NCBI GenBank assembly: GCA_030647435.1
Contig: JAUSJX010000167.1
Span: 1 to 64,000, forward strand
DNA from: Candidatus Rokuibacteriota bacterium
Lineage (GTDB): Bacteria; Methylomirabilota; Methylomirabilia; Rokubacteriales; CSP1-6
Length of the DNA: 64,000 nucleotides
Reading direction: 5' to 3'
Position 1 is the first letter of the stretch; every line of letters begins with the position of its first letter. A program made the translations under genes and the position numbers. Under the pieces are notes generated by a model, which saw only the letters and a program-made list of their open reading frames with translations, was not told where the DNA came from and did not search any database. Below are positions 1-64,000 of the stretch, one piece after another.

Positions 1-5
1 CTCCG

Positions 6-428
6 TCATCCCTGGCCTCCCAGCGCGGCGCGCACCTTCTCGCCGACCTTCATGATCTGCTCGCGCTGCCCCGGCACCAGCTTCCAGTCGAACCCCTTGC
101 CGTCGTTCGTCCACCGCGGGATCAGGTGCAGGTGCAGATGCGGGACCGACTGGAACGCGGCGGCGCCGTTGGCCTGCAGCATGTTGAGCCCGTCGGGGCT
201 GAGCGCTTTCCGCAGCGCCCCGGCGACCTTCTTCGCGGTGGCGACGGCGGCCTTGATGTCCTCCACCTCCGCGTCGTAGAGCGTCGCCGCATGCGCCTTG
301 GTGACGACGAGGCAGTGCCCCCGGGTGAGCGGGTTGATGTCCATGAAGGCGAGCGTCCGCTCGTCGTCGTAGACCTTCGCGGACGGAATCTTCCCGTCCC
401 GGATCATGCAGAAGACGCAGTCGGCCAT
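6..428 (-). CDS. HIT family nucleotide-binding hydrolase
   Basis: 140-residue histidine-triad protein of the Hint/Fhit superfamily, which hydrolyses nucleotide phosphoramidates or dinucleotides in the cytoplasm. Visible features are an N-terminal CVFCMIRDG segment (the CxxC seen in Hint-type proteins), the NPLTRGHCLV strand and the catalytic triad VPHLHLHLIPR near residue 105. The length is normal for the family. The ATG lies 2 bases after the aminotransferase stop, so it is the last gene of the mutase/aminotransferase operon. The substrate is not predictable, and coupling to the upstream amino-acid catabolism is inferred only from position. Confidence 0.93.
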   Translation of the reverse strand: MADCVFCMIRDGKIPSAKVYDDERTLAFMDINPLTRGHCLVVTKAHAATLYDAEVEDIKAAVATAKKVAGALRKALSPDGLNMLQANGAAAFQSVPHLHLHLIPRWTNDGKGFDWKLVPGQREQIMKVGEKVRAALGGQG

Positions 429-430
429 GG

Positions 431-1498
431 CTAGACCTCCAGCGTCCAGCCGTGTGGATCCGGCGCAGTGCCGTACTGGATGCCGACGATGGCGTCGTAG
501 AGCTTCTGGGTGGTCGGCCCGATCGTCCCGCCGCCGACGACCATGCGGTGGCCCTTGTAGGAGAGCTCGCCAACCGGCGAGATCACGGCCGCCGTGCCCG
601 TCCCGAAGACCTCCTCGAGCGTGCCCGCCTTGTGGGCCGTCACAACCTCGTCGATGGAAATCTGGCGCTCGCTGACCTCGGCGCCCCAGTCGCGGAGCAG
701 CGTGAGCGCCGAGTCGCGCGTCACGCCCGGCAGAATGGTCCCGCCGAGCGCGGGCGTGATCACCTCGCCGGCGATCTTGACCATGATGTTCATGGTCCCG
801 ACCTCGTCGATGTACTTGCGGTGCACGCCGTCCAGCCACAGGACCTGCGTGAAGCCCTCGTGCTTCGCCTCTTCGCCCGCCATAAGGCTCGCGGCGTAGT
901 TGGCGCCGGTCTTGGCGCTGCCCAGACCGCCCTCGACGGCGCGCACGTGCTTCTCCTCGACGCGGATCTTCACCGGCGCCATGCCCTCGGGGTAGTAGGC
1001 GCCCACCGGCGAGAGGATGACGAAGTAGATGTACGACTTCGCCGGGCGCACCCCGAGGAAAGCCTCGCTCGCGATGATGGTCGGACGGACGTACAGCGAG
1101 GTGCCGACCGTCTTCGGCACCCAGTCGCGCTCGATCCCGACCAGGGTCACGAGCGAGCGAAGCGCCAGCTCCGGATCGAGAGGCGGGATGCACATCTGCG
1201 CCGCAGAATGGTTCATGCGCTGCACGTGCTTCTGCGGCCTGAAGAGCCGCACCTTGCCGTCCGCCCCGCGAAAGGCCTTGAGCCCGTCGAAGATCGCCTG
1301 GGCGTAGTGCAGCACCGCCGCGGCCGGATCGAGCGGGATCGGACCGTACGGCTCGATCCGCGGGTCGTACCACCCCTTTTTCTCCTGGAAGTCGGCGACG
1401 AACATGTGATCGGTAAAGAGGGTCCCAAAGCCCAGATCCGAGTCCTTCGGCTTGGGCTTGTGCGTCGTCGCTTTGACGATCCTGATCGCGTCGGACAT
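431..1498 (-). CDS. ilvE: Branched-chain amino acid aminotransferase (class IV PLP)
   Basis: 355 residues, the length of the BCAT2-like (eukaryotic-type) subgroup rather than the ~310-residue E. coli IlvE type. It transaminates leucine, isoleucine and valine with 2-oxoglutarate. Recognisable blocks are RMNHSAAQMCIPP, the AKTGANYAAS segment expected to hold the PLP lysine, VLWLDGVHRKYIDEVGTMN and the C-terminal GTAAVISPVGEL. A G-rich Shine-Dalgarno precedes the ATG. It lies 12 bases after the mutase gene, in a cluster with an acyl-CoA dehydrogenase and ETF. A role at the entry to branched-chain amino acid breakdown is therefore likely, although biosynthesis cannot be excluded. Confidence 0.93.
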   Translation of the reverse strand: MSDAIRIVKATTHKPKPKDSDLGFGTLFTDHMFVADFQEKKGWYDPRIEPYGPIPLDPAAAVLHYAQAIFDGLKAFRGADGKVRLFRPQKHVQRMNHSAAQMCIPPLDPELALRSLVTLVGIERDWVPKTVGTSLYVRPTIIASEAFLGVRPAKSYIYFVILSPVGAYYPEGMAPVKIRVEEKHVRAVEGGLGSAKTGANYAASLMAGEEAKHEGFTQVLWLDGVHRKYIDEVGTMNIMVKIAGEVITPALGGTILPGVTRDSALTLLRDWGAEVSERQISIDEVVTAHKAGTLEEVFGTGTAAVISPVGELSYKGHRMVVGGGTIGPTTQKLYDAIVGIQYGTAPDPHGWTLEV

Positions 1499-1510
1499 GG
1501 TGCCGCCCCC

Positions 1511-3163
<1,653 letters not shown>

Positions 3164-3190
3164 CATCTCCTCCTTACTCAGTCCCGAAGT

Positions 3191-4345
3191 TCAACTGCCC
3201 GCCGCGCCCGAGAGCAGGTGTCGGGCGATGACGAGCTTTTGGATCTGCGAGGTGCCCTCGTAGATTTGGGTGACCTTCGCGTCCCGGAAGTGCCGCTCGA
3301 CCTGGTACTCCTTGATGAAGCCGTAGCCGCCGTGGACCTGCACGGCGTCCGTCGTGACACGCATGGCCATCTCGGACGCGAAGAGCTTGGCCATCGCCGC
3401 TTGGGGCCCGAAGGGGTCACCCCTGTCCTTGAGGAACGCCGCGCGCAGCGTGAGCAGGCGCGCCGCCTCGATGGCCGTCGCCATGTCGGCCAGCATCCAC
3501 TGGATCATCTGGTGCTGGCCGATCGGCACGCCGAAGCTCTTGCGCTCGCGCGCGTAGCCGAGCGCGGCCTCGTACGCCGCCGCGGCGATGCCGACGGCCT
3601 GCGCGGCGATGCCGATGCGGCCGCCGTCGATCGTCGTCATGGCGATCTTGAACCCCTGCCCCTCCTCGCCGAGCCGGCAGGACGCAGGCACGCGGCAGCC
3701 CTCGAAGAGAAGCTCGGCCGTGTCGGAGGCGCGGATGCCGAGCTTGTCCTCGGTCTTGACGACGGTGAAGCCCGGCGTGCCTTTCTCGACGAGGAAGGCG
3801 CTGATCCCGCGGGGGCCCTTGGCTCGGTCCGTCTGGGCGAAGACGAGGGCGGCGGCGGCCTCCTTCCCGTTGGTGACGAAGATCTTCCGGCCGTCCAGGA
3901 CGTACGCGTCGCCGTCGCGGCGGGCGAGCGTGCTCTGGTTGGTGGCGTCGGAGCCCGCCTCAGGCTCGGTCAACGAGAAGCAGCCGAGCTTCTGCCCGGA
4001 GGCGAACGGGGCCAGGAAGCGACGCTTCTGATCCTCCGAGCCGAACTTGGCGACGGGGTCGCAGTAGAGCGAGTTGTTCACCGACATGATGACGCCGTGC
4101 GACGCACAGGCGCGCGAGACTTCTTCGAGCGCCACCGCGTAGGCGACGGTGTCGCCGCCGCTCCCGCCCCAGGCCTCGGCCACGGCGATGCCCATGAGGC
4201 CGAGCTCGCCCATGCGCCGCACGGTCTCCCGCGGAAAGCGCGCCTCGCGGTCGATGGCTGGGGCGATGGGGCGGACTTCCTTCTCGGCGAAGTTCCGGGC
4301 CACCGCCTGGATCATCTTCTGCTCGTCAGTGAGCTCTACGTCCAC
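3191..4345 (-). CDS. Acyl-CoA dehydrogenase
   Basis: 384 residues, the typical length of short/medium/branched-chain acyl-CoA dehydrogenases. These FAD enzymes introduce the alpha-beta double bond into acyl-CoA and pass electrons to ETF. Both family signatures are present: CFSLTEPEAGSDATNQST in the middle domain and QVHGGYGFIKEYQVERHFRD followed by the catalytic-Glu region TQIYEGTSQIQ near residue 365. The start is GTG. ETF subunit genes lie directly upstream in the same direction, so this is probably the dehydrogenase served by that ETF. Chain-length or branched-chain specificity cannot be read from the sequence. Confidence 0.95.
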   Translation of the reverse strand: MDVELTDEQKMIQAVARNFAEKEVRPIAPAIDREARFPRETVRRMGELGLMGIAVAEAWGGSGGDTVAYAVALEEVSRACASHGVIMSVNNSLYCDPVAKFGSEDQKRRFLAPFASGQKLGCFSLTEPEAGSDATNQSTLARRDGDAYVLDGRKIFVTNGKEAAAALVFAQTDRAKGPRGISAFLVEKGTPGFTVVKTEDKLGIRASDTAELLFEGCRVPASCRLGEEGQGFKIAMTTIDGGRIGIAAQAVGIAAAAYEAALGYARERKSFGVPIGQHQMIQWMLADMATAIEAARLLTLRAAFLKDRGDPFGPQAAMAKLFASEMAMRVTTDAVQVHGGYGFIKEYQVERHFRDAKVTQIYEGTSQIQKLVIARHLLSGAAGS

Positions 4346-4470
4346 CCTGTACCCCGATCTCTGTTCGATCGCCCTCTTCTAACTCAGCACTCGACTCGCC
4401 GGGATTTCACCCAGCCCTCGCCTCGCGCCTGCGCCGCTCGGCTCGAACTGCCATGCCTGCGGCCCTCTGG

Positions 4471-5460
4471 CTACTTTCCCAGGAGCTTCTTGAATTCCTG
4501 CTCCAGCAAGGGCGCCACCTCGAAGAGGTCGCCCACGATGCCGTAGTCGGCGATCTTGAAGATCGGCGCCTCCGGGTCCTTGTTGATGGCGCAGATCACC
4601 TTGGACGTCCGCATCCCCGCCAGGTGCTGGATGGCGCCCGAGATGCCGAAGCCCAGGTAGAGCTTCGGCGAGATGGTGCGCCCCGTCTGGCCGATCTGGA
4701 AGCGGTGCGGCCGCCACCCGGCGTCCACCGCCGCGCGTGAGGCGCCGACGGCCGCGCCGATCGCCTTCGCGAGCGATTCCAGGATGACGAAGTTCTCCGG
4801 CCCCTTGAGCCCGCGACCGCCGGAGACCACGATCTCGGCCTCGGCCAGCTCCGGCAGCCCCGTGGAGGAGTCCTCGCGGCGCTCCACCAGGCTCATGACG
4901 GCGGCGGGCAGCGTGACCGCGGGCTTCTCCACCGAGGGCGCCGCCCCCGGCTGCGAACCGGCCGGCTTGAAGACGTTGGGCCTGAGCGTCGCGAGCCACG
5001 GCGTCTTCACCCACGTCATCTTCGAAAGCAGCTTGCCCGCGTAGACCGGCCGCGTCGCGATCAGCTTGCCGTCCTCGAGCGCCAGCGCCGTGGAATCGGC
5101 GGAGAGCCCCGCGCCGAGGCGGGCGGCCAGCCGCGCCATGACCTCGCGCTGCCGCGCCGTCACCGCGCCGAAGAAGACCTGAGGCGATTCCTTCCGGCAG
5201 AGCTCCGCCAGCACCGGGGCCCACACTTCCCCGCGGTACGGAGCGAACGCGGGATTCTCGAGGAGCAGGACGCGCTTCGCGCCCCACTGCCCGAGCTGCG
5301 CGATGCCGGCGTCGGTGGCCTTGTCCGTCAGCCACACCGCCTCGGCCTGAGCGCCCATCTGCGACGCGAGGCGCGATGCTTCGCCCAGCACCTCGGCCAT
5401 GACCTTCTTCGGATTGCCCTGCCTGTCGTCCTCGACCAGAGACCAGAAAGAGCCCGCCAT
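4471..5460 (-). CDS. etfA: Electron transfer flavoprotein, alpha subunit
   Basis: 329 residues. ETF-alpha binds FAD and, with ETF-beta, carries electrons from acyl-CoA dehydrogenases to the membrane quinone pool. The C-terminal FAD domain is clear: [27 protein letters not shown]-like region, [31 protein letters not shown] and IVGD. The ATG at 5460 matches the family N-terminus ([11 protein letters not shown]); the frame stays open further upstream but that part overlaps etfB. It sits 26 bases after etfB, with 125 untranslated bases before the acyl-CoA dehydrogenase. Confidence 0.95.
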
Positions 5461-5486
5461 GAGATTCGTTTCTCCCGTTGAGTGTT

Positions 5487-6266
5487 CTAGATGGCCTTCG
5501 CGTCTTCGCGAAGGGCGCGGACGAGTTCCTTGGCGGCCTCGGCCGCCTCGCCGGGGATGATGCGCCCCGGGGGTCTCGGCGGCAGCGCCTCGAGCTTGAT
5601 GACCGACAGCGCCGGCGCCTCGGCCGTCAGGCCGAGATCGGCCGCCTTGATGTCCTTGACCTCCTTCTTCTTGGCTCCCATGATGCCCTTCAACGTTGGA
5701 TACCGCGGCTCGTTCAGGCCCTTCTGGGCCGACACCACGGCCGGCAGCGGCAGGTCGAACAGCTCGAGCCCCCCCTCGACCTGGCGGCCGACGCGGATGG
5801 CCTTGCCCGCCTCGTCCACCGACTCCTCCATGATCCAGGACGCGCAGGGCCAACCGAGCAGCTCGGCGACGGCCGCGCCCACCGCGCCCATGTCGTCGTC
5901 GATGGCCTGGCGCCCGAAGAGCGCCAATGCCGGCGCCTCCTGCTTGATCACGGCCGCGAGCGCGCGCGCCGTCATCAGCGTGTCGGCCTGCTCCCACACG
6001 GGATCGTTCAGGTGAATAGCGCGGTCGGCGCCCATGGCGAGGCACGAGCGCAGCGCCTCCTTGACGCGGTCGGGGCCGAGGGAAACGGCGACGACCTCGC
6101 CCTGCCCGCGCTTCTCCTTGATCCGAAGCCCCTCCTCGAGCGCGTACTCGTCATAGGGGGAGACGATCCAGGTGATGCCGGTCGTATCGATGGCCTTGGG
6201 GTCCGGCCCGATCTTGACCTGGGTCGCCGTGTCCGGCACCTGCTTGATCATCACGAGAATCTTCAT
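5487..6266 (-). CDS. etfB: Electron transfer flavoprotein, beta subunit
   Basis: 259 residues, normal for ETF-beta, the AMP-binding partner of EtfA. Diagnostic segments are MKILVMIKQVPDTATQVKI, GITWIVSPYDEYALEEGLR and the ETF-beta signature VVSAQKGLNEPRYPTLKGIM followed by a KKKEVK stretch. The start ATG overlaps the stop of the upstream GntR regulator by 4 bases (ATGA), showing translational coupling. The order is gntR-etfB-etfA-acd-mutase-ilvE-HIT. Confidence 0.96.
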   Translation of the reverse strand: MKILVMIKQVPDTATQVKIGPDPKAIDTTGITWIVSPYDEYALEEGLRIKEKRGQGEVVAVSLGPDRVKEALRSCLAMGADRAIHLNDPVWEQADTLMTARALAAVIKQEAPALALFGRQAIDDDMGAVGAAVAELLGWPCASWIMEESVDEAGKAIRVGRQVEGGLELFDLPLPAVVSAQKGLNEPRYPTLKGIMGAKKKEVKDIKAADLGLTAEAPALSVIKLEALPPRPPGRIIPGEAAEAAKELVRALREDAKAI

Positions 6267-6997
6267 GCCGTGGCACTCCTGTCATAGTGGAGTTGGCGCG
6301 TGATCCGGAAGCGGTCGCCGGGAATGAACACCCGGTCGTACACGATGGGCCGCGATTCGGCGTCGGTCGAGACGCGGTCGGAGCGGAAGCAGGGCACGCC
6401 GGGCGCGCAGCCGAGCTCGCGCGCCGCGCGGGCCGGCAGCGTCTCGGCGGAGACGGTCTCACGCGCGCCGGTGATCTCGATGCCGAGTTTAAAGGCCAGC
6501 ACCTGGCGGAGCGGCGTGACCGCGAGGTCGGCCTTCGCCACCTCCTCGCCGAGCGCCGCGGGCAGGTGCGAGACCTGGAAGCTCGTGGGGTGTCCGTCCA
6601 CCAGCCTCAACCGCTCGAGCACGAAGACGCGGGCGCCGGGTCCGAGCCCGAGCTCGCGCGCGGCCTGCCGGTCGGCCCGGGCGCGCTGGGTGCGGAGGAA
6701 GCGCGTGGCGACGTTCTCGCCGACCGCGGTGAGATCGCCGGCGAAGGCCCGGAAGTGGAGGATGTCGTAGTCGACGGACGGCGCCGCCACGAAGGTGCCG
6801 AGGCCGTGCCGCCGCCTGATCAGGCCGTCTCGTTCCAGCACCTCGAGCGCCTGGCGGAGGGTCATGAGGGTGACGCCGAAGTCCATCGCCAAGCGGCGCT
6901 GGTTGTCGAGCCGCTCGCCAGGGCCGAGCCGGCCCGAGCCGATCTTGTCGCGCAGGGCTTCCGCGATCTGGTGGTACCGGGGCACGCGGCTCCGCAC
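6263..6997 (-). CDS. GntR/HutC-family transcriptional regulator
   Basis: 244 residues: an N-terminal winged helix typical of GntR (PRYHQIAEALRDKIGSGRL, then RRLAMDFGVTLMTLRQALEV and LIRRRHGLGTFV, about residues 7-75) followed by a UTRA-type ligand domain. It is the first gene of the ETF/acyl-CoA operon and overlaps etfB by 4 bases, so it very likely controls this operon and itself. The GTG start is supported by AAGGAGG four bases upstream. The ligand is unknown; an acyl-CoA or amino-acid-derived metabolite would fit the neighbours. Confidence 0.9.
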   Translation of the reverse strand: MRSRVPRYHQIAEALRDKIGSGRLGPGERLDNQRRLAMDFGVTLMTLRQALEVLERDGLIRRRHGLGTFVAAPSVDYDILHFRAFAGDLTAVGENVATRFLRTQRARADRQAARELGLGPGARVFVLERLRLVDGHPTSFQVSHLPAALGEEVAKADLAVTPLRQVLAFKLGIEITGARETVSAETLPARAARELGCAPGVPCFRSDRVSTDAESRPIVYDRVFIPGDRFRITRQLHYDRSATA

Positions 6998-7017
6998 GGC
7001 GCCTCCTTAAAAGTCGC

Positions 7018-7034
7018 GAGTGTTCTAGAACTCT
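7018..7034. promoter_or_regulatory. Candidate GntR operator (palindrome)
   Basis: Perfect 10-base palindrome GTTCTAGAAC at 7022-7031 inside a 16-base imperfect dyad, about 25 bases upstream of the GntR start codon, where an autoregulatory operator would lie. The 12-mer GAGTGTTCTAGA at 7018-7029 recurs exactly at 5480-5491, at the etfB/etfA junction. Operator function is inferred from position and symmetry. Confidence 0.4.
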
Positions 7035-7161
7035 GGCGGCCGCTCGGCTCCCACGTCGAGCTGCGGGACGGGATTCCAGTCAGGCCGGACGGGCAGTTAC
7101 GGCGACCGGAAGAATTGTACCCGGGGGGCCGGACCCCGGTCAAGGGGCGCCCGAGAGGGCG

Positions 7162-8229
7162 CTATTCGTTGGCCAGGCGCTGCGAGAGGGCGACCAGGCC
7201 CGCCAGCTTGGCGGCGGCCGCTCCCGAATCTATCGACTGCGCGGCCAGCGCCACGCCTTCCTTGAAGTCGCGTGCCTTGCCGCCCACCACGAGGGCCGCC
7301 GCCGCGTTCATCAGCACGATGCCGCGGCGCGGCCCGGCTTCGCCCGCCAGCACCTGGCGGATGATCAGGGCGTTCTCCTCGCGATCGCCGCCGTGCAGGT
7401 CCTGGATGGACGCCCGCGGCAGCCCGAAGTCCTCGGGGCGCACGGTCGAGCTCCGGACCACGCCCTCGTGCACCTCGGAGATGTGGCTCGGGCCGGTGTT
7501 GGAGATCTCGTCGAGCCCGTCGGCGCCGTGGACGACGAAGGCTCTCACGGTGCCGAGCTCGGCCAGGACGCGGGCAAGCGGCTCCGTCAGCGCGTCCGAA
7601 TAGACCCCGATGATCTGGGCGTTGGCGCCGGCGGGGTTGGTCAGCGGGCCCAGCATGTTGAAGACGGTGCGGATGCCCATCTCGCGGCGCGCCGCCATGA
7701 CGTGCTTCATCGCGGTGTGCAGGAGCGGCGCGTAGAGGAAGCCGATCCCGACCTCGTCCACGCAGCGGCCGACCTTTGCCGGCGGGAGCTCGATGTTGAT
7801 GCCGAGCGTCTCGACCACGTCGGCCGACCCGCAGAGCGAGGACACTGAGCGGTTGCCGTGCTTGGCGACCTTGAGCCCGGCCCCGGCCACGACAAAAGCG
7901 GTGGCGGTGGACACGTTGAACGTCCCGGATGCGTCTCCGCCCGTGCCCGCGGTGTCGATCAGCATCTCGCGGTCGGTGCCCGTCGCCCCCACGACCTCGC
8001 CCGCGCGCGTTCGGACCTTGACCGCCTTCTGGCGCATCACCTGGGCGAAGCCGATCAGCTCCTCCACCGTCTCGCCCTTCATCCGGAGCGCGGTGAGAAA
8101 CGCGGCGATCTGGGCGTTCGTCGCCGCGCCCGACATGATCGCCTCCATGGCCGCCGCCGCCTCGATGCGCGAGAGATCCTTCCGGTCCACGAGGGCGCGC
8201 ACCGCCTCGGTGATGATGGGGCTGGTCAC
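7162..8229 (-). CDS. trpD: Anthranilate phosphoribosyltransferase
   Basis: 355 residues. It transfers phosphoribose from PRPP to anthranilate in tryptophan biosynthesis. Family motifs are GTGGDASGTFNVSTATAF (PRPP-binding GTGGD), KHGNRSVSSLCGSADVVETLG and FNMLGPLTNPAGA. The start is GTG and overlaps the stop of the giant kinase by 4 bases. No other trp gene is present, so it is an orphan coupled to a sensor kinase rather than part of a trp operon. A paralogous TrpD2-like function cannot be excluded, but the motif set is that of TrpD. Confidence 0.93.
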   Translation of the reverse strand: MTSPIITEAVRALVDRKDLSRIEAAAAMEAIMSGAATNAQIAAFLTALRMKGETVEELIGFAQVMRQKAVKVRTRAGEVVGATGTDREMLIDTAGTGGDASGTFNVSTATAFVVAGAGLKVAKHGNRSVSSLCGSADVVETLGINIELPPAKVGRCVDEVGIGFLYAPLLHTAMKHVMAARREMGIRTVFNMLGPLTNPAGANAQIIGVYSDALTEPLARVLAELGTVRAFVVHGADGLDEISNTGPSHISEVHEGVVRSSTVRPEDFGLPRASIQDLHGGDREENALIIRQVLAGEAGPRRGIVLMNAAAALVVGGKARDFKEGVALAAQSIDSGAAAAKLAGLVALSQRLANE

Positions 8230-11200
8230 GGCCGCTCGCCTCCCGGCTCCCCGCGCGGCCGGATCGCGGAGGCGGCATCGATCAGCTCGCCGATGTTGAT
8301 CGGCTTGGCGAGCACCGAATGCACGCCGCTGGCCTGGAGCTCCTCCGGAGAGACCTCAACCGCGAAGCCGCTGACCAGGATCACGGGCAGGCCCGGCGCC
8401 GCGTCGCGCACGGCGCGGGCGAGCTCCCAGCCGGTCATGCCGGGCATGCTCAGATCGGTGAAGACCAGGTCGAGCGGCTCACTCCTCACTCGCGAGAGCC
8501 CCTCGGCGCCGCTGCGCGCGACGACGACCGTGTGCCCGGCCGAGCGGAGCACGTCGGCCAGCATGTCGCCCACGGCCTCCTCGTCGTCGACCACGAGGCA
8601 GCGCAGCGTCACCCCGGGCGGCACCGCGCCGAGGTCGGGAGCCTGCGGTTTGGGCGTGACGCCGACGGGGAAGAACAGGGTGAACGCCGTTCCCTGCCCC
8701 TCCTGGCTGTCGACGGTGATGGTCGCGCCGTGCCGCGAGAGGATGCCGTAGGTCATGGACAGCCCGAGGCCCGTCCCCTTGGGGCCCTTGGTCGTGAAGA
8801 ACGGGTCGAAGATCTTGCCCCGCACGGCCTCGGGGATTCCGACACCCGTGTCGACGACGCGGAGCTCGATCGACTCGCCCCGGAGCGCGGTCGAGACCGT
8901 GAGCGTGCCGCCGCGCGGCATGGCGTCGACCGCGTTGAGGATCAGGTTGGTCATCACCTCCCGCAGCTCGGCCGGGTCGCCGATCGTCGCCGGCAGGTCG
9001 GGTGCGAGCTCGGTGGCGGCCTGGATGACGATCCCGCGCCGCGGCGGCTCGAGACGCCAGGAGGATTCGGTCAGCTCGATCGCCTCGCGGACGACCTGGT
9101 TGAGGTCCACCGCCACGGCCGGCTGGTCCCGCCGGATGCGCGTGAACTCCTGGAGACGCCGCACCGTCTTGGCCCCGTCCGCCGCCGAGCGCTCGATGAT
9201 CTGCAGCCACTGGCGCGCGGTCGGGTCCTCGACGCGGTGCAGCAGCAGCTGCGCGCGCCCCAGGATGGCGGCGAGGAGGTTGTTGAAGTCGTGCGCGACG
9301 CCCGAGGCCATCTCGCCCAGCGCGCGGAGCTTCTCGCTGCGCACCAGCTGGTCCTGGGCCAGCGCGAGGTCCTCGTAAGCGCGGGTGCGGTCCTGGTAGA
9401 GCCGCGCGCTGCGAAGCGCCAGCGCCGCCAGGCCCGCGATGTTGGTGAGCACGCGCTCGTCGGCTTTGGAAAACGACCGGTCGCCGCTGCGCAGGGCCAG
9501 GACACCGACCACCTGGGAGCCGGCCAACATGGGCACGCCGATCCAGTGCGGCACGACGTGGTCGGCCTGCGCGGGCTCCATGCCGCGGCGGGCGCATTCC
9601 CCGAGGTAGTCGTCCGTCCGGATGGGCCGGCCCGAGGTCGCGACGCTGGCCATGAGGCCTATCCGCTCATGGATGGAGCGCCGCGGCAGCTCGACGTCGC
9701 GGACGCCGTCCTGCGTCCGCAGGAGCAGCACCATCTCCGCCGTGGCCTCGTCCACGACGGCCAGGACCATGTGGCGGGTGTCGAGAAGGCGCGCCACCTG
9801 GCGGTGGATGGCCTCGACCACGTCCTCCTGGCGCAGCTGGCCCGTGACGGTGCGGGAGAGGTCGTGGAGCACCGACAGCTCGGACAGCAGCGCCTCGCTC
9901 TCCTCGAGCCGGAGCCGCGTCTGGCGCGTGAGGTCGGCGTTCTCCAGGAACAGCCCGACCTGGGAGGCCACGCCCTCGATCAGGCGCACCTCCTGCGGCG
10001 GGAAGGAACGCCCCGCCTCCCACCAGACGAGGAACACCCCGCCAACAGGCTCGCCGCCGGCTAGGGCGGGCGCGAAGAGAACGGAGTGAGAGCCGATGCC
10101 CTCGAAGAGCTGCTGGTCCATGCGGGGATCGTTTTTCACGTCCGCCGACCAAGCCCCCCGCCCCTCGTGCCACAGCTGACTGAGAGCGGGCATGCGCTCG
10201 AGCACGAACGGGTGCGCGAGGAAGGATTCCACCAAGGCCTTGGGCACGTGCCAGCCCGCCGCCGGGACCAGCGCGCTCTTGTCGGCCGACTGGGTGTAGA
10301 CGCCGACCATGTCGGCGCCGAGCGTGCGGCCGACCTCGGCGGCCACTCGGCGCAGGGCCTCCCCTGCGCCCTCAGGCTCCGAGAGCGCCCGACTGACGGC
10401 CAGGAGCGTCGTCGCCTCCCGCAGCCGCTCCTGGACGAGCCCGTACAGGCGCTGGTTCTCGAGCGCGAGCGCAACCTGGTTGCCGATGGCCATCCCGAGG
10501 TCCTGCTGCCACGGCTCAAACGGGGTGACGCGCTCCATGTAGTCGAGCGCCATCACGCCGATGACCTCGTCCTGCCGGATGAGCGGCACGACCATGTAGG
10601 ACTTGATGTGGAACGCGTCGACCCACGCCCGCGGGATCAGGTCGGTGTCCGAGGCGTCGGCGACGATCACGGGCCGGCGCATCCCGATGGCCTGGGCGTG
10701 GATCGGGACCTCGCGCGGAAGGTCGTCCACCATGGTCTCGAAGGCGGCCCAGAGCGCCGGCTCCCTGCGCCCGTCCGCGAACTGCGACATGAGCGGTATG
10801 ACGTGGTCGCCCTCCCAGCGCTCGATACTGCAGCGGTCCACGCCGCAGACCTGGGCGATCCGTTGCGCAACCTGTTTGAGCATGCGGCGCGGCTCGAGGG
10901 TCGAGTTGAGGATCTCGGCCACCTCGAGGAGCGAGCGCGTTTGCTCGAGGCGCTGGGTGGTCTGGGCGTACAGACCGGCGTTGCGGATGGCCACGGCGGC
11001 CTGGGCGACGAAGCTCTCGAGCAGCTCGCGCTCGTCGGGGCCGAGCCGAAGCGGCGCGCGCCCGCACAGCGCCAGGACGCCCAGGAGCTGGTCCTGCAAC
11101 ACGATGGGCACGCCGAGAAAGCTCGTCAGCCCGTGCTCCCGCCACCACGACTCAGCGAGCAGCCGGCCGTCGGCCACCGCATCCGGGATGGACAGGGCTT

Positions 11201-14200
11201 GGCGCTGCACCGCCACCACCCCGATGGGGCCCTGGCCGAAGGCCATGGTCCGAAGCGGGTACGTCGCTCCCATCGGCTCGTCCGAGAACGCCCGTACCCG
11301 CAGCGTCTCGCTCTCCGGCTCGGCGACCCACACGGAGACCACGGGCACGCCCATGAGGTCGGCGGCGGCCCGCGCGATGCCTCCCAGTACCTCGTCCGTG
11401 TCGAGCGAGGAGGAGACGAGCTGGCTCAGGCGGGCCAGGGAGCGCAGCCGCTCGGCCTGCTGCGCCGCCTCGCGGTAGAGCCGCGCGTGCTCGATGGCGA
11501 CCGCGGCCTGCCCGGCGAAGGCCTCGGCGACCTCCTGGTCGCGGCGGCTGAAGGCCCGGCGCGCGCGGAACGTGAGCACCCCGATGATGCGCTCGCCCAC
11601 GCGGAGCGGCAGCCCCATGTAGTGCGTGTAGCCCAGCCGGTGGTCGGCGGCCAGGTGCTCCGGAATGAGGCCGGGCAGGGCGTCCAGGTGACCGATGATC
11701 GGCCGCCCATCGGCGACGACCTTGCCGGACAGGCTCTCGCCCACCTTGATGCGGGGGCGGCGCATGGTCGAGGGCGCGGCGCCCGCCAGCCCCGCCACGA
11801 CCAGCTCGTCGCCCTCGAGGAGCCGGAAGCCCGCGTTGTCCACGTCGAGCAGCCGCATGGCCTCCTCCGCCACGCCCGTGAGCAGCGTGTCCGTGGGCGC
11901 GAGCAGGCCGATCTTCTTGTTCACCTCGAGCAACGCTGAGAGAGACGCGCGGCCGCTCCGCTCGTCGGCGAAGAGCCTGGCGTTTTCGATGGCGACGGCC
12001 GCCTGGCCGCCCAGCGCGGTCATCACCTCGATCTCCGCCGCTGAGACCGGGTGCGGCTGCCACCAGTACACGGTCAGGCCCCCATAGGGCTCGCCCTTGA
12101 TGAAGATGGGCACCGAGAGCACGCCCCGGTAGCCCTCGCGCTCGACCAGGATGCGCGTGTCCGTGGACAGCGGGATCGCGGGGTCGTTGAGGATGTCGGC
12201 CGTCCAGACGGGGCTCCGCTCGCGAAGGGCGCGGCCGGCGGTGCCTTCGCCCACGCGCACGCGCAGGCCGCGGAGGAACTCGCTCGAGACGCCCGTGGCC
12301 CGCGCGTAGGTCAACAGGCCGGTGTCAGGCTCGGCACGGAAGATCCCGACCGCCGCCGCGCCCGTGAGGCCCTGGCAGCGCTCGACGATGATGTCGAGGA
12401 TCTGGTCGAGCTCGAGCGAAGACGCGAGGGCCCCACTGACCTCGAACAGCGCCCGATAGCGCGCCGCGCTCTGCTGGGCCTCGGTGAAGAGCTGGGCATT
12501 GTCGATGGCGATGGCGGCGTGGCTGGCGAATGAGAGCAGGAGGTCCATGTCGGCCGCCACGAAGGCATGTGGCGTGCGCGTGAAGACGTTCAGGACCCCC
12601 ACCAGCCGCTCGCGCACGAGGAGCGGGATGACGGCCCCCGAGACGAAGCCCTCGGCCCTGAGCCACGGGAGATCCACGATTTCGGGCGACGCCTCGATCC
12701 GGTCGACGACGACAGGCTGGCGTGTGGCGGCGACCCGGCCCGTGACGCCTTCGCCGAAGGCGAGACTGCCGGGCCGCTCCGCCGGCAGGCGCCCGAGCAG
12801 GCCCGCCTCGGCGCAGAAGCGGAGCCGGTCTCCCTCGGCGACGGCGAGCCGCGCCGCGCCGTCGGCCACGAGCCCGCGCGCCGCGCCCACGACCGCGGCC
12901 AGCACGTCCTCGACCGAGCGGGCGGCAGTGAGGCTGTGCCCGATTCGGGCCAGCGTCTCGAGCCGCCGGCTCTGCTCCTCCATCTGCGCCAGGAGGAGCG
13001 CGCGCTCGACGACCTGGCCGATCTGGTGGGCGACGGCCTCGAGGACCTTGACCTCCTCGGGCAGGAACTCGCGCTGCTCCTGCGAGATCAGCGACATCAC
13101 GCCCCAGGTCCGCCCCTTGACGGGGATGGGCATGGCGAGCTGCGTCCGGTGGGCGCGCACGGCCTGCAGCTGGGTCAGCCAGGGATCGGTGAGCGACGCC
13201 GGGTCGAGGTGGGTCACGATCAGCCGCCCCGCGCGGGCCGCCTCGCCCATATAGGAGCCCTCGACCGGCCTCACGCGGAGATGGGCCGCGAACTCGGGCG
13301 TGAGACCGCGCTGGGCGATCAGCGTCAGGGTGCCGTCGCCCGTGTCGAGCTGGTGCACGGTGCCCACGTCCATCTGCGCCAGCGCGCGGACGACATCGAG
13401 CATCTCCCCGGCGGTGGCGACGACGTCGGCCGAGCGGCCCATGCTGAGCGCCACGGCGTTGAGAGCCTCGAGCTCGCGGTTTCGCCGGGCCAGCTCCGGA
13501 TCGGGATCGGACGGCTCCGGACCGAGCAGCGGTTCAATCGCCCGCCGGCGTGGCGCCCCGGGCTCGCGGTAGAGCAGGAGCGCCGCCGCGGCGCTGCCGA
13601 GCCCGCATATCCCCAGCCCCGTCAACCACCCCACGAGAGCGCGCCGGCGGCCTTCGCCGTCATCGGCGACGAGCAGCCAGAGCCGCCCCGGCCCTGAGAC
13701 GGCGACCCGGCCGGCGGGGCGGACGAGGAAATCCCGTCCACCGTCGAGGCTGACCTTGCCGGCCACTGTCGCTCCGATCCAGTCCGCCGTCGGCGGACGC
13801 TGGAGAGACGAGACGAGCGGACGGCCATTGACGAGGAACAGCATGCCGGGCCGGGCAGAAGCTCCCGCGGCCAGCGGCGCCACGTTCTCGAGCCGGCGGG
13901 CGATGACCACGAAACCCGCGGGCCGGGTCTCCCCCGCGCTCCCCGCGGCCGGGCCGACCACGGGGACCGCCGCGACGACATAGGGATGGCTGTTGAGAAC
14001 CGTCAGCCCAGGCGGCGATGCGCTGATGGCCGCGGGGTCGGGAATGGGCGTTGGCGGCAGTGCGGGCACCTGGAGGAGCGCGCTCCCCGCGACGTCGAGG
14101 ACCGAGACGAAATCGGCAACCCGCTCGAGGGTGACGGCGGCGAGACGCGGCGAGACGCCTCGGGCCAAAGTCGCCCAGTCGCCCTTGGCGACGCCGTCCA

Positions 14201-14420
14201 CAAGGGCCGGGTCTCGCGCGAGCAGCCGTGCCTCGCGGTGCAGCGCAGCCTGCGTGTCGGCCACGAGCATGGCCGCCGACTCCTGGGCGCGCGCCGCCGC
14301 CTGCTCTCGCGCGAGCGAGACATGGCGGAGGGCGACCGCGACGCCGCCCGCGCCCAGCGCGGAGAGCGCCAGTGCGCCGAGCGCGACTCCAAAGAGAAGA
14401 TCCCGTGTCGAGGAGCGCAT
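8226..14420 (-). CDS. Giant membrane sensor hybrid histidine kinase with eight GAF domains
   Basis: 2064 residues. Order: TM1 at about 8-30, an extracytoplasmic segment of about 230 residues, TM2 at about 262-284, then eight consecutive GAF-like domains over about 305-1660. Each ends in a variant of QAAVAIENARLY. Next come a dimerisation/phosphoacceptor helix with [18 protein letters not shown], an HATPase domain ([30 protein letters not shown]) and a C-terminal receiver (CLVVDDEEAV, phospho-Asp in VFTDLSMPGM, Lys in VLAKPIN). It would autophosphorylate and pass phosphate internally; no cognate DNA-binding regulator adjoins. Its stop overlaps trpD. The ligands are unknown, and tandem GAFs imply integration of several small-molecule or redox inputs. 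Confidence 0.92.
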   Translation of the reverse strand: MRSSTRDLLFGVALGALALSALGAGGVAVALRHVSLAREQAAARAQESAAMLVADTQAALHREARLLARDPALVDGVAKGDWATLARGVSPRLAAVTLERVADFVSVLDVAGSALLQVPALPPTPIPDPAAISASPPGLTVLNSHPYVVAAVPVVGPAAGSAGETRPAGFVVIARRLENVAPLAAGASARPGMLFLVNGRPLVSSLQRPPTADWIGATVAGKVSLDGGRDFLVRPAGRVAVSGPGRLWLLVADDGEGRRRALVGWLTGLGICGLGSAAAALLLYREPGAPRRRAIEPLLGPEPSDPDPELARRNRELEALNAVALSMGRSADVVATAGEMLDVVRALAQMDVGTVHQLDTGDGTLTLIAQRGLTPEFAAHLRVRPVEGSYMGEAARAGRLIVTHLDPASLTDPWLTQLQAVRAHRTQLAMPIPVKGRTWGVMSLISQEQREFLPEEVKVLEAVAHQIGQVVERALLLAQMEEQSRRLETLARIGHSLTAARSVEDVLAAVVGAARGLVADGAARLAVAEGDRLRFCAEAGLLGRLPAERPGSLAFGEGVTGRVAATRQPVVVDRIEASPEIVDLPWLRAEGFVSGAVIPLLVRERLVGVLNVFTRTPHAFVAADMDLLLSFASHAAIAIDNAQLFTEAQQSAARYRALFEVSGALASSLELDQILDIIVERCQGLTGAAAVGIFRAEPDTGLLTYARATGVSSEFLRGLRVRVGEGTAGRALRERSPVWTADILNDPAIPLSTDTRILVEREGYRGVLSVPIFIKGEPYGGLTVYWWQPHPVSAAEIEVMTALGGQAAVAIENARLFADERSGRASLSALLEVNKKIGLLAPTDTLLTGVAEEAMRLLDVDNAGFRLLEGDELVVAGLAGAAPSTMRRPRIKVGESLSGKVVADGRPIIGHLDALPGLIPEHLAADHRLGYTHYMGLPLRVGERIIGVLTFRARRAFSRRDQEVAEAFAGQAAVAIEHARLYREAAQQAERLRSLARLSQLVSSSLDTDEVLGGIARAAADLMGVPVVSVWVAEPESETLRVRAFSDEPMGATYPLRTMAFGQGPIGVVAVQRQALSIPDAVADGRLLAESWWREHGLTSFLGVPIVLQDQLLGVLALCGRAPLRLGPDERELLESFVAQAAVAIRNAGLYAQTTQRLEQTRSLLEVAEILNSTLEPRRMLKQVAQRIAQVCGVDRCSIERWEGDHVIPLMSQFADGRREPALWAAFETMVDDLPREVPIHAQAIGMRRPVIVADASDTDLIPRAWVDAFHIKSYMVVPLIRQDEVIGVMALDYMERVTPFEPWQQDLGMAIGNQVALALENQRLYGLVQERLREATTLLAVSRALSEPEGAGEALRRVAAEVGRTLGADMVGVYTQSADKSALVPAAGWHVPKALVESFLAHPFVLERMPALSQLWHEGRGAWSADVKNDPRMDQQLFEGIGSHSVLFAPALAGGEPVGGVFLVWWEAGRSFPPQEVRLIEGVASQVGLFLENADLTRQTRLRLEESEALLSELSVLHDLSRTVTGQLRQEDVVEAIHRQVARLLDTRHMVLAVVDEATAEMVLLLRTQDGVRDVELPRRSIHERIGLMASVATSGRPIRTDDYLGECARRGMEPAQADHVVPHWIGVPMLAGSQVVGVLALRSGDRSFSKADERVLTNIAGLAALALRSARLYQDRTRAYEDLALAQDQLVRSEKLRALGEMASGVAHDFNNLLAAILGRAQLLLHRVEDPTARQWLQIIERSAADGAKTVRRLQEFTRIRRDQPAVAVDLNQVVREAIELTESSWRLEPPRRGIVIQAATELAPDLPATIGDPAELREVMTNLILNAVDAMPRGGTLTVSTALRGESIELRVVDTGVGIPEAVRGKIFDPFFTTKGPKGTGLGLSMTYGILSRHGATITVDSQEGQGTAFTLFFPVGVTPKPQAPDLGAVPPGVTLRCLVVDDEEAVGDMLADVLRSAGHTVVVARSGAEGLSRVRSEPLDLVFTDLSMPGMTGWELARAVRDAAPGLPVILVSGFAVEVSPEELQASGVHSVLAKPINIGELIDAASAIRPRGEPGGERP

Positions 14421-14517
14421 GAGGGGAGCCGGGCTTCCTCACACCCGGTCAGACCAGCATATGCAGAACGGCCCACGAGGGCAACTTTCGCGAAACTGCC
14501 CCGAGTCTATTGACCCG

Positions 14518-14641
14518 CAGGCCGCTGAGAAGGGTCCTGATGCGAGGCGGCGCCCGAACGCCGCACGCGAGGCGTACTCCTGTACGTCGAACGTGCGGCC
14601 GAGGGCGCCAACGAAGCAGATGGGCCCTTATCGGCGGCCTG
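14518..14641. repeat. 124-nt long-hairpin intergenic repeat, copy A
   Basis: The ends are inverted: CAGGCCGC at the left pairs with GCGGCCTG at the right, the pairing continues about 20 bp inward, and a second inner stem (GCCGCACG with CGTGCGGC, then CGTAC with GTACG around a 4-base loop) fills the centre. It lies immediately after the livF stop codon, in the 223-base gap upstream of the giant kinase. A second copy (62325-62448) matches at about 105 of 124 positions without gaps. Possible roles are a REP/MITE-like mobile repeat, a 3'-end stabiliser or terminator, or a structured RNA. No T-run follows. Confidence 0.85.
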
Positions 14642-14643
14642 GG

Positions 14644-15357
14644 TTAGAGGCCGAGGTAGGCCTGTTTGATGTGGGGGCTCGCGAGCAGGACCTCGCGCGC
14701 GCCTTCGAGCGCGATTCGCCCGTTCTCGAGGACATAGCCGCGGTGGCAGAGCTGGAGCGCGCGCAGGACGTTCTGCTCCACCAGCAGGATGGTCAAGCCT
14801 CCCCGGTTGATGCGCTCCAGATCGTCGAAGATCGTTCGCACCACGACGGGGGCCAGACCCAGGCTGGGCTCATCCAGCATCAGAAGACGCGGCTTCGCCA
14901 TGAGCCCGCGGCCGATGGCGCACATCTGCTGCTCGCCGCCCGACAGCGTGCCCGCCACCTGCCTCTGCCGCTCGGAGAGCCGCGGGAAGAGATCGAAGAC
15001 CCACGCGAGCGTCTCGGCCCGGCGCCGGCGCGCGTCGACCGACCTGGCGCCCAGCTCGAGGTTCTCTCTGACCGTCATCGTGGGGAAGAGCTGGCGGCCC
15101 TCGGGTACGTGCGCGATGCCGCGCGCGACGACGCCCGCGGGACCGAGACCGTCGAGGCGCTCGCCGGCGAACTCGATGCTCCCGCTGCGGAGCGGCAGCA
15201 GGCCGGAGACGGCCCGGAGCGTCGTCGTCTTCCCCGCCCCGTTGCCGCCGATGAGCGCCACCGTCTCGCCCTCACGCACCTCGAGCGAGACCTCGTGGAC
15301 GGCCGTCATATCGCCGTACCCAACCTGGATCCCGTCAAGGCGCAGCAGGGTGGACAT
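14644..15357 (-). CDS. livF: Branched-chain amino acid ABC transporter ATPase LivF
   Basis: 237-residue ABC ATPase. Walker A is IGGNGAGKTTTLRAVSG, the signature is LSGGEQQMCAIGRGLM and Walker B is LLMLDEPSLGL; the length and EGRQLFPTMTVREN are characteristic of LivF. It energises import of branched-chain amino acids or related short acids together with LivGHM. The start overlaps the livG 3' end by 23 bases, and it is the last gene of livKHMGF. The real substrate may be another amide or carboxylate, since Liv-type systems are multiplied in such genomes. Confidence 0.93.
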   Translation of the reverse strand: MSTLLRLDGIQVGYGDMTAVHEVSLEVREGETVALIGGNGAGKTTTLRAVSGLLPLRSGSIEFAGERLDGLGPAGVVARGIAHVPEGRQLFPTMTVRENLELGARSVDARRRRAETLAWVFDLFPRLSERQRQVAGTLSGGEQQMCAIGRGLMAKPRLLMLDEPSLGLAPVVVRTIFDDLERINRGGLTILLVEQNVLRALQLCHRGYVLENGRIALEGAREVLLASPHIKQAYLGL

Positions 15358-16069
15358 ACTCCTCCCCGAGGTAGGCTTCGATGACCCGGCGGTCGGCGGC
15401 GACGGCTCGCGGCGGACCCTCGGCGATCTTCTCGCCGAACGAGAGCACCACGATGCGGTGCGAGAGCGACATGACGGCGCGCATGTTGTGCTCGATGAGC
15501 AGCACGGACACCCCGCCCGCGTTGATGGCGCCGACCAGCCGGACCATGGTGTCGATCTCGGTCGCATTGAGGCCGGCCATGACTTCGTCGAGTAAAAGCA
15601 GAGTTGGTTCCGTGGCGAGCGCGCGAGCCAGCTCGAGCCGCTTGCGGTCGGCGAGCGTCAGCCCCGCGGCGGGCTCGCGCAGCCGCGCGCCGAGCCCGAC
15701 GCGCTCCACGACGGCCCGCGCCGCATCGAGGGCCTCCCCCATGGCGGGATGCCGGGAGAGCGCCGCGATCCTGACATTCTCGACGACGGAGAGCTGCGGG
15801 AACGGCCGGACGATCTGGAAGGTGCGCGCCAGCCCGAGCCGGCAGATCTCGTGGGGCTTGAGGCCGTGGAGGCGGCGGCCGCGGAAGCGAACCTCTCCCG
15901 AGTCGGACGCAAGGAAGCCCGAAAGCAGGTTGAAGACCGTGGTCTTCCCCGCCCCGTTGGGCCCGATCATCCCGAGCATCTCGCCCTGGGCCATGGACAG
16001 GTCGAGGCCGCCGACGGCCTGGAGACCCCCGAAGCGCTTGCTGAGTCCCGAGACCTCGAGCAGGGTCAT
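15335..16069 (-). CDS. livG: Branched-chain amino acid ABC transporter ATPase LivG
   Basis: 244 residues. Walker A is MIGPNGAGKTTVFNLLSG, with LARTFQIVRPFPQLSVVENV typical of LivG. The signature is degenerate, LTLADRKRLELARALA instead of LSGGQ, which is a known LivG habit (LxLxxRKxLE). Walker B is LLLLDEVMAGLN. The ATG overlaps the livM stop (ATGA). It forms the ATPase heterodimer with LivF on the cytoplasmic face. Confidence 0.93.
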   Translation of the reverse strand: MTLLEVSGLSKRFGGLQAVGGLDLSMAQGEMLGMIGPNGAGKTTVFNLLSGFLASDSGEVRFRGRRLHGLKPHEICRLGLARTFQIVRPFPQLSVVENVRIAALSRHPAMGEALDAARAVVERVGLGARLREPAAGLTLADRKRLELARALATEPTLLLLDEVMAGLNATEIDTMVRLVGAINAGGVSVLLIEHNMRAVMSLSHRIVVLSFGEKIAEGPPRAVAADRRVIEAYLGEEYVHPAAP

Positions 16070-17013
16070 GCCGACCGCCTCCGCGCGAGCCGCAGGAGCG
16101 CCGGGTACGCGCCCTGGGGCAGGAACAGCACCACGGCGATCAGCAGGAGGCCGTAGACGATCAGGTGCGCGCCGTTCCAGCCGCCCTGCGAGAAGTACGT
16201 GCGCGAAATCTCGGCGAGGGGGCTCAGGATGAACGAGCCGATGATGGGGCCCAGCACCGTGCCGGCGCCGCCCACGATGGGCCGGATGATGATCTCCACC
16301 GACAGCGGGATGCCGAAGACCGCGTTGGGCTGCAGCGAGAAGAGGTAGAAGGCGTAGAACGTCCCGCCCACGCCCGTGAGGAAGGACGACAGCACCATCG
16401 CCAGCATCTTGCAGCGGAAGGTGTCCACACCCAAGGCCTCGCAAGCGCCCTCGTCCTGGCGGATGGCCATGAGGTACGAGCCCAGGCGGTGGCGCTCGAG
16501 TGCCCACACGAGCGCCGTCGCTCCCAGCATGAGCGCGAGGGCGACGTAGTAGTAGACGCGGTTGTCCTGGAACTGGAACTGCCGCGGGTTGCCCGTGAAC
16601 GTGATGTAGAGGCCGAGCGCACCGCCGACGGCGTCGACGTTCAACGCCACGACGCGGCAGATCTCGGCGAAGGCGACCGTCAGCAGGACGAAGTAGAAGC
16701 CGCGCAGGCCGAACCGGAAGCCCAGATAGCCGATGACCGCCCCGAGCGCCGCGGCCAGCACCCCGCCGATCCACATGCCGATCCAGGGCGTGAGCCCCGC
16801 GTGCATGGACAGGAGGGCCGCCGCGTAGCCGCCGACGCCGACGAAGGCCGCGTGCCCCGCGGATAGCTGCCCCGCGTAGCCGCCGACGATGTTCCAGGCC
16901 TGGCCGAGGTAGGCGTAGAAGAAGATGAAGATCAGCACGGTGACCACGTAGGAGCTGACGACCCACGGCAGCGCGACGAGGACTGCCACGGCCAGGAGCG
17001 CGGCAAGCTTCAT
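16066..17013 (-). CDS. livM: Branched-chain amino acid ABC transporter permease LivM
   Basis: 315 residues and highly hydrophobic, with about eight membrane segments. The LivM signature is present: YLGQAWNIVGGYAGQLSAGH near the N-terminus and the permease motif around IRQDEGACEALGVDTFRCK. The frame is open upstream of 17013, but the chosen ATG fits the family N-terminus (MKLAALLAVAVLVALPW) and lies 8 bases after livH. It forms the membrane channel with LivH. Confidence 0.93.
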   Translation of the reverse strand: MKLAALLAVAVLVALPWVVSSYVVTVLIFIFFYAYLGQAWNIVGGYAGQLSAGHAAFVGVGGYAAALLSMHAGLTPWIGMWIGGVLAAALGAVIGYLGFRFGLRGFYFVLLTVAFAEICRVVALNVDAVGGALGLYITFTGNPRQFQFQDNRVYYYVALALMLGATALVWALERHRLGSYLMAIRQDEGACEALGVDTFRCKMLAMVLSSFLTGVGGTFYAFYLFSLQPNAVFGIPLSVEIIIRPIVGGAGTVLGPIIGSFILSPLAEISRTYFSQGGWNGAHLIVYGLLLIAVVLFLPQGAYPALLRLARRRSA

Positions 17014-17021
17014 GCGGGGGC

Positions 17022-17894
17022 TCAGGCCGTGGTCTTGCCGAAGAGGCCGGCCGGCCGGAAGAGCAGGATGGCGATCAGGAGCCCGAAGCTGACCAGCTCC
17101 TTCATCGAGGGGGAGAGGAACACGGCGCCCATGGATTCGGCGACCGAGACGAGGATGCCGCCGGCAAAGGCGCCCGGGAGGCTGCCCATGCCGCCGATGA
17201 TGACGATGTTGAACGAGGTCACGGAGAGCCCAAGGCCGCTCGTCGGCTGGAAGGGCAAGATGGGCGACACCAGCGCCCCGGCGGCGCCCACGCAGGCGGC
17301 GCCGACGCCGAAGGCGGCGGCGTAGACACGCCGCACGTCCGCCCCGATGACCCGGGCGCCGTACGGGTTGTCGGCGGCGGCGCGCATGGTCCGGCCGAGG
17401 TCGGTGCGCGAGAGAAACAGCCACAGCGCAGCCGTGAGCGCCATCGCGACCCCGAAGGTCAGCAGGCGGGCCAGGTCGACGAAGATGGGGCCGAGCCACA
17501 CGGTGGACTGGCTGAGCGGCGAGCGCACGCGCGTCGGATCGGGACCGAAGGCGACCAGCGCGGCGTTCTCGAGGACGAGGGCGACGCCGAGCATCAGGAG
17601 GATCTGCATCTCGTGCGGCGCGTCCACGATGCGGTCGACGAGTCCCCGCTGAACCGCGAACCCGAACAGGAAGAGCGCCGCGCCGCAGACGACGAAGCCC
17701 ACGTAGGGGTCGATCCCAGCGCGGGAGGCGAGCAGCCAGGCGAGGTACATGCCCCAGACCATCATGTCGCCGTGGGCGAAGTTGACGACGCGCATCACCC
17801 CGAAGATCAGGGTGAGCCCGACGGCCATCAGGCTGTAGACACCGCCGAAGAGGAAGCCGCTGAGCAGGCCCTGTCCGATGAGGGTCGGATCCAC
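17022..17894 (-). CDS. livH: Branched-chain amino acid ABC transporter permease LivH
   Basis: 290 residues, an integral membrane permease with LivH features: LLSGFLFGGVYSLMAVGLTL, GVMRVVNFAHGDMMVWGMYL and an EAA-like loop DNPYGARVIGADVRRVYAAA. Its partners are LivM, LivF and LivG, encoded immediately downstream, and the binding protein is encoded upstream. Confidence 0.93.
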   Translation of the reverse strand: MDPTLIGQGLLSGFLFGGVYSLMAVGLTLIFGVMRVVNFAHGDMMVWGMYLAWLLASRAGIDPYVGFVVCGAALFLFGFAVQRGLVDRIVDAPHEMQILLMLGVALVLENAALVAFGPDPTRVRSPLSQSTVWLGPIFVDLARLLTFGVAMALTAALWLFLSRTDLGRTMRAAADNPYGARVIGADVRRVYAAAFGVGAACVGAAGALVSPILPFQPTSGLGLSVTSFNIVIIGGMGSLPGAFAGGILVSVAESMGAVFLSPSMKELVSFGLLIAILLFRPAGLFGKTTA

Positions 17895-17927
17895 CCTACT
17901 GCCCTCCCGGCCGGGGCCCGCCGGCGG

Positions 17928-19214
17928 TCAACGCTTGGGACGCGGGAAGACGAACTTCTGGAGCGCGGCCTCCTTGGGCCACACCGCGACGGGCTTCTGG
18001 TTGAGGATCTGCACCATGGTCGTGATCGCGTTGGGGTTGTCGCCGATCTCGTTGAAGACGACCGGGCCGGCATACTGCATCAGGCCGCCCGTGTAGTTCG
18101 TCTTCTTGATGGCCTCCACGATGGTGTCCGGATCGGCGGACTTCGCGCGCTCGAGGATGTCGGCGATGAGCATCATGCCGTCGTAGGAGTACCCGGAGTT
18201 CGTATCGAACGTCTTGCCGCCCGAGCGCTTCAGGTAGTCCTCCGCCACCTTCTGGGTGCGCGGGTTCTTGAAGTTTGCCCACGGCAGGCAGCTCATGACG
18301 TACTCCAGGTCTTCCTTCAAGGCGGCGAGCTGGCCGGCCTCGTAGAGACCGGGGCTCCCCGGCCCGACGATCCCCAGGATGTCGAGCCGCTGCTTGCGGA
18401 TCTCGGGCAGCAGGAGCTGGGCGCTGGCCGGGCGCGTGATGGGCGCGATGACGTCGGGCTTGGCCGCCTTGGCGCGCGAGACCTCCGTCGAGAGATCCTG
18501 GGGTGGCTCCGGCCACGGGATCACGTCGACGATGTCCCAGGACGGCTTCGCCGCCGCGTGCGCGGCCTGGAAGCCCTTCGCGTTGTTCTGGCCGAACAGG
18601 TCGTTGGCGTACATCAGGACGACCCGCTTGGGCGAGACCCCGGCTTCCTTGAAGATCTCGCCGAAGTACTGGACGGCCTTCCGGCCGAAGGACGACCCGG
18701 TTGGAAAGTTGCGGTAGACGTACTGGACCTTCTGCTGCCCTTCCTTGACCGCCTTGGCCACATTCGCCGTGATCGGGTCGGCCGCGGCGATGTCGACCAG
18801 GAACGGTATGCGCCGCTGCTGCGTCACGGGGACCATGGCCGCCGTGCTGCCGGAGTCGAAGGAGCCCATCAACATCTGCGCGCCCTGGTTGATCACGCGC
18901 TCGGCCTCGGTCCGCCCCACGTCGGGTTTCGTCTGGGTGTCCCCGAGCACCAGCTCGAGCTTCATCCCGCCCAGCGCCTTGATCCCGCCGGCGGCGTTGA
19001 TGGCGTCGGCGGCCATCTGGGCGCCCAGCCGGGAGGCCTGCCCCGGTTCGGCGAGCGGCCCCGTCACGGGATGGACGACGCCGACCTTGAAGGTGGGCGC
19101 CTGCGCCCGCAGCACCGCGGGAAAGCCCGCGAGCGCCGTCGCGCCCGCCGCGGCTCCCGCCGTCTTGAGGAAGGTCCTGCGATCCGTGCCTTTGCCTGTC
19201 CGGTGCTCTCGCAT
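17928..19214 (-). CDS. livK: Branched-chain amino acid-type ABC substrate-binding protein
   Basis: 428 residues, type I periplasmic-binding-protein fold (VGVVHPVTGPLAEPGQASRL, then DTQTKPDVGRTEAERVI). It carries a twin-arginine export signal, DRRTFLKTAGAAAGATALAG, so it is probably folded before export. The ATG at 19214 is preferred over a GTG one codon upstream because AAGGGGG is better spaced to it. It is the first gene of the transporter, following two acyl-CoA genes. The ligand may be an amino acid, an amide or an aromatic acid. Confidence 0.92.
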   Translation of the reverse strand: MREHRTGKGTDRRTFLKTAGAAAGATALAGFPAVLRAQAPTFKVGVVHPVTGPLAEPGQASRLGAQMAADAINAAGGIKALGGMKLELVLGDTQTKPDVGRTEAERVINQGAQMLMGSFDSGSTAAMVPVTQQRRIPFLVDIAAADPITANVAKAVKEGQQKVQYVYRNFPTGSSFGRKAVQYFGEIFKEAGVSPKRVVLMYANDLFGQNNAKGFQAAHAAAKPSWDIVDVIPWPEPPQDLSTEVSRAKAAKPDVIAPITRPASAQLLLPEIRKQRLDILGIVGPGSPGLYEAGQLAALKEDLEYVMSCLPWANFKNPRTQKVAEDYLKRSGGKTFDTNSGYSYDGMMLIADILERAKSADPDTIVEAIKKTNYTGGLMQYAGPVVFNEIGDNPNAITTMVQILNQKPVAVWPKEAALQKFVFPRPKR

Positions 19215-19227
19215 CACGACCCCCTTG

Positions 19228-19641
19228 TCAGAGCGTTCCTATGAGCTGTTGGGCGATGATCATACGCTGGATCTGGTTGGTGCCTTCGTAGATCTGGGTA
19301 ATCTTGGCGTCGCGTATGTAGCGCTCGACCGGGAATTCCCGCGTGTAGCCGTAGCCGCCCAGGTTCTGGACGATGAAGATGGTCGAGGTCGCGGCGCAGG
19401 CCGAGGCGACCTCCTCTGACGCGAGACAAAAGGCGAGCGAGCCGACGGCCGTGCCGCCGTAGGCCTCGGGGATGTGCAGGCCCATGAGCCCCTGCTTGCC
19501 CAGGACCGCGAGCTGGTCGTGAGGGTACTCGCCGGTCTCGTCCACGCGGGCGGCCAGCGGCGCGATGCGCTCCCGGGCGATCTCTCGGGCGAGATCGCGG
19601 ACGGCCCGCTGCTCGTCGCTGAGATAGAAGAGATTGTGCAT
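19228..19641 (-). pseudogene. Acyl-CoA dehydrogenase with large internal deletion
   Basis: 137 codons against the ~380 expected. The first ~90 residues are a normal acyl-CoA dehydrogenase N-terminus ([19 protein letters not shown] through [20 protein letters not shown]). The last ~45 are a normal C-terminus ([20 protein letters not shown], then [19 protein letters not shown]). The whole middle beta domain and most of the C-terminal helices are missing, about 240 residues, yet the two parts are joined in frame. It cannot bind FAD or substrate normally. It could be a pseudogene, or an assembly-collapsed repeat if related dehydrogenases exist in the genome. Confidence 0.85.
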
Positions 19642-19670
19642 GGGCGGCGTTGCCCGGTGGCGCCAGTCGG

Positions 19671-20528
19671 TTATTTCCGGCTGTAGTCGTAGAAGCCGCG
19701 CCCAGTCTTGCGCCCGAGCCTGCCCGCCATCACCATGCGCTTGAGGAGCGGCGGGGGCGCGTACCTGGGCTCGCGGAACTCCTCGAACATCACCTCGGCG
19801 ACGAACATGGTCGTGTCCAGCCCGACCAGGTCCAGCAGGGTGAACGGCCCCATCGGGTATCCGCAGCCGAGCTTCATCGCCTGGTCGATGTCCTCGAGCG
19901 TGGCGAGGCCGCCCTCGTAGACGCGGATGGCGTCGAGGAGGTAGGGCACGAGCAGCCGGTTCACGATGAAGGCGGTCGAATCCTTGGTCTTGACCGGCAC
20001 CTTGCCGACGGCCTGCACCCACTCGAAGGCGGCCGCAACCGTCGCGTCGTCGGTCAGGATGGACTGCACGACCTCCACGAGCTTCATGAGCGGCACCGGA
20101 TTGAAGAAGTGCAGTCCCAGCACCTGCCCCGGGCGCTTCGTAGCGGCGGCCATCGCGGTGACGTTGCACGAGGAGGTGTTCGACGCCAGCAGCGCGTGAG
20201 GCCGGCAGATAGCGTCGAGCCTGGCGAAGGTCTCGTTCTTCAGCAGCTGGTTTTCGGTGATGGCCTCGATGACGAGGTCGCAGTCCTTGAGGTCTTCGAG
20301 CTGGGTCGAGCCCTTGAGACGCCCCAGCGTCTCGTCCTTGGCCCGCTCCTCCATCTTGGCCTTGGCGCAGAGCCCCTCGAGGCTTTTGCGCATCCCATCC
20401 AGCCCCTTGTCGAGGAAGGCCTGGTTGGCCTCGATCACCACGGTCGGAAAGCCGGCCTGCGCCGAAACCTGCGCGATGCCGGAACCCATGAGCCCGCAAC
20501 CGATCACACCGACCTGCTTGATGGCCAT
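19671..20528 (-). CDS. 3-hydroxybutyryl-CoA / 3-hydroxyacyl-CoA dehydrogenase
   Basis: 285 residues, the length of stand-alone 3-hydroxybutyryl-CoA dehydrogenases (Hbd/PaaH type). It oxidises 3-hydroxyacyl-CoA with NAD(P). The Rossmann motif is [19 protein letters not shown] at the N-terminus, followed by [30 protein letters not shown] with the catalytic His, and the C-terminal [11 protein letters not shown]. It lies upstream of the truncated acyl-CoA dehydrogenase and liv genes, so the operon once encoded at least two beta-oxidation steps. Confidence 0.94.
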
Positions 20529-20583
20529 ACGCGAGCGACCTCCTCCGGGCGAGGTGCGGATTGCGACGCGAAGCGGCGGCGGG

Positions 20584-20937
20584 CTACTTGCGGCCGCGGC
20601 CGGGCAGCGACCGCAGGGCCATCATCTCGTGCTCGACATCGCCTGGCGGGCACGGGTTCCTGATGGTCATCGTGACCGACGCGGCGTCGGTGCCGTACCG
20701 GACCGAGCCGTCGGGCATCACCTGCGGCTGGTCGAAGCGCACGGGCTTGGCCTGGACCGCGTCGGGTCGGAGCATCTCCCGCATCACCGACTCGGGCTTC
20801 TCGACGGGCCGCGAGAGCATCTGGAGGATCATCGGCGCGTTGAGACCCTGGCGGACCTCCTCGGCGGCGGCGGGCGTGCTGATGCCCCCCGCCAATGCGG
20901 CCGACAGCAAGAGCACGATCACAATCCGCCTAGTCAT
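20584..20937 (-). CDS. Small secreted protein of unknown function
   Basis: 117 residues from the ATG at 20937, with a clean Sec signal peptide (TRRIVIVLLLSAALAGGIS, cleavage near PAAA-EE). The mature part is about 90 residues and contains VMREMLRPDAVQAKPVRFDQ and two cysteine-poor strands. I do not recognise the family. The longer frame upstream lacks a signal-like N-terminus. It probably acts in the periplasm. Tandem 20-base repeats and short overlapping reading frames link it to apt upstream. Confidence 0.65.
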   Translation of the reverse strand: MTRRIVIVLLLSAALAGGISTPAAAEEVRQGLNAPMILQMLSRPVEKPESVMREMLRPDAVQAKPVRFDQPQVMPDGSVRYGTDAASVTMTIRNPCPPGDVEHEMMALRSLPGRGRK

Positions 20938-21037
20938 GCAGCCCTCCGTCACGCCCGCCACTATCCATCACCCGCCCCATCATAGCCGGACCGACCTCGA
21001 TCGTGGCAAGGAATCGTACTGCCGACCCCTTAGTCAT
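20930..21037 (-). CDS. Possible 35-residue coupling ORF
   Basis: ATG at 21037 in the apt-distal repeat, 35 codons, ending in a TAG that overlaps the start of the secreted-protein gene by 8 bases. An even shorter frame (21034-21057, 7 codons) ends in a TGA overlapping this ATG. The peptide resembles nothing known; if translated, its role may be only to carry ribosomes from apt to the next gene. Confidence 0.2.
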   Translation of the reverse strand: MTKGSAVRFLATIEVGPAMMGRVMDSGGRDGGLHD

Positions 21038-21087
21038 ATTGCCAACTCTTTAGTCATACTGCCAACTCCTTAATCATACTGAATGAG
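21011..21087. repeat. 20-bp tandem repeat spanning the apt stop codon
   Basis: Three full units and one partial unit, written on the minus strand as variants of CAGTATGATTAAGGAGTTGG. The first unit includes the last three codons and the stop of apt, so the array looks like a duplication of the gene's 3' end. Each unit carries a stop-like TAA, a Shine-Dalgarno-like AAGGAG/AAAGAG and an ATG. Confidence 0.8.
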
Positions 21088-21594
21088 GGACTCGATGCGG
21101 TAGCCCTTCAGCCGCTCGCGCCCCTTGAGAAATCTCAGCTCGATCAGGAACTCGCAGGCGACCACGGCGCCTCCCAGCCGCTCGACCAGGCGCAGCGTCG
21201 CGGCCATCGTGCCGCCCGTCGCGAGGAGGTCGTCCACGGCCAGGACCGTCTGGCCCTTGGTGATGGCGTCCTCGTGGATGGCGAGCACATCCCGGCCGTA
21301 CTCGAGCTCGTACTCTTCCTCGATCACCGCGGCGGGGAGCTTGCCCTTCTTGCGCACGGGCACGAAGCCCGCCCCGATCTCTCGCGCCAGCACGCCGCCG
21401 AAGATGAACCCGCGCGACTCTACACCGACCACGACGTCGACCGAGCCCTTCCGGTACTTCGCGGCCAGATGCTCGATCACTGCCGCCCACGCCGGCCCGT
21501 CCTTGAGCAGCGTGGTGATGTCTTTGAAGAGAACGCCCTCGGTGGGGAAGTCCTTGATATCGCGGATCTTTGCCCTCAGCGACGCCACGTCCAT
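21070..21594 (-). CDS. apt: Adenine phosphoribosyltransferase
   Basis: 174 residues, the normal Apt length. It salvages adenine to AMP using PRPP. Motifs are IRDIKDFPTEGVLFKDITTL, VVGVESRGFIFG, FVPVRKKGKLP and the PRPP loop VLAVDDLLATGGTM. The ATG at 21594 is chosen; a TTG nine codons upstream is possible, but neither has a strong Shine-Dalgarno. It lies 53 bases downstream of the C-terminal fragment of the broken HAD gene. Confidence 0.94.
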   Translation of the reverse strand: MDVASLRAKIRDIKDFPTEGVLFKDITTLLKDGPAWAAVIEHLAAKYRKGSVDVVVGVESRGFIFGGVLAREIGAGFVPVRKKGKLPAAVIEEEYELEYGRDVLAIHEDAITKGQTVLAVDDLLATGGTMAATLRLVERLGGAVVACEFLIELRFLKGRERLKGYRIESLIQYD

Positions 21595-21647
21595 GACGGG
21601 GAAGGATGTTACCCGCCGCAAAGGAATGACGCAACACGAAAAAGCCG

Positions 21648-22172
21648 TCAGCGCATCAGTCGTGAGGCCAAATCGCCGAGGTCGGCGACGATCAGATCGG
21701 CATGGGTGGCGCCGGGCCGCCCGGCAGCAGCGTAGTGGACGCCGCGCATCCCGACGCCCTGCGCCCCCTGCACGTCGGCGACGGGATTGTCACCGACGTG
21801 GGCCGCTTCACCCGCCCCGATGCCGAGCTCCGCGAGGGTTCGCCGGAAGATCTCGGCGTCGGGCTTACGGTAGCCGACCTCGTCGGAGTAGGCGACGGCC
21901 GTGAAATGGCGCAGGAGATCGTGCCGCTCGAGGACCCGCCGCAGGATGACGCCCGGAGTCCGGCCGGTGTTGGAGATGATGCCGCGCGCGACACCCCGCG
22001 ACGCGAGCTCGCGCACGGCCTCCGCCGCCCGCGGCGTGAGCTCTGGCGGCACGTGGAGCACCGGCTCGATGTAGCCGGCGAGCGCCTCCTCGAAAAGGGC
22101 GGGCGTCAGGACGTTGTGGTCGATTACGAGCCAAGGAGCTACGTGCTCGTCGTGCCGTCGGTAACCTAGAGA
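21648..22172 (-). pseudogene. HAD-family hydrolase, C-terminal fragment of a split gene
   Basis: The frame is open from just after a TAA at 22173-22175, with no acceptable start until a GTG at 22061. It encodes HAD motif II (IISNTGR), motif III (GYRKPDAEIFRRTL) and motif IV (HVGDNPVADVQGAQ), but lacks motif I with the nucleophilic Asp. The 37 codons before the GTG still look like HAD cap sequence (LTPALFEEALAGYIEPV). The missing N-terminus is found at 27424-27700 on the same strand. The pair therefore looks like one gene separated by the kinase block between them. Confidence 0.8.
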
Positions 22173-22286
22173 TTATCAATAGAAAGCCGGCGGGTACGCC
22201 GCGGGCCGAAGGCGGTTGCGACTAAGCCGTCCCCGGCGCCCGAGTGGCGTTCACAATTCGACGGTTGGGAGCGGAGGATAGCCGTT

Positions 22287-24197
<1,911 letters not shown>

Positions 24198-24204
24198 TAG
24201 CGTT

Positions 24205-24657
24205 TTATGCCCGGCCAATCTCCGGCTGTTCGTTCAGGATCAGCCAGTAGAGGTTCACGCTCTTGACCATCTCCAGCAGGGCCTCGAAGCCCACCGGCTT
24301 GGTCAGGTACGAGTTGACGCCAAGGTCATACGCGCGGTTGACATCGACACTCTCGCGTGAGGATGTCAGCACCACCACGGGCAACCGCTTGAGGGTGCCG
24401 TCTTGGCGGACCCATTTGAGCACTTCGAGCCCCGAGCGCCGCGGAAGCTTGAGATCCAGTAGCATGAGCACCGGCAGGGAAAATTGGCGCCGGTCGGAAA
24501 AGGGCGGGTCACCCTTGAGGTAGGCCACCGCCTCCTCGCCGTCCCGGACCAGCTGAACCGAATTCGCCAGGTTTGCCTTGCGGAAGGCTCGCTGGATCAG
24601 GAGCGCGTCATCCGGAGAATCCTCGACGAGCAGAATCGGGTAGGCGTTCGCGTGCAT
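24205..24657 (-). CDS. Single-domain response regulator (Rcp1-like)
   Basis: 150 residues containing only a receiver: acidic pair PILLVEDSPDDALLIQRAF, phospho-Asp in VLMLLDLKLPRRSGLEVLKW, TSSRE and Lys in YLTKPVGFEAL. The extended SPDD and LPRRSG style is that of phytochrome-associated Rcp regulators. There is no output domain, so it relays phosphate or acts by protein contact between the two flanking kinases. It starts 2 bases after the upstream kinase gene and is followed by the hybrid kinase 7 bases later. Confidence 0.94.
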   Translation of the reverse strand: MHANAYPILLVEDSPDDALLIQRAFRKANLANSVQLVRDGEEAVAYLKGDPPFSDRRQFSLPVLMLLDLKLPRRSGLEVLKWVRQDGTLKRLPVVVLTSSRESVDVNRAYDLGVNSYLTKPVGFEALLEMVKSVNLYWLILNEQPEIGRA

Positions 24658-24659
24658 GA

Positions 24660-27080
24660 TCAGGCCTCCGCGCTCTTGAGTTCCACCCAGAATCGGCTCC
24701 CCTGGCCGAGGGTCGATTCGACCCCCACTTGGCCGCCGAGGCGGGCTATCCCTTTCTGAACGATGGCCAAGCCGATCCCGGTTCCGGGATACTGCTCGAC
24801 CCCGTGGAGCCGCTCGAACGCCCGGAAGATGCGTTCACGATGCTCCGCGATGATCCCGATCCCATTGTCCTCCACGCCGAGCCGAACCCAATCCCCGCGT
24901 AGCTCAGTCCAGATCCTAACGCGGGGTGGCGTGTCCGGGGCCACGAATTTCACGGCATTCGTGAGGAGATTCGCAAGGACCTGGCCGAAGACCGCTCGAT
25001 GCGCCATCACCCGCGCCAGGGGCCGGTCGACGGTGATCTCGGCCCCGCGGTCCTTGAGCTCCGTCGCCAGCTGCCCACACACCTCATCGACCACCGTCTC
25101 GACATTGACCGGGTCGAGTCGCACCTCGGTTCGGCTCAGTCGGCTGTAGGCCAGGAGATCCTGAATCAGAGCGTCCATGCGGTGGCTCGCGGCCACGATG
25201 CGCTGCGCATAGTCCTGTCCGGTGGAATCCAGGCGCTCGCCGTAGTCCTCCAGCAGTGCTTCCGTGAACCCCTGCATGGCCCGGAGCGGCGCCCGGAGAT
25301 CGTGCGAGATCGAATAGCTGAAGGTGTCCAGCTCCTGGTTCGCCGCTTCGAGCTCTTGCGTGCGCTCCTGCACCCGTTGCTCGAGCTCCATCGCCTGCCG
25401 TTTGACGCGCTCGTAGAGCCGAGACTGTGCGATCGCGATGGCAATTTGGGCCGCGACCTCGCTCGCGATGCTGACCTGCTCGGGCGAAAATGGCCCTGCG
25501 CCGCCGCCGAAGCTGAGCGCGCCGATGAGCTCCCCTCCGGCGATCATGGGCACCACCATGTACACGTGGACACCGCTGGCGAGCAGGGCCTCCGCCTCGG
25601 GGCTCCGCGGCAGGGCATCGACGTCGATCATCTGGAGCTCCCCGCGCCGCAGGGCGGCCACGTCACCCATCAGCGCGAGCGGGAACCGGACGCCAGGCCC
25701 GACATGGACGCGGCGGCGCCCGGCCGCCGCCAGCCACTCCACCTCGCCAGCCTCGAGGTCGAACAGGTTCACGATGGCGCGGGGGACCCCAAGCAGCTGA
25801 CGTACCCGCCCGAGGGTCGCCTCGGCGATCACCGCCGGCGTCTCCGCGGCGAGCAGCCCGCGGTCGATCTCGTGGAGGATAGCGAGGCGCTCGGCCTGAT
25901 GCCGGGTCGCGGCCTCCGCCTGCTGCCGCACGGCCGCCTCCTCGATGAGCTTCCGATTCATCGTCTCGACTTCGGCCGCCCGCTGTGCCAGGGCTTGGTG
26001 GGACTGCGCCACAGCGTCGGCCATCTGATTGAAGGCGCGCGCCAGTGTCGCCACTTCGTCCTGGCCGCTCACCGCGACCCGGGTCGACAGCTCGCCGGCC
26101 GCGATCCTCTTGCTCGCCTCGGCCAAGCGCAGCAGGGGGCGCGTGAGACGGCGAGCGAACCCCACGCCTACCGCGATGGCGCCCACGGTGCACCCGACGG
26201 CGATCCAGATCAGCACGGAACCGAGACGTGCCGCAGGGGCCTGAGCCGCGGCGGTGGACCTGATGACTACAACCCCCCAGTCGAACGGCTTGATCGGCAC
26301 GTACGCACCAAGCATCTCGTCGCCGCGGCCGGGCCCGCGGAAGATCATCGTGCCCGCGCGTTTCGACAGCACCGCTTGGACCACTGGCTCGGCCCGCATG
26401 TCGCGGAGGGACTCCACTACAGCTCGCGAATCAGCGATGAGCCGGCCCTGGCTATCGACCAAATAGATGGCGCGCCCGTCGTCATGCGCCGCGACCGATA
26501 CGAGACGGTTCATCGTCTGGAGGGAGAGCGCCCCGACCAATACGCCTGCCACGCGCCCATCGGCGTGGAGGACGGGCACGGCGGTCGCGACGACCGGCCG
26601 CTGGGTGGCTTTCGAGACGTAGACGCCCGAGAGGTACGGCTGTCGCGTTCGCATCGCCTCACGAAAGAAATCGCGGGAGGAAAAATCTTCGCCTACGGTC
26701 TCGGCGTGAGGCACCCGAGCCCGAATGATCCCCTGGGCATCCTGGACGAAGACATAGTCAAACTGCCGGAAGTGGCGGGCGACGTTCTCCAGGACCGTCC
26801 TGGCCTCGTGCCAGTTCCCGCTGGTGATCTCGTGACGCAGCTTCGGGCGCTCGGCGGCCTCCCGCATGATCGCCATGGCGTCAGCGACGTACTGCTCTAC
26901 CGCGTAGGAGACCCCGAGCGCGACGGTGTGGTTGGTGGCCAGAGCGCGCTCACGGAGCGCCTCCGCGCTGCGCCAGACTGCGAGCCCGGCCATGAGGCCG
27001 ATGCTCAGCAGGACAAGCAAGGCGACGCCCAGCGCAAGCTTGGCGGTCAGGCTCCGGACAGTCACGATCCCGTCACCCAT
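24660..27080 (-). CDS. Membrane histidine kinase (Cache-HAMP-GAF-HisKA-HATPase)
   Basis: About 806 residues from the ATG at 27080 (a TTG ten codons upstream is possible). TM1 (ALGVALLVLLSIGLMAGLAV), an extracytoplasmic double-Cache-like sensor (GEDFSSRDFFREAMRTRQPY, VLVGALSLQTMNRLV), TM2, HAMP (RRLTRPLLRLAEASKRIAAG), coiled coil, GAF, second coiled coil, then HisKA with FSYSISHDLRAPLRAMQGF and HATPase (NLLTNAVKFV, GTGIGLAIVQKGI). The phytochrome-like SISHDLRAPLRAM box matches the Rcp-type regulator immediately downstream, its likely partner. It would sense a periplasmic small molecule such as an organic or amino acid. Confidence 0.93.
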   Translation of the reverse strand: MGDGIVTVRSLTAKLALGVALLVLLSIGLMAGLAVWRSAEALRERALATNHTVALGVSYAVEQYVADAMAIMREAAERPKLRHEITSGNWHEARTVLENVARHFRQFDYVFVQDAQGIIRARVPHAETVGEDFSSRDFFREAMRTRQPYLSGVYVSKATQRPVVATAVPVLHADGRVAGVLVGALSLQTMNRLVSVAAHDDGRAIYLVDSQGRLIADSRAVVESLRDMRAEPVVQAVLSKRAGTMIFRGPGRGDEMLGAYVPIKPFDWGVVVIRSTAAAQAPAARLGSVLIWIAVGCTVGAIAVGVGFARRLTRPLLRLAEASKRIAAGELSTRVAVSGQDEVATLARAFNQMADAVAQSHQALAQRAAEVETMNRKLIEEAAVRQQAEAATRHQAERLAILHEIDRGLLAAETPAVIAEATLGRVRQLLGVPRAIVNLFDLEAGEVEWLAAAGRRRVHVGPGVRFPLALMGDVAALRRGELQMIDVDALPRSPEAEALLASGVHVYMVVPMIAGGELIGALSFGGGAGPFSPEQVSIASEVAAQIAIAIAQSRLYERVKRQAMELEQRVQERTQELEAANQELDTFSYSISHDLRAPLRAMQGFTEALLEDYGERLDSTGQDYAQRIVAASHRMDALIQDLLAYSRLSRTEVRLDPVNVETVVDEVCGQLATELKDRGAEITVDRPLARVMAHRAVFGQVLANLLTNAVKFVAPDTPPRVRIWTELRGDWVRLGVEDNGIGIIAEHRERIFRAFERLHGVEQYPGTGIGLAIVQKGIARLGGQVGVESTLGQGSRFWVELKSAEA

Positions 27081-27423
27081 CTCTGATAAGAGCTTGGCGC
27101 CGGCGGCCAAGGAGAGTCAACGTTTCTAGTGCCGCTGTGTAACTATTTGACATTACAGGCTGCTCACGAAACCAGGACCCTGCCCCGACCAGCCCGAATC
27201 CAGCCTTGCCGAAGGAATTATTCCATCTTGGTCATGACGCGGGCGCCCACTTCACGCGGCGGATCGGGACCCGGCTGGGCTGGTAGGGCTCGGGACCCGA
27301 ATACCTTTGCGTTGGGCTCGGGCGAGGGCCTCTCTCATTGTTGCTGATGACCACGCAGGAGTTGGCGGGGAGACGCCCGGCCTTACACGCATCAAAGACG
27401 TAAGTCATGAGGGAACGCCACCT
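27081..27423. other. Gene-free stretch at the distal edge of the kinase block
   Basis: About 340 bases with no supported gene, visibly poorer in G+C than its surroundings near 27130-27250. It lies between the kinase start and the N-terminal HAD fragment, so it should contain the promoter for the kinase block and the junction of the putative insertion. The dyad TGTAA...TTACA near 27134-27156 is the only symmetric element noticed. Confidence 0.5.
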
Positions 27424-27700
27424 TTAGCTCGTTGTGGTTACCCTGCACGTCTGGCTGGCAGCGGGCGGCGCCTTCAGGAGGACTCGGGAGACGCCCGGCG
27501 ACGCCGTCTCCAGGACGAGCCGGACCTGATCGGCGATCAGCGGATCGCGATGGCGGCCCCAGAAGCGCTCGACGAGCACGTGCTCGGAGCGGTCGTAGGC
27601 CTCCGCCACCTCAGCCTCGCCGATCCTGCTGCCGGCGCAGATTCTCCGGTGAGTCGCGGACGAGGGTTTCCCAGAAGTCGAACGTGACGGCCTTGATCAT
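27424..27700 (-). pseudogene. HAD-family hydrolase, N-terminal fragment of a split gene
   Basis: The ATG at 27700, four bases after the enoyl-CoA hydratase stop, opens MIKAVTFDFWETLVRDSPEN, the HAD motif I with its nucleophilic Asp. This frame stops at TGA 27611. The continuation is in another frame (27424-27609: VAEAYDRSEHVLVERFWGRH, then DQVRLVLETASPG), consistent with a frameshift and a small deletion. Motifs II-IV are absent here and present in the 21648-22172 fragment. The gene is dead unless frameshifted and rejoined, which is not plausible. Confidence 0.75.
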
Positions 27701-27704
27701 CCGC

Positions 27705-28469
27705 CTACTCGAACTTCGCCGGGCGCTTCTCGAGGAACGCCAGCGCGGCTTCGCGCCCCTCGCCCGTCGTGTAGTTCTGGGCGAACGCGTCGATGCCGAT
27801 CCGGACGGCGGAGGCCAGGTCGGTGTTCCGCCAGCGGATCATCAGCTCCTTCTGGAGCCTGATGGCCGGCGGCGCGCACGCGAGGATCTTCTCGACGAGC
27901 GCGGCCGTGACCGCTTCCAGGTCCTCCGCCGGCGCCACACGGTTGACGAGTCCCCAGGCGAGAGCCTGGTCGGCGACGATACTGTCGCCCGTCAGGAGCA
28001 TCTCGGCCGCGCGCCCGGGGCCGACGAGTGCGGGCAGGAGCGCCGCCTCGATCACCGAGGGCGCCCCCACCTTCACCTCCGGCAATCCCAGCTGGGCGCC
28101 GGCGGCGGCGACGCGGAGGTCGCAGGCCATCGCGAGCTCGAAGCCGGCGCCCAGGCACGGGCCGTTGACCATCGCGACGGTTGGGAAGGGCGCGTCGTGG
28201 ACGGCGTGGATCGCCTCGTGCAGCGACGTGATGAGGGCCTTGGCCGTGGCGGGACTTAGGTCCCGGAGCACCTGCACCTGCATGCCGGCCGTGAACGCGC
28301 GCCCGGCGCCCGTCACGACGGCCGCGCGCACGCCTTCGTCCCGCGCGAGAGCCTCGAATGCCGCGCGCAGCTCGGCGATGAGCTCGGGGACGATCAGGTT
28401 GAGCGGCGGGCGGTCGAGCGTCACCCACGCGCAGCCCCTTTTCTTGTCGACGCGCACGAGCGAGGGCAT
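27705..28469 (-). CDS. Enoyl-CoA hydratase/isomerase family protein
   Basis: 254 residues, crotonase fold. It hydrates trans-2-enoyl-CoA or performs a related CoA reaction. Oxyanion-hole and active-site regions are AVVTGAGRAFTAGM and VNGPCLGAGFELAMACDLRV, with Glu retained, followed by LGLPEVKVGAPSV with the second Glu retained, so a true hydratase is possible. It lies 5 bases after the rhodanese and 4 bases before the HAD fragment. The exact substrate is unknown. Confidence 0.92.
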   Translation of the reverse strand: MPSLVRVDKKRGCAWVTLDRPPLNLIVPELIAELRAAFEALARDEGVRAAVVTGAGRAFTAGMQVQVLRDLSPATAKALITSLHEAIHAVHDAPFPTVAMVNGPCLGAGFELAMACDLRVAAAGAQLGLPEVKVGAPSVIEAALLPALVGPGRAAEMLLTGDSIVADQALAWGLVNRVAPAEDLEAVTAALVEKILACAPPAIRLQKELMIRWRNTDLASAVRIGIDAFAQNYTTGEGREAALAFLEKRPAKFE

Positions 28470-28474
28470 AGGGG

Positions 28475-28795
28475 CTAGTAGCGGCGCATCGACGGATCGA
28501 CGGCGCGGGCCCACGCGTCGAGGCCGCCCGCCAGGTTCCGGGCATTGGCGAAGCCGAGGCCGCGGAGGTACTCGGCGACGGCGGCGCTGCGCACGCCCTG
28601 GTGGCAGTAGACGATGATCTCGGTGGCCGGGTCGAGCTCGTCGGAGCGCAGCTCGATCTCCTCGATGGGGATGTGCAGGGCATTGTCGAGCCGGCAGAGG
28701 CGGGTCTCCCAGTCCTGGCGGACGTCGAGGAGCACGAGGGGTTCGCGCTGATCGAGCCGCTGCTTCAGCTCAACGGGCGTCAATTCGGGACTCAT
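28475..28795 (-). CDS. Rhodanese-domain sulfurtransferase
   Basis: 106 residues, one rhodanese domain of GlpE type. The catalytic loop is IVYCHQGVRSAAVAEYL with the active Cys, and a conserved VLLDVRQDWE lies near the N-terminus. It transfers sulfane sulfur to an unknown acceptor in the cytoplasm. It is the first gene of the rhodanese/hydratase/HAD/apt string. Confidence 0.93.
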   Translation of the reverse strand: MSPELTPVELKQRLDQREPLVLLDVRQDWETRLCRLDNALHIPIEEIELRSDELDPATEIIVYCHQGVRSAAVAEYLRGLGFANARNLAGGLDAWARAVDPSMRRY

Positions 28796-28823
28796 GGATG
28801 AAGGCCCTCCGGCTCCGACGATA

Positions 28824-29939
28824 TCACGCCGCGGCCCCCTCGTCGGGGAGCAGGACGGACGTCTCGGGCGAAACCTCTACCCTGACCTGGTCGCCCAGCT
28901 TGAAGCTCCGCCCGACAAGGGCCGAGGTGATCATCTCGACCCTGATCGTGCCGCCGGGGATCGTCACGTCGTAGAGCTGGCGCGAGCCCTCGAAGACGTG
29001 GGCGGCCACCGTCCCCGGGATGCCGCCGGGCGCGAGCGCAGCCTCCTCGACGCGAAGCGCCTCAGGCCTCAGGCAGAGCAGCGCCCGGTCCCCCACCGAC
29101 CAGGCGTGCGCCCCCGACGACACGGGCAGGCGCGCGCCGCCTCGGGTCTGGACGACCACGCCCATCTCGCGCAGCTCGATCACGCTCACCGGCACGAGGT
29201 TCGCGGCGCCGACGAACTCGGCCACGAACGCGTTCCGCGGCTTCCAGTAGATCTCTTCGGGCCGTCCCTCCTGCACGAGGGCGCCGTCGGAGAGCACCGC
29301 GATCCGGGTGGAGAGCGACAGCGCCTCGGCCTGGTCGTGGGTGACGTAGAGGGTCGTGATGCCGACGTCGCGGTGGAGTCTCGCCAGCTCGAGCCGCATC
29401 TGGGAGCGGAGCTGGGCGTCGAGGTTCGACAAAGGCTCGTCGAGGAGGAGGAGGCGAGGCTGGACGATCAGCGTGCGCGCGAGCGCCACGCGCTGCTGCT
29501 GGCCCCCGGAGAGCTGCGACGGCCGTCTCGTCTCGAAGCCCTCGAGCCCCACCTGCTGAAGCGCGGCCTTGACCTTGCGGTCGAGCTCGGCCCCGGAGAC
29601 CCGGCGCTCGCGCAGCCCGAAGGCGACGTTCTCGAAGACGCTCATGTGCGGCCACAGCGCGTAGTGCTGGAAGACCATGCCCAGGTTGCGCTTCCACGGA
29701 GGCACGGAGTCGATCGGCTCGTCGTCCACGAAGATGCGCCCCTCGTCGGGCTGGGCGAAGCCCGCCAGCATGCGCAGGAGCGTGGTCTTGCCACAGCCCG
29801 ACGGGCCCAGCAGGGTGTAGAACTCGCCGGGGCGTATGGAGATGGACACGTCTTTCACGGCCCACGCGGCGCCGTAACGCTTGCCCACCCCTTCCATGCG
29901 CACCTCGGACAGCCGGATCACCGTTTCGTCTTGCGTCAC
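28824..29939 (-). CDS. ABC transporter ATPase, ferric/spermidine/AEP (FbpC/PotA) type
   Basis: 371 residues: ABC domain (GPSGCGKTTLLRMLAG, QLSGGQQQRVALARTL, LLLLDEPLSNLD) plus a C-terminal TOBE domain, the FbpC/PotA layout. The GTG at 29939 is supported by AGGAGG seven bases upstream and overlaps the MFS stop by 4 bases. It energises the two-domain permease encoded two genes upstream. No binding protein adjoins; the one at 36826-38154 is the best candidate. Substrate may be Fe3+, thiamine or a phosphonate. Confidence 0.92.
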   Translation of the reverse strand: MTQDETVIRLSEVRMEGVGKRYGAAWAVKDVSISIRPGEFYTLLGPSGCGKTTLLRMLAGFAQPDEGRIFVDDEPIDSVPPWKRNLGMVFQHYALWPHMSVFENVAFGLRERRVSGAELDRKVKAALQQVGLEGFETRRPSQLSGGQQQRVALARTLIVQPRLLLLDEPLSNLDAQLRSQMRLELARLHRDVGITTLYVTHDQAEALSLSTRIAVLSDGALVQEGRPEEIYWKPRNAFVAEFVGAANLVPVSVIELREMGVVVQTRGGARLPVSSGAHAWSVGDRALLCLRPEALRVEEAALAPGGIPGTVAAHVFEGSRQLYDVTIPGGTIRVEMITSALVGRSFKLGDQVRVEVSPETSVLLPDEGAAA

Positions 29940-31105
29940 GTGCGTGCCTCCTTCGAAAAGCCCCCCGGCCCGGACAGACCCACGAGCAGCGGCACGACCA
30001 GGAGCCCCATGCCGGCCAGCACCAGGTAGACCGCGCCCGGAGGCATCCAGGCGAGGAGGGTCGTGGCGATGACCGGGCCCACGAAGGCGGCCGCGATCCG
30101 CGATGAGTTGACGATGCCGATGGCCGTCCCCGACGCGCGCTGCGCGATGGCCGCCACGGACAGCGGGAAGACCGGCGCGATGCAGAGCACCTGCAGGAAG
30201 CGGAGGACGCCGAAGCTCCAGACGCCGGGCGCGGCGGCCAGCGCCGCCAGCCCGAGCGACGAGGCCGCGAGGAACCACACGATGGTGCGCCGGTCGCCCA
30301 CGATCTCGCCGACACGCGGGGCGAGCATCGCGCCGACCGCCGCGGCCGCCCCGGTGGCCAGGAGCAGAAACCCGCTCACCTCGAGCATGTCCGACGGAGC
30401 GACTCCCAGCGGCGGAAGGATCTGCGGCAGGATGGCCGTGAGAAAGAAGACCTGCGTCGAGCCCGCGAGGACCAGGAGGCAGACCGTCGCCACCTCCTTG
30501 ACCGATGCCGTCGGCGGGCGCTCGTGTAGGGGCCGCTCCACCGGCCGGTACGGCACACCCCACGCGACCAGGGCCGAGCAGGCCCAGAGCATGAGGCCCG
30601 CCGCCACGAACGAAAACCGGAAGCCGATGCGGACGGCCACGAGCGCGCCCGCGGCCGGGCCGAGCACCTGCCCCAGCGTCATGCCGGACTGGATCGACGC
30701 GATACCACGCCGCACGTCGCGGCCGGAGCGCCCCACCATGATGAAGGCGAAGGTCGACACGGCGCCCATGAAGCCCAGCAGCATGCGCGAGAAGAACAGC
30801 TCCGGAAGGGTGCGGGCCATCGCCATGAGGAAGAAGCCCCCGCCCTGCAGGAGCTGGGTGAAGATGTACGACCGCTTCGGGTGGCGCTCGCCGAAGAAGC
30901 GCGCCGAGAACGGCGCCGTCACCACGGTCACGAGCGAGCTGACGCCGAGGATCCAGCCCGTCCAGCGGAGCGTCGCCGCCGCGTCCACCGTCGACATCTT
31001 CAGGATGTAGAAGGGCAGGCTGACGAACACGAACGACCAAGCGAAGGTGCCGAAGAACATCGAGAACGGCAGCACCCAGTCGCCCCGGAACGTTTGCTTA
31101 GCCAT
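29936..31105 (-). CDS. MFS transporter
   Basis: 389 residues with about 12 membrane segments and an MFS-like loop (FSARFFGERHPKRSYIF), plus an N-terminal half containing LGFMGAVSTFAFIMVGRSGR. It is a secondary transporter, probably a drug/metabolite exporter, of unknown substrate. It is inserted between the permease and ATPase genes of an ABC importer, with a 4-base overlap on one side and 3 bases on the other, so it is made together with them. Confidence 0.88.
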   Translation of the reverse strand: MAKQTFRGDWVLPFSMFFGTFAWSFVFVSLPFYILKMSTVDAAATLRWTGWILGVSSLVTVVTAPFSARFFGERHPKRSYIFTQLLQGGGFFLMAMARTLPELFFSRMLLGFMGAVSTFAFIMVGRSGRDVRRGIASIQSGMTLGQVLGPAAGALVAVRIGFRFSFVAAGLMLWACSALVAWGVPYRPVERPLHERPPTASVKEVATVCLLVLAGSTQVFFLTAILPQILPPLGVAPSDMLEVSGFLLLATGAAAAVGAMLAPRVGEIVGDRRTIVWFLAASSLGLAALAAAPGVWSFGVLRFLQVLCIAPVFPLSVAAIAQRASGTAIGIVNSSRIAAAFVGPVIATTLLAWMPPGAVYLVLAGMGLLVVPLLVGLSGPGGFSKEART

Positions 31106-31108
31106 GCC

Positions 31109-32776
31109 CTACGCCCGGAAGAGCCCGGCGCCGCCGCGCGCGAGGCGCGTGGCGAGCCAGGTGCCGGCCGCGACGAGCGCGATGGCGACCACGCCGAGCG
31201 CGGCGCCGGGGCCGCGGCCCACGGCCGACTGCATGTAGAGATAAATGCCGTACGAGAGCGGCCCGAGCTCGACGTGCGGCACGAGAAGAATGGTCGATGA
31301 GAGATCCACCGCGGAGCTGACGAAGGCCAGGAGCCCGCCCGCGAGAAGCCCGCGCCCCATGAGCGGGAGCGTCACCTTGAGAAACGCGCGCGCGCGGCTG
31401 GCGCCCAGGTTCTGCGCCGCTTCTTCGAGCGAGACCGGCAGCTGCTGGAGCGCGGCGTAGGCGCCGCGCACCGTGTAGGGCAGCCGGCGCACGGCGTAGA
31501 CGATGACGAGGATGAGCCAGGTCGAGGTCAGCGGCGCCCCCAGCCCCGGCACGCTCCAGCCGTGGAAGACGTGCAGGTACCCCACCGCCAGCACCACACC
31601 CGGCACCGCCAGCGGCATGGTGGCGATGGCATCCAGCCACTGCCGCCCGCGGGTCCGCCCGCGCAGCAGGAGCCAGGCGATGACGGTCCCCAGTCCCACG
31701 TCGAGCGCCGCCGCCAGCAGCGCGTAGCGCAACGTGTTCCAGATGAAGTGCGGCGCGCGGAAGAGGATCTCGTCGTAATTGCCCAGCGTATACACGGAGG
31801 GCAGCGGCGAGAGACTCCAGACCTTGGACACGGACAGGAGCGCGATGCCCACGTGCGGGAGAAGCGCCGGCCCCAGGAGCAGGATGGCAATCGCCCACAC
31901 CGCGAGCGTCCCGGTCGCGCCGAGCGCCACGGCCGGCGTCTCGCCGCTCCGCCCGAGCGACGTGAAGTCACCGCGCCCCAGGAGCCCCTTCGAGATCCAC
32001 AGCGCCGAGAGCGACAGCGCCACCAGCACGGCGCAGATGACATAGCCGTCCACGTCGGTCAACCCCACCGTCGTCACGCGCATGTAGGCCTGCGGCGCCA
32101 GCAGCTTGGTGTAGTTGAGCATGAGCGGAGTGCCGAGGTCGTCGATCACGCGGATGAATGTCAAGAGCGCTCCGGCCGCGTAGCCCGGCAGTGACAGCGG
32201 CAAGAGGACGCGACGAAAGAGCCGGAAGCCGGACGATCCCAGGTTCTGCGCCGCCTCTTCGAGCGACCGGTCGAGCGCCGAGAGCGCGGCCGCCGTGTTC
32301 AGCCAGATGAAGGGAAAGTAGTGGAGCGTCTGCACCATGATCACGCCCCAGAGCCCCTCCATGAACGGCACGGTCACGCCGAATCGCTCGAGGAGGAAGA
32401 GGTTGACCGTGCCGCTGCGCCCCAGGATCTGCTGGAACGCGACGGCCCCGACGAAGGGCGGGATGACGAGCGGCAGGAGTCCGAGCGTCGTCAGCAGCCC
32501 GCGCCCGGGGAAGCTGTAGCGGACCGTGAGCAGCGCCAGCGGCACCGCGATCAGGCTGCCCAGCGCCACCGCGAGCACGCCCGACACCAGCGTGTTAACG
32601 AGGGCCTCCCGGAAGAGCGGGCGCGCGAAGAAGGCGAGGAGCGGCGCCGCGGTCGGCCGGCCGTCCACCATGACCGCAACGGAAAGCACCTGGAGCAGCG
32701 GGTACACAATGCCCGCACCCAGCAGGAGGAGCAGGGACCACACCAGCGCGCTCTCGGCGCTCGGGCGCCGGGTCAC
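31109..32776 (-). CDS. ABC transporter permease with two fused inner-membrane domains (FbpB type)
   Basis: 555 residues with about 12 membrane segments and two binding-protein-dependent transport domains. The EAA loops are SLEEAAQNLGSSGFRLFRRV in the first half and SLEEAAQNLGASRARAFLKV in the second. The fused layout is typical of ferric iron and 2-aminoethylphosphonate importers. The start is GTG. It heads the permease-MFS-ATPase operon and would work with the 28824 ATPase and a periplasmic binding protein encoded elsewhere. Confidence 0.92.
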   Translation of the reverse strand: MTRRPSAESALVWSLLLLLGAGIVYPLLQVLSVAVMVDGRPTAAPLLAFFARPLFREALVNTLVSGVLAVALGSLIAVPLALLTVRYSFPGRGLLTTLGLLPLVIPPFVGAVAFQQILGRSGTVNLFLLERFGVTVPFMEGLWGVIMVQTLHYFPFIWLNTAAALSALDRSLEEAAQNLGSSGFRLFRRVLLPLSLPGYAAGALLTFIRVIDDLGTPLMLNYTKLLAPQAYMRVTTVGLTDVDGYVICAVLVALSLSALWISKGLLGRGDFTSLGRSGETPAVALGATGTLAVWAIAILLLGPALLPHVGIALLSVSKVWSLSPLPSVYTLGNYDEILFRAPHFIWNTLRYALLAAALDVGLGTVIAWLLLRGRTRGRQWLDAIATMPLAVPGVVLAVGYLHVFHGWSVPGLGAPLTSTWLILVIVYAVRRLPYTVRGAYAALQQLPVSLEEAAQNLGASRARAFLKVTLPLMGRGLLAGGLLAFVSSAVDLSSTILLVPHVELGPLSYGIYLYMQSAVGRGPGAALGVVAIALVAAGTWLATRLARGGAGLFRA

Positions 32777-32843
32777 GACATGCTGTTCGAGGTGAGACGT
32801 GGCCGAGCCGAAGGCGTGGCGGCTCGAGCTGAACGGCGAGGGC

Positions 32844-33179
32844 TCACCGCCAAGAGGCCAGCGCCTCCTGGCGTGTCGGGTGGATGCTCATGACCTTGAT
32901 GAGGCGGGTCATCTCGAAGATGGCGCGAACGTCCTCCTGCAGGGTGCAGAGCCTGACGTCGCCCCCTGCGGCGCGCGCCTGCTTCATGGCGGCGACCAGG
33001 GCGCCCATGCCGGAGCTGTCGATGTAGCCGACGCCGCCCAAGTCCACCAGGAGGCGGGACTGCCCGCGGTCGATGAGACTCGCGAGCGTGCGCCTGACCG
33101 GGTCCACCGTGGCCATGTCGAGATCCCCGCGCGGCGCAACCACCGTCACCCCGTCCGCCTGCGTTACGTCGATGTCCAT
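32844..33179 (-). CDS. STAS-domain anti-sigma factor antagonist (RsbV/SpoIIAA-like)
   Basis: 111 residues, one STAS domain. The phosphorylatable serine is in VGYIDSSGMGALVAAM near residue 57. In partner-switching systems the unphosphorylated form binds the anti-sigma kinase and frees the sigma factor or other target. The kinase gene lies 26 bases upstream and a PP2C phosphatase at 38151-39314, so all three players are in the window. Confidence 0.93.
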   Translation of the reverse strand: MDIDVTQADGVTVVAPRGDLDMATVDPVRRTLASLIDRGQSRLLVDLGGVGYIDSSGMGALVAAMKQARAAGGDVRLCTLQEDVRAIFEMTRLIKVMSIHPTRQEALASWR

Positions 33180-33205
33180 GGTCCTCCTTGAGTCACGGCT
33201 GGGGG

Positions 33206-33655
33206 TCACGGCTGGGCCCTCTTGGCGTCGGGTCCCCGGCCCTGGCGGTACTTGACCATGGTCCAGCGCGTGCCTCGCTCGCGGGCGACGTCGAACGAGA
33301 GGCTGTCGGCGATGGTCTTGACCAGGAAGAGCCCGTAGCCGCTGTCGGGCAAGGCGTCGAGATCGGGCGTCTCGTACCCGTCGGCGTCGAAGGGCTTGCC
33401 GAAGTCCTCGACCTCGATGACGAGCGAGTCGGCCGAGGAGCGGACCGAAACCTGGATGGGCTGGCCGCCCCGGCCTTCGTAGGCATGCTGGATGGAGTTC
33501 GCGCAGAGCTCGCCCACGGCCAGCAGGAGGTTGGACTGCTCCTGCTTCGGGACGCCGTGGTGGGCCAGCTCGTCGCGCAGCCACTTGCGCAGTCGCACGA
33601 GATGCTCGGCCTCGCTGGTCATGGAGAACGTGCTGCCGGCGGCCTTGGGCGTCAC
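33206..33655 (-). CDS. RsbW/SpoIIAB-like anti-sigma serine kinase
   Basis: 149 residues, HATPase_c fold without a phosphoacceptor domain. The N box is AVGELCANSIQHAY, the G1 region VIEVEDFGKPFD and the G2 region DSGYGLFLVKTIADS. It should phosphorylate the STAS protein encoded next to it and sequester a partner when the antagonist is phosphorylated. Start is GTG at 33655, or ATG at 33622. No sigma factor gene is in the window. Confidence 0.9.
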   Translation of the reverse strand: MTPKAAGSTFSMTSEAEHLVRLRKWLRDELAHHGVPKQEQSNLLLAVGELCANSIQHAYEGRGGQPIQVSVRSSADSLVIEVEDFGKPFDADGYETPDLDALPDSGYGLFLVKTIADSLSFDVARERGTRWTMVKYRQGRGPDAKRAQP

Positions 33656-33755
33656 TTTGCTGTCACGCGGGCGGCAGGCGTACGGTTCGGGTCGAGCATC
33701 GCGCCGAACATGGTGCCGGTAAGAATAGCACGGAGACGGCGGGGCTTCTCAGGGC

Positions 33756-33771
33756 GCCTCCGGCCGGAGGC
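33756..33771. repeat. 16-base perfect palindrome between kinase and RsbW genes
   Basis: GCCTCCGGCCGGAGGC, in the 138-base gap downstream of the PAS hybrid kinase. It could form a short hairpin in the transcript, but no T-run follows on the minus strand, so terminator function is doubtful. Confidence 0.35.
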
Positions 33772-33793
33772 CGCATCGGGCACCAGGAAACCG

Positions 33794-36088
<2,295 letters not shown>

Positions 36089-36277
36089 CGTCCTGAATTT
36101 CGCAGCGTCACAGGACCTTACCTTCCTTCACGGGTCGGCGACGGGCTCGATCCAGTGGCGCGAGTGGAGAGCCACCCGCAGTTAATCTACCGTAGCGAGA
36201 ATCGGTCGGCGGGTCAAGATTTGGATGGGCCCGCCGGGGGCTTCACTCGTGCGCCTCCCAGCGGTCGGAGAGGCCGG

Positions 36278-36820
36278 CTACCCGAGAACGCAGAAGCCCT
36301 GTGACTCGACCCCGAGCGGCACGTTGAACTTGCTGCGGAAATTCTCGAGCGCGACGACCGCGGTCAGCTCGACGATCTGCGCCTCGTCGAAGTGGGACCG
36401 GAGCCGCGCGAAGAGCTCGTCGCTGGCGCGCTGGCCCGTGATGGTCATGGCCTCCGCGTACTCGAGCGCCGCGCGCTCCATCTCCGAGAAGCGGCGGCTC
36501 TCCCGCCACGCCGGCACCTCGCGGATCTTGTCCTCGTCCGCCCCCGCCTGCATCCCCCTGGATGCGTTGATGTCGATTCAGAAGGGGCAGCCGTTGATCA
36601 GCGCGACACGGAGGTAGACGAGCGGCACGAGGAAAGCCGGCAGCCGCCCCGACTTCTCGATGGAGGCCGAGAGCTGCTTGGCCGCCTTCAGGATGGGCGG
36701 GCAGTGGGCGAAGACCTTCGTGGTGTTGAAGAGACCGCCGAAGAGCTCGCGCTCCTTGGCGAAGATGTCCTTGAGGATGGGATCGCCGCCGTCGTCTTCT
36801 ATCTCGCGCACTCTCGGCAT
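36278..36820 (-). CDS. AhpD-like (carboxymuconolactone decarboxylase family) protein, probable selenoprotein CxxU
   Basis: Two halves in one frame are separated by a single TGA at 36578-36580, and together give 180 residues, the normal length of AhpD/CMD-like proteins. The TGA is codon 81, exactly the second Cys of the CxxC redox motif: ALINGCPF-U-IDINASRGMQ (Cys78, U81). The flanks are intact and well conserved (KIREVPAWRESRRFSEMERA, LEYAEAMTITGQRASDELF). AhpD-like selenoproteins with CxxU are a known class. A stem-loop with a SECIS-like apical loop begins 12 bases after the TGA. The ATG at 36820 has GAGGT 7-8 bases upstream and lies 5 bases after the binding-protein stop. Predicted thiol/selenol peroxidase or reductase-like role. 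The alternative is a nonsense mutation of a Cys codon. Confidence 0.72.
36550..36565 (-). promoter_or_regulatory. Candidate bacterial SECIS hairpin
   Basis: Minus-strand GCATCC-AGGG-GGATGC: a perfect 6-bp stem with a 4-base loop whose second base is G. The loop starts 18 bases after the TGA, within the spacing described for bacterial SECIS elements. The loop AGGG resembles the AGGU loop of E. coli fdhF. It would recruit SelB to decode UGA as selenocysteine. Confidence 0.6.
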
Positions 36821-36825
36821 GGTGT

Positions 36826-38154
36826 CTACCTCATTCGCGCGGCCTGGTCCGCGCGGTCTATGGCCTTGGCGTAGTTGCGCTTGGCGGCCGAGTCCCACTC
36901 GGTCTCGAGCCGCGACTTCACGTCGGGCTTGTCCTTGAAGGCCGCGTTGAACGCCTTGTCCGCCGCCTGCTTGCCGTCCAGCGGCACGGTGCCGGCGAGC
37001 CTCCGCGCTTCAGCGAGCTCGGCCGCTCCCAGGTCGAGGCGCCGTCCCGGCTCCCGCACCTTCGGCGCGGTGGCCTCGGCGGCGTAGATCGCGCCCCAGG
37101 CCGCCTTGAGCTCGGCGTGGCGGAACGTGATGATCTGGTCGAAGAGGGCATTGACGATATTGCGCCTCCCGGAGGACAGCTTGTCGTCGAACTCGATCCC
37201 TCCGAGCTTCATCGTGAACGGGTTGGGATAGCCCTTGGGCGCGCGGCTGTAGAGCGCGGGCACCACGGGCAGCCTGCCGATCTCGGTCGAGAAGAGCTTC
37301 ATCTGCCCTTCGTCGGACAGGAGGTACTCGACGAAGGCGCGCGCATTGTCGGGGTTGGGCCCGTTCCGGACCACCGCCACGGAGGCAGGCACGACCGCCG
37401 TCAGCGAGGGATACGCGAAGCCGATCGGCTGCCCCGAGGCGATGGCCGAGAGCCCGAAGAAGTCGATGACCACCCCGATGCCGAGCTGGCCCGAGATGAC
37501 GGCCTCGGGCACCCCGAAGCTCCGCTCGGCGATCGCGCCCATGTTACCGCCCATCTGCATCAGCAGCGCCCAGCCCTTCTCCCAGCCGTAGGCCTGCAGG
37601 ATCACCTCGACCGTCAGGTGCGTGGTGCCGCTCCGCGACGGCGCAGAGATCGAGAGGTGCCCGTGGTAGCGCGGGTCGCTTAGGTCGGTCCACTCCTTGG
37701 GCGCCGGCAGCTTGTGGAGCGCCAGGTAGCGCGTGTTCCACATGAGGCCGTAGCCCGAGACGGCGAAGCCCCAGTACTGCCCGTCAGAGTCGTGGAGCGG
37801 GAAGCCGCCGACCTTGGCCGGCATGCGTGCGAGCGTCTCCTTCGGCAGGACGAGCTTGTCGAGGAGACCGTCGGCCTTGAGCGTCTGGAAGGCGTCCACC
37901 GCCGAGACCCAGAAGATGTCGGCCTCCGGCCGGGCTCGGGTCTCGCGGAGATAGGTCACGCCCTGGTTGGTCTGCTGCTGCTTGACGATCACCTTGACGC
38001 CGGGATGCTTCTGCTCGAAGGCCTGCTTGTAGGCCTCGAAGAGCTCCTTGGGGAAGGAGGTCAGCACCACGACCTCCTTGGTTGCCGCGGCGGCGGCGGG
38101 ATCAGCGGCGCCCAGTGCGGCAGCCGCGAGCAGGACGGCGACAAGCCGTCTCAT
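36826..38154 (-). CDS. ABC transporter substrate-binding protein (ferric/AEP type)
   Basis: 442 residues with a Sec signal peptide (RRLVAVLLAAAALGAADPA) and a type II binding-protein fold of the iron(III)/AEP group: VVVLTSFPKELFEAYKQAFE, RPEADIFWVSAVDAFQTL, ISAPSRSGTTHLTVEVI and NARAFVEYLLSDEGQMKL. It is about 90 residues longer than usual, with an extra C-terminal helical part. The ATG overlaps the PP2C gene stop by 4 bases. It is thus translated together with a regulator rather than with a permease. It probably feeds the permease/ATPase at 28.8-32.8 kb, which lacks a binding protein, or acts as a periplasmic sensor. Confidence 0.9.
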   Translation of the reverse strand: MRRLVAVLLAAAALGAADPAAAAATKEVVVLTSFPKELFEAYKQAFEQKHPGVKVIVKQQQTNQGVTYLRETRARPEADIFWVSAVDAFQTLKADGLLDKLVLPKETLARMPAKVGGFPLHDSDGQYWGFAVSGYGLMWNTRYLALHKLPAPKEWTDLSDPRYHGHLSISAPSRSGTTHLTVEVILQAYGWEKGWALLMQMGGNMGAIAERSFGVPEAVISGQLGIGVVIDFFGLSAIASGQPIGFAYPSLTAVVPASVAVVRNGPNPDNARAFVEYLLSDEGQMKLFSTEIGRLPVVPALYSRAPKGYPNPFTMKLGGIEFDDKLSSGRRNIVNALFDQIITFRHAELKAAWGAIYAAEATAPKVREPGRRLDLGAAELAEARRLAGTVPLDGKQAADKAFNAAFKDKPDVKSRLETEWDSAAKRNYAKAIDRADQAARMR

Positions 38155-39314
38155 GGCCGCTTGAGAATGAAGGCCGTCATGTCGTCGCGCATCCGGCCCG
38201 CCCCGTCCGCCAGCACCTCCGCGGTCAGAGCGTCGACCTGCGCCTGGGCGCCCAGATCCCGCGAGCGGTCCAGCGCCCGCAGCACGCGCTCGAGACCCGG
38301 GCGCTTGCCGTCGGCGCCGTGCGCCTCCGTCACGCCGTCCGTGAGGAAGACCAGACTGTCGCCCGACTCGAGGTCGACCTCGGCCTCCTCGAACGCCGCC
38401 TCCTCGAAGACGCCCAGGATCATGCCGCCCACGCTCACCGTCTTGGGCGCGGCGCCCGCGCGCACGAGGATGGGCTCGGGGTGGCCGGCCGACGCCAGCG
38501 CGACGCGCCCCTCGCGGCCGGGGAAGAGCACGGCCAGCACGATCGTCACGAACATCGAGGGTGGCATGTCGCGGCAGAGCGAGGCGTTGAGCCGCGCCAG
38601 CACCTCGGCGGGCTCGGCGAGCCCCCGCGCGATCTCGCGCAGGAGCGTCCGCACCATGACCATGAGCAGCGCGGCCGGGATGCCCTTGCCCGACACGTCG
38701 CCCACCGCGACCGCGATACGCTCGCCCATGGGCAGGATGTCGAAGAAATCGCCGCCGACCATCGTGGACGGACGCAGCACCGCGCCCGCCTCCAGCCCCG
38801 CCAGCGTCGGCGGCACGGGCGGCGTCAAGCGGACCTGGATGTCCCGCGCGGCCTCGAGGTCGCGCGTCAGCTGCGCGACGCCCTCCGTCGAGGACCACTC
38901 GCCGAGCACCCCGAGGAGCGGGGCGGTCAGCCGCGCGAGCGCCGTGCGTTTGAGCAGCGACTGCACGCGCACGAGCATCTCCGACGGCTCGAAGGGTTTG
39001 GCGACGTAGTCGTCGGCGCCGCGGTCGAAGCCGCGGATCTTGTCGGCGAGCTGCGCCTTGGCCGAGAGCATGATGACCGGCAGGTGGACGGTAGGCCCGT
39101 GCTCGCGGATGCGCTTGAGGGTCTCGAGCCCGTCCGCGCGCGGCATCATGACGTCGAGGATGACGAGGTCCGGCGGCTCGCGGCGAATGGCTTCGATGGC
39201 CTCGACGCCGTCGCCGGCCGTCTGCACCTCGAACCCCGCGCGGCGCAATGTCACGCTCAGCACGGTGCTGATGTCCGCCTCGTCGTCCACCACGAGGATC
39301 CGCGGGCGGCTCAC
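38151..39314 (-). CDS. Response regulator with PP2C (RsbU/SpoIIE-type) phosphatase
   Basis: 387 residues. Receiver at 1-125 (ILVVDDEADISTVL, phospho-Asp in DLVILDVMMPRADG, Lys in YVAKPFEPSE), then a SpoIIE-type PP2C domain (GGDFFDILPMGERIAVAVGD, VSGKGIPAALLMVMVRTLL, DGVTEAHGADG). When phosphorylated by the overlapping hybrid kinase it should dephosphorylate a STAS antagonist such as that at 32844-33179. The GTG start overlaps the kinase stop by 4 bases and its own stop overlaps the binding-protein start. Confidence 0.94.
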   Translation of the reverse strand: MSRPRILVVDDEADISTVLSVTLRRAGFEVQTAGDGVEAIEAIRREPPDLVILDVMMPRADGLETLKRIREHGPTVHLPVIMLSAKAQLADKIRGFDRGADDYVAKPFEPSEMLVRVQSLLKRTALARLTAPLLGVLGEWSSTEGVAQLTRDLEAARDIQVRLTPPVPPTLAGLEAGAVLRPSTMVGGDFFDILPMGERIAVAVGDVSGKGIPAALLMVMVRTLLREIARGLAEPAEVLARLNASLCRDMPPSMFVTIVLAVLFPGREGRVALASAGHPEPILVRAGAAPKTVSVGGMILGVFEEAAFEEAEVDLESGDSLVFLTDGVTEAHGADGKRPGLERVLRALDRSRDLGAQAQVDALTAEVLADGAGRMRDDMTAFILKRP

Positions 39315-42300
39315 CGGCCGACGCTCCGGTCCAGGCGCAGGTTGGCCCGGATGACGCCCAGGAGATCCGCCCGCGAAAACGGCTTGGACAGGTGCACCGT
39401 CGGCCCGAGCGCCCGCGTGTCGTCATCGCCCAGCTCCATGGCGGAGAGGATCACCACCGGGATCTCCCGAGTCCGCGCGTTCTCGCGCAGCAGCCGGATC
39501 GCCTCGAAACCGTCGAGGTCGGGCAGCATGAGGTCCATGGTGATCAGGTCGGGCTGCCGCTCCCGCGCGACCTCGACGGCCTCGAGCGCCCGGCCCGCCT
39601 CGAGGACGCGAAACCCCTCGAGCTCGAGCTGGTCACGCAGCAGCGTCCGGATGTCGTGCTCGTCGTCGACCACGAGAATCAGCGGGCCCTGCCCGGGGCC
39701 CGGCTCGGCGCCGTCGGTTCCGTCCACGCCCTCGCCGGCGGGCAGCGGCACGGTGACGGTGAACGTGGCGCCCTGCCCCAGCTGGCTCTCGACGCTGATC
39801 GAGCCGCCGTGCTCCTCGACGATCCCGCGGCAGATGGCGAGCCCCAGGCCCGTGCCGCCGACGGAGCGGACGTTGCTCCCGTCGAGCTGCTGGAACTTCT
39901 TGAAGAGCTTGCCCATGTCCTCCGCCGCGATGCCGCGGCCTTGGTCGGTGACGCGGACTACGAGCTGCCTGCCTGCGCGGGTCGCCGTCACGGTCACGGT
40001 CGACCCGGGAGGCGAGAACTTGATGGCGTTCGACAGGAGGTTGGTCACCACCTGCACCATCCGGTCCACGTCCACCCGCACCGGCGGCAGGTCGCCGGCC
40101 ACCTCGGTCTCGATGGCGATGCTGCGGGACTCGGCGAAGGCCACGATGCCGTCGACGGCGGCGGAGACGAACTCCTCCACGCGGTGCATGCCCAGCTCGA
40201 GCTGGATGCGTCCCGCCTCGATCTTGGAGATGTCGAGAATGTTGGTGATGAGGCGGATCAGCCGGTCCGTGTTCTTCACCGAGATGTCGACCAGCTGGCG
40301 CTGGGTCGCGTCGAGCTGGAGCGCCGGGTCGGACAGGAGGAGGTGCAGCGACCCCTTGATCGACGTGAGCGGCGTCCGCAGCTCGTGCGAGACGGTCGAG
40401 ACGAACTCGGTCTTCATCCGGTCGATCTCGCGCTGGCGGGTGACGTCGTTGAGCGTGAAGGTCACGCCGACGGTCTCGCCCAGGAGGTCGCGCATCGGCG
40501 CCGCCCGCCAGCCGAGTGTGCGGGGCTCGGGCGCCCGCAGCTCGAGGTCGCCCGCGGCGGCCGCCGGCCGGCCGCTGTCGACCATGGCCAGCAGCGCCTG
40601 TCCGTCCCCCTCCTCCCAGGCCACGGCGGGACCGAGCACCTCGACGAGATGCTGGAAGGGGCGTCCGACCACCTCGTCCGGGACGATGCCGAGCAACTCG
40701 CCGCCTTGCCGGTTAAAACCGACGATTCTTCCGCCGAGGTCCACCACGAGGAAGCCGTCCGAGGTCGACGCGAAAACCTGCTCCAGCTGGGTCTTCTTGT
40801 TCTCGGCCTCCTCGAAGAGCGCGGTGTTGTCGAGCGCCATGGCGAGCTGGTCGGCGTAGGCGGCGAGGAGCCGCGTCTCCGCCTCGTAGAGCGAGCGGTG
40901 CCCCGAAAAGAGCAGGGCCAGCCCGCCGAGCACGCGGCTGCGTCCGCGGACGGGGAAGGCGGCGAGCCCGCGGGGCCCGGCCTCGAGCACGCCCGCCGGG
41001 ATCAGGTCCGGGCGGGACATCGTGTCGGGCACTAGCAGGGGAGCCTCGCGCTTACCAAGCGGCTCGGCCAGCGCGCGCATGGCGTCTTCAGGCATCGCGC
41101 CCCAGCGGATCACCGTCCCCTGCCCCGAGCCGCCCTCGCCGAAGAGGATGACCGCGGCGCCCACAGCGCTGAAGGTCTGCCCCAGCCCCTGCAGGGCGTC
41201 GGGCAGCAGGCGCCGCGCGTCGAGCGTGCGGTGCAGCGTGCGCGCGGCGTCGTTCAAGAGCGCGGCGGCGGCCAGGTTGTACTGCGTGACCGTGTACAGG
41301 CGCGCGTTCTCGATGGCGACCGCGGCCTGCGCGGCCATGCTGGACAGCACGTGGACGTCGCGCTCGGTGAACCGGTGCCGCACCCGCGTCCCGCCCAGGA
41401 GCACGCCGTAGACTTCGTCGCGGATGATAATCGGCACGGCGATGTTCGCCCGCGGGCCGTCGGCGGCCTCGAGCGCCGCGACGGTCTCGGCCCGGTAGTG
41501 AAGCGACGGGTCCGTCTTCCAGTCCTGCGTCCAGACGGCGCGGCGCTCGGCATAGGCGCGGCCGCTCACGCCCTCGCCCGCCCGGAGCGTCTCGTCGCGC
41601 GTCATGGTCTCGGGCAGGTTGCGGCCGCGGACCAGGGCGAGCCCGTCGCGCGCCGTGTCCCAGCGGTAGAAGCCGGCCGCGTCGAGCTCCACCGCGGCGA
41701 GCGCGCTCTCGGTGATGATGTCGAGCACCTGCTCGAGGTCGAGCGTGGAGGACAGCCGCCGCGTCACCTCGACGAGGAGGGTCGCGTCGCGCTCGCGCCG
41801 CTGGGTCTCGGCCCAGAGGCCGGCGTTGGACACGAGGCTCTGGAGCTGCTGGCAGAAGAGCTCGAGCTGCGCCACGCCGCGCCTCGTGACGGTGCGGCGG
41901 CTGCGCGTGTTGTCGGCCAGCACCACGCCGATGGTGAGCTCCTGGAACCGCAGCGGCACGGCGGCGAAGCGATTCGCCCGCAGCAGCGGGTGCGCCTGGA
42001 GCGCCGGGTCGAGCGGCGGCAGCGCGCTTAGGTCGGCGTCGGAGAGGATGAGCGCGGTTTCGCCCGAGCGCCAGGCGCGCTCGATCGCCCCGCCGCCCGC
42101 GATGGGCACGGCGCTGCGGGCGGCGGCCTCCTCCTCGGTGCTGGCCGCAACCTCGAGCGCTGTTCCGTCGCTGTCGGGCAACAGGACGCTGATACGGTCG
42201 AAGTGGAGGGCCTCCTGGGCGCCGCGGACGAAGGTGTCCACCCGCTGCTGGAGGTCCATCGAGCGCATCATGCTCACGGTCAGCGTGTAGAGCTCCTCGC

Positions 42301-44041
42301 TGACCCGGCGGCGGTCCTGGATGTCCTGGAAGAGCCGCGCCTTGGTCAGGGCCACGGCCGCGTGCTCGGCGAAGGCCTCCATGACCTTGGTCTCGCCCGG
42401 CGTGAGAGCCCGTCCGGAACCCGTGAAGAGGCACACGACGCCCACCGCCTGGCCCGCGACCAGCAGCGGCAGCACCGCCGCCGAAACCATGCCTGCCTCG
42501 ACGAGACCCAGCGGGATCGAGGGGTCGGATCCTTCGGCCGCGCGCGCCGCCAGGTCCTCGACGATGATCGAGCGGCCCGAAGCCGCCACCTCGCCCACGA
42601 GCCCCTGCCCCAGCGCGAGCTCGGGCCGGGCCGGGTCGCCGTCGCGCTCGTCGGCCGAGCCGGCGCTCAGGCGCACCCGCTCGCCCTCCACCGTCCAGAG
42701 CCTGCAGGCCCCGCCCGGAAAGAGCGTGAGCGCCACGTCCACGACGGCCGGCAGGATGGCCTCGGGGTCGACCGAGGCCGTCAACCCGCGGCTGAGTCCC
42801 GTCAGCGTCTCCAGGCGCCGGGCGTAGAGCGAAGATTCGGCGTAGAGGCGCATGTTCCGAAGCGCGACGGCGGCCTGGGCGATGAAGCTCTCGAGCAGCT
42901 CCCGCTCGTCGGCACCCAGCCGGAACGCCGAACGCCCACACAGGGCCAGCACGGCCAGGAGCGAGCCGTCGAGCAGCACCGGCACGCCGAGGAAGCTCTT
43001 GAGGTCGCGGCCCTGCCACCACGCGCGCGCGGCGAAGCGCGCGTCGGCGAAGACGTCGGCCACCTCGAGGATGCGCCGCTCGGCGGCGACCCAGCCGACG
43101 CTGCCCTCGCCGAAGCCGAGGGAGGTGAAGGGCAGGTCGGTACCGGGGCGCTCGTCGGAGACGGCCCGCAGCGTGACACGCTGCGCCGCCTCGTCGGCCA
43201 CCCAGAACGACACGAAGGACGCCCCCGTCAGCTCGGCCGCCGCCCGGGCGACGGCGCCCAGCACCTCGCGCTCGTCGAGGGACGAGGAGACGACGTGGTT
43301 GACGCGCGACAGCGCGCGCAGGCGCGCGGCCCGGCCCTCGAGCGCCTCGCGCAGGCGCGCGTTGCTCAGGAGGACACCCGCCTGCTCGCCGATGGCCGCG
43401 AGCGGCGCCAGCTCGGCCGCCTCGAAACTGCGCCGACGCTCCCACCACACGAGGCAGAAGGCGCCGGAGACCTGGCCGTCGAACAGGAGCGGGATCAGGA
43501 CCGCCGATTGGTGCGGGACGCGCCGGAAGGGCGCGCCCGCGAAGCGCGGGTCGTTGGGGACGTCGTCGCTCCAGACGACGTGCCCCTGGCCGAACGCCTC
43601 GTGCAGCCCTTCGATATCGGCCGGGGTGAGCGTGCTCGCGGCGAGCGCCTCGACGGCGTGCTTCGGCACGCTGTGCGCGACGATGGGGCGGAGCTCGCCG
43701 GTGCGCGCGTCGAGGAGGTGGGCCGAGGCGGTGTCGGCTCCCGTCAGCCGGGCGAGCTCGTGGCAGATGAGCCGGAGGCCCTCGGGCAGGTCGGTGGCCG
43801 AGCCGACGACACGCGCAACCCCCAGGAGCCCGGTCGTCTCGCGCAGCCGGGCTTCGAGCGCCTCCCGGGCCCCGGCGGATGCCTGGGCGTCTAAGGGTCC
43901 CGGAGGGCCTGGGGCTGCCGGAGGGCCTGGGGCTGCCGGAGGGCCTGGGGCTGCCGGAGGGCCTGGGGCTGCCGGAGGGCCTGGGGCTGCCGGAGGGCCT
44001 GGGGCTGCCGCGTGCGTGGGACGGGCTCTTTCTTTACTCAT
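39311..44041 (-). CDS. Giant soluble hybrid histidine kinase with six GAF domains and PAS
   Basis: 1576 residues with no membrane segment. Order: low-complexity Pro-Gly-Pro-Pro-Ala-Ala repeats (about 14-49), six GAF-like domains (about 60-1080), PAS (about 1085-1205, FASTSDGFLVVDLGGRIVGF), phosphoacceptor STVSHELRTPLTSIKGSLHL, HATPase (NLLSNAIKFSPPG, GGTGLGLAICRGIVEEHG) and a C-terminal receiver (LILVVDDEHDIRTLL, DLITMDLMLPDLDG). Several GAFs are clear paralogues of those in the 2064-residue kinase (for example GADERELLESFIAQAAVALR here and GPDERELLESFVAQAAVAIR there). It is coupled by 4-base overlap to the REC-PP2C gene, its probable target. Confidence 0.93.
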   Translation of the reverse strand: MSKERARPTHAAAPGPPAAPGPPAAPGPPAAPGPPAAPGPPAAPGPPGPLDAQASAGAREALEARLRETTGLLGVARVVGSATDLPEGLRLICHELARLTGADTASAHLLDARTGELRPIVAHSVPKHAVEALAASTLTPADIEGLHEAFGQGHVVWSDDVPNDPRFAGAPFRRVPHQSAVLIPLLFDGQVSGAFCLVWWERRRSFEAAELAPLAAIGEQAGVLLSNARLREALEGRAARLRALSRVNHVVSSSLDEREVLGAVARAAAELTGASFVSFWVADEAAQRVTLRAVSDERPGTDLPFTSLGFGEGSVGWVAAERRILEVADVFADARFAARAWWQGRDLKSFLGVPVLLDGSLLAVLALCGRSAFRLGADERELLESFIAQAAVALRNMRLYAESSLYARRLETLTGLSRGLTASVDPEAILPAVVDVALTLFPGGACRLWTVEGERVRLSAGSADERDGDPARPELALGQGLVGEVAASGRSIIVEDLAARAAEGSDPSIPLGLVEAGMVSAAVLPLLVAGQAVGVVCLFTGSGRALTPGETKVMEAFAEHAAVALTKARLFQDIQDRRRVSEELYTLTVSMMRSMDLQQRVDTFVRGAQEALHFDRISVLLPDSDGTALEVAASTEEEAAARSAVPIAGGGAIERAWRSGETALILSDADLSALPPLDPALQAHPLLRANRFAAVPLRFQELTIGVVLADNTRSRRTVTRRGVAQLELFCQQLQSLVSNAGLWAETQRRERDATLLVEVTRRLSSTLDLEQVLDIITESALAAVELDAAGFYRWDTARDGLALVRGRNLPETMTRDETLRAGEGVSGRAYAERRAVWTQDWKTDPSLHYRAETVAALEAADGPRANIAVPIIIRDEVYGVLLGGTRVRHRFTERDVHVLSSMAAQAAVAIENARLYTVTQYNLAAAALLNDAARTLHRTLDARRLLPDALQGLGQTFSAVGAAVILFGEGGSGQGTVIRWGAMPEDAMRALAEPLGKREAPLLVPDTMSRPDLIPAGVLEAGPRGLAAFPVRGRSRVLGGLALLFSGHRSLYEAETRLLAAYADQLAMALDNTALFEEAENKKTQLEQVFASTSDGFLVVDLGGRIVGFNRQGGELLGIVPDEVVGRPFQHLVEVLGPAVAWEEGDGQALLAMVDSGRPAAAAGDLELRAPEPRTLGWRAAPMRDLLGETVGVTFTLNDVTRQREIDRMKTEFVSTVSHELRTPLTSIKGSLHLLLSDPALQLDATQRQLVDISVKNTDRLIRLITNILDISKIEAGRIQLELGMHRVEEFVSAAVDGIVAFAESRSIAIETEVAGDLPPVRVDVDRMVQVVTNLLSNAIKFSPPGSTVTVTATRAGRQLVVRVTDQGRGIAAEDMGKLFKKFQQLDGSNVRSVGGTGLGLAICRGIVEEHGGSISVESQLGQGATFTVTVPLPAGEGVDGTDGAEPGPGQGPLILVVDDEHDIRTLLRDQLELEGFRVLEAGRALEAVEVARERQPDLITMDLMLPDLDGFEAIRLLRENARTREIPVVILSAMELGDDDTRALGPTVHLSKPFSRADLLGVIRANLRLDRSVGR
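43901..44008. repeat. Six exact 18-bp tandem repeats in the kinase N-terminus
   Basis: Plus-strand unit CGGAGGGCCTGGGGCTGC, six copies in register and identical, encoding on the minus strand the collagen-like hexapeptide PGPPAA/APGPPA. It is a simple in-frame array likely to change copy number by slippage. Confidence 0.95.
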
Positions 44042-44114
44042 CGCGGCTACGGGTCAGTATACAAGGACGGAACCCGGCAGAACGACAGGGAATTCCTCCG
44101 TTCGATGAGCTTGG

Positions 44115-44933
44115 TTACGGCTTGACTCCGCGGGCCGCGTAGTAGTTGAGGGTGAAGGCGAACTGCCCCGATGCGGCAAGGCGCTCGATGGCAGCCATCC
44201 AGCGGGCCGCCGCGCCGGCGCTCGCGAGGCCGAGGCGCACCGCGTTCTGAGCGCGGCGCGTGAGCATCGCGTGCGTGTACGGCTCGAGCGTCGTGTCCTC
44301 GTAGACGTCCACGAAGAGCCGCACGCGCCCGAGGCCGAGCCGCACCAGCCTGCCGAAGAGCGTGCGCCCGGACCAGGGATCCGGGTACATGCGGGCGACC
44401 ACGCCGTCCATGATGCGCGCGGTCAGCGCGCGGTCGGGATGGTCGAGCGTCAGCGAGCCGAAGTCCTGGTCCTGGACGGCGAGGAGGCCGCCCGGGCGCG
44501 TGACGCGCAGCATGTCGCGGAGGATGGCCTCAGAATCCTGGACGTGGAGGAGAACGGTCACGGCGAAGACGCGGTCGAAGCGCCCCGCCGCGAAGCGCAG
44601 CCGTGCGCCATCTCCGACCTCGTGGACGGGCCGCCCTCCTCGCCCCAGGTGGCGCGCGATGCGCCGCGCCGCCTCGGTCATGACGCGACTCGGGTCAACG
44701 CCGATCACCCGCCCGCGCGGGCCGACCAGCGCCGCGGCGTCCCGGGCGACGATGCCCGTGCCCGATCCGACCTCGAGCACCCGCTGGCCGCGCGCGACCT
44801 TCGCGAAGCGGAGGAACCGGCGGCGCAGCCCGGCCTGGGCCGGCGTGCGCCCGCGCTCCTCCAGGTGCTCGACGAAGCTCTGCGGCTGCCGCTGCCGGTC
44901 TATCGCGCGATAGGGGTCAAGCTTCCCCTTCAC
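44115..44933 (-). CDS. Class I SAM-dependent methyltransferase
   Basis: 272 residues. Motif I is VLEVGSGTGIVARDAAALVG, motif II GRVIGVDPSRVMTEAARRIA, post-I acidic region VGDGARLRFAAGRFDRVFAV and motif III TRPGGLLAVQDQDFGSL. It is an UbiE/Methyltransf_11-type small-molecule methyltransferase of unknown substrate. The GTG start overlaps the upstream HAD phosphatase stop by 4 bases. Confidence 0.9.
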   Translation of the reverse strand: MKGKLDPYRAIDRQRQPQSFVEHLEERGRTPAQAGLRRRFLRFAKVARGQRVLEVGSGTGIVARDAAALVGPRGRVIGVDPSRVMTEAARRIARHLGRGGRPVHEVGDGARLRFAAGRFDRVFAVTVLLHVQDSEAILRDMLRVTRPGGLLAVQDQDFGSLTLDHPDRALTARIMDGVVARMYPDPWSGRTLFGRLVRLGLGRVRLFVDVYEDTTLEPYTHAMLTRRAQNAVRLGLASAGAAARWMAAIERLAASGQFAFTLNYYAARGVKP

Positions 44934-45739
44934 GCGAAGTACTCGGGCAGGAGCTCGGTGAAGAGCGCGAGGAGGCCGCCCTGGTCGTCGGGCGGCGCCA
45001 CGCGACCCGCCGCGCCCCGCACCGTCTCCGGCGCCTGGGGCATGGCGACGCCGAGCCCTGCCGCCCGGATCATCTCGAGGTCGTTCTCCTGGTCGCCGAC
45101 CGCGACGACCTGCTCGAGCGGCACGCCCAAATGCGAGGCCAGAAAGCGGAGCGCGGCGCCCTTCGAGGCGGCGGGCGGGATCAACTCGAGATAGTCTCGC
45201 CGGGTCATAACGAGCCGCGCGGCATCGCCCACGACGGCCTCGACGTCCGCCCGGACCGTCGGCAGGCTCTGGGGGTGTCCGATGAGCAGGCTCTTGACGG
45301 AGCCTCCCAGGCGCAGAAAATCGCCGGGCGCGTCGATGACCTCGAGAGGCACGGCCTGCTGCTCGGAGTACGCGCGGACCTGGAAGCTCTCGGCGAGACA
45401 GTACAGCCGGTCGTCGCGGTAGAAGAGCGGGTCCACGGGGGCGTGGGCGAAAACGTCGTGGGCCTGCCAGAGGATCCCCCGCGGCAGCGTCAGGGCCATC
45501 AGATCGCGCCCGGCCTCGTGGTCCCGCACCAGCGCCCCGTTGTAGAAGATCATGGGCGCCGTGATACCGAGCTCGTCCCGGTAACGGTCCACGCCGGGCG
45601 GCATGCGTCCGGTGGCGATGGACACGATGAGCCCCCGCTCCATGGCGCGCCGGAGCCCCGCCACCAGCGCTTCGTCGAGGTCCGGCGGGCGATCGAGCAG
45701 GGTTCCGTCGAGATCGCAGAGGAGCAGGCGGTAGGACAC
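44930..45739 (-). CDS. Cof-type HAD hydrolase (sugar/nucleotide phosphatase)
   Basis: 269 residues. Motif I is LLLCDLDGTLLDRPPDLDEA at the very N-terminus, motif II SIATGRMPPGVDRYRDELG, the cap insertion includes MIFYNGALVRDHEAGRD, and motifs III/IV are PAASKGAALRFLASHLGV and VVAVGDQENDLEMIRAAGLG. This is the class IIB (Cof) layout, so it dephosphorylates sugar phosphates, FMN or similar. The GTG at 45739 places motif I correctly; upstream open frame is not gene-like. Confidence 0.92.
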   Translation of the reverse strand: MSYRLLLCDLDGTLLDRPPDLDEALVAGLRRAMERGLIVSIATGRMPPGVDRYRDELGITAPMIFYNGALVRDHEAGRDLMALTLPRGILWQAHDVFAHAPVDPLFYRDDRLYCLAESFQVRAYSEQQAVPLEVIDAPGDFLRLGGSVKSLLIGHPQSLPTVRADVEAVVGDAARLVMTRRDYLELIPPAASKGAALRFLASHLGVPLEQVVAVGDQENDLEMIRAAGLGVAMPQAPETVRGAAGRVAPPDDQGGLLALFTELLPEYFA

Positions 45740-45764
45740 GCGCGTCAGGAGCGGCCGCGGACGG

Positions 45765-46010
45765 TCAGATGGGGCGCTCGCCCTTCGCGAAGCGGGCCGC
45801 GCAGTCGGCGCTGCAGAAGTGCAGCGCCTCCCCGCCGCTTTCCCGCCGGAGGGCCCGCGAGCGCAGCACGTACGTGCCGCAGAACGGATCCTTGACGAGC
45901 TGGTCCGGGCGGTCCCCGCCGCCGGGCAGTCGCGGCCGCCAGCCTCGCAGCATCGGCGCCAGGATGATGAAGCAGAGGAAGAGGCCGGCCAGGAGAAGGA
46001 GGCCGCGCAT
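45765..46010 (-). CDS. Small membrane-anchored cysteine protein (PP0621-like)
   Basis: 81 residues: an N-terminal membrane anchor (GLLLLAGLFLCFIILAPML) and a short domain with DPFCGTYVLRS and LHFCSADCAARFAKG. The two spaced CxxxC/FCS-x-DC elements suggest a TRASH/YHS-type metal site. Function unknown. It ends 25 bases before the HAD phosphatase start. Confidence 0.8.
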   Translation of the reverse strand: MRGLLLLAGLFLCFIILAPMLRGWRPRLPGGGDRPDQLVKDPFCGTYVLRSRALRRESGGEALHFCSADCAARFAKGERPI

Positions 46011-46014
46011 GGCG

Positions 46015-46251
46015 CTAGTCCTGGTCGGGGCGTATCGAGAGTGAGCGGAGGAAGTCGCGGTCCTGCTCCGTCAGCTCGAAGCCCGTGGGCGTCTGCGCGC
46101 CGCGACCGCGCGCGAAAAAGATCCCGGTCTCGGCACCGCGCTTGAGGATCTCGGCAACGGCGTCGCGCGCGGCCTCCGTGGCCTTGAGCGAGACAAGGAC
46201 GGCCCGCACGAGCTTGCCCATCAGGCGGTCCACGTGCGCGTCGGGCGACAT
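46015..46251 (-). CDS. Small hypothetical protein
   Basis: 78 residues from the ATG at 46251, mostly helical (DRLMGKLVRAVLVSLKATEA, then AVAEILKRGAETGIFFARGR). No family recognised. It stops 4 bases before the cysteine membrane protein, so the two are co-translated. It is divergent from the Nudix gene and shares its promoter region. Confidence 0.6.
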   Translation of the reverse strand: MSPDAHVDRLMGKLVRAVLVSLKATEAARDAVAEILKRGAETGIFFARGRGAQTPTGFELTEQDRDFLRSLSIRPDQD

Positions 46252-46271
46252 GCCCCGTACGATAGCACAGG

Positions 46272-46277
46272 TATAAT
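46272..46277 (+). promoter_or_regulatory. Candidate -10 box for the Nudix gene
   Basis: TATAAT 36 bases upstream of the plus-strand ATG, unusual in such GC-rich sequence, in the 61-base divergent gap. No good -35 is visible at 17 bases. AAGGGGG precedes the ATG by about 6 bases. Confidence 0.45.
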
Positions 46278-46312
46278 CCGGCCTCAGGGGGCTTCCCCCA
46301 AGGGGGTAATCC

Positions 46313-46867
46313 ATGGTCCAGGCGTGGCACTTCCTCGGCTCGACGACCCTACAGGCCCTCGGCAAGCTGACGCTGCGCGAGGATGTGTGGCGGCTGCCGA
46401 CGGGCGGTGAGCGGCGCTACCCGGTACTGCACGTGGGCATGTGCGTGGGCATCGTCCCCTTCGTGGACCCCGGGCACGTGCTCCTGGTCCGCCAGTTCCG
46501 TCATCTGGCGCGCGCGGACTCCTGGGAGCTGCCGGGCGGCGGGGGACAGCCCGGCGAGGATCCGGAAGCCGCGGCGCAGCGGGAGCTCAGGGAAGAAGGC
46601 GGTTACCGGGCGGGGCGGCTGACCTTCCTCACCCGCTTCTTCCCCTCGAACGCCTACCTCGACGAGACGGCCTACTGCTACCTCGGCGAGGACCTCGCCC
46701 CAGACCTGCTGGCCTCGGACGACGACGAGTTCTTCGAGCGGCGCGTGGTGCCGTTTCGCGAGGCGGTCGCCATGGCGCTCGACGACCGCATCACGGAGTC
46801 CGTGTCGAAGGTCGCGCTCCTCGCCGCCGCGCTCACGCGCTCGCCACCGGCCCTGATTTCTCCCTGA
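46313..46867 (+). CDS. Nudix hydrolase (ADP-ribose pyrophosphatase type)
   Basis: 184 residues. The Nudix box is complete: GGGGQPGEDPEAAAQREL followed by REEGGYRAG. It is preceded by VLLVRQFRHLARADSWELPG, the layout of ADP-ribose/sugar-nucleotide pyrophosphatases. It is one of only two plus-strand genes in the window. Confidence 0.93.
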   Translation: MVQAWHFLGSTTLQALGKLTLREDVWRLPTGGERRYPVLHVGMCVGIVPFVDPGHVLLVRQFRHLARADSWELPGGGGQPGEDPEAAAQRELREEGGYRAGRLTFLTRFFPSNAYLDETAYCYLGEDLAPDLLASDDDEFFERRVVPFREAVAMALDDRITESVSKVALLAAALTRSPPALISP

Positions 46868-46904
46868 TTTCCCTTGGCGCGGCAGTGATGCTAGGCTCGT
46901 TTCC

Positions 46905-47879
46905 ATGAGCCGACTGGCGCGTCTGGCCACGCTCTCGCTGGCCGCCTTCCTTCTCGCCGGGGCCGCCCTGCCCGCCCAGGCACAGGACAAGAGCCGCGCC
47001 CGCCCCAAGCCCGCGACCCCCAAGCCCGCGGCCGGCGATGAGAAGAGCGCGGGCATCGACGAGGCGCTTCGTCTCTCCGGCCTGCGGAACCACCTGACGG
47101 GGGTCCGGCTGCGGATGAAACAGATCCTCGAGAACGACAATCCCAACCTCGACCCCGACGTGCGGCAGTGGCTCTGGCAGACTCTCGACGTCTCGTTCTC
47201 GCCGGAGGCCTACACCAAGCCCGTCAAGCAGGCGCTCCTCGACAACCACGACGCCGACGCCCTGACCCGCGTCCTGATCTGGTACCGGTCGGCCAACGGC
47301 AAGAAGGTGGTGAAGCTGGAACAGAGCGGCGTGGAGCCCGGCCAGAGCCAGGCCAGGAAGAAGTACCTCGCCACGCTCGAAGACAAGCAGCCGTCGGAGG
47401 AGCGGCTCGTGGCCGTCTTCCGGATCGACGAGGCCTCGCGGGCGTCGGAAGGGACGTTCGGCGCCATCAAGGCCGTCGTCAACGGCTGGAACAGTGGGAT
47501 CGAACAGGTCATGTCGGAGCAGGGACGGCAGCGCGCGGCGCAGGGGGAGATCGCGCGGGACGTCTTCCGCGCCCAGATGCGAGACACGGTCAGCGAGGAC
47601 GTACTCCGGGAGATGATGTACACCTACCGCGACGCGACCGACGCGGAGCTCCGGGCGTATGCCGAGTTCCTCGAGTCGGACGCCGGCAAGTGGTTCTTCA
47701 ACACGGCCTACAAGGGCCAGCAGGCCTTTCTGGAGAAAACCGTGGACAAGGTCGCCGAGGAGTACGTCAGCACCATCTACGTGAAGAAGACCACCCGGCC
47801 GCCGTCCAGGGCAGCGGCCGACAAGGCACCCGAGCCTGCCGCGCCCAAGGCGGCTCCGGCAGCGCCGGCCAAGAAGTAG
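46905..47879 (+). CDS. Secreted DUF2059-like protein
   Basis: 324 residues with a Sec signal peptide (LARLATLSLAAFLLAGAALP, cleavage near PAQAQ). It has Lys/Pro-rich linkers at both ends, and two related helical halves. The second contains DVLREMMYTYRDATDAELRA and AEFLESDAGKWFFNTAYKG, typical of DUF2059. Probably periplasmic; function unknown. It follows the Nudix gene by 37 bases and ends facing the SDR gene. Confidence 0.85.
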   Translation: MSRLARLATLSLAAFLLAGAALPAQAQDKSRARPKPATPKPAAGDEKSAGIDEALRLSGLRNHLTGVRLRMKQILENDNPNLDPDVRQWLWQTLDVSFSPEAYTKPVKQALLDNHDADALTRVLIWYRSANGKKVVKLEQSGVEPGQSQARKKYLATLEDKQPSEERLVAVFRIDEASRASEGTFGAIKAVVNGWNSGIEQVMSEQGRQRAAQGEIARDVFRAQMRDTVSEDVLREMMYTYRDATDAELRAYAEFLESDAGKWFFNTAYKGQQAFLEKTVDKVAEEYVSTIYVKKTTRPPSRAAADKAPEPAAPKAAPAAPAKK

Positions 47880-47928
47880 CGCGCCGCAGAGCTAACCAGG
47901 CCCTGCCAGGTCAGCCAGCCCCGCAGGG

Positions 47929-48666
47929 TCAGTAGGTCGCGCGGCCTCCAGAGAGGTCGTGCACCGCGCCCGTGGTGAACGAGCAGTCGTCTGAGGCGAG
48001 CCATGCCGCGAGCGCCGCCACCTCCTCGGGCCGCCCCACCCTCCCCATCGGGATCTTCGAGACCAGCAGGTCCACCGTGCTCTTCTCCATCTGCTTGAGC
48101 AGCTCGGTGCCAATGACCGCCGGGGCGATGGCGTGCACGAGGATCCCCCGCGTGCACACCTCCTTGGCGAGCGCCTTGGTCAACCCGATCACCCCGGCCT
48201 TCGCCGCCGAGTATGGAACGAGGGTGGCGTTGCCCTCCTTCCCAGCGATGGACGCGATATTAATGATGCGCCCGCTCCCCTGCCGGAGCATGACCTTGAC
48301 CGCGGCCCGGCAGCAGAGGAAGACGCTCGTCAGGTCCGCGTCGATCACGCGGCGCCAGTCTTCGTCGGACAGCTCCCAGATCGGGAAGGACCGCCCGGTG
48401 ATCCCGGCGTTGTTCACGAGGATGTCGAGCCTGCCCCACTCCTGGACGACCCGGCTCACGGCGGACTCGACCTCGGATGCCTTGGTCACGTCGGCGCCGA
48501 GCGCGATGGCGCCTCCGCCGATCTTCTTCGCCGCAGCGTCCGCGGACGCCGCGTCGAGGTCGAGCAGGGCGACGCGGGCGCCGTCGGCCGTGAGGCGGGA
48601 GGCGATGGCGAGCCCGATCCCGCGGGCGGCGCCGGTGACGAGAGCGGTCTTCTGGTCGAGTGGCAC
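47929..48666 (-). CDS. Short-chain dehydrogenase/reductase (FabG-like)
   Basis: 245 residues, classical SDR. Cofactor motif VTGAARGIGLAIASRL, NNAGITG near residue 85, and the catalytic Ser-Tyr-Lys set with INIASIAGKEGN and VPYSAAKAGVIGLTKAL. It reduces or oxidises a ketone/alcohol such as 3-oxoacyl-ACP. GTG start 4 bases after the Mod gene, so it is the distal gene of the restriction operon transcript, though unrelated in function. Confidence 0.93.
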   Translation of the reverse strand: MPLDQKTALVTGAARGIGLAIASRLTADGARVALLDLDAASADAAAKKIGGGAIALGADVTKASEVESAVSRVVQEWGRLDILVNNAGITGRSFPIWELSDEDWRRVIDADLTSVFLCCRAAVKVMLRQGSGRIINIASIAGKEGNATLVPYSAAKAGVIGLTKALAKEVCTRGILVHAIAPAVIGTELLKQMEKSTVDLLVSKIPMGRVGRPEEVAALAAWLASDDCSFTTGAVHDLSGGRATY

Positions 48667-48670
48667 GTGG

Positions 48671-50776
48671 CTACTCCTTCGGGTGAAGGGTGACGAGCAC
48701 TTCCTCGCCGAGCATGTCGATGATCTTTACCGCGATCATCTTACCCACGGGAGCAGGGAGCTCGTATCGGCCTGCTACCAGGTCGGTTTTCTTCTCCGGC
48801 ACGTCCGAGAGCCCGATGCGGAAGACCTTGCCGTCGTAGTCGGCGTCAATTAGCACGCAGTCCACCATGGCCCGCCAGTCGTCGATCTTCGGCTTGAGCA
48901 GGCCGGCCTCCGCCTGGAGCCGCTCAACGACAGTCGGCGAAATGAAGTCCTCGATCTCGACCAGGGCCCCATCCTTCTTGCGGGAGACCTTCACGCGTGC
49001 CTTGGCCGGCTGGTGCTGGAAGAACTTGCCGTACTTCGGATCCGTCCGAAGCTCGATGACCTCGATCCGGTTGACCGCGTCCTTTCCGCGGCGCAACCGA
49101 TTCCAGTCGTCGATCCACGCATCAGCGGCCGGCTCCTTGCCCAGGCACACGAGGAGGACTCCGCGCTCCTCTTGAGGCCGCGCGTCCAGTTCCCGCTTCA
49201 ACTGTTCGAGGTCCAGCAAGGTGAGCGGATGGCTGAACGATACGACCTTCACCAGGCTCTTCCCGCGCACGCCGTCAAAGTACGCGTCAGTCCGCGTACG
49301 CGTCACCCCGATGTGCTCGCACGCGAGCTGGGTCGCCTCTTCATGGTGAACCGCCAAGTCATAGTCATTGACACGGAACACCGCGAACGAGAGCTGGGCA
49401 GGCGTCGCGGTCGCTTCAGGCCCATCCACGCTCGGCAGGCTCTCTTGCTTAGCCTTCCCACCTGCACCCATCTCCTCTTGAAGGATGCCTTGCAGTCGCT
49501 TACTCGTGATCTGTATCGCTCCTTTATTGATGTCGCACCCGATCCAGCGCCGCCCCCGCTTCTGCGCGACCGCCGCAGTCGTCCCCGACCCCATGAAGCA
49601 ATCAAGGACAATATCGCCCGGCTTGGACGTGGCTCGCAAAATCCGATCCAAGAGAGCCACAGGCTTCTGAGTGGGGAAGTCCAATCTCTCGGAAGCGGGA
49701 GCGCCGAGGCCAGCAAGGCTCTTTATGTCCGTCCAGATGGAGGCCGCGGGAATACCAGGATATTCCTTTTGGTACCTCTTGAGCTTCGGAACACCGCCAC
49801 CGGGCGGAAGGTATATGCGTCCGTCTCTATCGAGCTCAGCCAGCTTCTCCTTCACCGTGAACCACACGCGGCCAGCGGGAGGTCTGTGCCCTCTAAACTC
49901 ATAATCGAGGTTGGGCCGTGGCCCTGGGGCGGTGAGATCGCCCGTCCAGTATGACCCTCTTCCGTCACCATCGTCTCTTGTGAAGTACCGGTTGATGAAG
50001 TCCTCTGGATACGGCGAGTACTGGGTCTCAAACGTCACTCGACCGGGATCTTTAGCGCAGAAGAATAGCGTGTCATGGACGTGGCCGAAGTACGTGCTGT
50101 CCGGGTGAGCACTGATTCGCTGCCAGATGATCTCGTTGATAATCGATTCAGCACCAAATGTCTCCTCCAGCAGCAAGCGGAGCTGGTGGCTTCGATTCCA
50201 ATCGCAGTGGAGCCACAACGCCCCATCCTCGGCCAATAGCTCCCTGAGTAACGACAGTCGCTCGTACATGAATTGAAGATAGTTGTCGTTGGCCCAGATG
50301 TCCGTGTACTGGAGCTGTTCGCCGAGGGTGTAGCCTTCACCGGCAAGCTTGACGGTGCCCTTGGGACCGCGGAGGTTTACCTTGCGGACGTAGTCAGCGC
50401 CGGAATCGAACGGGGGGTCTATGTAGATGAGGTTGACCCTGCCGCGGAAGCCATTGGCCAGAAGATGCGCCAGCACCTCCTTGTTGTCGCCGTGGAAGAG
50501 GAGGCCGCCGCGCGGGTAGGCCTCTGGCCAGTCCTTCCAGAGGTTGCCGCCGCGCTTGGCCGCATCGCCTGCGGGATCGAAGGTCTCCACGTGCTGGGCG
50601 GGGAATGCCACCACGTGGCGAAGCGGCCGCTTGCCCACCCATGTGAGCATCGGCCGCCCCTTGGCCGCCGCGATGTTGACTTCCTTCCTCGGCGGAGGGG
50701 CAGCGGAAGGCGCCGGGGCTTCGAATTTTTGCCCCGCCGCCTTGGCACGGCCCCTTGGCTTCTTCACTCTGGCCAT
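48671..50776 (-). CDS. mod: Type III restriction-modification system methyltransferase (Mod)
   Basis: 701 residues. Beta-class DNA amino-methyltransferase: catalytic IYIDPPFDSGADYVRK at about 118-133 comes before the SAM-binding DIVLDCFMGSGTTAAVAQ at about 400. The target-recognition region lies between them (GRGSYWTGDLTAPGPRP and following). It modifies adenine (N6) in an asymmetric site and recognises DNA for the Res partner. The gene lies 12 bases after the HEPN gene. Base composition is less GC-rich than its neighbours (the line at 50041 has 33 of 60 G+C), suggesting acquisition by transfer. Confidence 0.93.
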   Translation of the reverse strand: MARVKKPRGRAKAAGQKFEAPAPSAAPPPRKEVNIAAAKGRPMLTWVGKRPLRHVVAFPAQHVETFDPAGDAAKRGGNLWKDWPEAYPRGGLLFHGDNKEVLAHLLANGFRGRVNLIYIDPPFDSGADYVRKVNLRGPKGTVKLAGEGYTLGEQLQYTDIWANDNYLQFMYERLSLLRELLAEDGALWLHCDWNRSHQLRLLLEETFGAESIINEIIWQRISAHPDSTYFGHVHDTLFFCAKDPGRVTFETQYSPYPEDFINRYFTRDDGDGRGSYWTGDLTAPGPRPNLDYEFRGHRPPAGRVWFTVKEKLAELDRDGRIYLPPGGGVPKLKRYQKEYPGIPAASIWTDIKSLAGLGAPASERLDFPTQKPVALLDRILRATSKPGDIVLDCFMGSGTTAAVAQKRGRRWIGCDINKGAIQITSKRLQGILQEEMGAGGKAKQESLPSVDGPEATATPAQLSFAVFRVNDYDLAVHHEEATQLACEHIGVTRTRTDAYFDGVRGKSLVKVVSFSHPLTLLDLEQLKRELDARPQEERGVLLVCLGKEPAADAWIDDWNRLRRGKDAVNRIEVIELRTDPKYGKFFQHQPAKARVKVSRKKDGALVEIEDFISPTVVERLQAEAGLLKPKIDDWRAMVDCVLIDADYDGKVFRIGLSDVPEKKTDLVAGRYELPAPVGKMIAVKIIDMLGEEVLVTLHPKE

Positions 50777-50788
50777 ATGGGTCGCGTT

Positions 50789-51202
50789 CTAGCTCACCCG
50801 AGGTCCCGCGTCGAGATAGGGCTGAAGCAGGTCGCGCACGTAGTCTCGCACACGCGCGCCCAGTGTCAGGTCTCGTCGCGCTTGGTCCCGATCCACTGGA
50901 GGCCCAAACGTGGGATACCTCGTATCCACGGCATGACGGTTCAGCTGCTCGGCATCGCCCAATTCCTGCGAGATGCCCGCGGCAATCGGCTCAGCCAAAC
51001 GGAGAAGCTCTCCGAGGTCGTGCATCTTGGGAAACTCAATCTGATGTCTGATCAGCAGAGCCTTCAATGCCTTCTCCGCCGCCTGCTGGGCATGGAAGCT
51101 CGCCGTCTCATAGGAGCGCATCACGCGCTCAACGATCGCTTCGCCCGCCTCGATGTCGTTGTCCGCGCCCTCCAGCCATTGCCTCACATAGTCAAAGCGC
51201 AT
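50789..51202 (-). CDS. HEPN-domain protein (putative toxin partner of an MNT domain)
   Basis: 137 residues, PF05168-like HEPN helical domain: FDYVRQWLEGADNDIEAGEA, SYETASFHAQQAAEKALKAL, IRHQIEFPKMHDLGELLRL and a C-terminal VDTRYPTFGPP. These proteins normally pair with a small MNT nucleotidyltransferase as a toxin-antitoxin unit. Here the MNT domain is the C-terminus of the Res protein encoded immediately upstream (4-base gap). The HepT-type RX4HXY motif is not evident, so RNase activity is uncertain. The ATG has no good Shine-Dalgarno, so translation is probably coupled to res. Confidence 0.88.
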   Translation of the reverse strand: MRFDYVRQWLEGADNDIEAGEAIVERVMRSYETASFHAQQAAEKALKALLIRHQIEFPKMHDLGELLRLAEPIAAGISQELGDAEQLNRHAVDTRYPTFGPPVDRDQARRDLTLGARVRDYVRDLLQPYLDAGPRVS

Positions 51203-51206
51203 CTGA

Positions 51207-54200
51207 TCAGGCGTCTTCGTGGAGCACCACCCCTTCCTTCCAGGCCGGGTAGGCAAGGCCGCCGATGACGGTCTTACCCGCCTCGAACTCCTCTTCCGAC
51301 ATGACCCACGGCTCCACAGGAATCCCCGTGCCCCGGAAGACCCGCCACAACTCCAGGCGGTATGCCTGCATCTGATCTGCCGTCTGGCCGCGAGTGACGA
51401 CGAGGATGTCGAAATCGCTGTCGGGATGTGCGTCCCCTCGTGCCCGCGAGCCGAACAGAATGATTGCCCGCGGCCGGGCGCCATCCACCCGCAAGATGAT
51501 GTCTCTAGCCTGCTGGGCCTTGGCCAGATCGGCAGCGTAAGCGCGCTCCGGCTCCCGGACCATCCGGCGAACGTCCACCATCTGATCGTAGGTCACCGCC
51601 TGACTGACGAAGAGCAGTTCGTACCTGAGCCGGTCCGGACTCAACCCTTCAAGCCGCCTGAGCGCCGCCGACTTCCGCCCTTCCGTGGTCAGGGGCTCCT
51701 CACCCCTCCCGGCTCGACCCTCGTCCTCTCGAGTGGCAGCTTCGAACCGCCTGTCCTTGATCTCGACGATCAGCACCCGGCCCGTGCCGGCTTTGCCGCC
51801 GGCTCTGGGCCGCTTGCGGATCACGAAGTCCGGCGTGTAGCGGTGCCAGCGATTGTCTTCGCCACGGTACTCGACGTAGAAGTCGGTCTTCGCCGGATCG
51901 GTGAGGCCCCCGGTGAAGTAGATATCCTCGACCTCTGCCGGCTGCACGTTGATCTGCTTGAGGAGATCGACGAAGAACTCGCGCTCCGGCGCCGAATCGA
52001 AGTTGTAGGGGTCGTAGTGGAAGCCAAAGCCGGCGGGGTTCTCGTGCGCCATCTTCTGAGCCCCAAGGAGGAGGTGCTCCTTGTCCTTGGGATAGTGGAT
52101 CTCGGCGGTATACGCCTCGACGCCGTCCGCCTCGATGGTCCGCGTGAATCCCTCCGGCCTGACCAGGGCCAGCGCCCACTCGAAGGTTTCTTCCCGCATC
52201 TCGTACGCGCGCGTCTGCTCGCCGATCTGCTCGGCCAGCGAGGCGAGATGGTTTGCCGGGATATCCTGGTCCACGTACAGACGGGACAACTCGTCCAGGA
52301 CGATCCAGACGTCGAGCCGGAACTGGGCGGCCAGCGCGGTCGCAGCTTCATAGCGATCCATCGTTTCCAGCATGGACTCGATCTGGACTGTCTCGCCCAG
52401 TTGCTCGAGCACGGTCTTGAAGCCGGGCCGTTCGGCGATACCCAGTACGGCCCGGCTCAGTCGGGCGGCCGCATCATCCTTGGGGCGTTCGAGATGGACG
52501 CTCCCACCCCGCTCCGGCGCAGGCACAACAGTCCGGCTCAGCCGCGTCAGCACCAATGGAGGTACATGCCGCTTGCGCAGTACGAGCCGCGCCGAGCCGG
52601 TCTCGCGGGTGGAGCGATCCAGATCGGCGATGCTCTCACCATAGGTCTCGGTGAGCTGGTGCTCGAGGATGGCGCGGTTGTCCATGGAGAGATAGATCCG
52701 CGCCTTCTTGCTATTGCCCGGCACCTGTCGCAGGCAGCGCGTTGCAGCCTGGAGCACGAAGTTATTGCTGCTCTTGAGCTTCCGCGCCAAGGCGCACGCG
52801 AAGAGGCTCGGACAGTTCCACCCTTCCGTGCCCTTGTTGACGAGGAGGATTACCCGATGGGGCGACTCGGGATCATTGAGCCGGTTGAAGGCGTCCACCT
52901 CCTCCTTCGGCGAGTCGACGGTGTTCCGCAGGCACACGGTGGGCGCCTGCCCGGCCTTGACCAGCGCGGCCTCGACCGCCGGGCGGAGCGCTTCGAGGTC
53001 ATTGGTCTGCGGAAAGTAGAGGGCCAGCTTGGCCGGCGCGCCATTTGGAAGCCTGGTGTCGCCATAGGTCGCAAAGAAGTCGGCGACCACATGGCTGACG
53101 TAGGCCTCGGCGCTGCCCTCGAAGTCGAACGCGTGGATGTTCCCGGAGACGTCTTTCAGGATATTGTCCCGGATGCCCTGCGACAGCCCATACCAGATGA
53201 CAACATCGCGCAGAGGCTGGCGCTGGAAGTATGGCGTGCCCGTGGTATTGATGACGGCGACCACATTCGTCGCCCCCGCCAGGTAGTCTACGGTCTTCCG
53301 CACCTTCTTCAGCTCGGTCGCCAGCGACTGCCCGTAGGTGTGGTGCGCCTCATCCGAGAAGACACCCAGATGCGGTAGCGAGGCGATGGCCTGAAGGCGG
53401 AGATTCGCGACTTCAGCGCGGGCCTCGTCCTCCTTGCCGAAGGAGAACAGGTTCCCCAGGTCGCTCTTCCGGATGGTCTCCTTCTGGATGCGGATCTTCT
53501 CGGTGTTCGTGACCACGAGGTTGAAGAGGCTGCCGCGCACGACAGGGATGTCCTTCTCTCCGTCGCGCGTGAAAGTAAGCTTCACGGAGGCCGCGAAGGG
53601 CTTGTAGAGACGGGGCGGCAGGATCTTGTCGTACGGCACCGCCGCCAGCTCTCGAAGAGACTCGATGATGGTCTTGCCAGGAGCGAAGACGAGCGCGTTC
53701 TGGACAAAGGGTCCGTCGGGGTACTCGAGCGCCATGGCGAACTCAGTCGAGCAGATGGCACCGATCAGAATGGTCTTCCCTGCCCCCATGGCGAGCGCGA
53801 GGATGTAGCTCGGATACCCCAAGGCGAGCGTCTCACGCACGCTCTCGAGCCGCTCCGCCTTGACGAACGCGTCGTCGGTGCGGATTCGCTCCCAGAGCGT
53901 GTCGAGTGACTTGCCGACCAAGCTCTTGGTGATCTCCGGCCGGTCGAGCCCCAGGCCCGCAAGGAGATCCCCGGGATCAGGAAGGAGACGTCGGTACAGA
54001 TCGAAGATATGGGACGTGCCTTCGACCAACCTAAGGTACCAGTAGGTCTCGAGCGCCCGGAGCTGCGGCTTCCGGAGAAACTTCAGGCCGCCAGCTTCGG
54101 GGTCTGCGGCCCACTCGAAGACTTCGGCAATGGCGGGGTACTGCTCTGACGGGTAGCCATCCTGCCGCCATCGGTCGACTCTCTGGCCGAGGACGTCATA

Positions 54201-54212
54201 AAGGTGGGTCAT
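51207..54212 (-). CDS. res: Type III restriction Res helicase-nuclease with fused C-terminal MNT nucleotidyltransferase
   Basis: 1001 residues. SF2 helicase: Walker A LALAMGAGKTILIGAI at about 138-153, Walker B VFSDEAHHTYG, motif VI QAATRCLRQVPG. An endonuclease domain follows (YTPDFVIRKRPR, then VLIVEIKDRRFE, a PD-ExK arrangement, around 800-835). After about 60 linker residues (SQAVTYDQMVDVRRMVREPE) comes an MNT fold at 915-1001 with the nucleotidyltransferase signature GSRARGDAHPDSDFDILV (Gly921, Asp933, Asp935). The fusion is a single uninterrupted frame. Res cuts DNA with Mod; the MNT tail is not part of known EcoP1/EcoP15-type enzymes. It is the first gene of res-HEPN-mod. Confidence 0.92.
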   Translation of the reverse strand: MTHLYDVLGQRVDRWRQDGYPSEQYPAIAEVFEWAADPEAGGLKFLRKPQLRALETYWYLRLVEGTSHIFDLYRRLLPDPGDLLAGLGLDRPEITKSLVGKSLDTLWERIRTDDAFVKAERLESVRETLALGYPSYILALAMGAGKTILIGAICSTEFAMALEYPDGPFVQNALVFAPGKTIIESLRELAAVPYDKILPPRLYKPFAASVKLTFTRDGEKDIPVVRGSLFNLVVTNTEKIRIQKETIRKSDLGNLFSFGKEDEARAEVANLRLQAIASLPHLGVFSDEAHHTYGQSLATELKKVRKTVDYLAGATNVVAVINTTGTPYFQRQPLRDVVIWYGLSQGIRDNILKDVSGNIHAFDFEGSAEAYVSHVVADFFATYGDTRLPNGAPAKLALYFPQTNDLEALRPAVEAALVKAGQAPTVCLRNTVDSPKEEVDAFNRLNDPESPHRVILLVNKGTEGWNCPSLFACALARKLKSSNNFVLQAATRCLRQVPGNSKKARIYLSMDNRAILEHQLTETYGESIADLDRSTRETGSARLVLRKRHVPPLVLTRLSRTVVPAPERGGSVHLERPKDDAAARLSRAVLGIAERPGFKTVLEQLGETVQIESMLETMDRYEAATALAAQFRLDVWIVLDELSRLYVDQDIPANHLASLAEQIGEQTRAYEMREETFEWALALVRPEGFTRTIEADGVEAYTAEIHYPKDKEHLLLGAQKMAHENPAGFGFHYDPYNFDSAPEREFFVDLLKQINVQPAEVEDIYFTGGLTDPAKTDFYVEYRGEDNRWHRYTPDFVIRKRPRAGGKAGTGRVLIVEIKDRRFEAATREDEGRAGRGEEPLTTEGRKSAALRRLEGLSPDRLRYELLFVSQAVTYDQMVDVRRMVREPERAYAADLAKAQQARDIILRVDGARPRAIILFGSRARGDAHPDSDFDILVVTRGQTADQMQAYRLELWRVFRGTGIPVEPWVMSEEEFEAGKTVIGGLAYPAWKEGVVLHEDA

Positions 54213-54263
54213 CTGCTTCGGATTCTACCCGGATTCACTGCCTGGCCGGCCAAGAATCCGTCG

Positions 54264-55991
54264 CTACGACCCCTCTCCCGTGGCAAGGCCACCGCGGGTC
54301 CACGCCTGCGTGCGGGCCGTGATGCCGCGCATGGCGAGCCAGTACACGCTCCGCACGGCGAGGCCTGTCGCGATGATCAGCACCGACATGGCGGCGGCCT
54401 GTGCGGTGTCGCCCGCGTCGTCCATGAGCAGCACGGCGACGGCCGCCAGCTCCGTGCCGGGCGCGATGATGAACACCACGGCCGAGAGCGTCACCATCGC
54501 GTTCAGGAAGAAGTACATGCTGATGGCCACGATCGAGGGCAGCGCGATCGGCACGGTCACCCGCCAGAAGGTCCGGTAGAAGGGCACGCCCAGCGAGGAG
54601 CCGACGTTCTCGAACTCGGCGTCCATCTGCTTCAGCGCCGTGGTAGCCGTGAGGAAACCGACGGTGAAGTAGTGGACGACGTTCGAGATGATCAGGATGG
54701 CCAGCGTGCCGTACAGCGCGTTGAGCGGGCTGCCGGGCGCGTTGAAGGTAAAGATGTAGGCCAGGCCCAGAACCATGCCCGGCACCGAGACGGGCAGGAC
54801 GGAGAGGAGGTAGAGGGGGCCGCTGGCCGCCGTGCGGCACTTCTCGACGACGTAGCCCCCGACGAAGGCCAGCGCGGTGCCGGCCACGGCCGTCAGCGCC
54901 GCCACGCGGATGCTGTTCCAAAGCGAGCGGTAGCCGCCCGCCGTGTCGAAGTCGTAGTGCTTGAGCGTCAGCCCGAAGTTATACGGCCACCGATGCACCA
55001 GCGAGGAGACCAGGATGACCAGGTAGATCGCCGAGATGAAGCCGGCGATGAGGGCGCAGTAGGCCAGCAGGCTCCGGTCCGCCAGCGGACGCCGCTCGGG
55101 CACGAGCGGCTTCGAGGAGGAGGTCACCAGCGCGTATTGGCGCCGCTGGACGAGACGGTCCACGATAAAAGCCAGCACGGCCGGCACCAGCAGCACGACG
55201 GACACGGTCGCGCCCATGGTGAAGTTCTGCTGGCCGGAGACCTGGTTGTAGATCTCGGTCGCCATCACCGAGAACTTCCCGCCGATGGCCTTGGGGGCGC
55301 CGAAATCCGTGATGGCGAGCGTGAAGACCACGAAGCACGCGCTCACCATGCCGTACTTGACCCCGGGGAGCGTCACCGTCAGGAAGGTCTTGAGCGGGCC
55401 CGCGCCCAGCGTCCGCGCCGCGTCGTAGAGGCGCGCGTCGGTCGCGGCGAGGGCCGCTATAAGAATGAGCAGCGCGTGAGGGAAGCAGTAGAAGACCTCG
55501 GCCAGGATGATCCCCTTGGCGCCGTAGATGCCGACGTTCAGCCCCGTCGTGCGCGTGATGATGCCGTTGTTGCCGAAGACGTAGATGAGCGCGAAGGCCT
55601 GGACCAGGGACGGCGCGAAGAGCGGCAGCATGGCGACGACGCGGAAGAGACCCTTCGCGGGCATCTGCGTCCGCGTCAGCGCGTAGGCGTAGCCGAAGGC
55701 CAGCGCCACCGTCAGCACCATGGCGGCGGCCGACACGAAGAGGCTGTTCGTGATCGAGGCGGCGATGGCGGGCGTCGAGAAGTACCGGATGTAGTTCGCG
55801 GAGCCGATGAAGTGCCCGCCGTTGTCGAGCAGGCTCCGCCAGAGCACCTGCCCGAGCGGGTAGAGCAGGAAGAGATAGAGCACGGCGGTGAAGACCGCGA
55901 CGAGCGCCCACCGGATGGCGTCCTCCCCGCTCAGCCGGTGGCGGACAACGCGGTCCGGGATCTCCGCGGCGGCCGAGGCCCGGACGCTCAC
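54264..55991 (-). CDS. ABC transporter permease, 2-aminoethylphosphonate/iron type, two fused domains
   Basis: 575 residues with about 12 membrane segments and two permease domains; EAA loops at LYDAARTLGAGPLKTFLTVT and EFENVGSSLGVPFYRTFWRV. Sequences such as TDFGAPKAIGGKFSVMATEI match permeases of the putative 2-aminoethylphosphonate system (PhnV-like). The GTG start overlaps the ATPase stop by 4 bases. It is the last gene of SBP-recQ-ATPase-permease. Confidence 0.9.
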   Translation of the reverse strand: MSVRASAAAEIPDRVVRHRLSGEDAIRWALVAVFTAVLYLFLLYPLGQVLWRSLLDNGGHFIGSANYIRYFSTPAIAASITNSLFVSAAAMVLTVALAFGYAYALTRTQMPAKGLFRVVAMLPLFAPSLVQAFALIYVFGNNGIITRTTGLNVGIYGAKGIILAEVFYCFPHALLILIAALAATDARLYDAARTLGAGPLKTFLTVTLPGVKYGMVSACFVVFTLAITDFGAPKAIGGKFSVMATEIYNQVSGQQNFTMGATVSVVLLVPAVLAFIVDRLVQRRQYALVTSSSKPLVPERRPLADRSLLAYCALIAGFISAIYLVILVSSLVHRWPYNFGLTLKHYDFDTAGGYRSLWNSIRVAALTAVAGTALAFVGGYVVEKCRTAASGPLYLLSVLPVSVPGMVLGLAYIFTFNAPGSPLNALYGTLAILIISNVVHYFTVGFLTATTALKQMDAEFENVGSSLGVPFYRTFWRVTVPIALPSIVAISMYFFLNAMVTLSAVVFIIAPGTELAAVAVLLMDDAGDTAQAAAMSVLIIATGLAVRSVYWLAMRGITARTQAWTRGGLATGEGS

Positions 55992-57106
55992 GCCGCGGGG
56001 CCCGGGGCGGGAAAGGCGCGAAGAGCGTCCGGGGCGAGCGCGATCGGCAGGTCGGCGCCCTCGCCCACGCCGAGCTCGGCGAAGGCCGTTGCCGCCACGT
56101 CGCACTCGAGCGCCGTCCGGCCGTCGCCGCCTTCTTCCACAACCGGGGCCAGCCCGAGGCGCGTAAAAGCGCCCAGGAACTGGACCGCCGTGATGCGGGC
56201 CGTGAGGCGATTGTCGCCGTGCAGCGCCGCGGGACCGACCGTGATCTCCTCGGGCCTGATCGCGAGCGTCAGCGCGCCGCCCGGCGTGGCGTCGAAGCCC
56301 GGCTGGTGGCGGAGCTCGACCGCGCCGACACGCGCCCACCCGCTGCGCGCGCCCGCGACGGCTGAGAGGAAGTTCATCTGGCCGACAAAGCGCGCGACGA
56401 AGGGCGTCCTGGGCCGCCGGTACACCTCGGTCGGCGCGCCCACCTGCTCGACCGCGCCTGCGTTCATGACGACGATGCGGTCGGCCATGGCGAGGGCCTC
56501 TTCCTGGTCGTGCGTGACCATGACGGTCGTGACGCCGAGCCGCCGCTGGAGCCCGCGGATCTCGTGGCGGAGCGACTGGCGCACCCGCGCGTCGAGCGCC
56601 GAGAGGGGTTCGTCGAGGAGCAGGAGGGCTGGAGAAGGCGCGAGAGCGCGGGCGAGCGCGACACGCTGCTGCTCGCCGCCCGACAGCTGGGCCGGGTACT
56701 TGTCCTTGTGGCGGGCAAGGCTCACCAGCGCCAACAGCTCGTCCACCCGGCGCGCGATGGCGGCGGCGCCCGTGCGCCGGGTCTCGAGACCGTAGGCGAC
56801 GTTCCGTCCGACCGTCAGGTTGGGGAAAAGGGCGTAGGACTGGAAGACGATGCCGTAATTGCGCAGGGCCGGAGGCAGGGCCGACACGTCGCGGCCGGAC
56901 ATCCGCACGGTGCCCGCGTTCTGGCGCTCGAGCCCCGCGATGATCCGCAGCAGCGTGGTCTTGCCGCAGCCGGAGGGGCCGAGGAAGCAGACGAACTCGC
57001 CGGCGCTGACTGACAGCGTGATGTCGCGCAGGGCGACGTAGGCGCCGAACTTCTTGGCGATGCCTTCGAGCGCGACGGCGGCCGGAGCCTGGGTAGACGC
57101 GCTCAC
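55988..57106 (-). CDS. ABC transporter ATPase, 2-aminoethylphosphonate/iron type
   Basis: 372 residues: ABC domain (GPSGCGKTTLLRIIAG, QLSGGEQQRVALARAL, LLLLDEPLSALD) and a C-terminal TOBE domain (LAIRPEEITVGP). It energises the fused permease encoded downstream. The GTG start overlaps the recQ stop by 4 bases, so its translation depends on a helicase gene. Confidence 0.92.
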   Translation of the reverse strand: MSASTQAPAAVALEGIAKKFGAYVALRDITLSVSAGEFVCFLGPSGCGKTTLLRIIAGLERQNAGTVRMSGRDVSALPPALRNYGIVFQSYALFPNLTVGRNVAYGLETRRTGAAAIARRVDELLALVSLARHKDKYPAQLSGGEQQRVALARALAPSPALLLLDEPLSALDARVRQSLRHEIRGLQRRLGVTTVMVTHDQEEALAMADRIVVMNAGAVEQVGAPTEVYRRPRTPFVARFVGQMNFLSAVAGARSGWARVGAVELRHQPGFDATPGGALTLAIRPEEITVGPAALHGDNRLTARITAVQFLGAFTRLGLAPVVEEGGDGRTALECDVAATAFAELGVGEGADLPIALAPDALRAFPAPGPAA

Positions 57107-59043
57107 GTTCGGGCGGCCTCGGCCACGACTCGCAGGACGGCGAGCCCGTAGCGCTCGGCCTTTTGGCGGCCGATGCCGTACGCCATCCCCAGCTCGTCGG
57201 GGGTGCGCGGGCGCAGACGCGCGATGTCCCGCAGCGTGCGGTCGGAGGCGACCATGAAGGGCGCGATGGACGCCTCGCGCGCCACGGTCAGGCGCCACGC
57301 GCGGAGCGCCTGGAAGAGGGCCTGCCCGGCGGCGTCGAGCTCGTCTACTTCAGCCACCCGCGTCGGCCCCGCCCGCCTCGGAGACCGCGGGCCGGGGAGG
57401 ACGGCAGGCGTAGCGGCGGCAGCGGGAAGCAGGAGCCGCGCGGGCCGGTCCCCCTTCATCACCGCGCGCCCCTCTTCAGTCAGCATGACTACTGGCCGGT
57501 CGGCGCCGGCGAAGCTGACCCAGCCTGCGGTGACACAGCGGCGCAGGAGCCGCGTGAGCCACTCTCGCGGTTTCTCGCGGAGGTTACCGAAGCTGGGCGT
57601 GGCCACGAGGCCGGCCCGGCTGAGCCGCGGGTCCGGATCGCCGTGGATCAGGTCCACCACCGTCTGGAGGCCGAAGCGGCCGTGGACACGCGCCACGCCC
57701 GACAGCGCCTTCCTCACGAAGAGGGTCGCCGCCTCTTCGTCCTGCGCCGCTTCCAGGCCTTCGCCGAGAGCGCGGCAGACATCGCAGCGGCCGCAGCCGT
57801 GGAGCGTCTCGGCCTCGTCACCGAAGTAGCGCAGGATGGCGTCGTGCCGGCAGCTGCCGCCCTCGGCCCAGCGGATCAGCTCGAGGAAGAGGCCCCACTT
57901 GTGCTCCACCACGGCGGGGTCGGGAGCGGCCCCGTCCGGCCCCCTCTCGATGAGCGCCCGGCGGAGCGGCAGGTCCCGCGAGGAGATCAGCAGGAGCCCG
58001 AGCGCATCGGCGCCGTCGCGCCCGGCCCGCCCGACCTCCTGGTAGTAGGCCTCGATCGAGCCGGGCGGGCCCAAATGGACGACGGCGCGCACGTCGGCCC
58101 GGTCGATACCCATCCCGAAGGCGTTCGTGGCGACGACGACCTCGGCGCGGCCGTCGGCGAAGGCGCGCTGCGCCTCCTCGCGGGTGGCCGGCGACAGGCC
58201 CGCGTGGTAGACGCGGGCGCGCCAGCCCGCGGTCTCGAGGCGCGCCCCTTCTTCCTCGGCCGCGCGCCGTGTCGGCGCGTAGACGATTGCCGCGCCGCGG
58301 CCTTGCCCGGGCGCGCCGAGCGCCTCGGCGAGAGCCGCGTCGACGCGTCGAGTGCGGTCGCGCTTGTCCTCGACCTCGGCCGCACGCAGCGACAGGTTGG
58401 GCCGCGCGAATCCCTGCACGACCTGCGGCGTGTCCGCGGGCAGGCCGAGGCGCGCCAGGATCTCGTCGCGCACGACGGGCGTGGCTGTTGCCGTGCACGC
58501 GAGCACGCGGGCGGAGGGCAAGTCGGAAAGCAACCCGCCGATCTCGAGATACTCCGGCCGGAAGTCGTGCCCCCACTCACTGATGCAGTGGGCTTCATCC
58601 ACCGCCACGAGCGGGCAGCGGAGGCCGTGCACGAGGGCGCGGAAGCCGGGGAAGGTCAGCCGCTCGGGGGCGACGTAGACGAGCCTGCAGGCGCCGCGCG
58701 CGATCATGCCCATGCGCCGCCGCATCTCGCCTGCGTCGACGGTGGATGCGAGGTAGGTCGCCGGGACCCCGCGGGCGTCGAGCGCCTCGACCTGGTCCTG
58801 CATGAGCGAGATCAGGGGCGAGATGACGAGCGTGGTGCCGTCGAGGAGCACGGCGGGAAGCTGGTAGATGAGGCTCTTGCCGCCGCCGGTCGGCGCGACG
58901 AGGAGCAGGCGGCCGGATGCCAGCAGGGTCTCGATGGCCTCGCGCTGGCCCGCGCGAAAGGCGGCGTAGCCCAGCCGGTGGAGGCCCGTATCGAGGTCGA
59001 GCCCCGAGGGGAGCGCCGGCTGGGCCGCGCCGCGTGCGATCAC
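57103..59043 (-). CDS. recQ: ATP-dependent DNA helicase RecQ
   Basis: 646 residues. RecQ helicase core: VAPTGGGKSLIYQLPAV (Walker A), VAVDEAHCISEWGHDFRPEY (DEAH), GMGIDRADVRAVVHLG and YYQEVGRAGRDG (motifs V/VI). Then the zinc-binding RecQ-Ct region (HGCGRCDVC), a winged-helix part and a C-terminal HRDC domain (FMVASDRTLRDIARLRPRTP). It unwinds 3'-5' in recombination and fork repair. GTG start one base after the binding-protein stop; stop overlaps the ATPase gene. Confidence 0.95.
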   Translation of the reverse strand: MIARGAAQPALPSGLDLDTGLHRLGYAAFRAGQREAIETLLASGRLLLVAPTGGGKSLIYQLPAVLLDGTTLVISPLISLMQDQVEALDARGVPATYLASTVDAGEMRRRMGMIARGACRLVYVAPERLTFPGFRALVHGLRCPLVAVDEAHCISEWGHDFRPEYLEIGGLLSDLPSARVLACTATATPVVRDEILARLGLPADTPQVVQGFARPNLSLRAAEVEDKRDRTRRVDAALAEALGAPGQGRGAAIVYAPTRRAAEEEGARLETAGWRARVYHAGLSPATREEAQRAFADGRAEVVVATNAFGMGIDRADVRAVVHLGPPGSIEAYYQEVGRAGRDGADALGLLLISSRDLPLRRALIERGPDGAAPDPAVVEHKWGLFLELIRWAEGGSCRHDAILRYFGDEAETLHGCGRCDVCRALGEGLEAAQDEEAATLFVRKALSGVARVHGRFGLQTVVDLIHGDPDPRLSRAGLVATPSFGNLREKPREWLTRLLRRCVTAGWVSFAGADRPVVMLTEEGRAVMKGDRPARLLLPAAAATPAVLPGPRSPRRAGPTRVAEVDELDAAGQALFQALRAWRLTVAREASIAPFMVASDRTLRDIARLRPRTPDELGMAYGIGRQKAERYGLAVLRVVAEAART

Positions 59044-59044
59044 C

Positions 59045-60055
59045 TTACTTGGCGTAGCGCTTCTGCCATTCGGCCAGGATCCGGTCCCGGTTCTTGGCCG
59101 ACCAGTCGAAGTCGTTGGGGTACACGACCTTGCTGATGTCCTTCGGCAGACCCTCGGGCACGGGCATGCCCGCTACGGCGACCGCGGCGAAATACTTGGC
59201 GTACAGCGCCATGGCCTCGTCGCTCGCGGCCCAGTCGAGGAACTGCTTTGCGGCCGGGTTCTTCGCGCCCTTCTTCGTGAGCGCGTTGGCCTCCATCTCG
59301 TAGCCCGAGCCCTCCTTCGGCAGGACCATTTCGACCGGGCTGCCCTTCTTCTTCATCTCGAGCGCGACGTATTCGAACGAGACGCCGATGGCGCGCTCGC
59401 CCGCCGCCGCGTCCTTGCAGGGCTTGGAGCCCGACTTCGTGTACTCGGCGATGTTCTTGTCCAGCGCGTCGAGGTACTTCCACCCCTCGGCCTCGCCCAT
59501 CCGCTGGAGGACGGACGCGACGGAGAGATAGCCTGTGCCGGAGGACGCCGGGTTGGGCATCACGACCTGCCCCTTGTAGACGGGCTTCGTCAGGTCCGCC
59601 CAGGACGCCGGCATGGGCAGGTTGTTCTTCTTCGTCACTTCCGTGTTGACGCAGAACGCCGACATGTAGATGTCGATCCCGACCCACGACGGCGGCGTGG
59701 CCTTGTCGCGGAAGAGCGGCTGGATCTTGTCGAGACCCTTGGGCGCGTACGGCTCGAGCAGCCCCGCGCTCTTGAAGATCAGGATATTCGTGGCGCCGAC
59801 GCCCCAGATGACCTCGGCCTGCATGTTGTCCTTCTCGGCCATGAACCGGGCCGAGATGTCGCCCGTCGAGAGCCGCAGCATCTTGACGTCGAGGTTGGGT
59901 AGCGTCTTGTTCAGCGCCTTCATGTAGTCGGCGATCTGCTCGTTCTCGATCGCCGTGTAGACGATAACGGTCTGCTTCTGGGCGAGCGCGGGAGTCGTCA
60001 GCAAGGCGAGCGAAAAGACCGCCAGGCATGCGGTGCGGAGCATCCGTATCAGCAT
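59045..60055 (-). CDS. ABC transporter substrate-binding protein, 2-aminoethylphosphonate/iron type
   Basis: 336 residues with a Sec signal peptide (LRTACLAVFSLALLTTPALA). Type II fold of the Fe3+/AEP group: QTVIVYTAIENEQIADYMKA, AEVIWGVGATNILIFKSAGL, MPNPASSGTGYLSVASVLQR and KQFLDWAASDEAMALYAKYF. The PhnS-like spacing and the PhnV-like permease favour an organophosphonate or similar anion over iron. It heads the operon. Confidence 0.92.
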   Translation of the reverse strand: MLIRMLRTACLAVFSLALLTTPALAQKQTVIVYTAIENEQIADYMKALNKTLPNLDVKMLRLSTGDISARFMAEKDNMQAEVIWGVGATNILIFKSAGLLEPYAPKGLDKIQPLFRDKATPPSWVGIDIYMSAFCVNTEVTKKNNLPMPASWADLTKPVYKGQVVMPNPASSGTGYLSVASVLQRMGEAEGWKYLDALDKNIAEYTKSGSKPCKDAAAGERAIGVSFEYVALEMKKKGSPVEMVLPKEGSGYEMEANALTKKGAKNPAAKQFLDWAASDEAMALYAKYFAAVAVAGMPVPEGLPKDISKVVYPNDFDWSAKNRDRILAEWQKRYAK

Positions 60056-60080
60056 GGGAGCCTCCAGGGGGTGGAACGGG

Positions 60081-60845
60081 TTATTGGGCCATGAAGCCGC
60101 CGTCGACGATCATCTCGGCGCCCGTCATGAAGGACGACTCCTCCGACGCGAGGAACAGCGCGGCGTAGGCGATGTCCCGGGGCTGTCCGATGCGTCCCAG
60201 CGGAATGTCCGTGTTGAACTCGGCTCTGAGCTCGGGCGTGAGGTACGGAGCCTGCAGCGGGGTCTCGACGATCCCCGGGTGGATGATGTTGGAGCGGATC
60301 CGGTCCTTCGCGAACTGGATGGCCAGCGACTTGTTGAGCGAGATCAGGGCGCCCTTGGCCGCCGTGTACGCATCCTGCGCGCGCGTGAAGCCCGCCAGCG
60401 CTGAGACCGAGCCGACGAGGATGATGGATCCGCCGCCGGCCTGCTTCAGGTGAGGGATGCCGTGCTTGGTGACCCAGAAGACGCTCTTGAGGTTGATGGC
60501 CATGACGCGGTCCCACTGGGCGCCGTCGGTCTCGAGCACCGAGCGGTCCTTGTCCTTCCACAGGACACCCGCGTTGTTGTACAGGACGTGGAGCGCCCCG
60601 AAGCGCTTCACGCCTTCCTCCACCATCTTCTTCACGTCGTCTTCAACGGCAACGTCGCCGATGGCCGCCACGGCCTGGCCGCCCGCCTTCTCGACCAGCG
60701 TCACGGTCTCATCCGCGGCCGTCCTGATGATGTCGCACACGACGACGCGCGCGCCCTCTTCGGCAAAGAGGACGGCGGCCTCGCGGCCCATCCCCATCCC
60801 GGCGCCGGTGATGAGCGCGACCTTGCCCGTGAGTCTCCCCGGCAC
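60081..60845 (-). CDS. Short-chain dehydrogenase/reductase
   Basis: 254 residues, classical SDR: ITGAGMGMGREAAVLFAEEG, NNAGVLW, and catalytic ILVGSVSALAG with AYTAAKGALISLNKSLAI. In this protein the Tyr-x-x-x-Lys is YTAAK. GTG start 11 bases after the glutamine synthetase-like gene. Substrate unknown. Confidence 0.93.
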   Translation of the reverse strand: MPGRLTGKVALITGAGMGMGREAAVLFAEEGARVVVCDIIRTAADETVTLVEKAGGQAVAAIGDVAVEDDVKKMVEEGVKRFGALHVLYNNAGVLWKDKDRSVLETDGAQWDRVMAINLKSVFWVTKHGIPHLKQAGGGSIILVGSVSALAGFTRAQDAYTAAKGALISLNKSLAIQFAKDRIRSNIIHPGIVETPLQAPYLTPELRAEFNTDIPLGRIGQPRDIAYAALFLASEESSFMTGAEMIVDGGFMAQ

Positions 60846-60856
60846 GCAGATCCTCG

Positions 60857-62218
60857 CTAGATCCTCTCGAAGAGCCTGACCAGCTCCCAGTCGGTGACGG
60901 ACTGGTCGAAGGCCTGCTGCTCGAGGCGGCCGTGGTGGAGGTAGTGCTTGACGACGGTCTCGCCGAAAGCCTCGCGCGCCAGCTTCGACCGCTCGAGCTC
61001 GTCAAGGGCTTCCCGGAGCGTCTTGGGCACCTGGCGGAGCTTCGGGTCCTCGTAGGCGTTGCCGTCGTAGAGCCTGGGCGGCTTGAGCTTCTTGTCGATC
61101 CCGTGGAGACCCGCGGCGATCGTCGCGGCGAACGCGAGATACGGATTGGCGTCGGCGCCCGGGATGCGATTCTCCACGCGGAAGCTGTGCCCTTCCCCGC
61201 AGAGGCGGAAGCCGCAGGTGCGGTTGTCCCAGCCCGCCGCGATGCGCGTGGGCGCGAACGAGCCCGCCTGGTAGCGCTTGTAGGCATTGATGGTCGGCGC
61301 GTAGAAGTAGGCGAACTCGCGCGCCATCGCCATCTGCCCCGCCAGCCACTGCTGGAACAACGGCGTCCCCTGCCGCCCGCGGCCGGCGAAGAGGCTGCGC
61401 TTGCCCGAGCGGTCCCACACCGAGGAGTGGAGGTGGAAGGACGAGCCCGCGGCGCCCATGTCGTACTTCGCCATGAAGGTGACCGAGCCGCCCTGCTGCC
61501 AGGTGATCTCCTTGACGCCGTGCTTGTAGAGCACGTGGCGGTCGGCCATCTCGAGCGCGGGCGCGTAGCGGAGGTTGATCTCCTCCTGCCCCCGGCCCCA
61601 CTCGCCCTTCGAGAATTCCACCGGCACGCGCGCCTCCTCCATGCCGTTCCGGATGGCGCGCACCAGCGGCTCCTCCTTGGAGGTCTGGAGGATGTGGTAG
61701 TCCTCGAGGTAGTTGGAGACCGGCGTCAGGCCGTGGTAGCGCTTGGCCCGCGCCTCGTCGAAGGACTCGCGGAAGAGGTAGAGCTCGAGCTCCGATGCGG
61801 TCTTGACCAGCCAGCCGCGCTTGCGCGTCCGCTCGATCTGCCGCTTGAGCACCCAGCGCGGCGACTCCTCGATGGGCAGGCCCTCCTCGGTATAGACGTC
61901 ACAGAAGACCAGCGCCGTCTTGGGCAGCCACGGGATCAGGCGCCACGTCGCCAACTCCGGCACCATCTTCATGTCGCCGTAGCCACGTTCCCATGACGTG
62001 AGCGTGAAGCCCGGCAGGGGCTCCATCTCCATGTCCACCGTGAAGAGATAGATGCAGGCGTGGACGCCGTCGCCCAGAACGTGATCGAGGAAGTAGCGGC
62101 CGACGACACGCTTGCCCATGAGGCGGCCGAGCCCGTCGGGGAACACCGTCAGCACGGTGTCTACCGCGCCCTTACGAATGAGCGCCTCGAGCCCCTTCGG
62201 GTCCGCCTGGTCGGCCAC
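60857..62218 (-). CDS. Glutamine synthetase-family ligase
   Basis: 453 residues. GS fold: N-terminal beta-grasp (FPDGLGRLMGKRVVGRYFLD) and catalytic domain with GAAGSSFHLHSSVWDRSG, TINAYKRYQAGSFAPTRIAA and the substrate/ATP segment FRVENRIPGADANPYLAFAA. The divergence from GlnA and the pairing with an SDR fit a gamma-glutamyl-polyamine/amine ligase better than housekeeping glutamine synthesis, but this is an inference. GTG start with GAGGAGG five bases upstream. Confidence 0.88.
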   Translation of the reverse strand: MADQADPKGLEALIRKGAVDTVLTVFPDGLGRLMGKRVVGRYFLDHVLGDGVHACIYLFTVDMEMEPLPGFTLTSWERGYGDMKMVPELATWRLIPWLPKTALVFCDVYTEEGLPIEESPRWVLKRQIERTRKRGWLVKTASELELYLFRESFDEARAKRYHGLTPVSNYLEDYHILQTSKEEPLVRAIRNGMEEARVPVEFSKGEWGRGQEEINLRYAPALEMADRHVLYKHGVKEITWQQGGSVTFMAKYDMGAAGSSFHLHSSVWDRSGKRSLFAGRGRQGTPLFQQWLAGQMAMAREFAYFYAPTINAYKRYQAGSFAPTRIAAGWDNRTCGFRLCGEGHSFRVENRIPGADANPYLAFAATIAAGLHGIDKKLKPPRLYDGNAYEDPKLRQVPKTLREALDELERSKLAREAFGETVVKHYLHHGRLEQQAFDQSVTDWELVRLFERI

Positions 62219-62324
62219 TCTTCCTCCTCGGAGGTCTCGGGGAATCGCCGCGACTGGCGGCGGGGCGAGGCTGACGAATCTTAGCGGGGTTCGCCCTCCG
62301 AGGCAATAGGCAGCGCGGCCGGAG

Positions 62325-62448
62325 CAGGCTGTCGAGAAGGGGTCAAATGCGAGGCGGCGCCTGAAGATCGCAGGCGAGGCGTACCCCTGTACGGTGAGCC
62401 TGCGGTCGAGGGCGCCAACGAAGCAGATGGCCCCTTATCGGCGGCCTG
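62325..62448. repeat. 124-nt long-hairpin intergenic repeat, copy B
   Basis: Same length as copy A (14518-14641) and alignable without gaps, with about 19 differences. CAGGCTGTCG at the left pairs with CGGCGGCCTG at the right (allowing G-T pairs), and the inner stem is ATCGCAGG with CCTGCGGT. It sits immediately after the stop codon of the metalloprotease gene, as copy A does after livF. Confidence 0.85.
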
Positions 62449-63579
62449 CTACTGTATCGCTATGGGAACGGGCGGGATCAATAGGATAAGCAGGAACAGG
62501 CAGAAGAAGCCCACGGCGTAGCGCCCCGGGGATAGCGGTGACAGGTCGTCGAGCGGCGGCTGGTGCCGGAAGCCCATGACGAAGAAGAGCAGAAACGCCC
62601 AGACGAACCAGTTGCCCGCCCCCGTGACGGCGCCGAGCGCCAGCAGGCCGACGAAGGTCGCGATCGAGATCTGCCTGTGCCGTGCTCCGAACAACGCATA
62701 CGCGATGCGCCCGCCGTCGAGCTGGCCGACCGGGAAGAGGTTGAGCGCCGTGACGAAGAGCCCGACCCAGCCCGCGAGAGCCACCGGATGGACGAAGACG
62801 TCGTACCCGGCCGGCAGCGGTCCGAACGCGAGCCAGGTCATGAAGCGCATGAGCAGCGAGTCGCCGAACGTCACGCTCCCGCCGGACGGCACGGCCCCCA
62901 CCTTCGACCAGCCGAGGCCGATCCAGAGCGCCGGCAGCGCCACCACGAGCCCGGCCAGCGGGCCGGCGGCCGCGATGTCGAAGAGCGAGTTCTTGTCGCG
63001 CGCGGGCGAGCGCATGCGGATGATGGCGCCCAGCGTGCCGAAAAGCAACGGCGGCGGCGCGGGAATGAAATACGGCAGGCTGACGGAGGCGCCGTAGGCC
63101 CGCGCGGTGAAGTAGTGGCCGAATTCGTGGGTGCCGAGGATGGCGAGCAGGGTGAAGGCGAACGGAACGCCTTCGAGCAGCCGGCGCGGCTCCGCGAACG
63201 GGTCGAAGGCGAAGAACGCTCCCGACCCCGCCACGAGCGTGGACACCACGGTCAGCAGGAAGAGGATGATGTTGATGCGCGGGCGCGACGGCACGTCCAC
63301 GTCCACGAAGGGCAGAGCCCGCACCCAGGTCAGCCCCTGCCCCGCCTGGAGGAACGGCGTGTAGCCGAAGGGGCGGAAGCGCGCCACAAGCTCGGTCACG
63401 GCGGGCGAGGGCGGCAGGAGGAGGCGCCCGCCAAAAGCGACCGCGTGCCCCTCGCCCCTGACCTGCTCGACCGCGAGCACGCCCTCGAGCTGCGGGCCGA
63501 GCTCGGCGACTGCGAAAGCGGAGGAATCGGCGGACGCGGGGGCGGCGGCGCGGCGCCGTCCGAAGGGCCAGAAGCGCAT
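62449..63579 (-). CDS. Site-2-protease-like membrane zinc metalloprotease (M50)
   Basis: 376 residues, about seven membrane segments. The zinc site is ILGTHEFGHYFTARAYG near residue 150 (HExxH), and the second metal-ligand motif is LNLFPVGQLDGGRIAYALFG near residue 285. It cleaves substrates inside the membrane, for example anti-sigma factors or remnant peptides. The start is the ATG at 63579, 9 bases after the RNase III stop. Confidence 0.92.
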   Translation of the reverse strand: MRFWPFGRRRAAAPASADSSAFAVAELGPQLEGVLAVEQVRGEGHAVAFGGRLLLPPSPAVTELVARFRPFGYTPFLQAGQGLTWVRALPFVDVDVPSRPRINIILFLLTVVSTLVAGSGAFFAFDPFAEPRRLLEGVPFAFTLLAILGTHEFGHYFTARAYGASVSLPYFIPAPPPLLFGTLGAIIRMRSPARDKNSLFDIAAAGPLAGLVVALPALWIGLGWSKVGAVPSGGSVTFGDSLLMRFMTWLAFGPLPAGYDVFVHPVALAGWVGLFVTALNLFPVGQLDGGRIAYALFGARHRQISIATFVGLLALGAVTGAGNWFVWAFLLFFVMGFRHQPPLDDLSPLSPGRYAVGFFCLFLLILLIPPVPIAIQ

Positions 63580-63588
63580 GGACTCACG

Positions 63589-64000
63589 TTACCACAGGGC
63601 CAGGGAGGCCACCGCGCGGCGGGCCGCTTCGAGCCCGCCTTCGAGGTACACGACCGCGAGCACGGCCTCGAGCGCCGTCGCCAGCACCGATTCCTTCTCG
63701 CGCCCGCCCGTCTGCTCCTCGCCGCGGCCCAAATGCAAAACGGGACCAAGCCCGATGGTGACGGCCCAGCGGCAGAGGTTGGCGCCGGAGACGAGCTCGG
63801 CGCGCATCGGGGTCAGCACGCCCTCGGGCTCGTCGGGGAAGGCCCGCCAGAGGTGCTCGCCGACGACGAGGGCCAGCACGGCGTCGCCGAGGAAGGCCAG
63901 CCCGCCGTTGTCGCGGGTGCCGGGATGCTCGTTGGCGAAGGAGCTGTGGGTCAGGGCCTGCTGGAGCAGAAGAGCGTCGCGGAATGCGTGGCCGAGGCGG
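63589..64000 (-). CDS. RNase III catalytic-domain protein without dsRBD (5' end outside window)
   Basis: 137 codons of the C-terminal part are visible. RNase III domain: LLLQQALTHSSFANEHPGTR, GLAFLGDAVLALVVGEHLWR and LATALEAVLAVVYLEGG, then a stop directly after the domain, so the usual double-stranded-RNA-binding domain is absent. Two acidic residues of the canonical NERLEFLGD box are replaced (NGGLAFLGD), and the Asp of the LAD-x-x-EA box is Thr. The Asp of GDA and Glu of LEA remain, as in mini-RNase III enzymes. It overlaps no other gene and precedes the M50 protease by 9 bases. Confidence 0.88.
   Translation of the reverse strand, partial: RLGHAFRDALLLQQALTHSSFANEHPGTRDNGGLAFLGDAVLALVVGEHLWRAFPDEPEGVLTPMRAELVSGANLCRWAVTIGLGPVLHLGRGEEQTGGREKESVLATALEAVLAVVYLEGGLEAARRAVASLALW

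Follow-up and report, generated by a model that had tools for sequence, protein, structure and literature searches.

Does the TGA that interrupts an AhpD-like reading frame in this stretch of DNA (the window, 64,000 nucleotides) end a protein, mark a lesion, or encode selenocysteine (Sec)? The locus was analyzed by translation, comparison with homologues, hairpin counts, a search of the source genome for the Sec machinery, and structure prediction. The gene product is almost certainly a functional CxxU selenoprotein of the AhpD-like (COG2128/YciW-type) kind. The broader reading, a small redox enzyme with a selenium-bearing active site in a soil or groundwater bacterium, is strongly supported.

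One CMD-domain frame contains a single TGA

Translation with TGA read as Sec (U) gave one 180-residue frame that runs from 36820 to 36278 on the minus strand and closes at a TAG. The earlier note on this locus described one AhpD/CMD frame broken solely by a TGA at codon 81; translation confirms that description and the coordinates given there, and supplies the strand, which had been left unstated. The gene (36278..36820, 180 codons plus TAG) is defined by this translation, by Pfam CMD (PF02627), and by 38 orthologues. Its sole in-frame TGA is codon 81 (36580 to 36578, minus strand), flanked by the residues NGCPF-U-IDINASRGM. The motif is C78-P-F-U81, and the partner residue Cys78 (codon at 36587..36589, minus strand) is at least 90% conserved in the family alignment. 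The frame scored 53.3 bits against the CMD model, for which the cut-off is 23, and this score places the product in the CMD/AhpD superfamily. The NCBIfam AhpD core domain model was also matched.

Standard ORF calling divides the locus into two ORFs of 106 and 91 amino acids. If UGA were a true stop, an 80-residue product would be followed by a second protein starting at Met90. This arrangement is very improbable, because the stretch from the TGA to the ATG (codons 82–89) specifies conserved CMD-domain residues, and the protein is predicted to fold as a single compact unit in which the TGA falls at a helix start. The Sec machinery and the SECIS hairpin described below also argue against it.

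The TGA is conserved and its flanks are under purifying selection

Orthologues were sought in 95 genomes of the phylum, and 38 full-length sequences, the window gene included, were extracted. Codon 81 is TGA in 38/38, and the downstream frame is open to its end in all of them. Neither Cys nor any other residue occupies codon 81 among these 38 full-length orthologues, whose identities range from 65 to 93%. The named matches among the relatives are Candidatus Rokubacteria/Rokuibacteriota. In eight comparisons, dN/dS was 0.06–0.40 before the TGA and 0.16–0.48 after it. Values below 0.5 on both sides indicate purifying selection, and the lack of decay that had been noticed in the flanks of the window gene holds at the level of the family.

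A wider scan of 84,980 species genomes returned 80 loci, and position 81 was TGA in 63, TGC in 13, and TGT in 3. The alignment of TGA (63) with Cys (16) is the pattern expected of a bacterial selenoprotein gene, and it answers the check on homologues that the earlier note had proposed, with TGA in all orthologues and Cys in the more distant homologues. The tree places the window gene inside a 67-row clade that has Sec in 67/67 and contains no Cys orthologue. This clade spans Rokubacteria, alpha- and betaproteobacteria, Myxococcota, Binatota, and Chloroflexota, and it takes in the cultured genera Reyranella and Vineibacter (named isolates Reyranella soli and Vineibacter terrae). The main Cys group carries a different motif, SQINxCxFC. 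Bootstrap support is unsettled and the root is arbitrary; therefore, no count of Sec gains or losses is offered.

These data decide whether the TGA arose by nonsense mutation of a gene that once encoded Cys. TGA is one base from TGC and TGT, and the distant homologues do have Cys there, but a pseudogene is refuted by the sharing of one TGA among all orthologues across their range of identities, the open frames beyond it, the purifying selection on both sides, and the clade free of Cys orthologues. A sequencing or assembly error, conceivable in a 176-contig draft, is less probable still and is refuted by the same TGA in independent assemblies of dozens of genomes, those of Reyranella soli and Vineibacter terrae included. 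For practical purposes, decay and sequencing error can be dismissed.

A SECIS-type hairpin is conserved downstream of the TGA

A bacterial SECIS-type hairpin lies at 36550..36565 on the minus strand, identified from the sequence, codon bias, and cross-homologue counts. It consists of a 6-bp stem, GCATCC/GGATGC, closed by an AGGG loop that occupies +19 to +22 relative to the TGA. The element GCATCC-AGGG-GGATGC is separated from the TGA by 12 nt, and the stem and loop that the earlier note had seen 12 bases past the TGA are thus present. The native stretch folds modestly better than shuffled sequences (z = −1.77, single gene); with this value only, the hairpin of one gene is unconvincing by itself.

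The test across homologues counted a hairpin when its loop, at +18 to +20, contained GG or GT and was enclosed by at least five Watson-Crick pairs. Of 82 distinct Sec genes, 70 retain the hairpin, compared to 3.0 expected from synonymous recoding. It occurs in 1 of the 16 Cys homologues, which differs from the 70/82 in Sec genes with a Fisher p of 1.3e-9, a value to be read with the relatedness of the sequences in mind since the cells are not independent. In the remaining 12 Sec genes, no such hairpin falls exactly in the interval tested; in some of them it is shifted. A downstream hairpin with G in a small loop is what a bacterial selenoprotein gene is expected to carry, and its conservation across the Sec homologues supports the earlier reading of the element as a SECIS. 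Since GC-rich genes fold easily, overall hairpin strength anywhere downstream barely divides the Sec genes from the Cys genes (p = 0.013); the two groups are separated only by hairpin position plus loop content.

Stem positions swap Watson-Crick pairs, and several use all four combinations. The stem is GCATCC/GGATGC in Rokubacteria, GCATCA/TGATGC in Reyranella and Vineibacter, TTCCGTC/GACGGAA in other proteobacteria, and GCTGCC/GGCAGC in paralogues. Some amino acids vary along with the stem, and the stem-pair evidence is given as counts. The MAFFT alignment left the loop ungapped, and pairs were counted by script with the stem as anchor. Codon choice shows the same constraint. Ala86 is encoded by GCA in 36/36 orthologue cases, whereas GCA accounts for 2.8% of the Ala codons in the rest of these genes, and Ser87 is encoded by TCC in 38/38 orthologues compared to 18.7% elsewhere. 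The pair turnover across lineages and the near absence from Cys homologues make this hairpin a clear natural case of selection on a SECIS inside coding sequence.

Two orthologues (L025 in genome G045 and L036 in G043) lack the standard hairpin and carry an alternative one whose loop lies at +23 to +25, meaning that the SECIS has moved inside the gene. Variation in the active-site motif was seen among paralogues. In L058 (G087:C79:17826-18350) and L060 (G001:C59:1437-1967), the first Cys of CxxU is replaced by Ala or Ser (APYU, SPYU), and both retain Sec and the hairpin; judged from their sequences, these proteins would work without the usual resolving Cys. L062 (G044:C518:1344-1865) is a close relative of the Sec paralogue L055 and has Ser at the Sec position preceded by Cys (CPCS), possibly a recent loss of Sec.

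The source genome encodes the selenocysteine machinery

The source genome (5.8 Mb, 176 contigs, given as 98.5% complete) contains all four components that the earlier note had proposed to look for and that a bacterial selenoprotein gene requires. tRNA-Sec, with anticodon tca, scored 71.3 bits compared to a cut-off of 47. The selA (493 bits) and selB (380 bits) genes are on the same contig as tRNA-Sec, within 5 kb, and selD scored 343 bits. tRNA-Sec is also present in the Reyranella and Vineibacter carriers. In the mechanism that we infer, SelB with Sec-tRNA would decode the UGA at codon 81 as selenocysteine, and recoding would be directed by the hairpin that starts 12 nt past the UGA.

Other in-frame TGA codons were found in this genome. 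The selD frame (L042, G000:C98:94090-95046) holds one, and the selenophosphate synthetase of the source genome is probably itself a selenoprotein. Two more AhpD-like genes contain an in-frame TGA (L008 and L009, G000:C106:43518-43967 and G000:C97:125370-125795; motifs CRYU and CDYU), and a Cys-form AhpD-like gene is located at C141:84761-85180. A Methylomirabilota genome with 63 predicted selenoproteins has been described (Deng et al. 2026, as relayed in the review PMC13188914). The extra TGA-bearing AhpD-like genes fit the large selenoproteomes reported for this phylum.

Predicted fold and proposed catalytic function

The AlphaFold2 model, with Sec modelled as Cys, has a mean pLDDT of 96 and nine helices, and residue 81 is close to the start of the helix formed by residues 79–91. 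The product is predicted with high confidence to have an all-helical CMD/AhpD fold that positions Cys78 and Sec81 at a helix start. Fold matches reached a TM-score of 0.94 by target, consistent with the AhpD type. Profile and fold searches concur in placing PA0269/AhpD of Pseudomonas aeruginosa and Atu0492 first, followed by the debrominase Bmp8 and Deinococcus AhpD. The fold and motif suggest peroxidase-type chemistry, an assignment that we hold tentatively and consider close to an even call. In such a cycle, the Sec81 selenolate would reduce peroxide or another oxidized small substrate, the resulting selenenic acid would be resolved by Cys78 to a selenenylsulfide, and a thiol carrier would regenerate the enzyme. 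Classical AhpD of the Mycobacterium tuberculosis type has a His four residues after the second Cys. The +4 position is Asn85 in this family and is at least 90% conserved, so the catalysis of the classical AhpD peroxidase may not apply.

The neighbors of the gene were examined for indications of function. An ABC-transporter solute-binding protein (36826..38154, minus strand; Pfam SBP_bac_6) is encoded directly upstream, with 5 nt between its stop and the ATG of the selenoprotein gene. A response regulator with a SpoIIE/PP2C phosphatase domain (38151..39314, minus strand; Pfam Response_reg, SpoIIE) overlaps the 5' end of the binding-protein gene. Downstream of the selenoprotein gene are a PAS hybrid histidine kinase (33794..36088, minus strand; Pfam PAS, HATPase_c, Response_reg), an anti-sigma-type ATPase, and a STAS protein. 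A SAM-dependent methyltransferase is encoded at 44115..44933 on the minus strand (Pfam Methyltransf_25). A large GAF/histidine kinase on the minus strand starts, at approximately 43900–44041, with tandem PGPPAA repeats of low-complexity, collagen-like character.

The earlier note had argued from the operon position for a peroxide or redox role. That argument is weak, since, among the loci of 20 relatives, only three, all from close relatives, repeat the kinase/PP2C arrangement; contig ends limit all counts in these loci. A methyltransferase homologue is near the selenoprotein gene in 13/20 of these loci, and an MFS gene is nearby in 7/20, with an adjoining ABC ATPase in 6 of the 7. With the kinase/PP2C genes limited to close relatives and other neighbors elsewhere, a role in peroxide stress does not follow from the neighborhood, and no neighbor in the 20 loci recurs regularly enough to point to a substrate or donor.

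A selenoprotein with a function other than peroxidase would be compatible with the identity of the gene, because this alternative concerns function only. The protein could be a Sec-dependent thiol oxidoreductase, or it could act in a manner like reductive dehalogenation on a small organic substrate, as Bmp8 does. The presence of Bmp8 (6ohi/6ohj) among the profile and fold matches, Asn85 in place of the AhpD His, and the methyltransferase and transporter genes that often adjoin speak for such a role. Against it, the solved structures that match more closely, PA0269 and Atu0492, belong to putative antioxidant proteins, and it is the lesser possibility. It is conceivable, though we lean against it, that the clade is a distinct AhpD-fold subfamily in which Sec is apparently obligatory (67/67, several phyla), Asn replaces His, and the selenium-dependent reaction may be something other than peroxide reduction.

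Comparison with known AhpD-like families

AhpD-like CxxU selenoproteins were reported in 2005 from the Sargasso Sea (27 sequences; PMC1088965), and the family was later catalogued as COG2128 (YciW) or TIGR01926 (PMC9312934, PMC13188914). The present clade shares with it the CMD/AhpD fold, the CxxU motif with Sec at the second redox position, and a bacterial SECIS whose small loop contains G. It differs in having Sec in every sequence found and in its score against TIGR01926, the model given for that family, through which the comparison was made. The window protein scored 40.7 bits against TIGR01926, the peroxidase-related subfamily, compared to a cut-off of 81.8. PA0269/AhpD-like proteins of Pseudomonas aeruginosa (2o4d, 2ijc, 7xw1) and Atu0492 (2gmy) are matched with E-values of 4e-25 to 2e-24 and a TM-score of approximately 0.9 by target; the solved chains are shorter, approximately 145–165 amino acids, and the likeness rests on profile and fold.

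The NCBIfam model NF053654 (GroundWater_YciW, YciW-related (seleno)protein) gave a full-length match of equal length with Sec at the same position. The score was 147.2 bits compared to the equivalog cut-off of 310, which is passed by a paralogue in a related genome (L053, 337 bits). NF053654 represents a sister family that forms a separate clade in the tree and has the motif CEFU compared to CPFU in the window protein. The GSU3128 family (NF041047) and AhpD_rel_CFYUT (NF041238) are likewise AhpD-related CxxU selenoproteins, and neither matched the window protein at E ≤ 0.001. Because none of the curated NCBIfam selenoprotein models reaches its cut-off on this protein, many genomes are likely to list the gene as two fragments or as a pseudogene. 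The escape from automatic annotation anticipated in the earlier note is therefore plausible.

The type has been known since 2005; the window gene extends it by a new, unmodelled branch and does not define another kind of system. This well-supported branch of the AhpD-like selenoproteins has Sec only and occurs across Rokubacteria and in cultured alphaproteobacteria, where its function could be tested.
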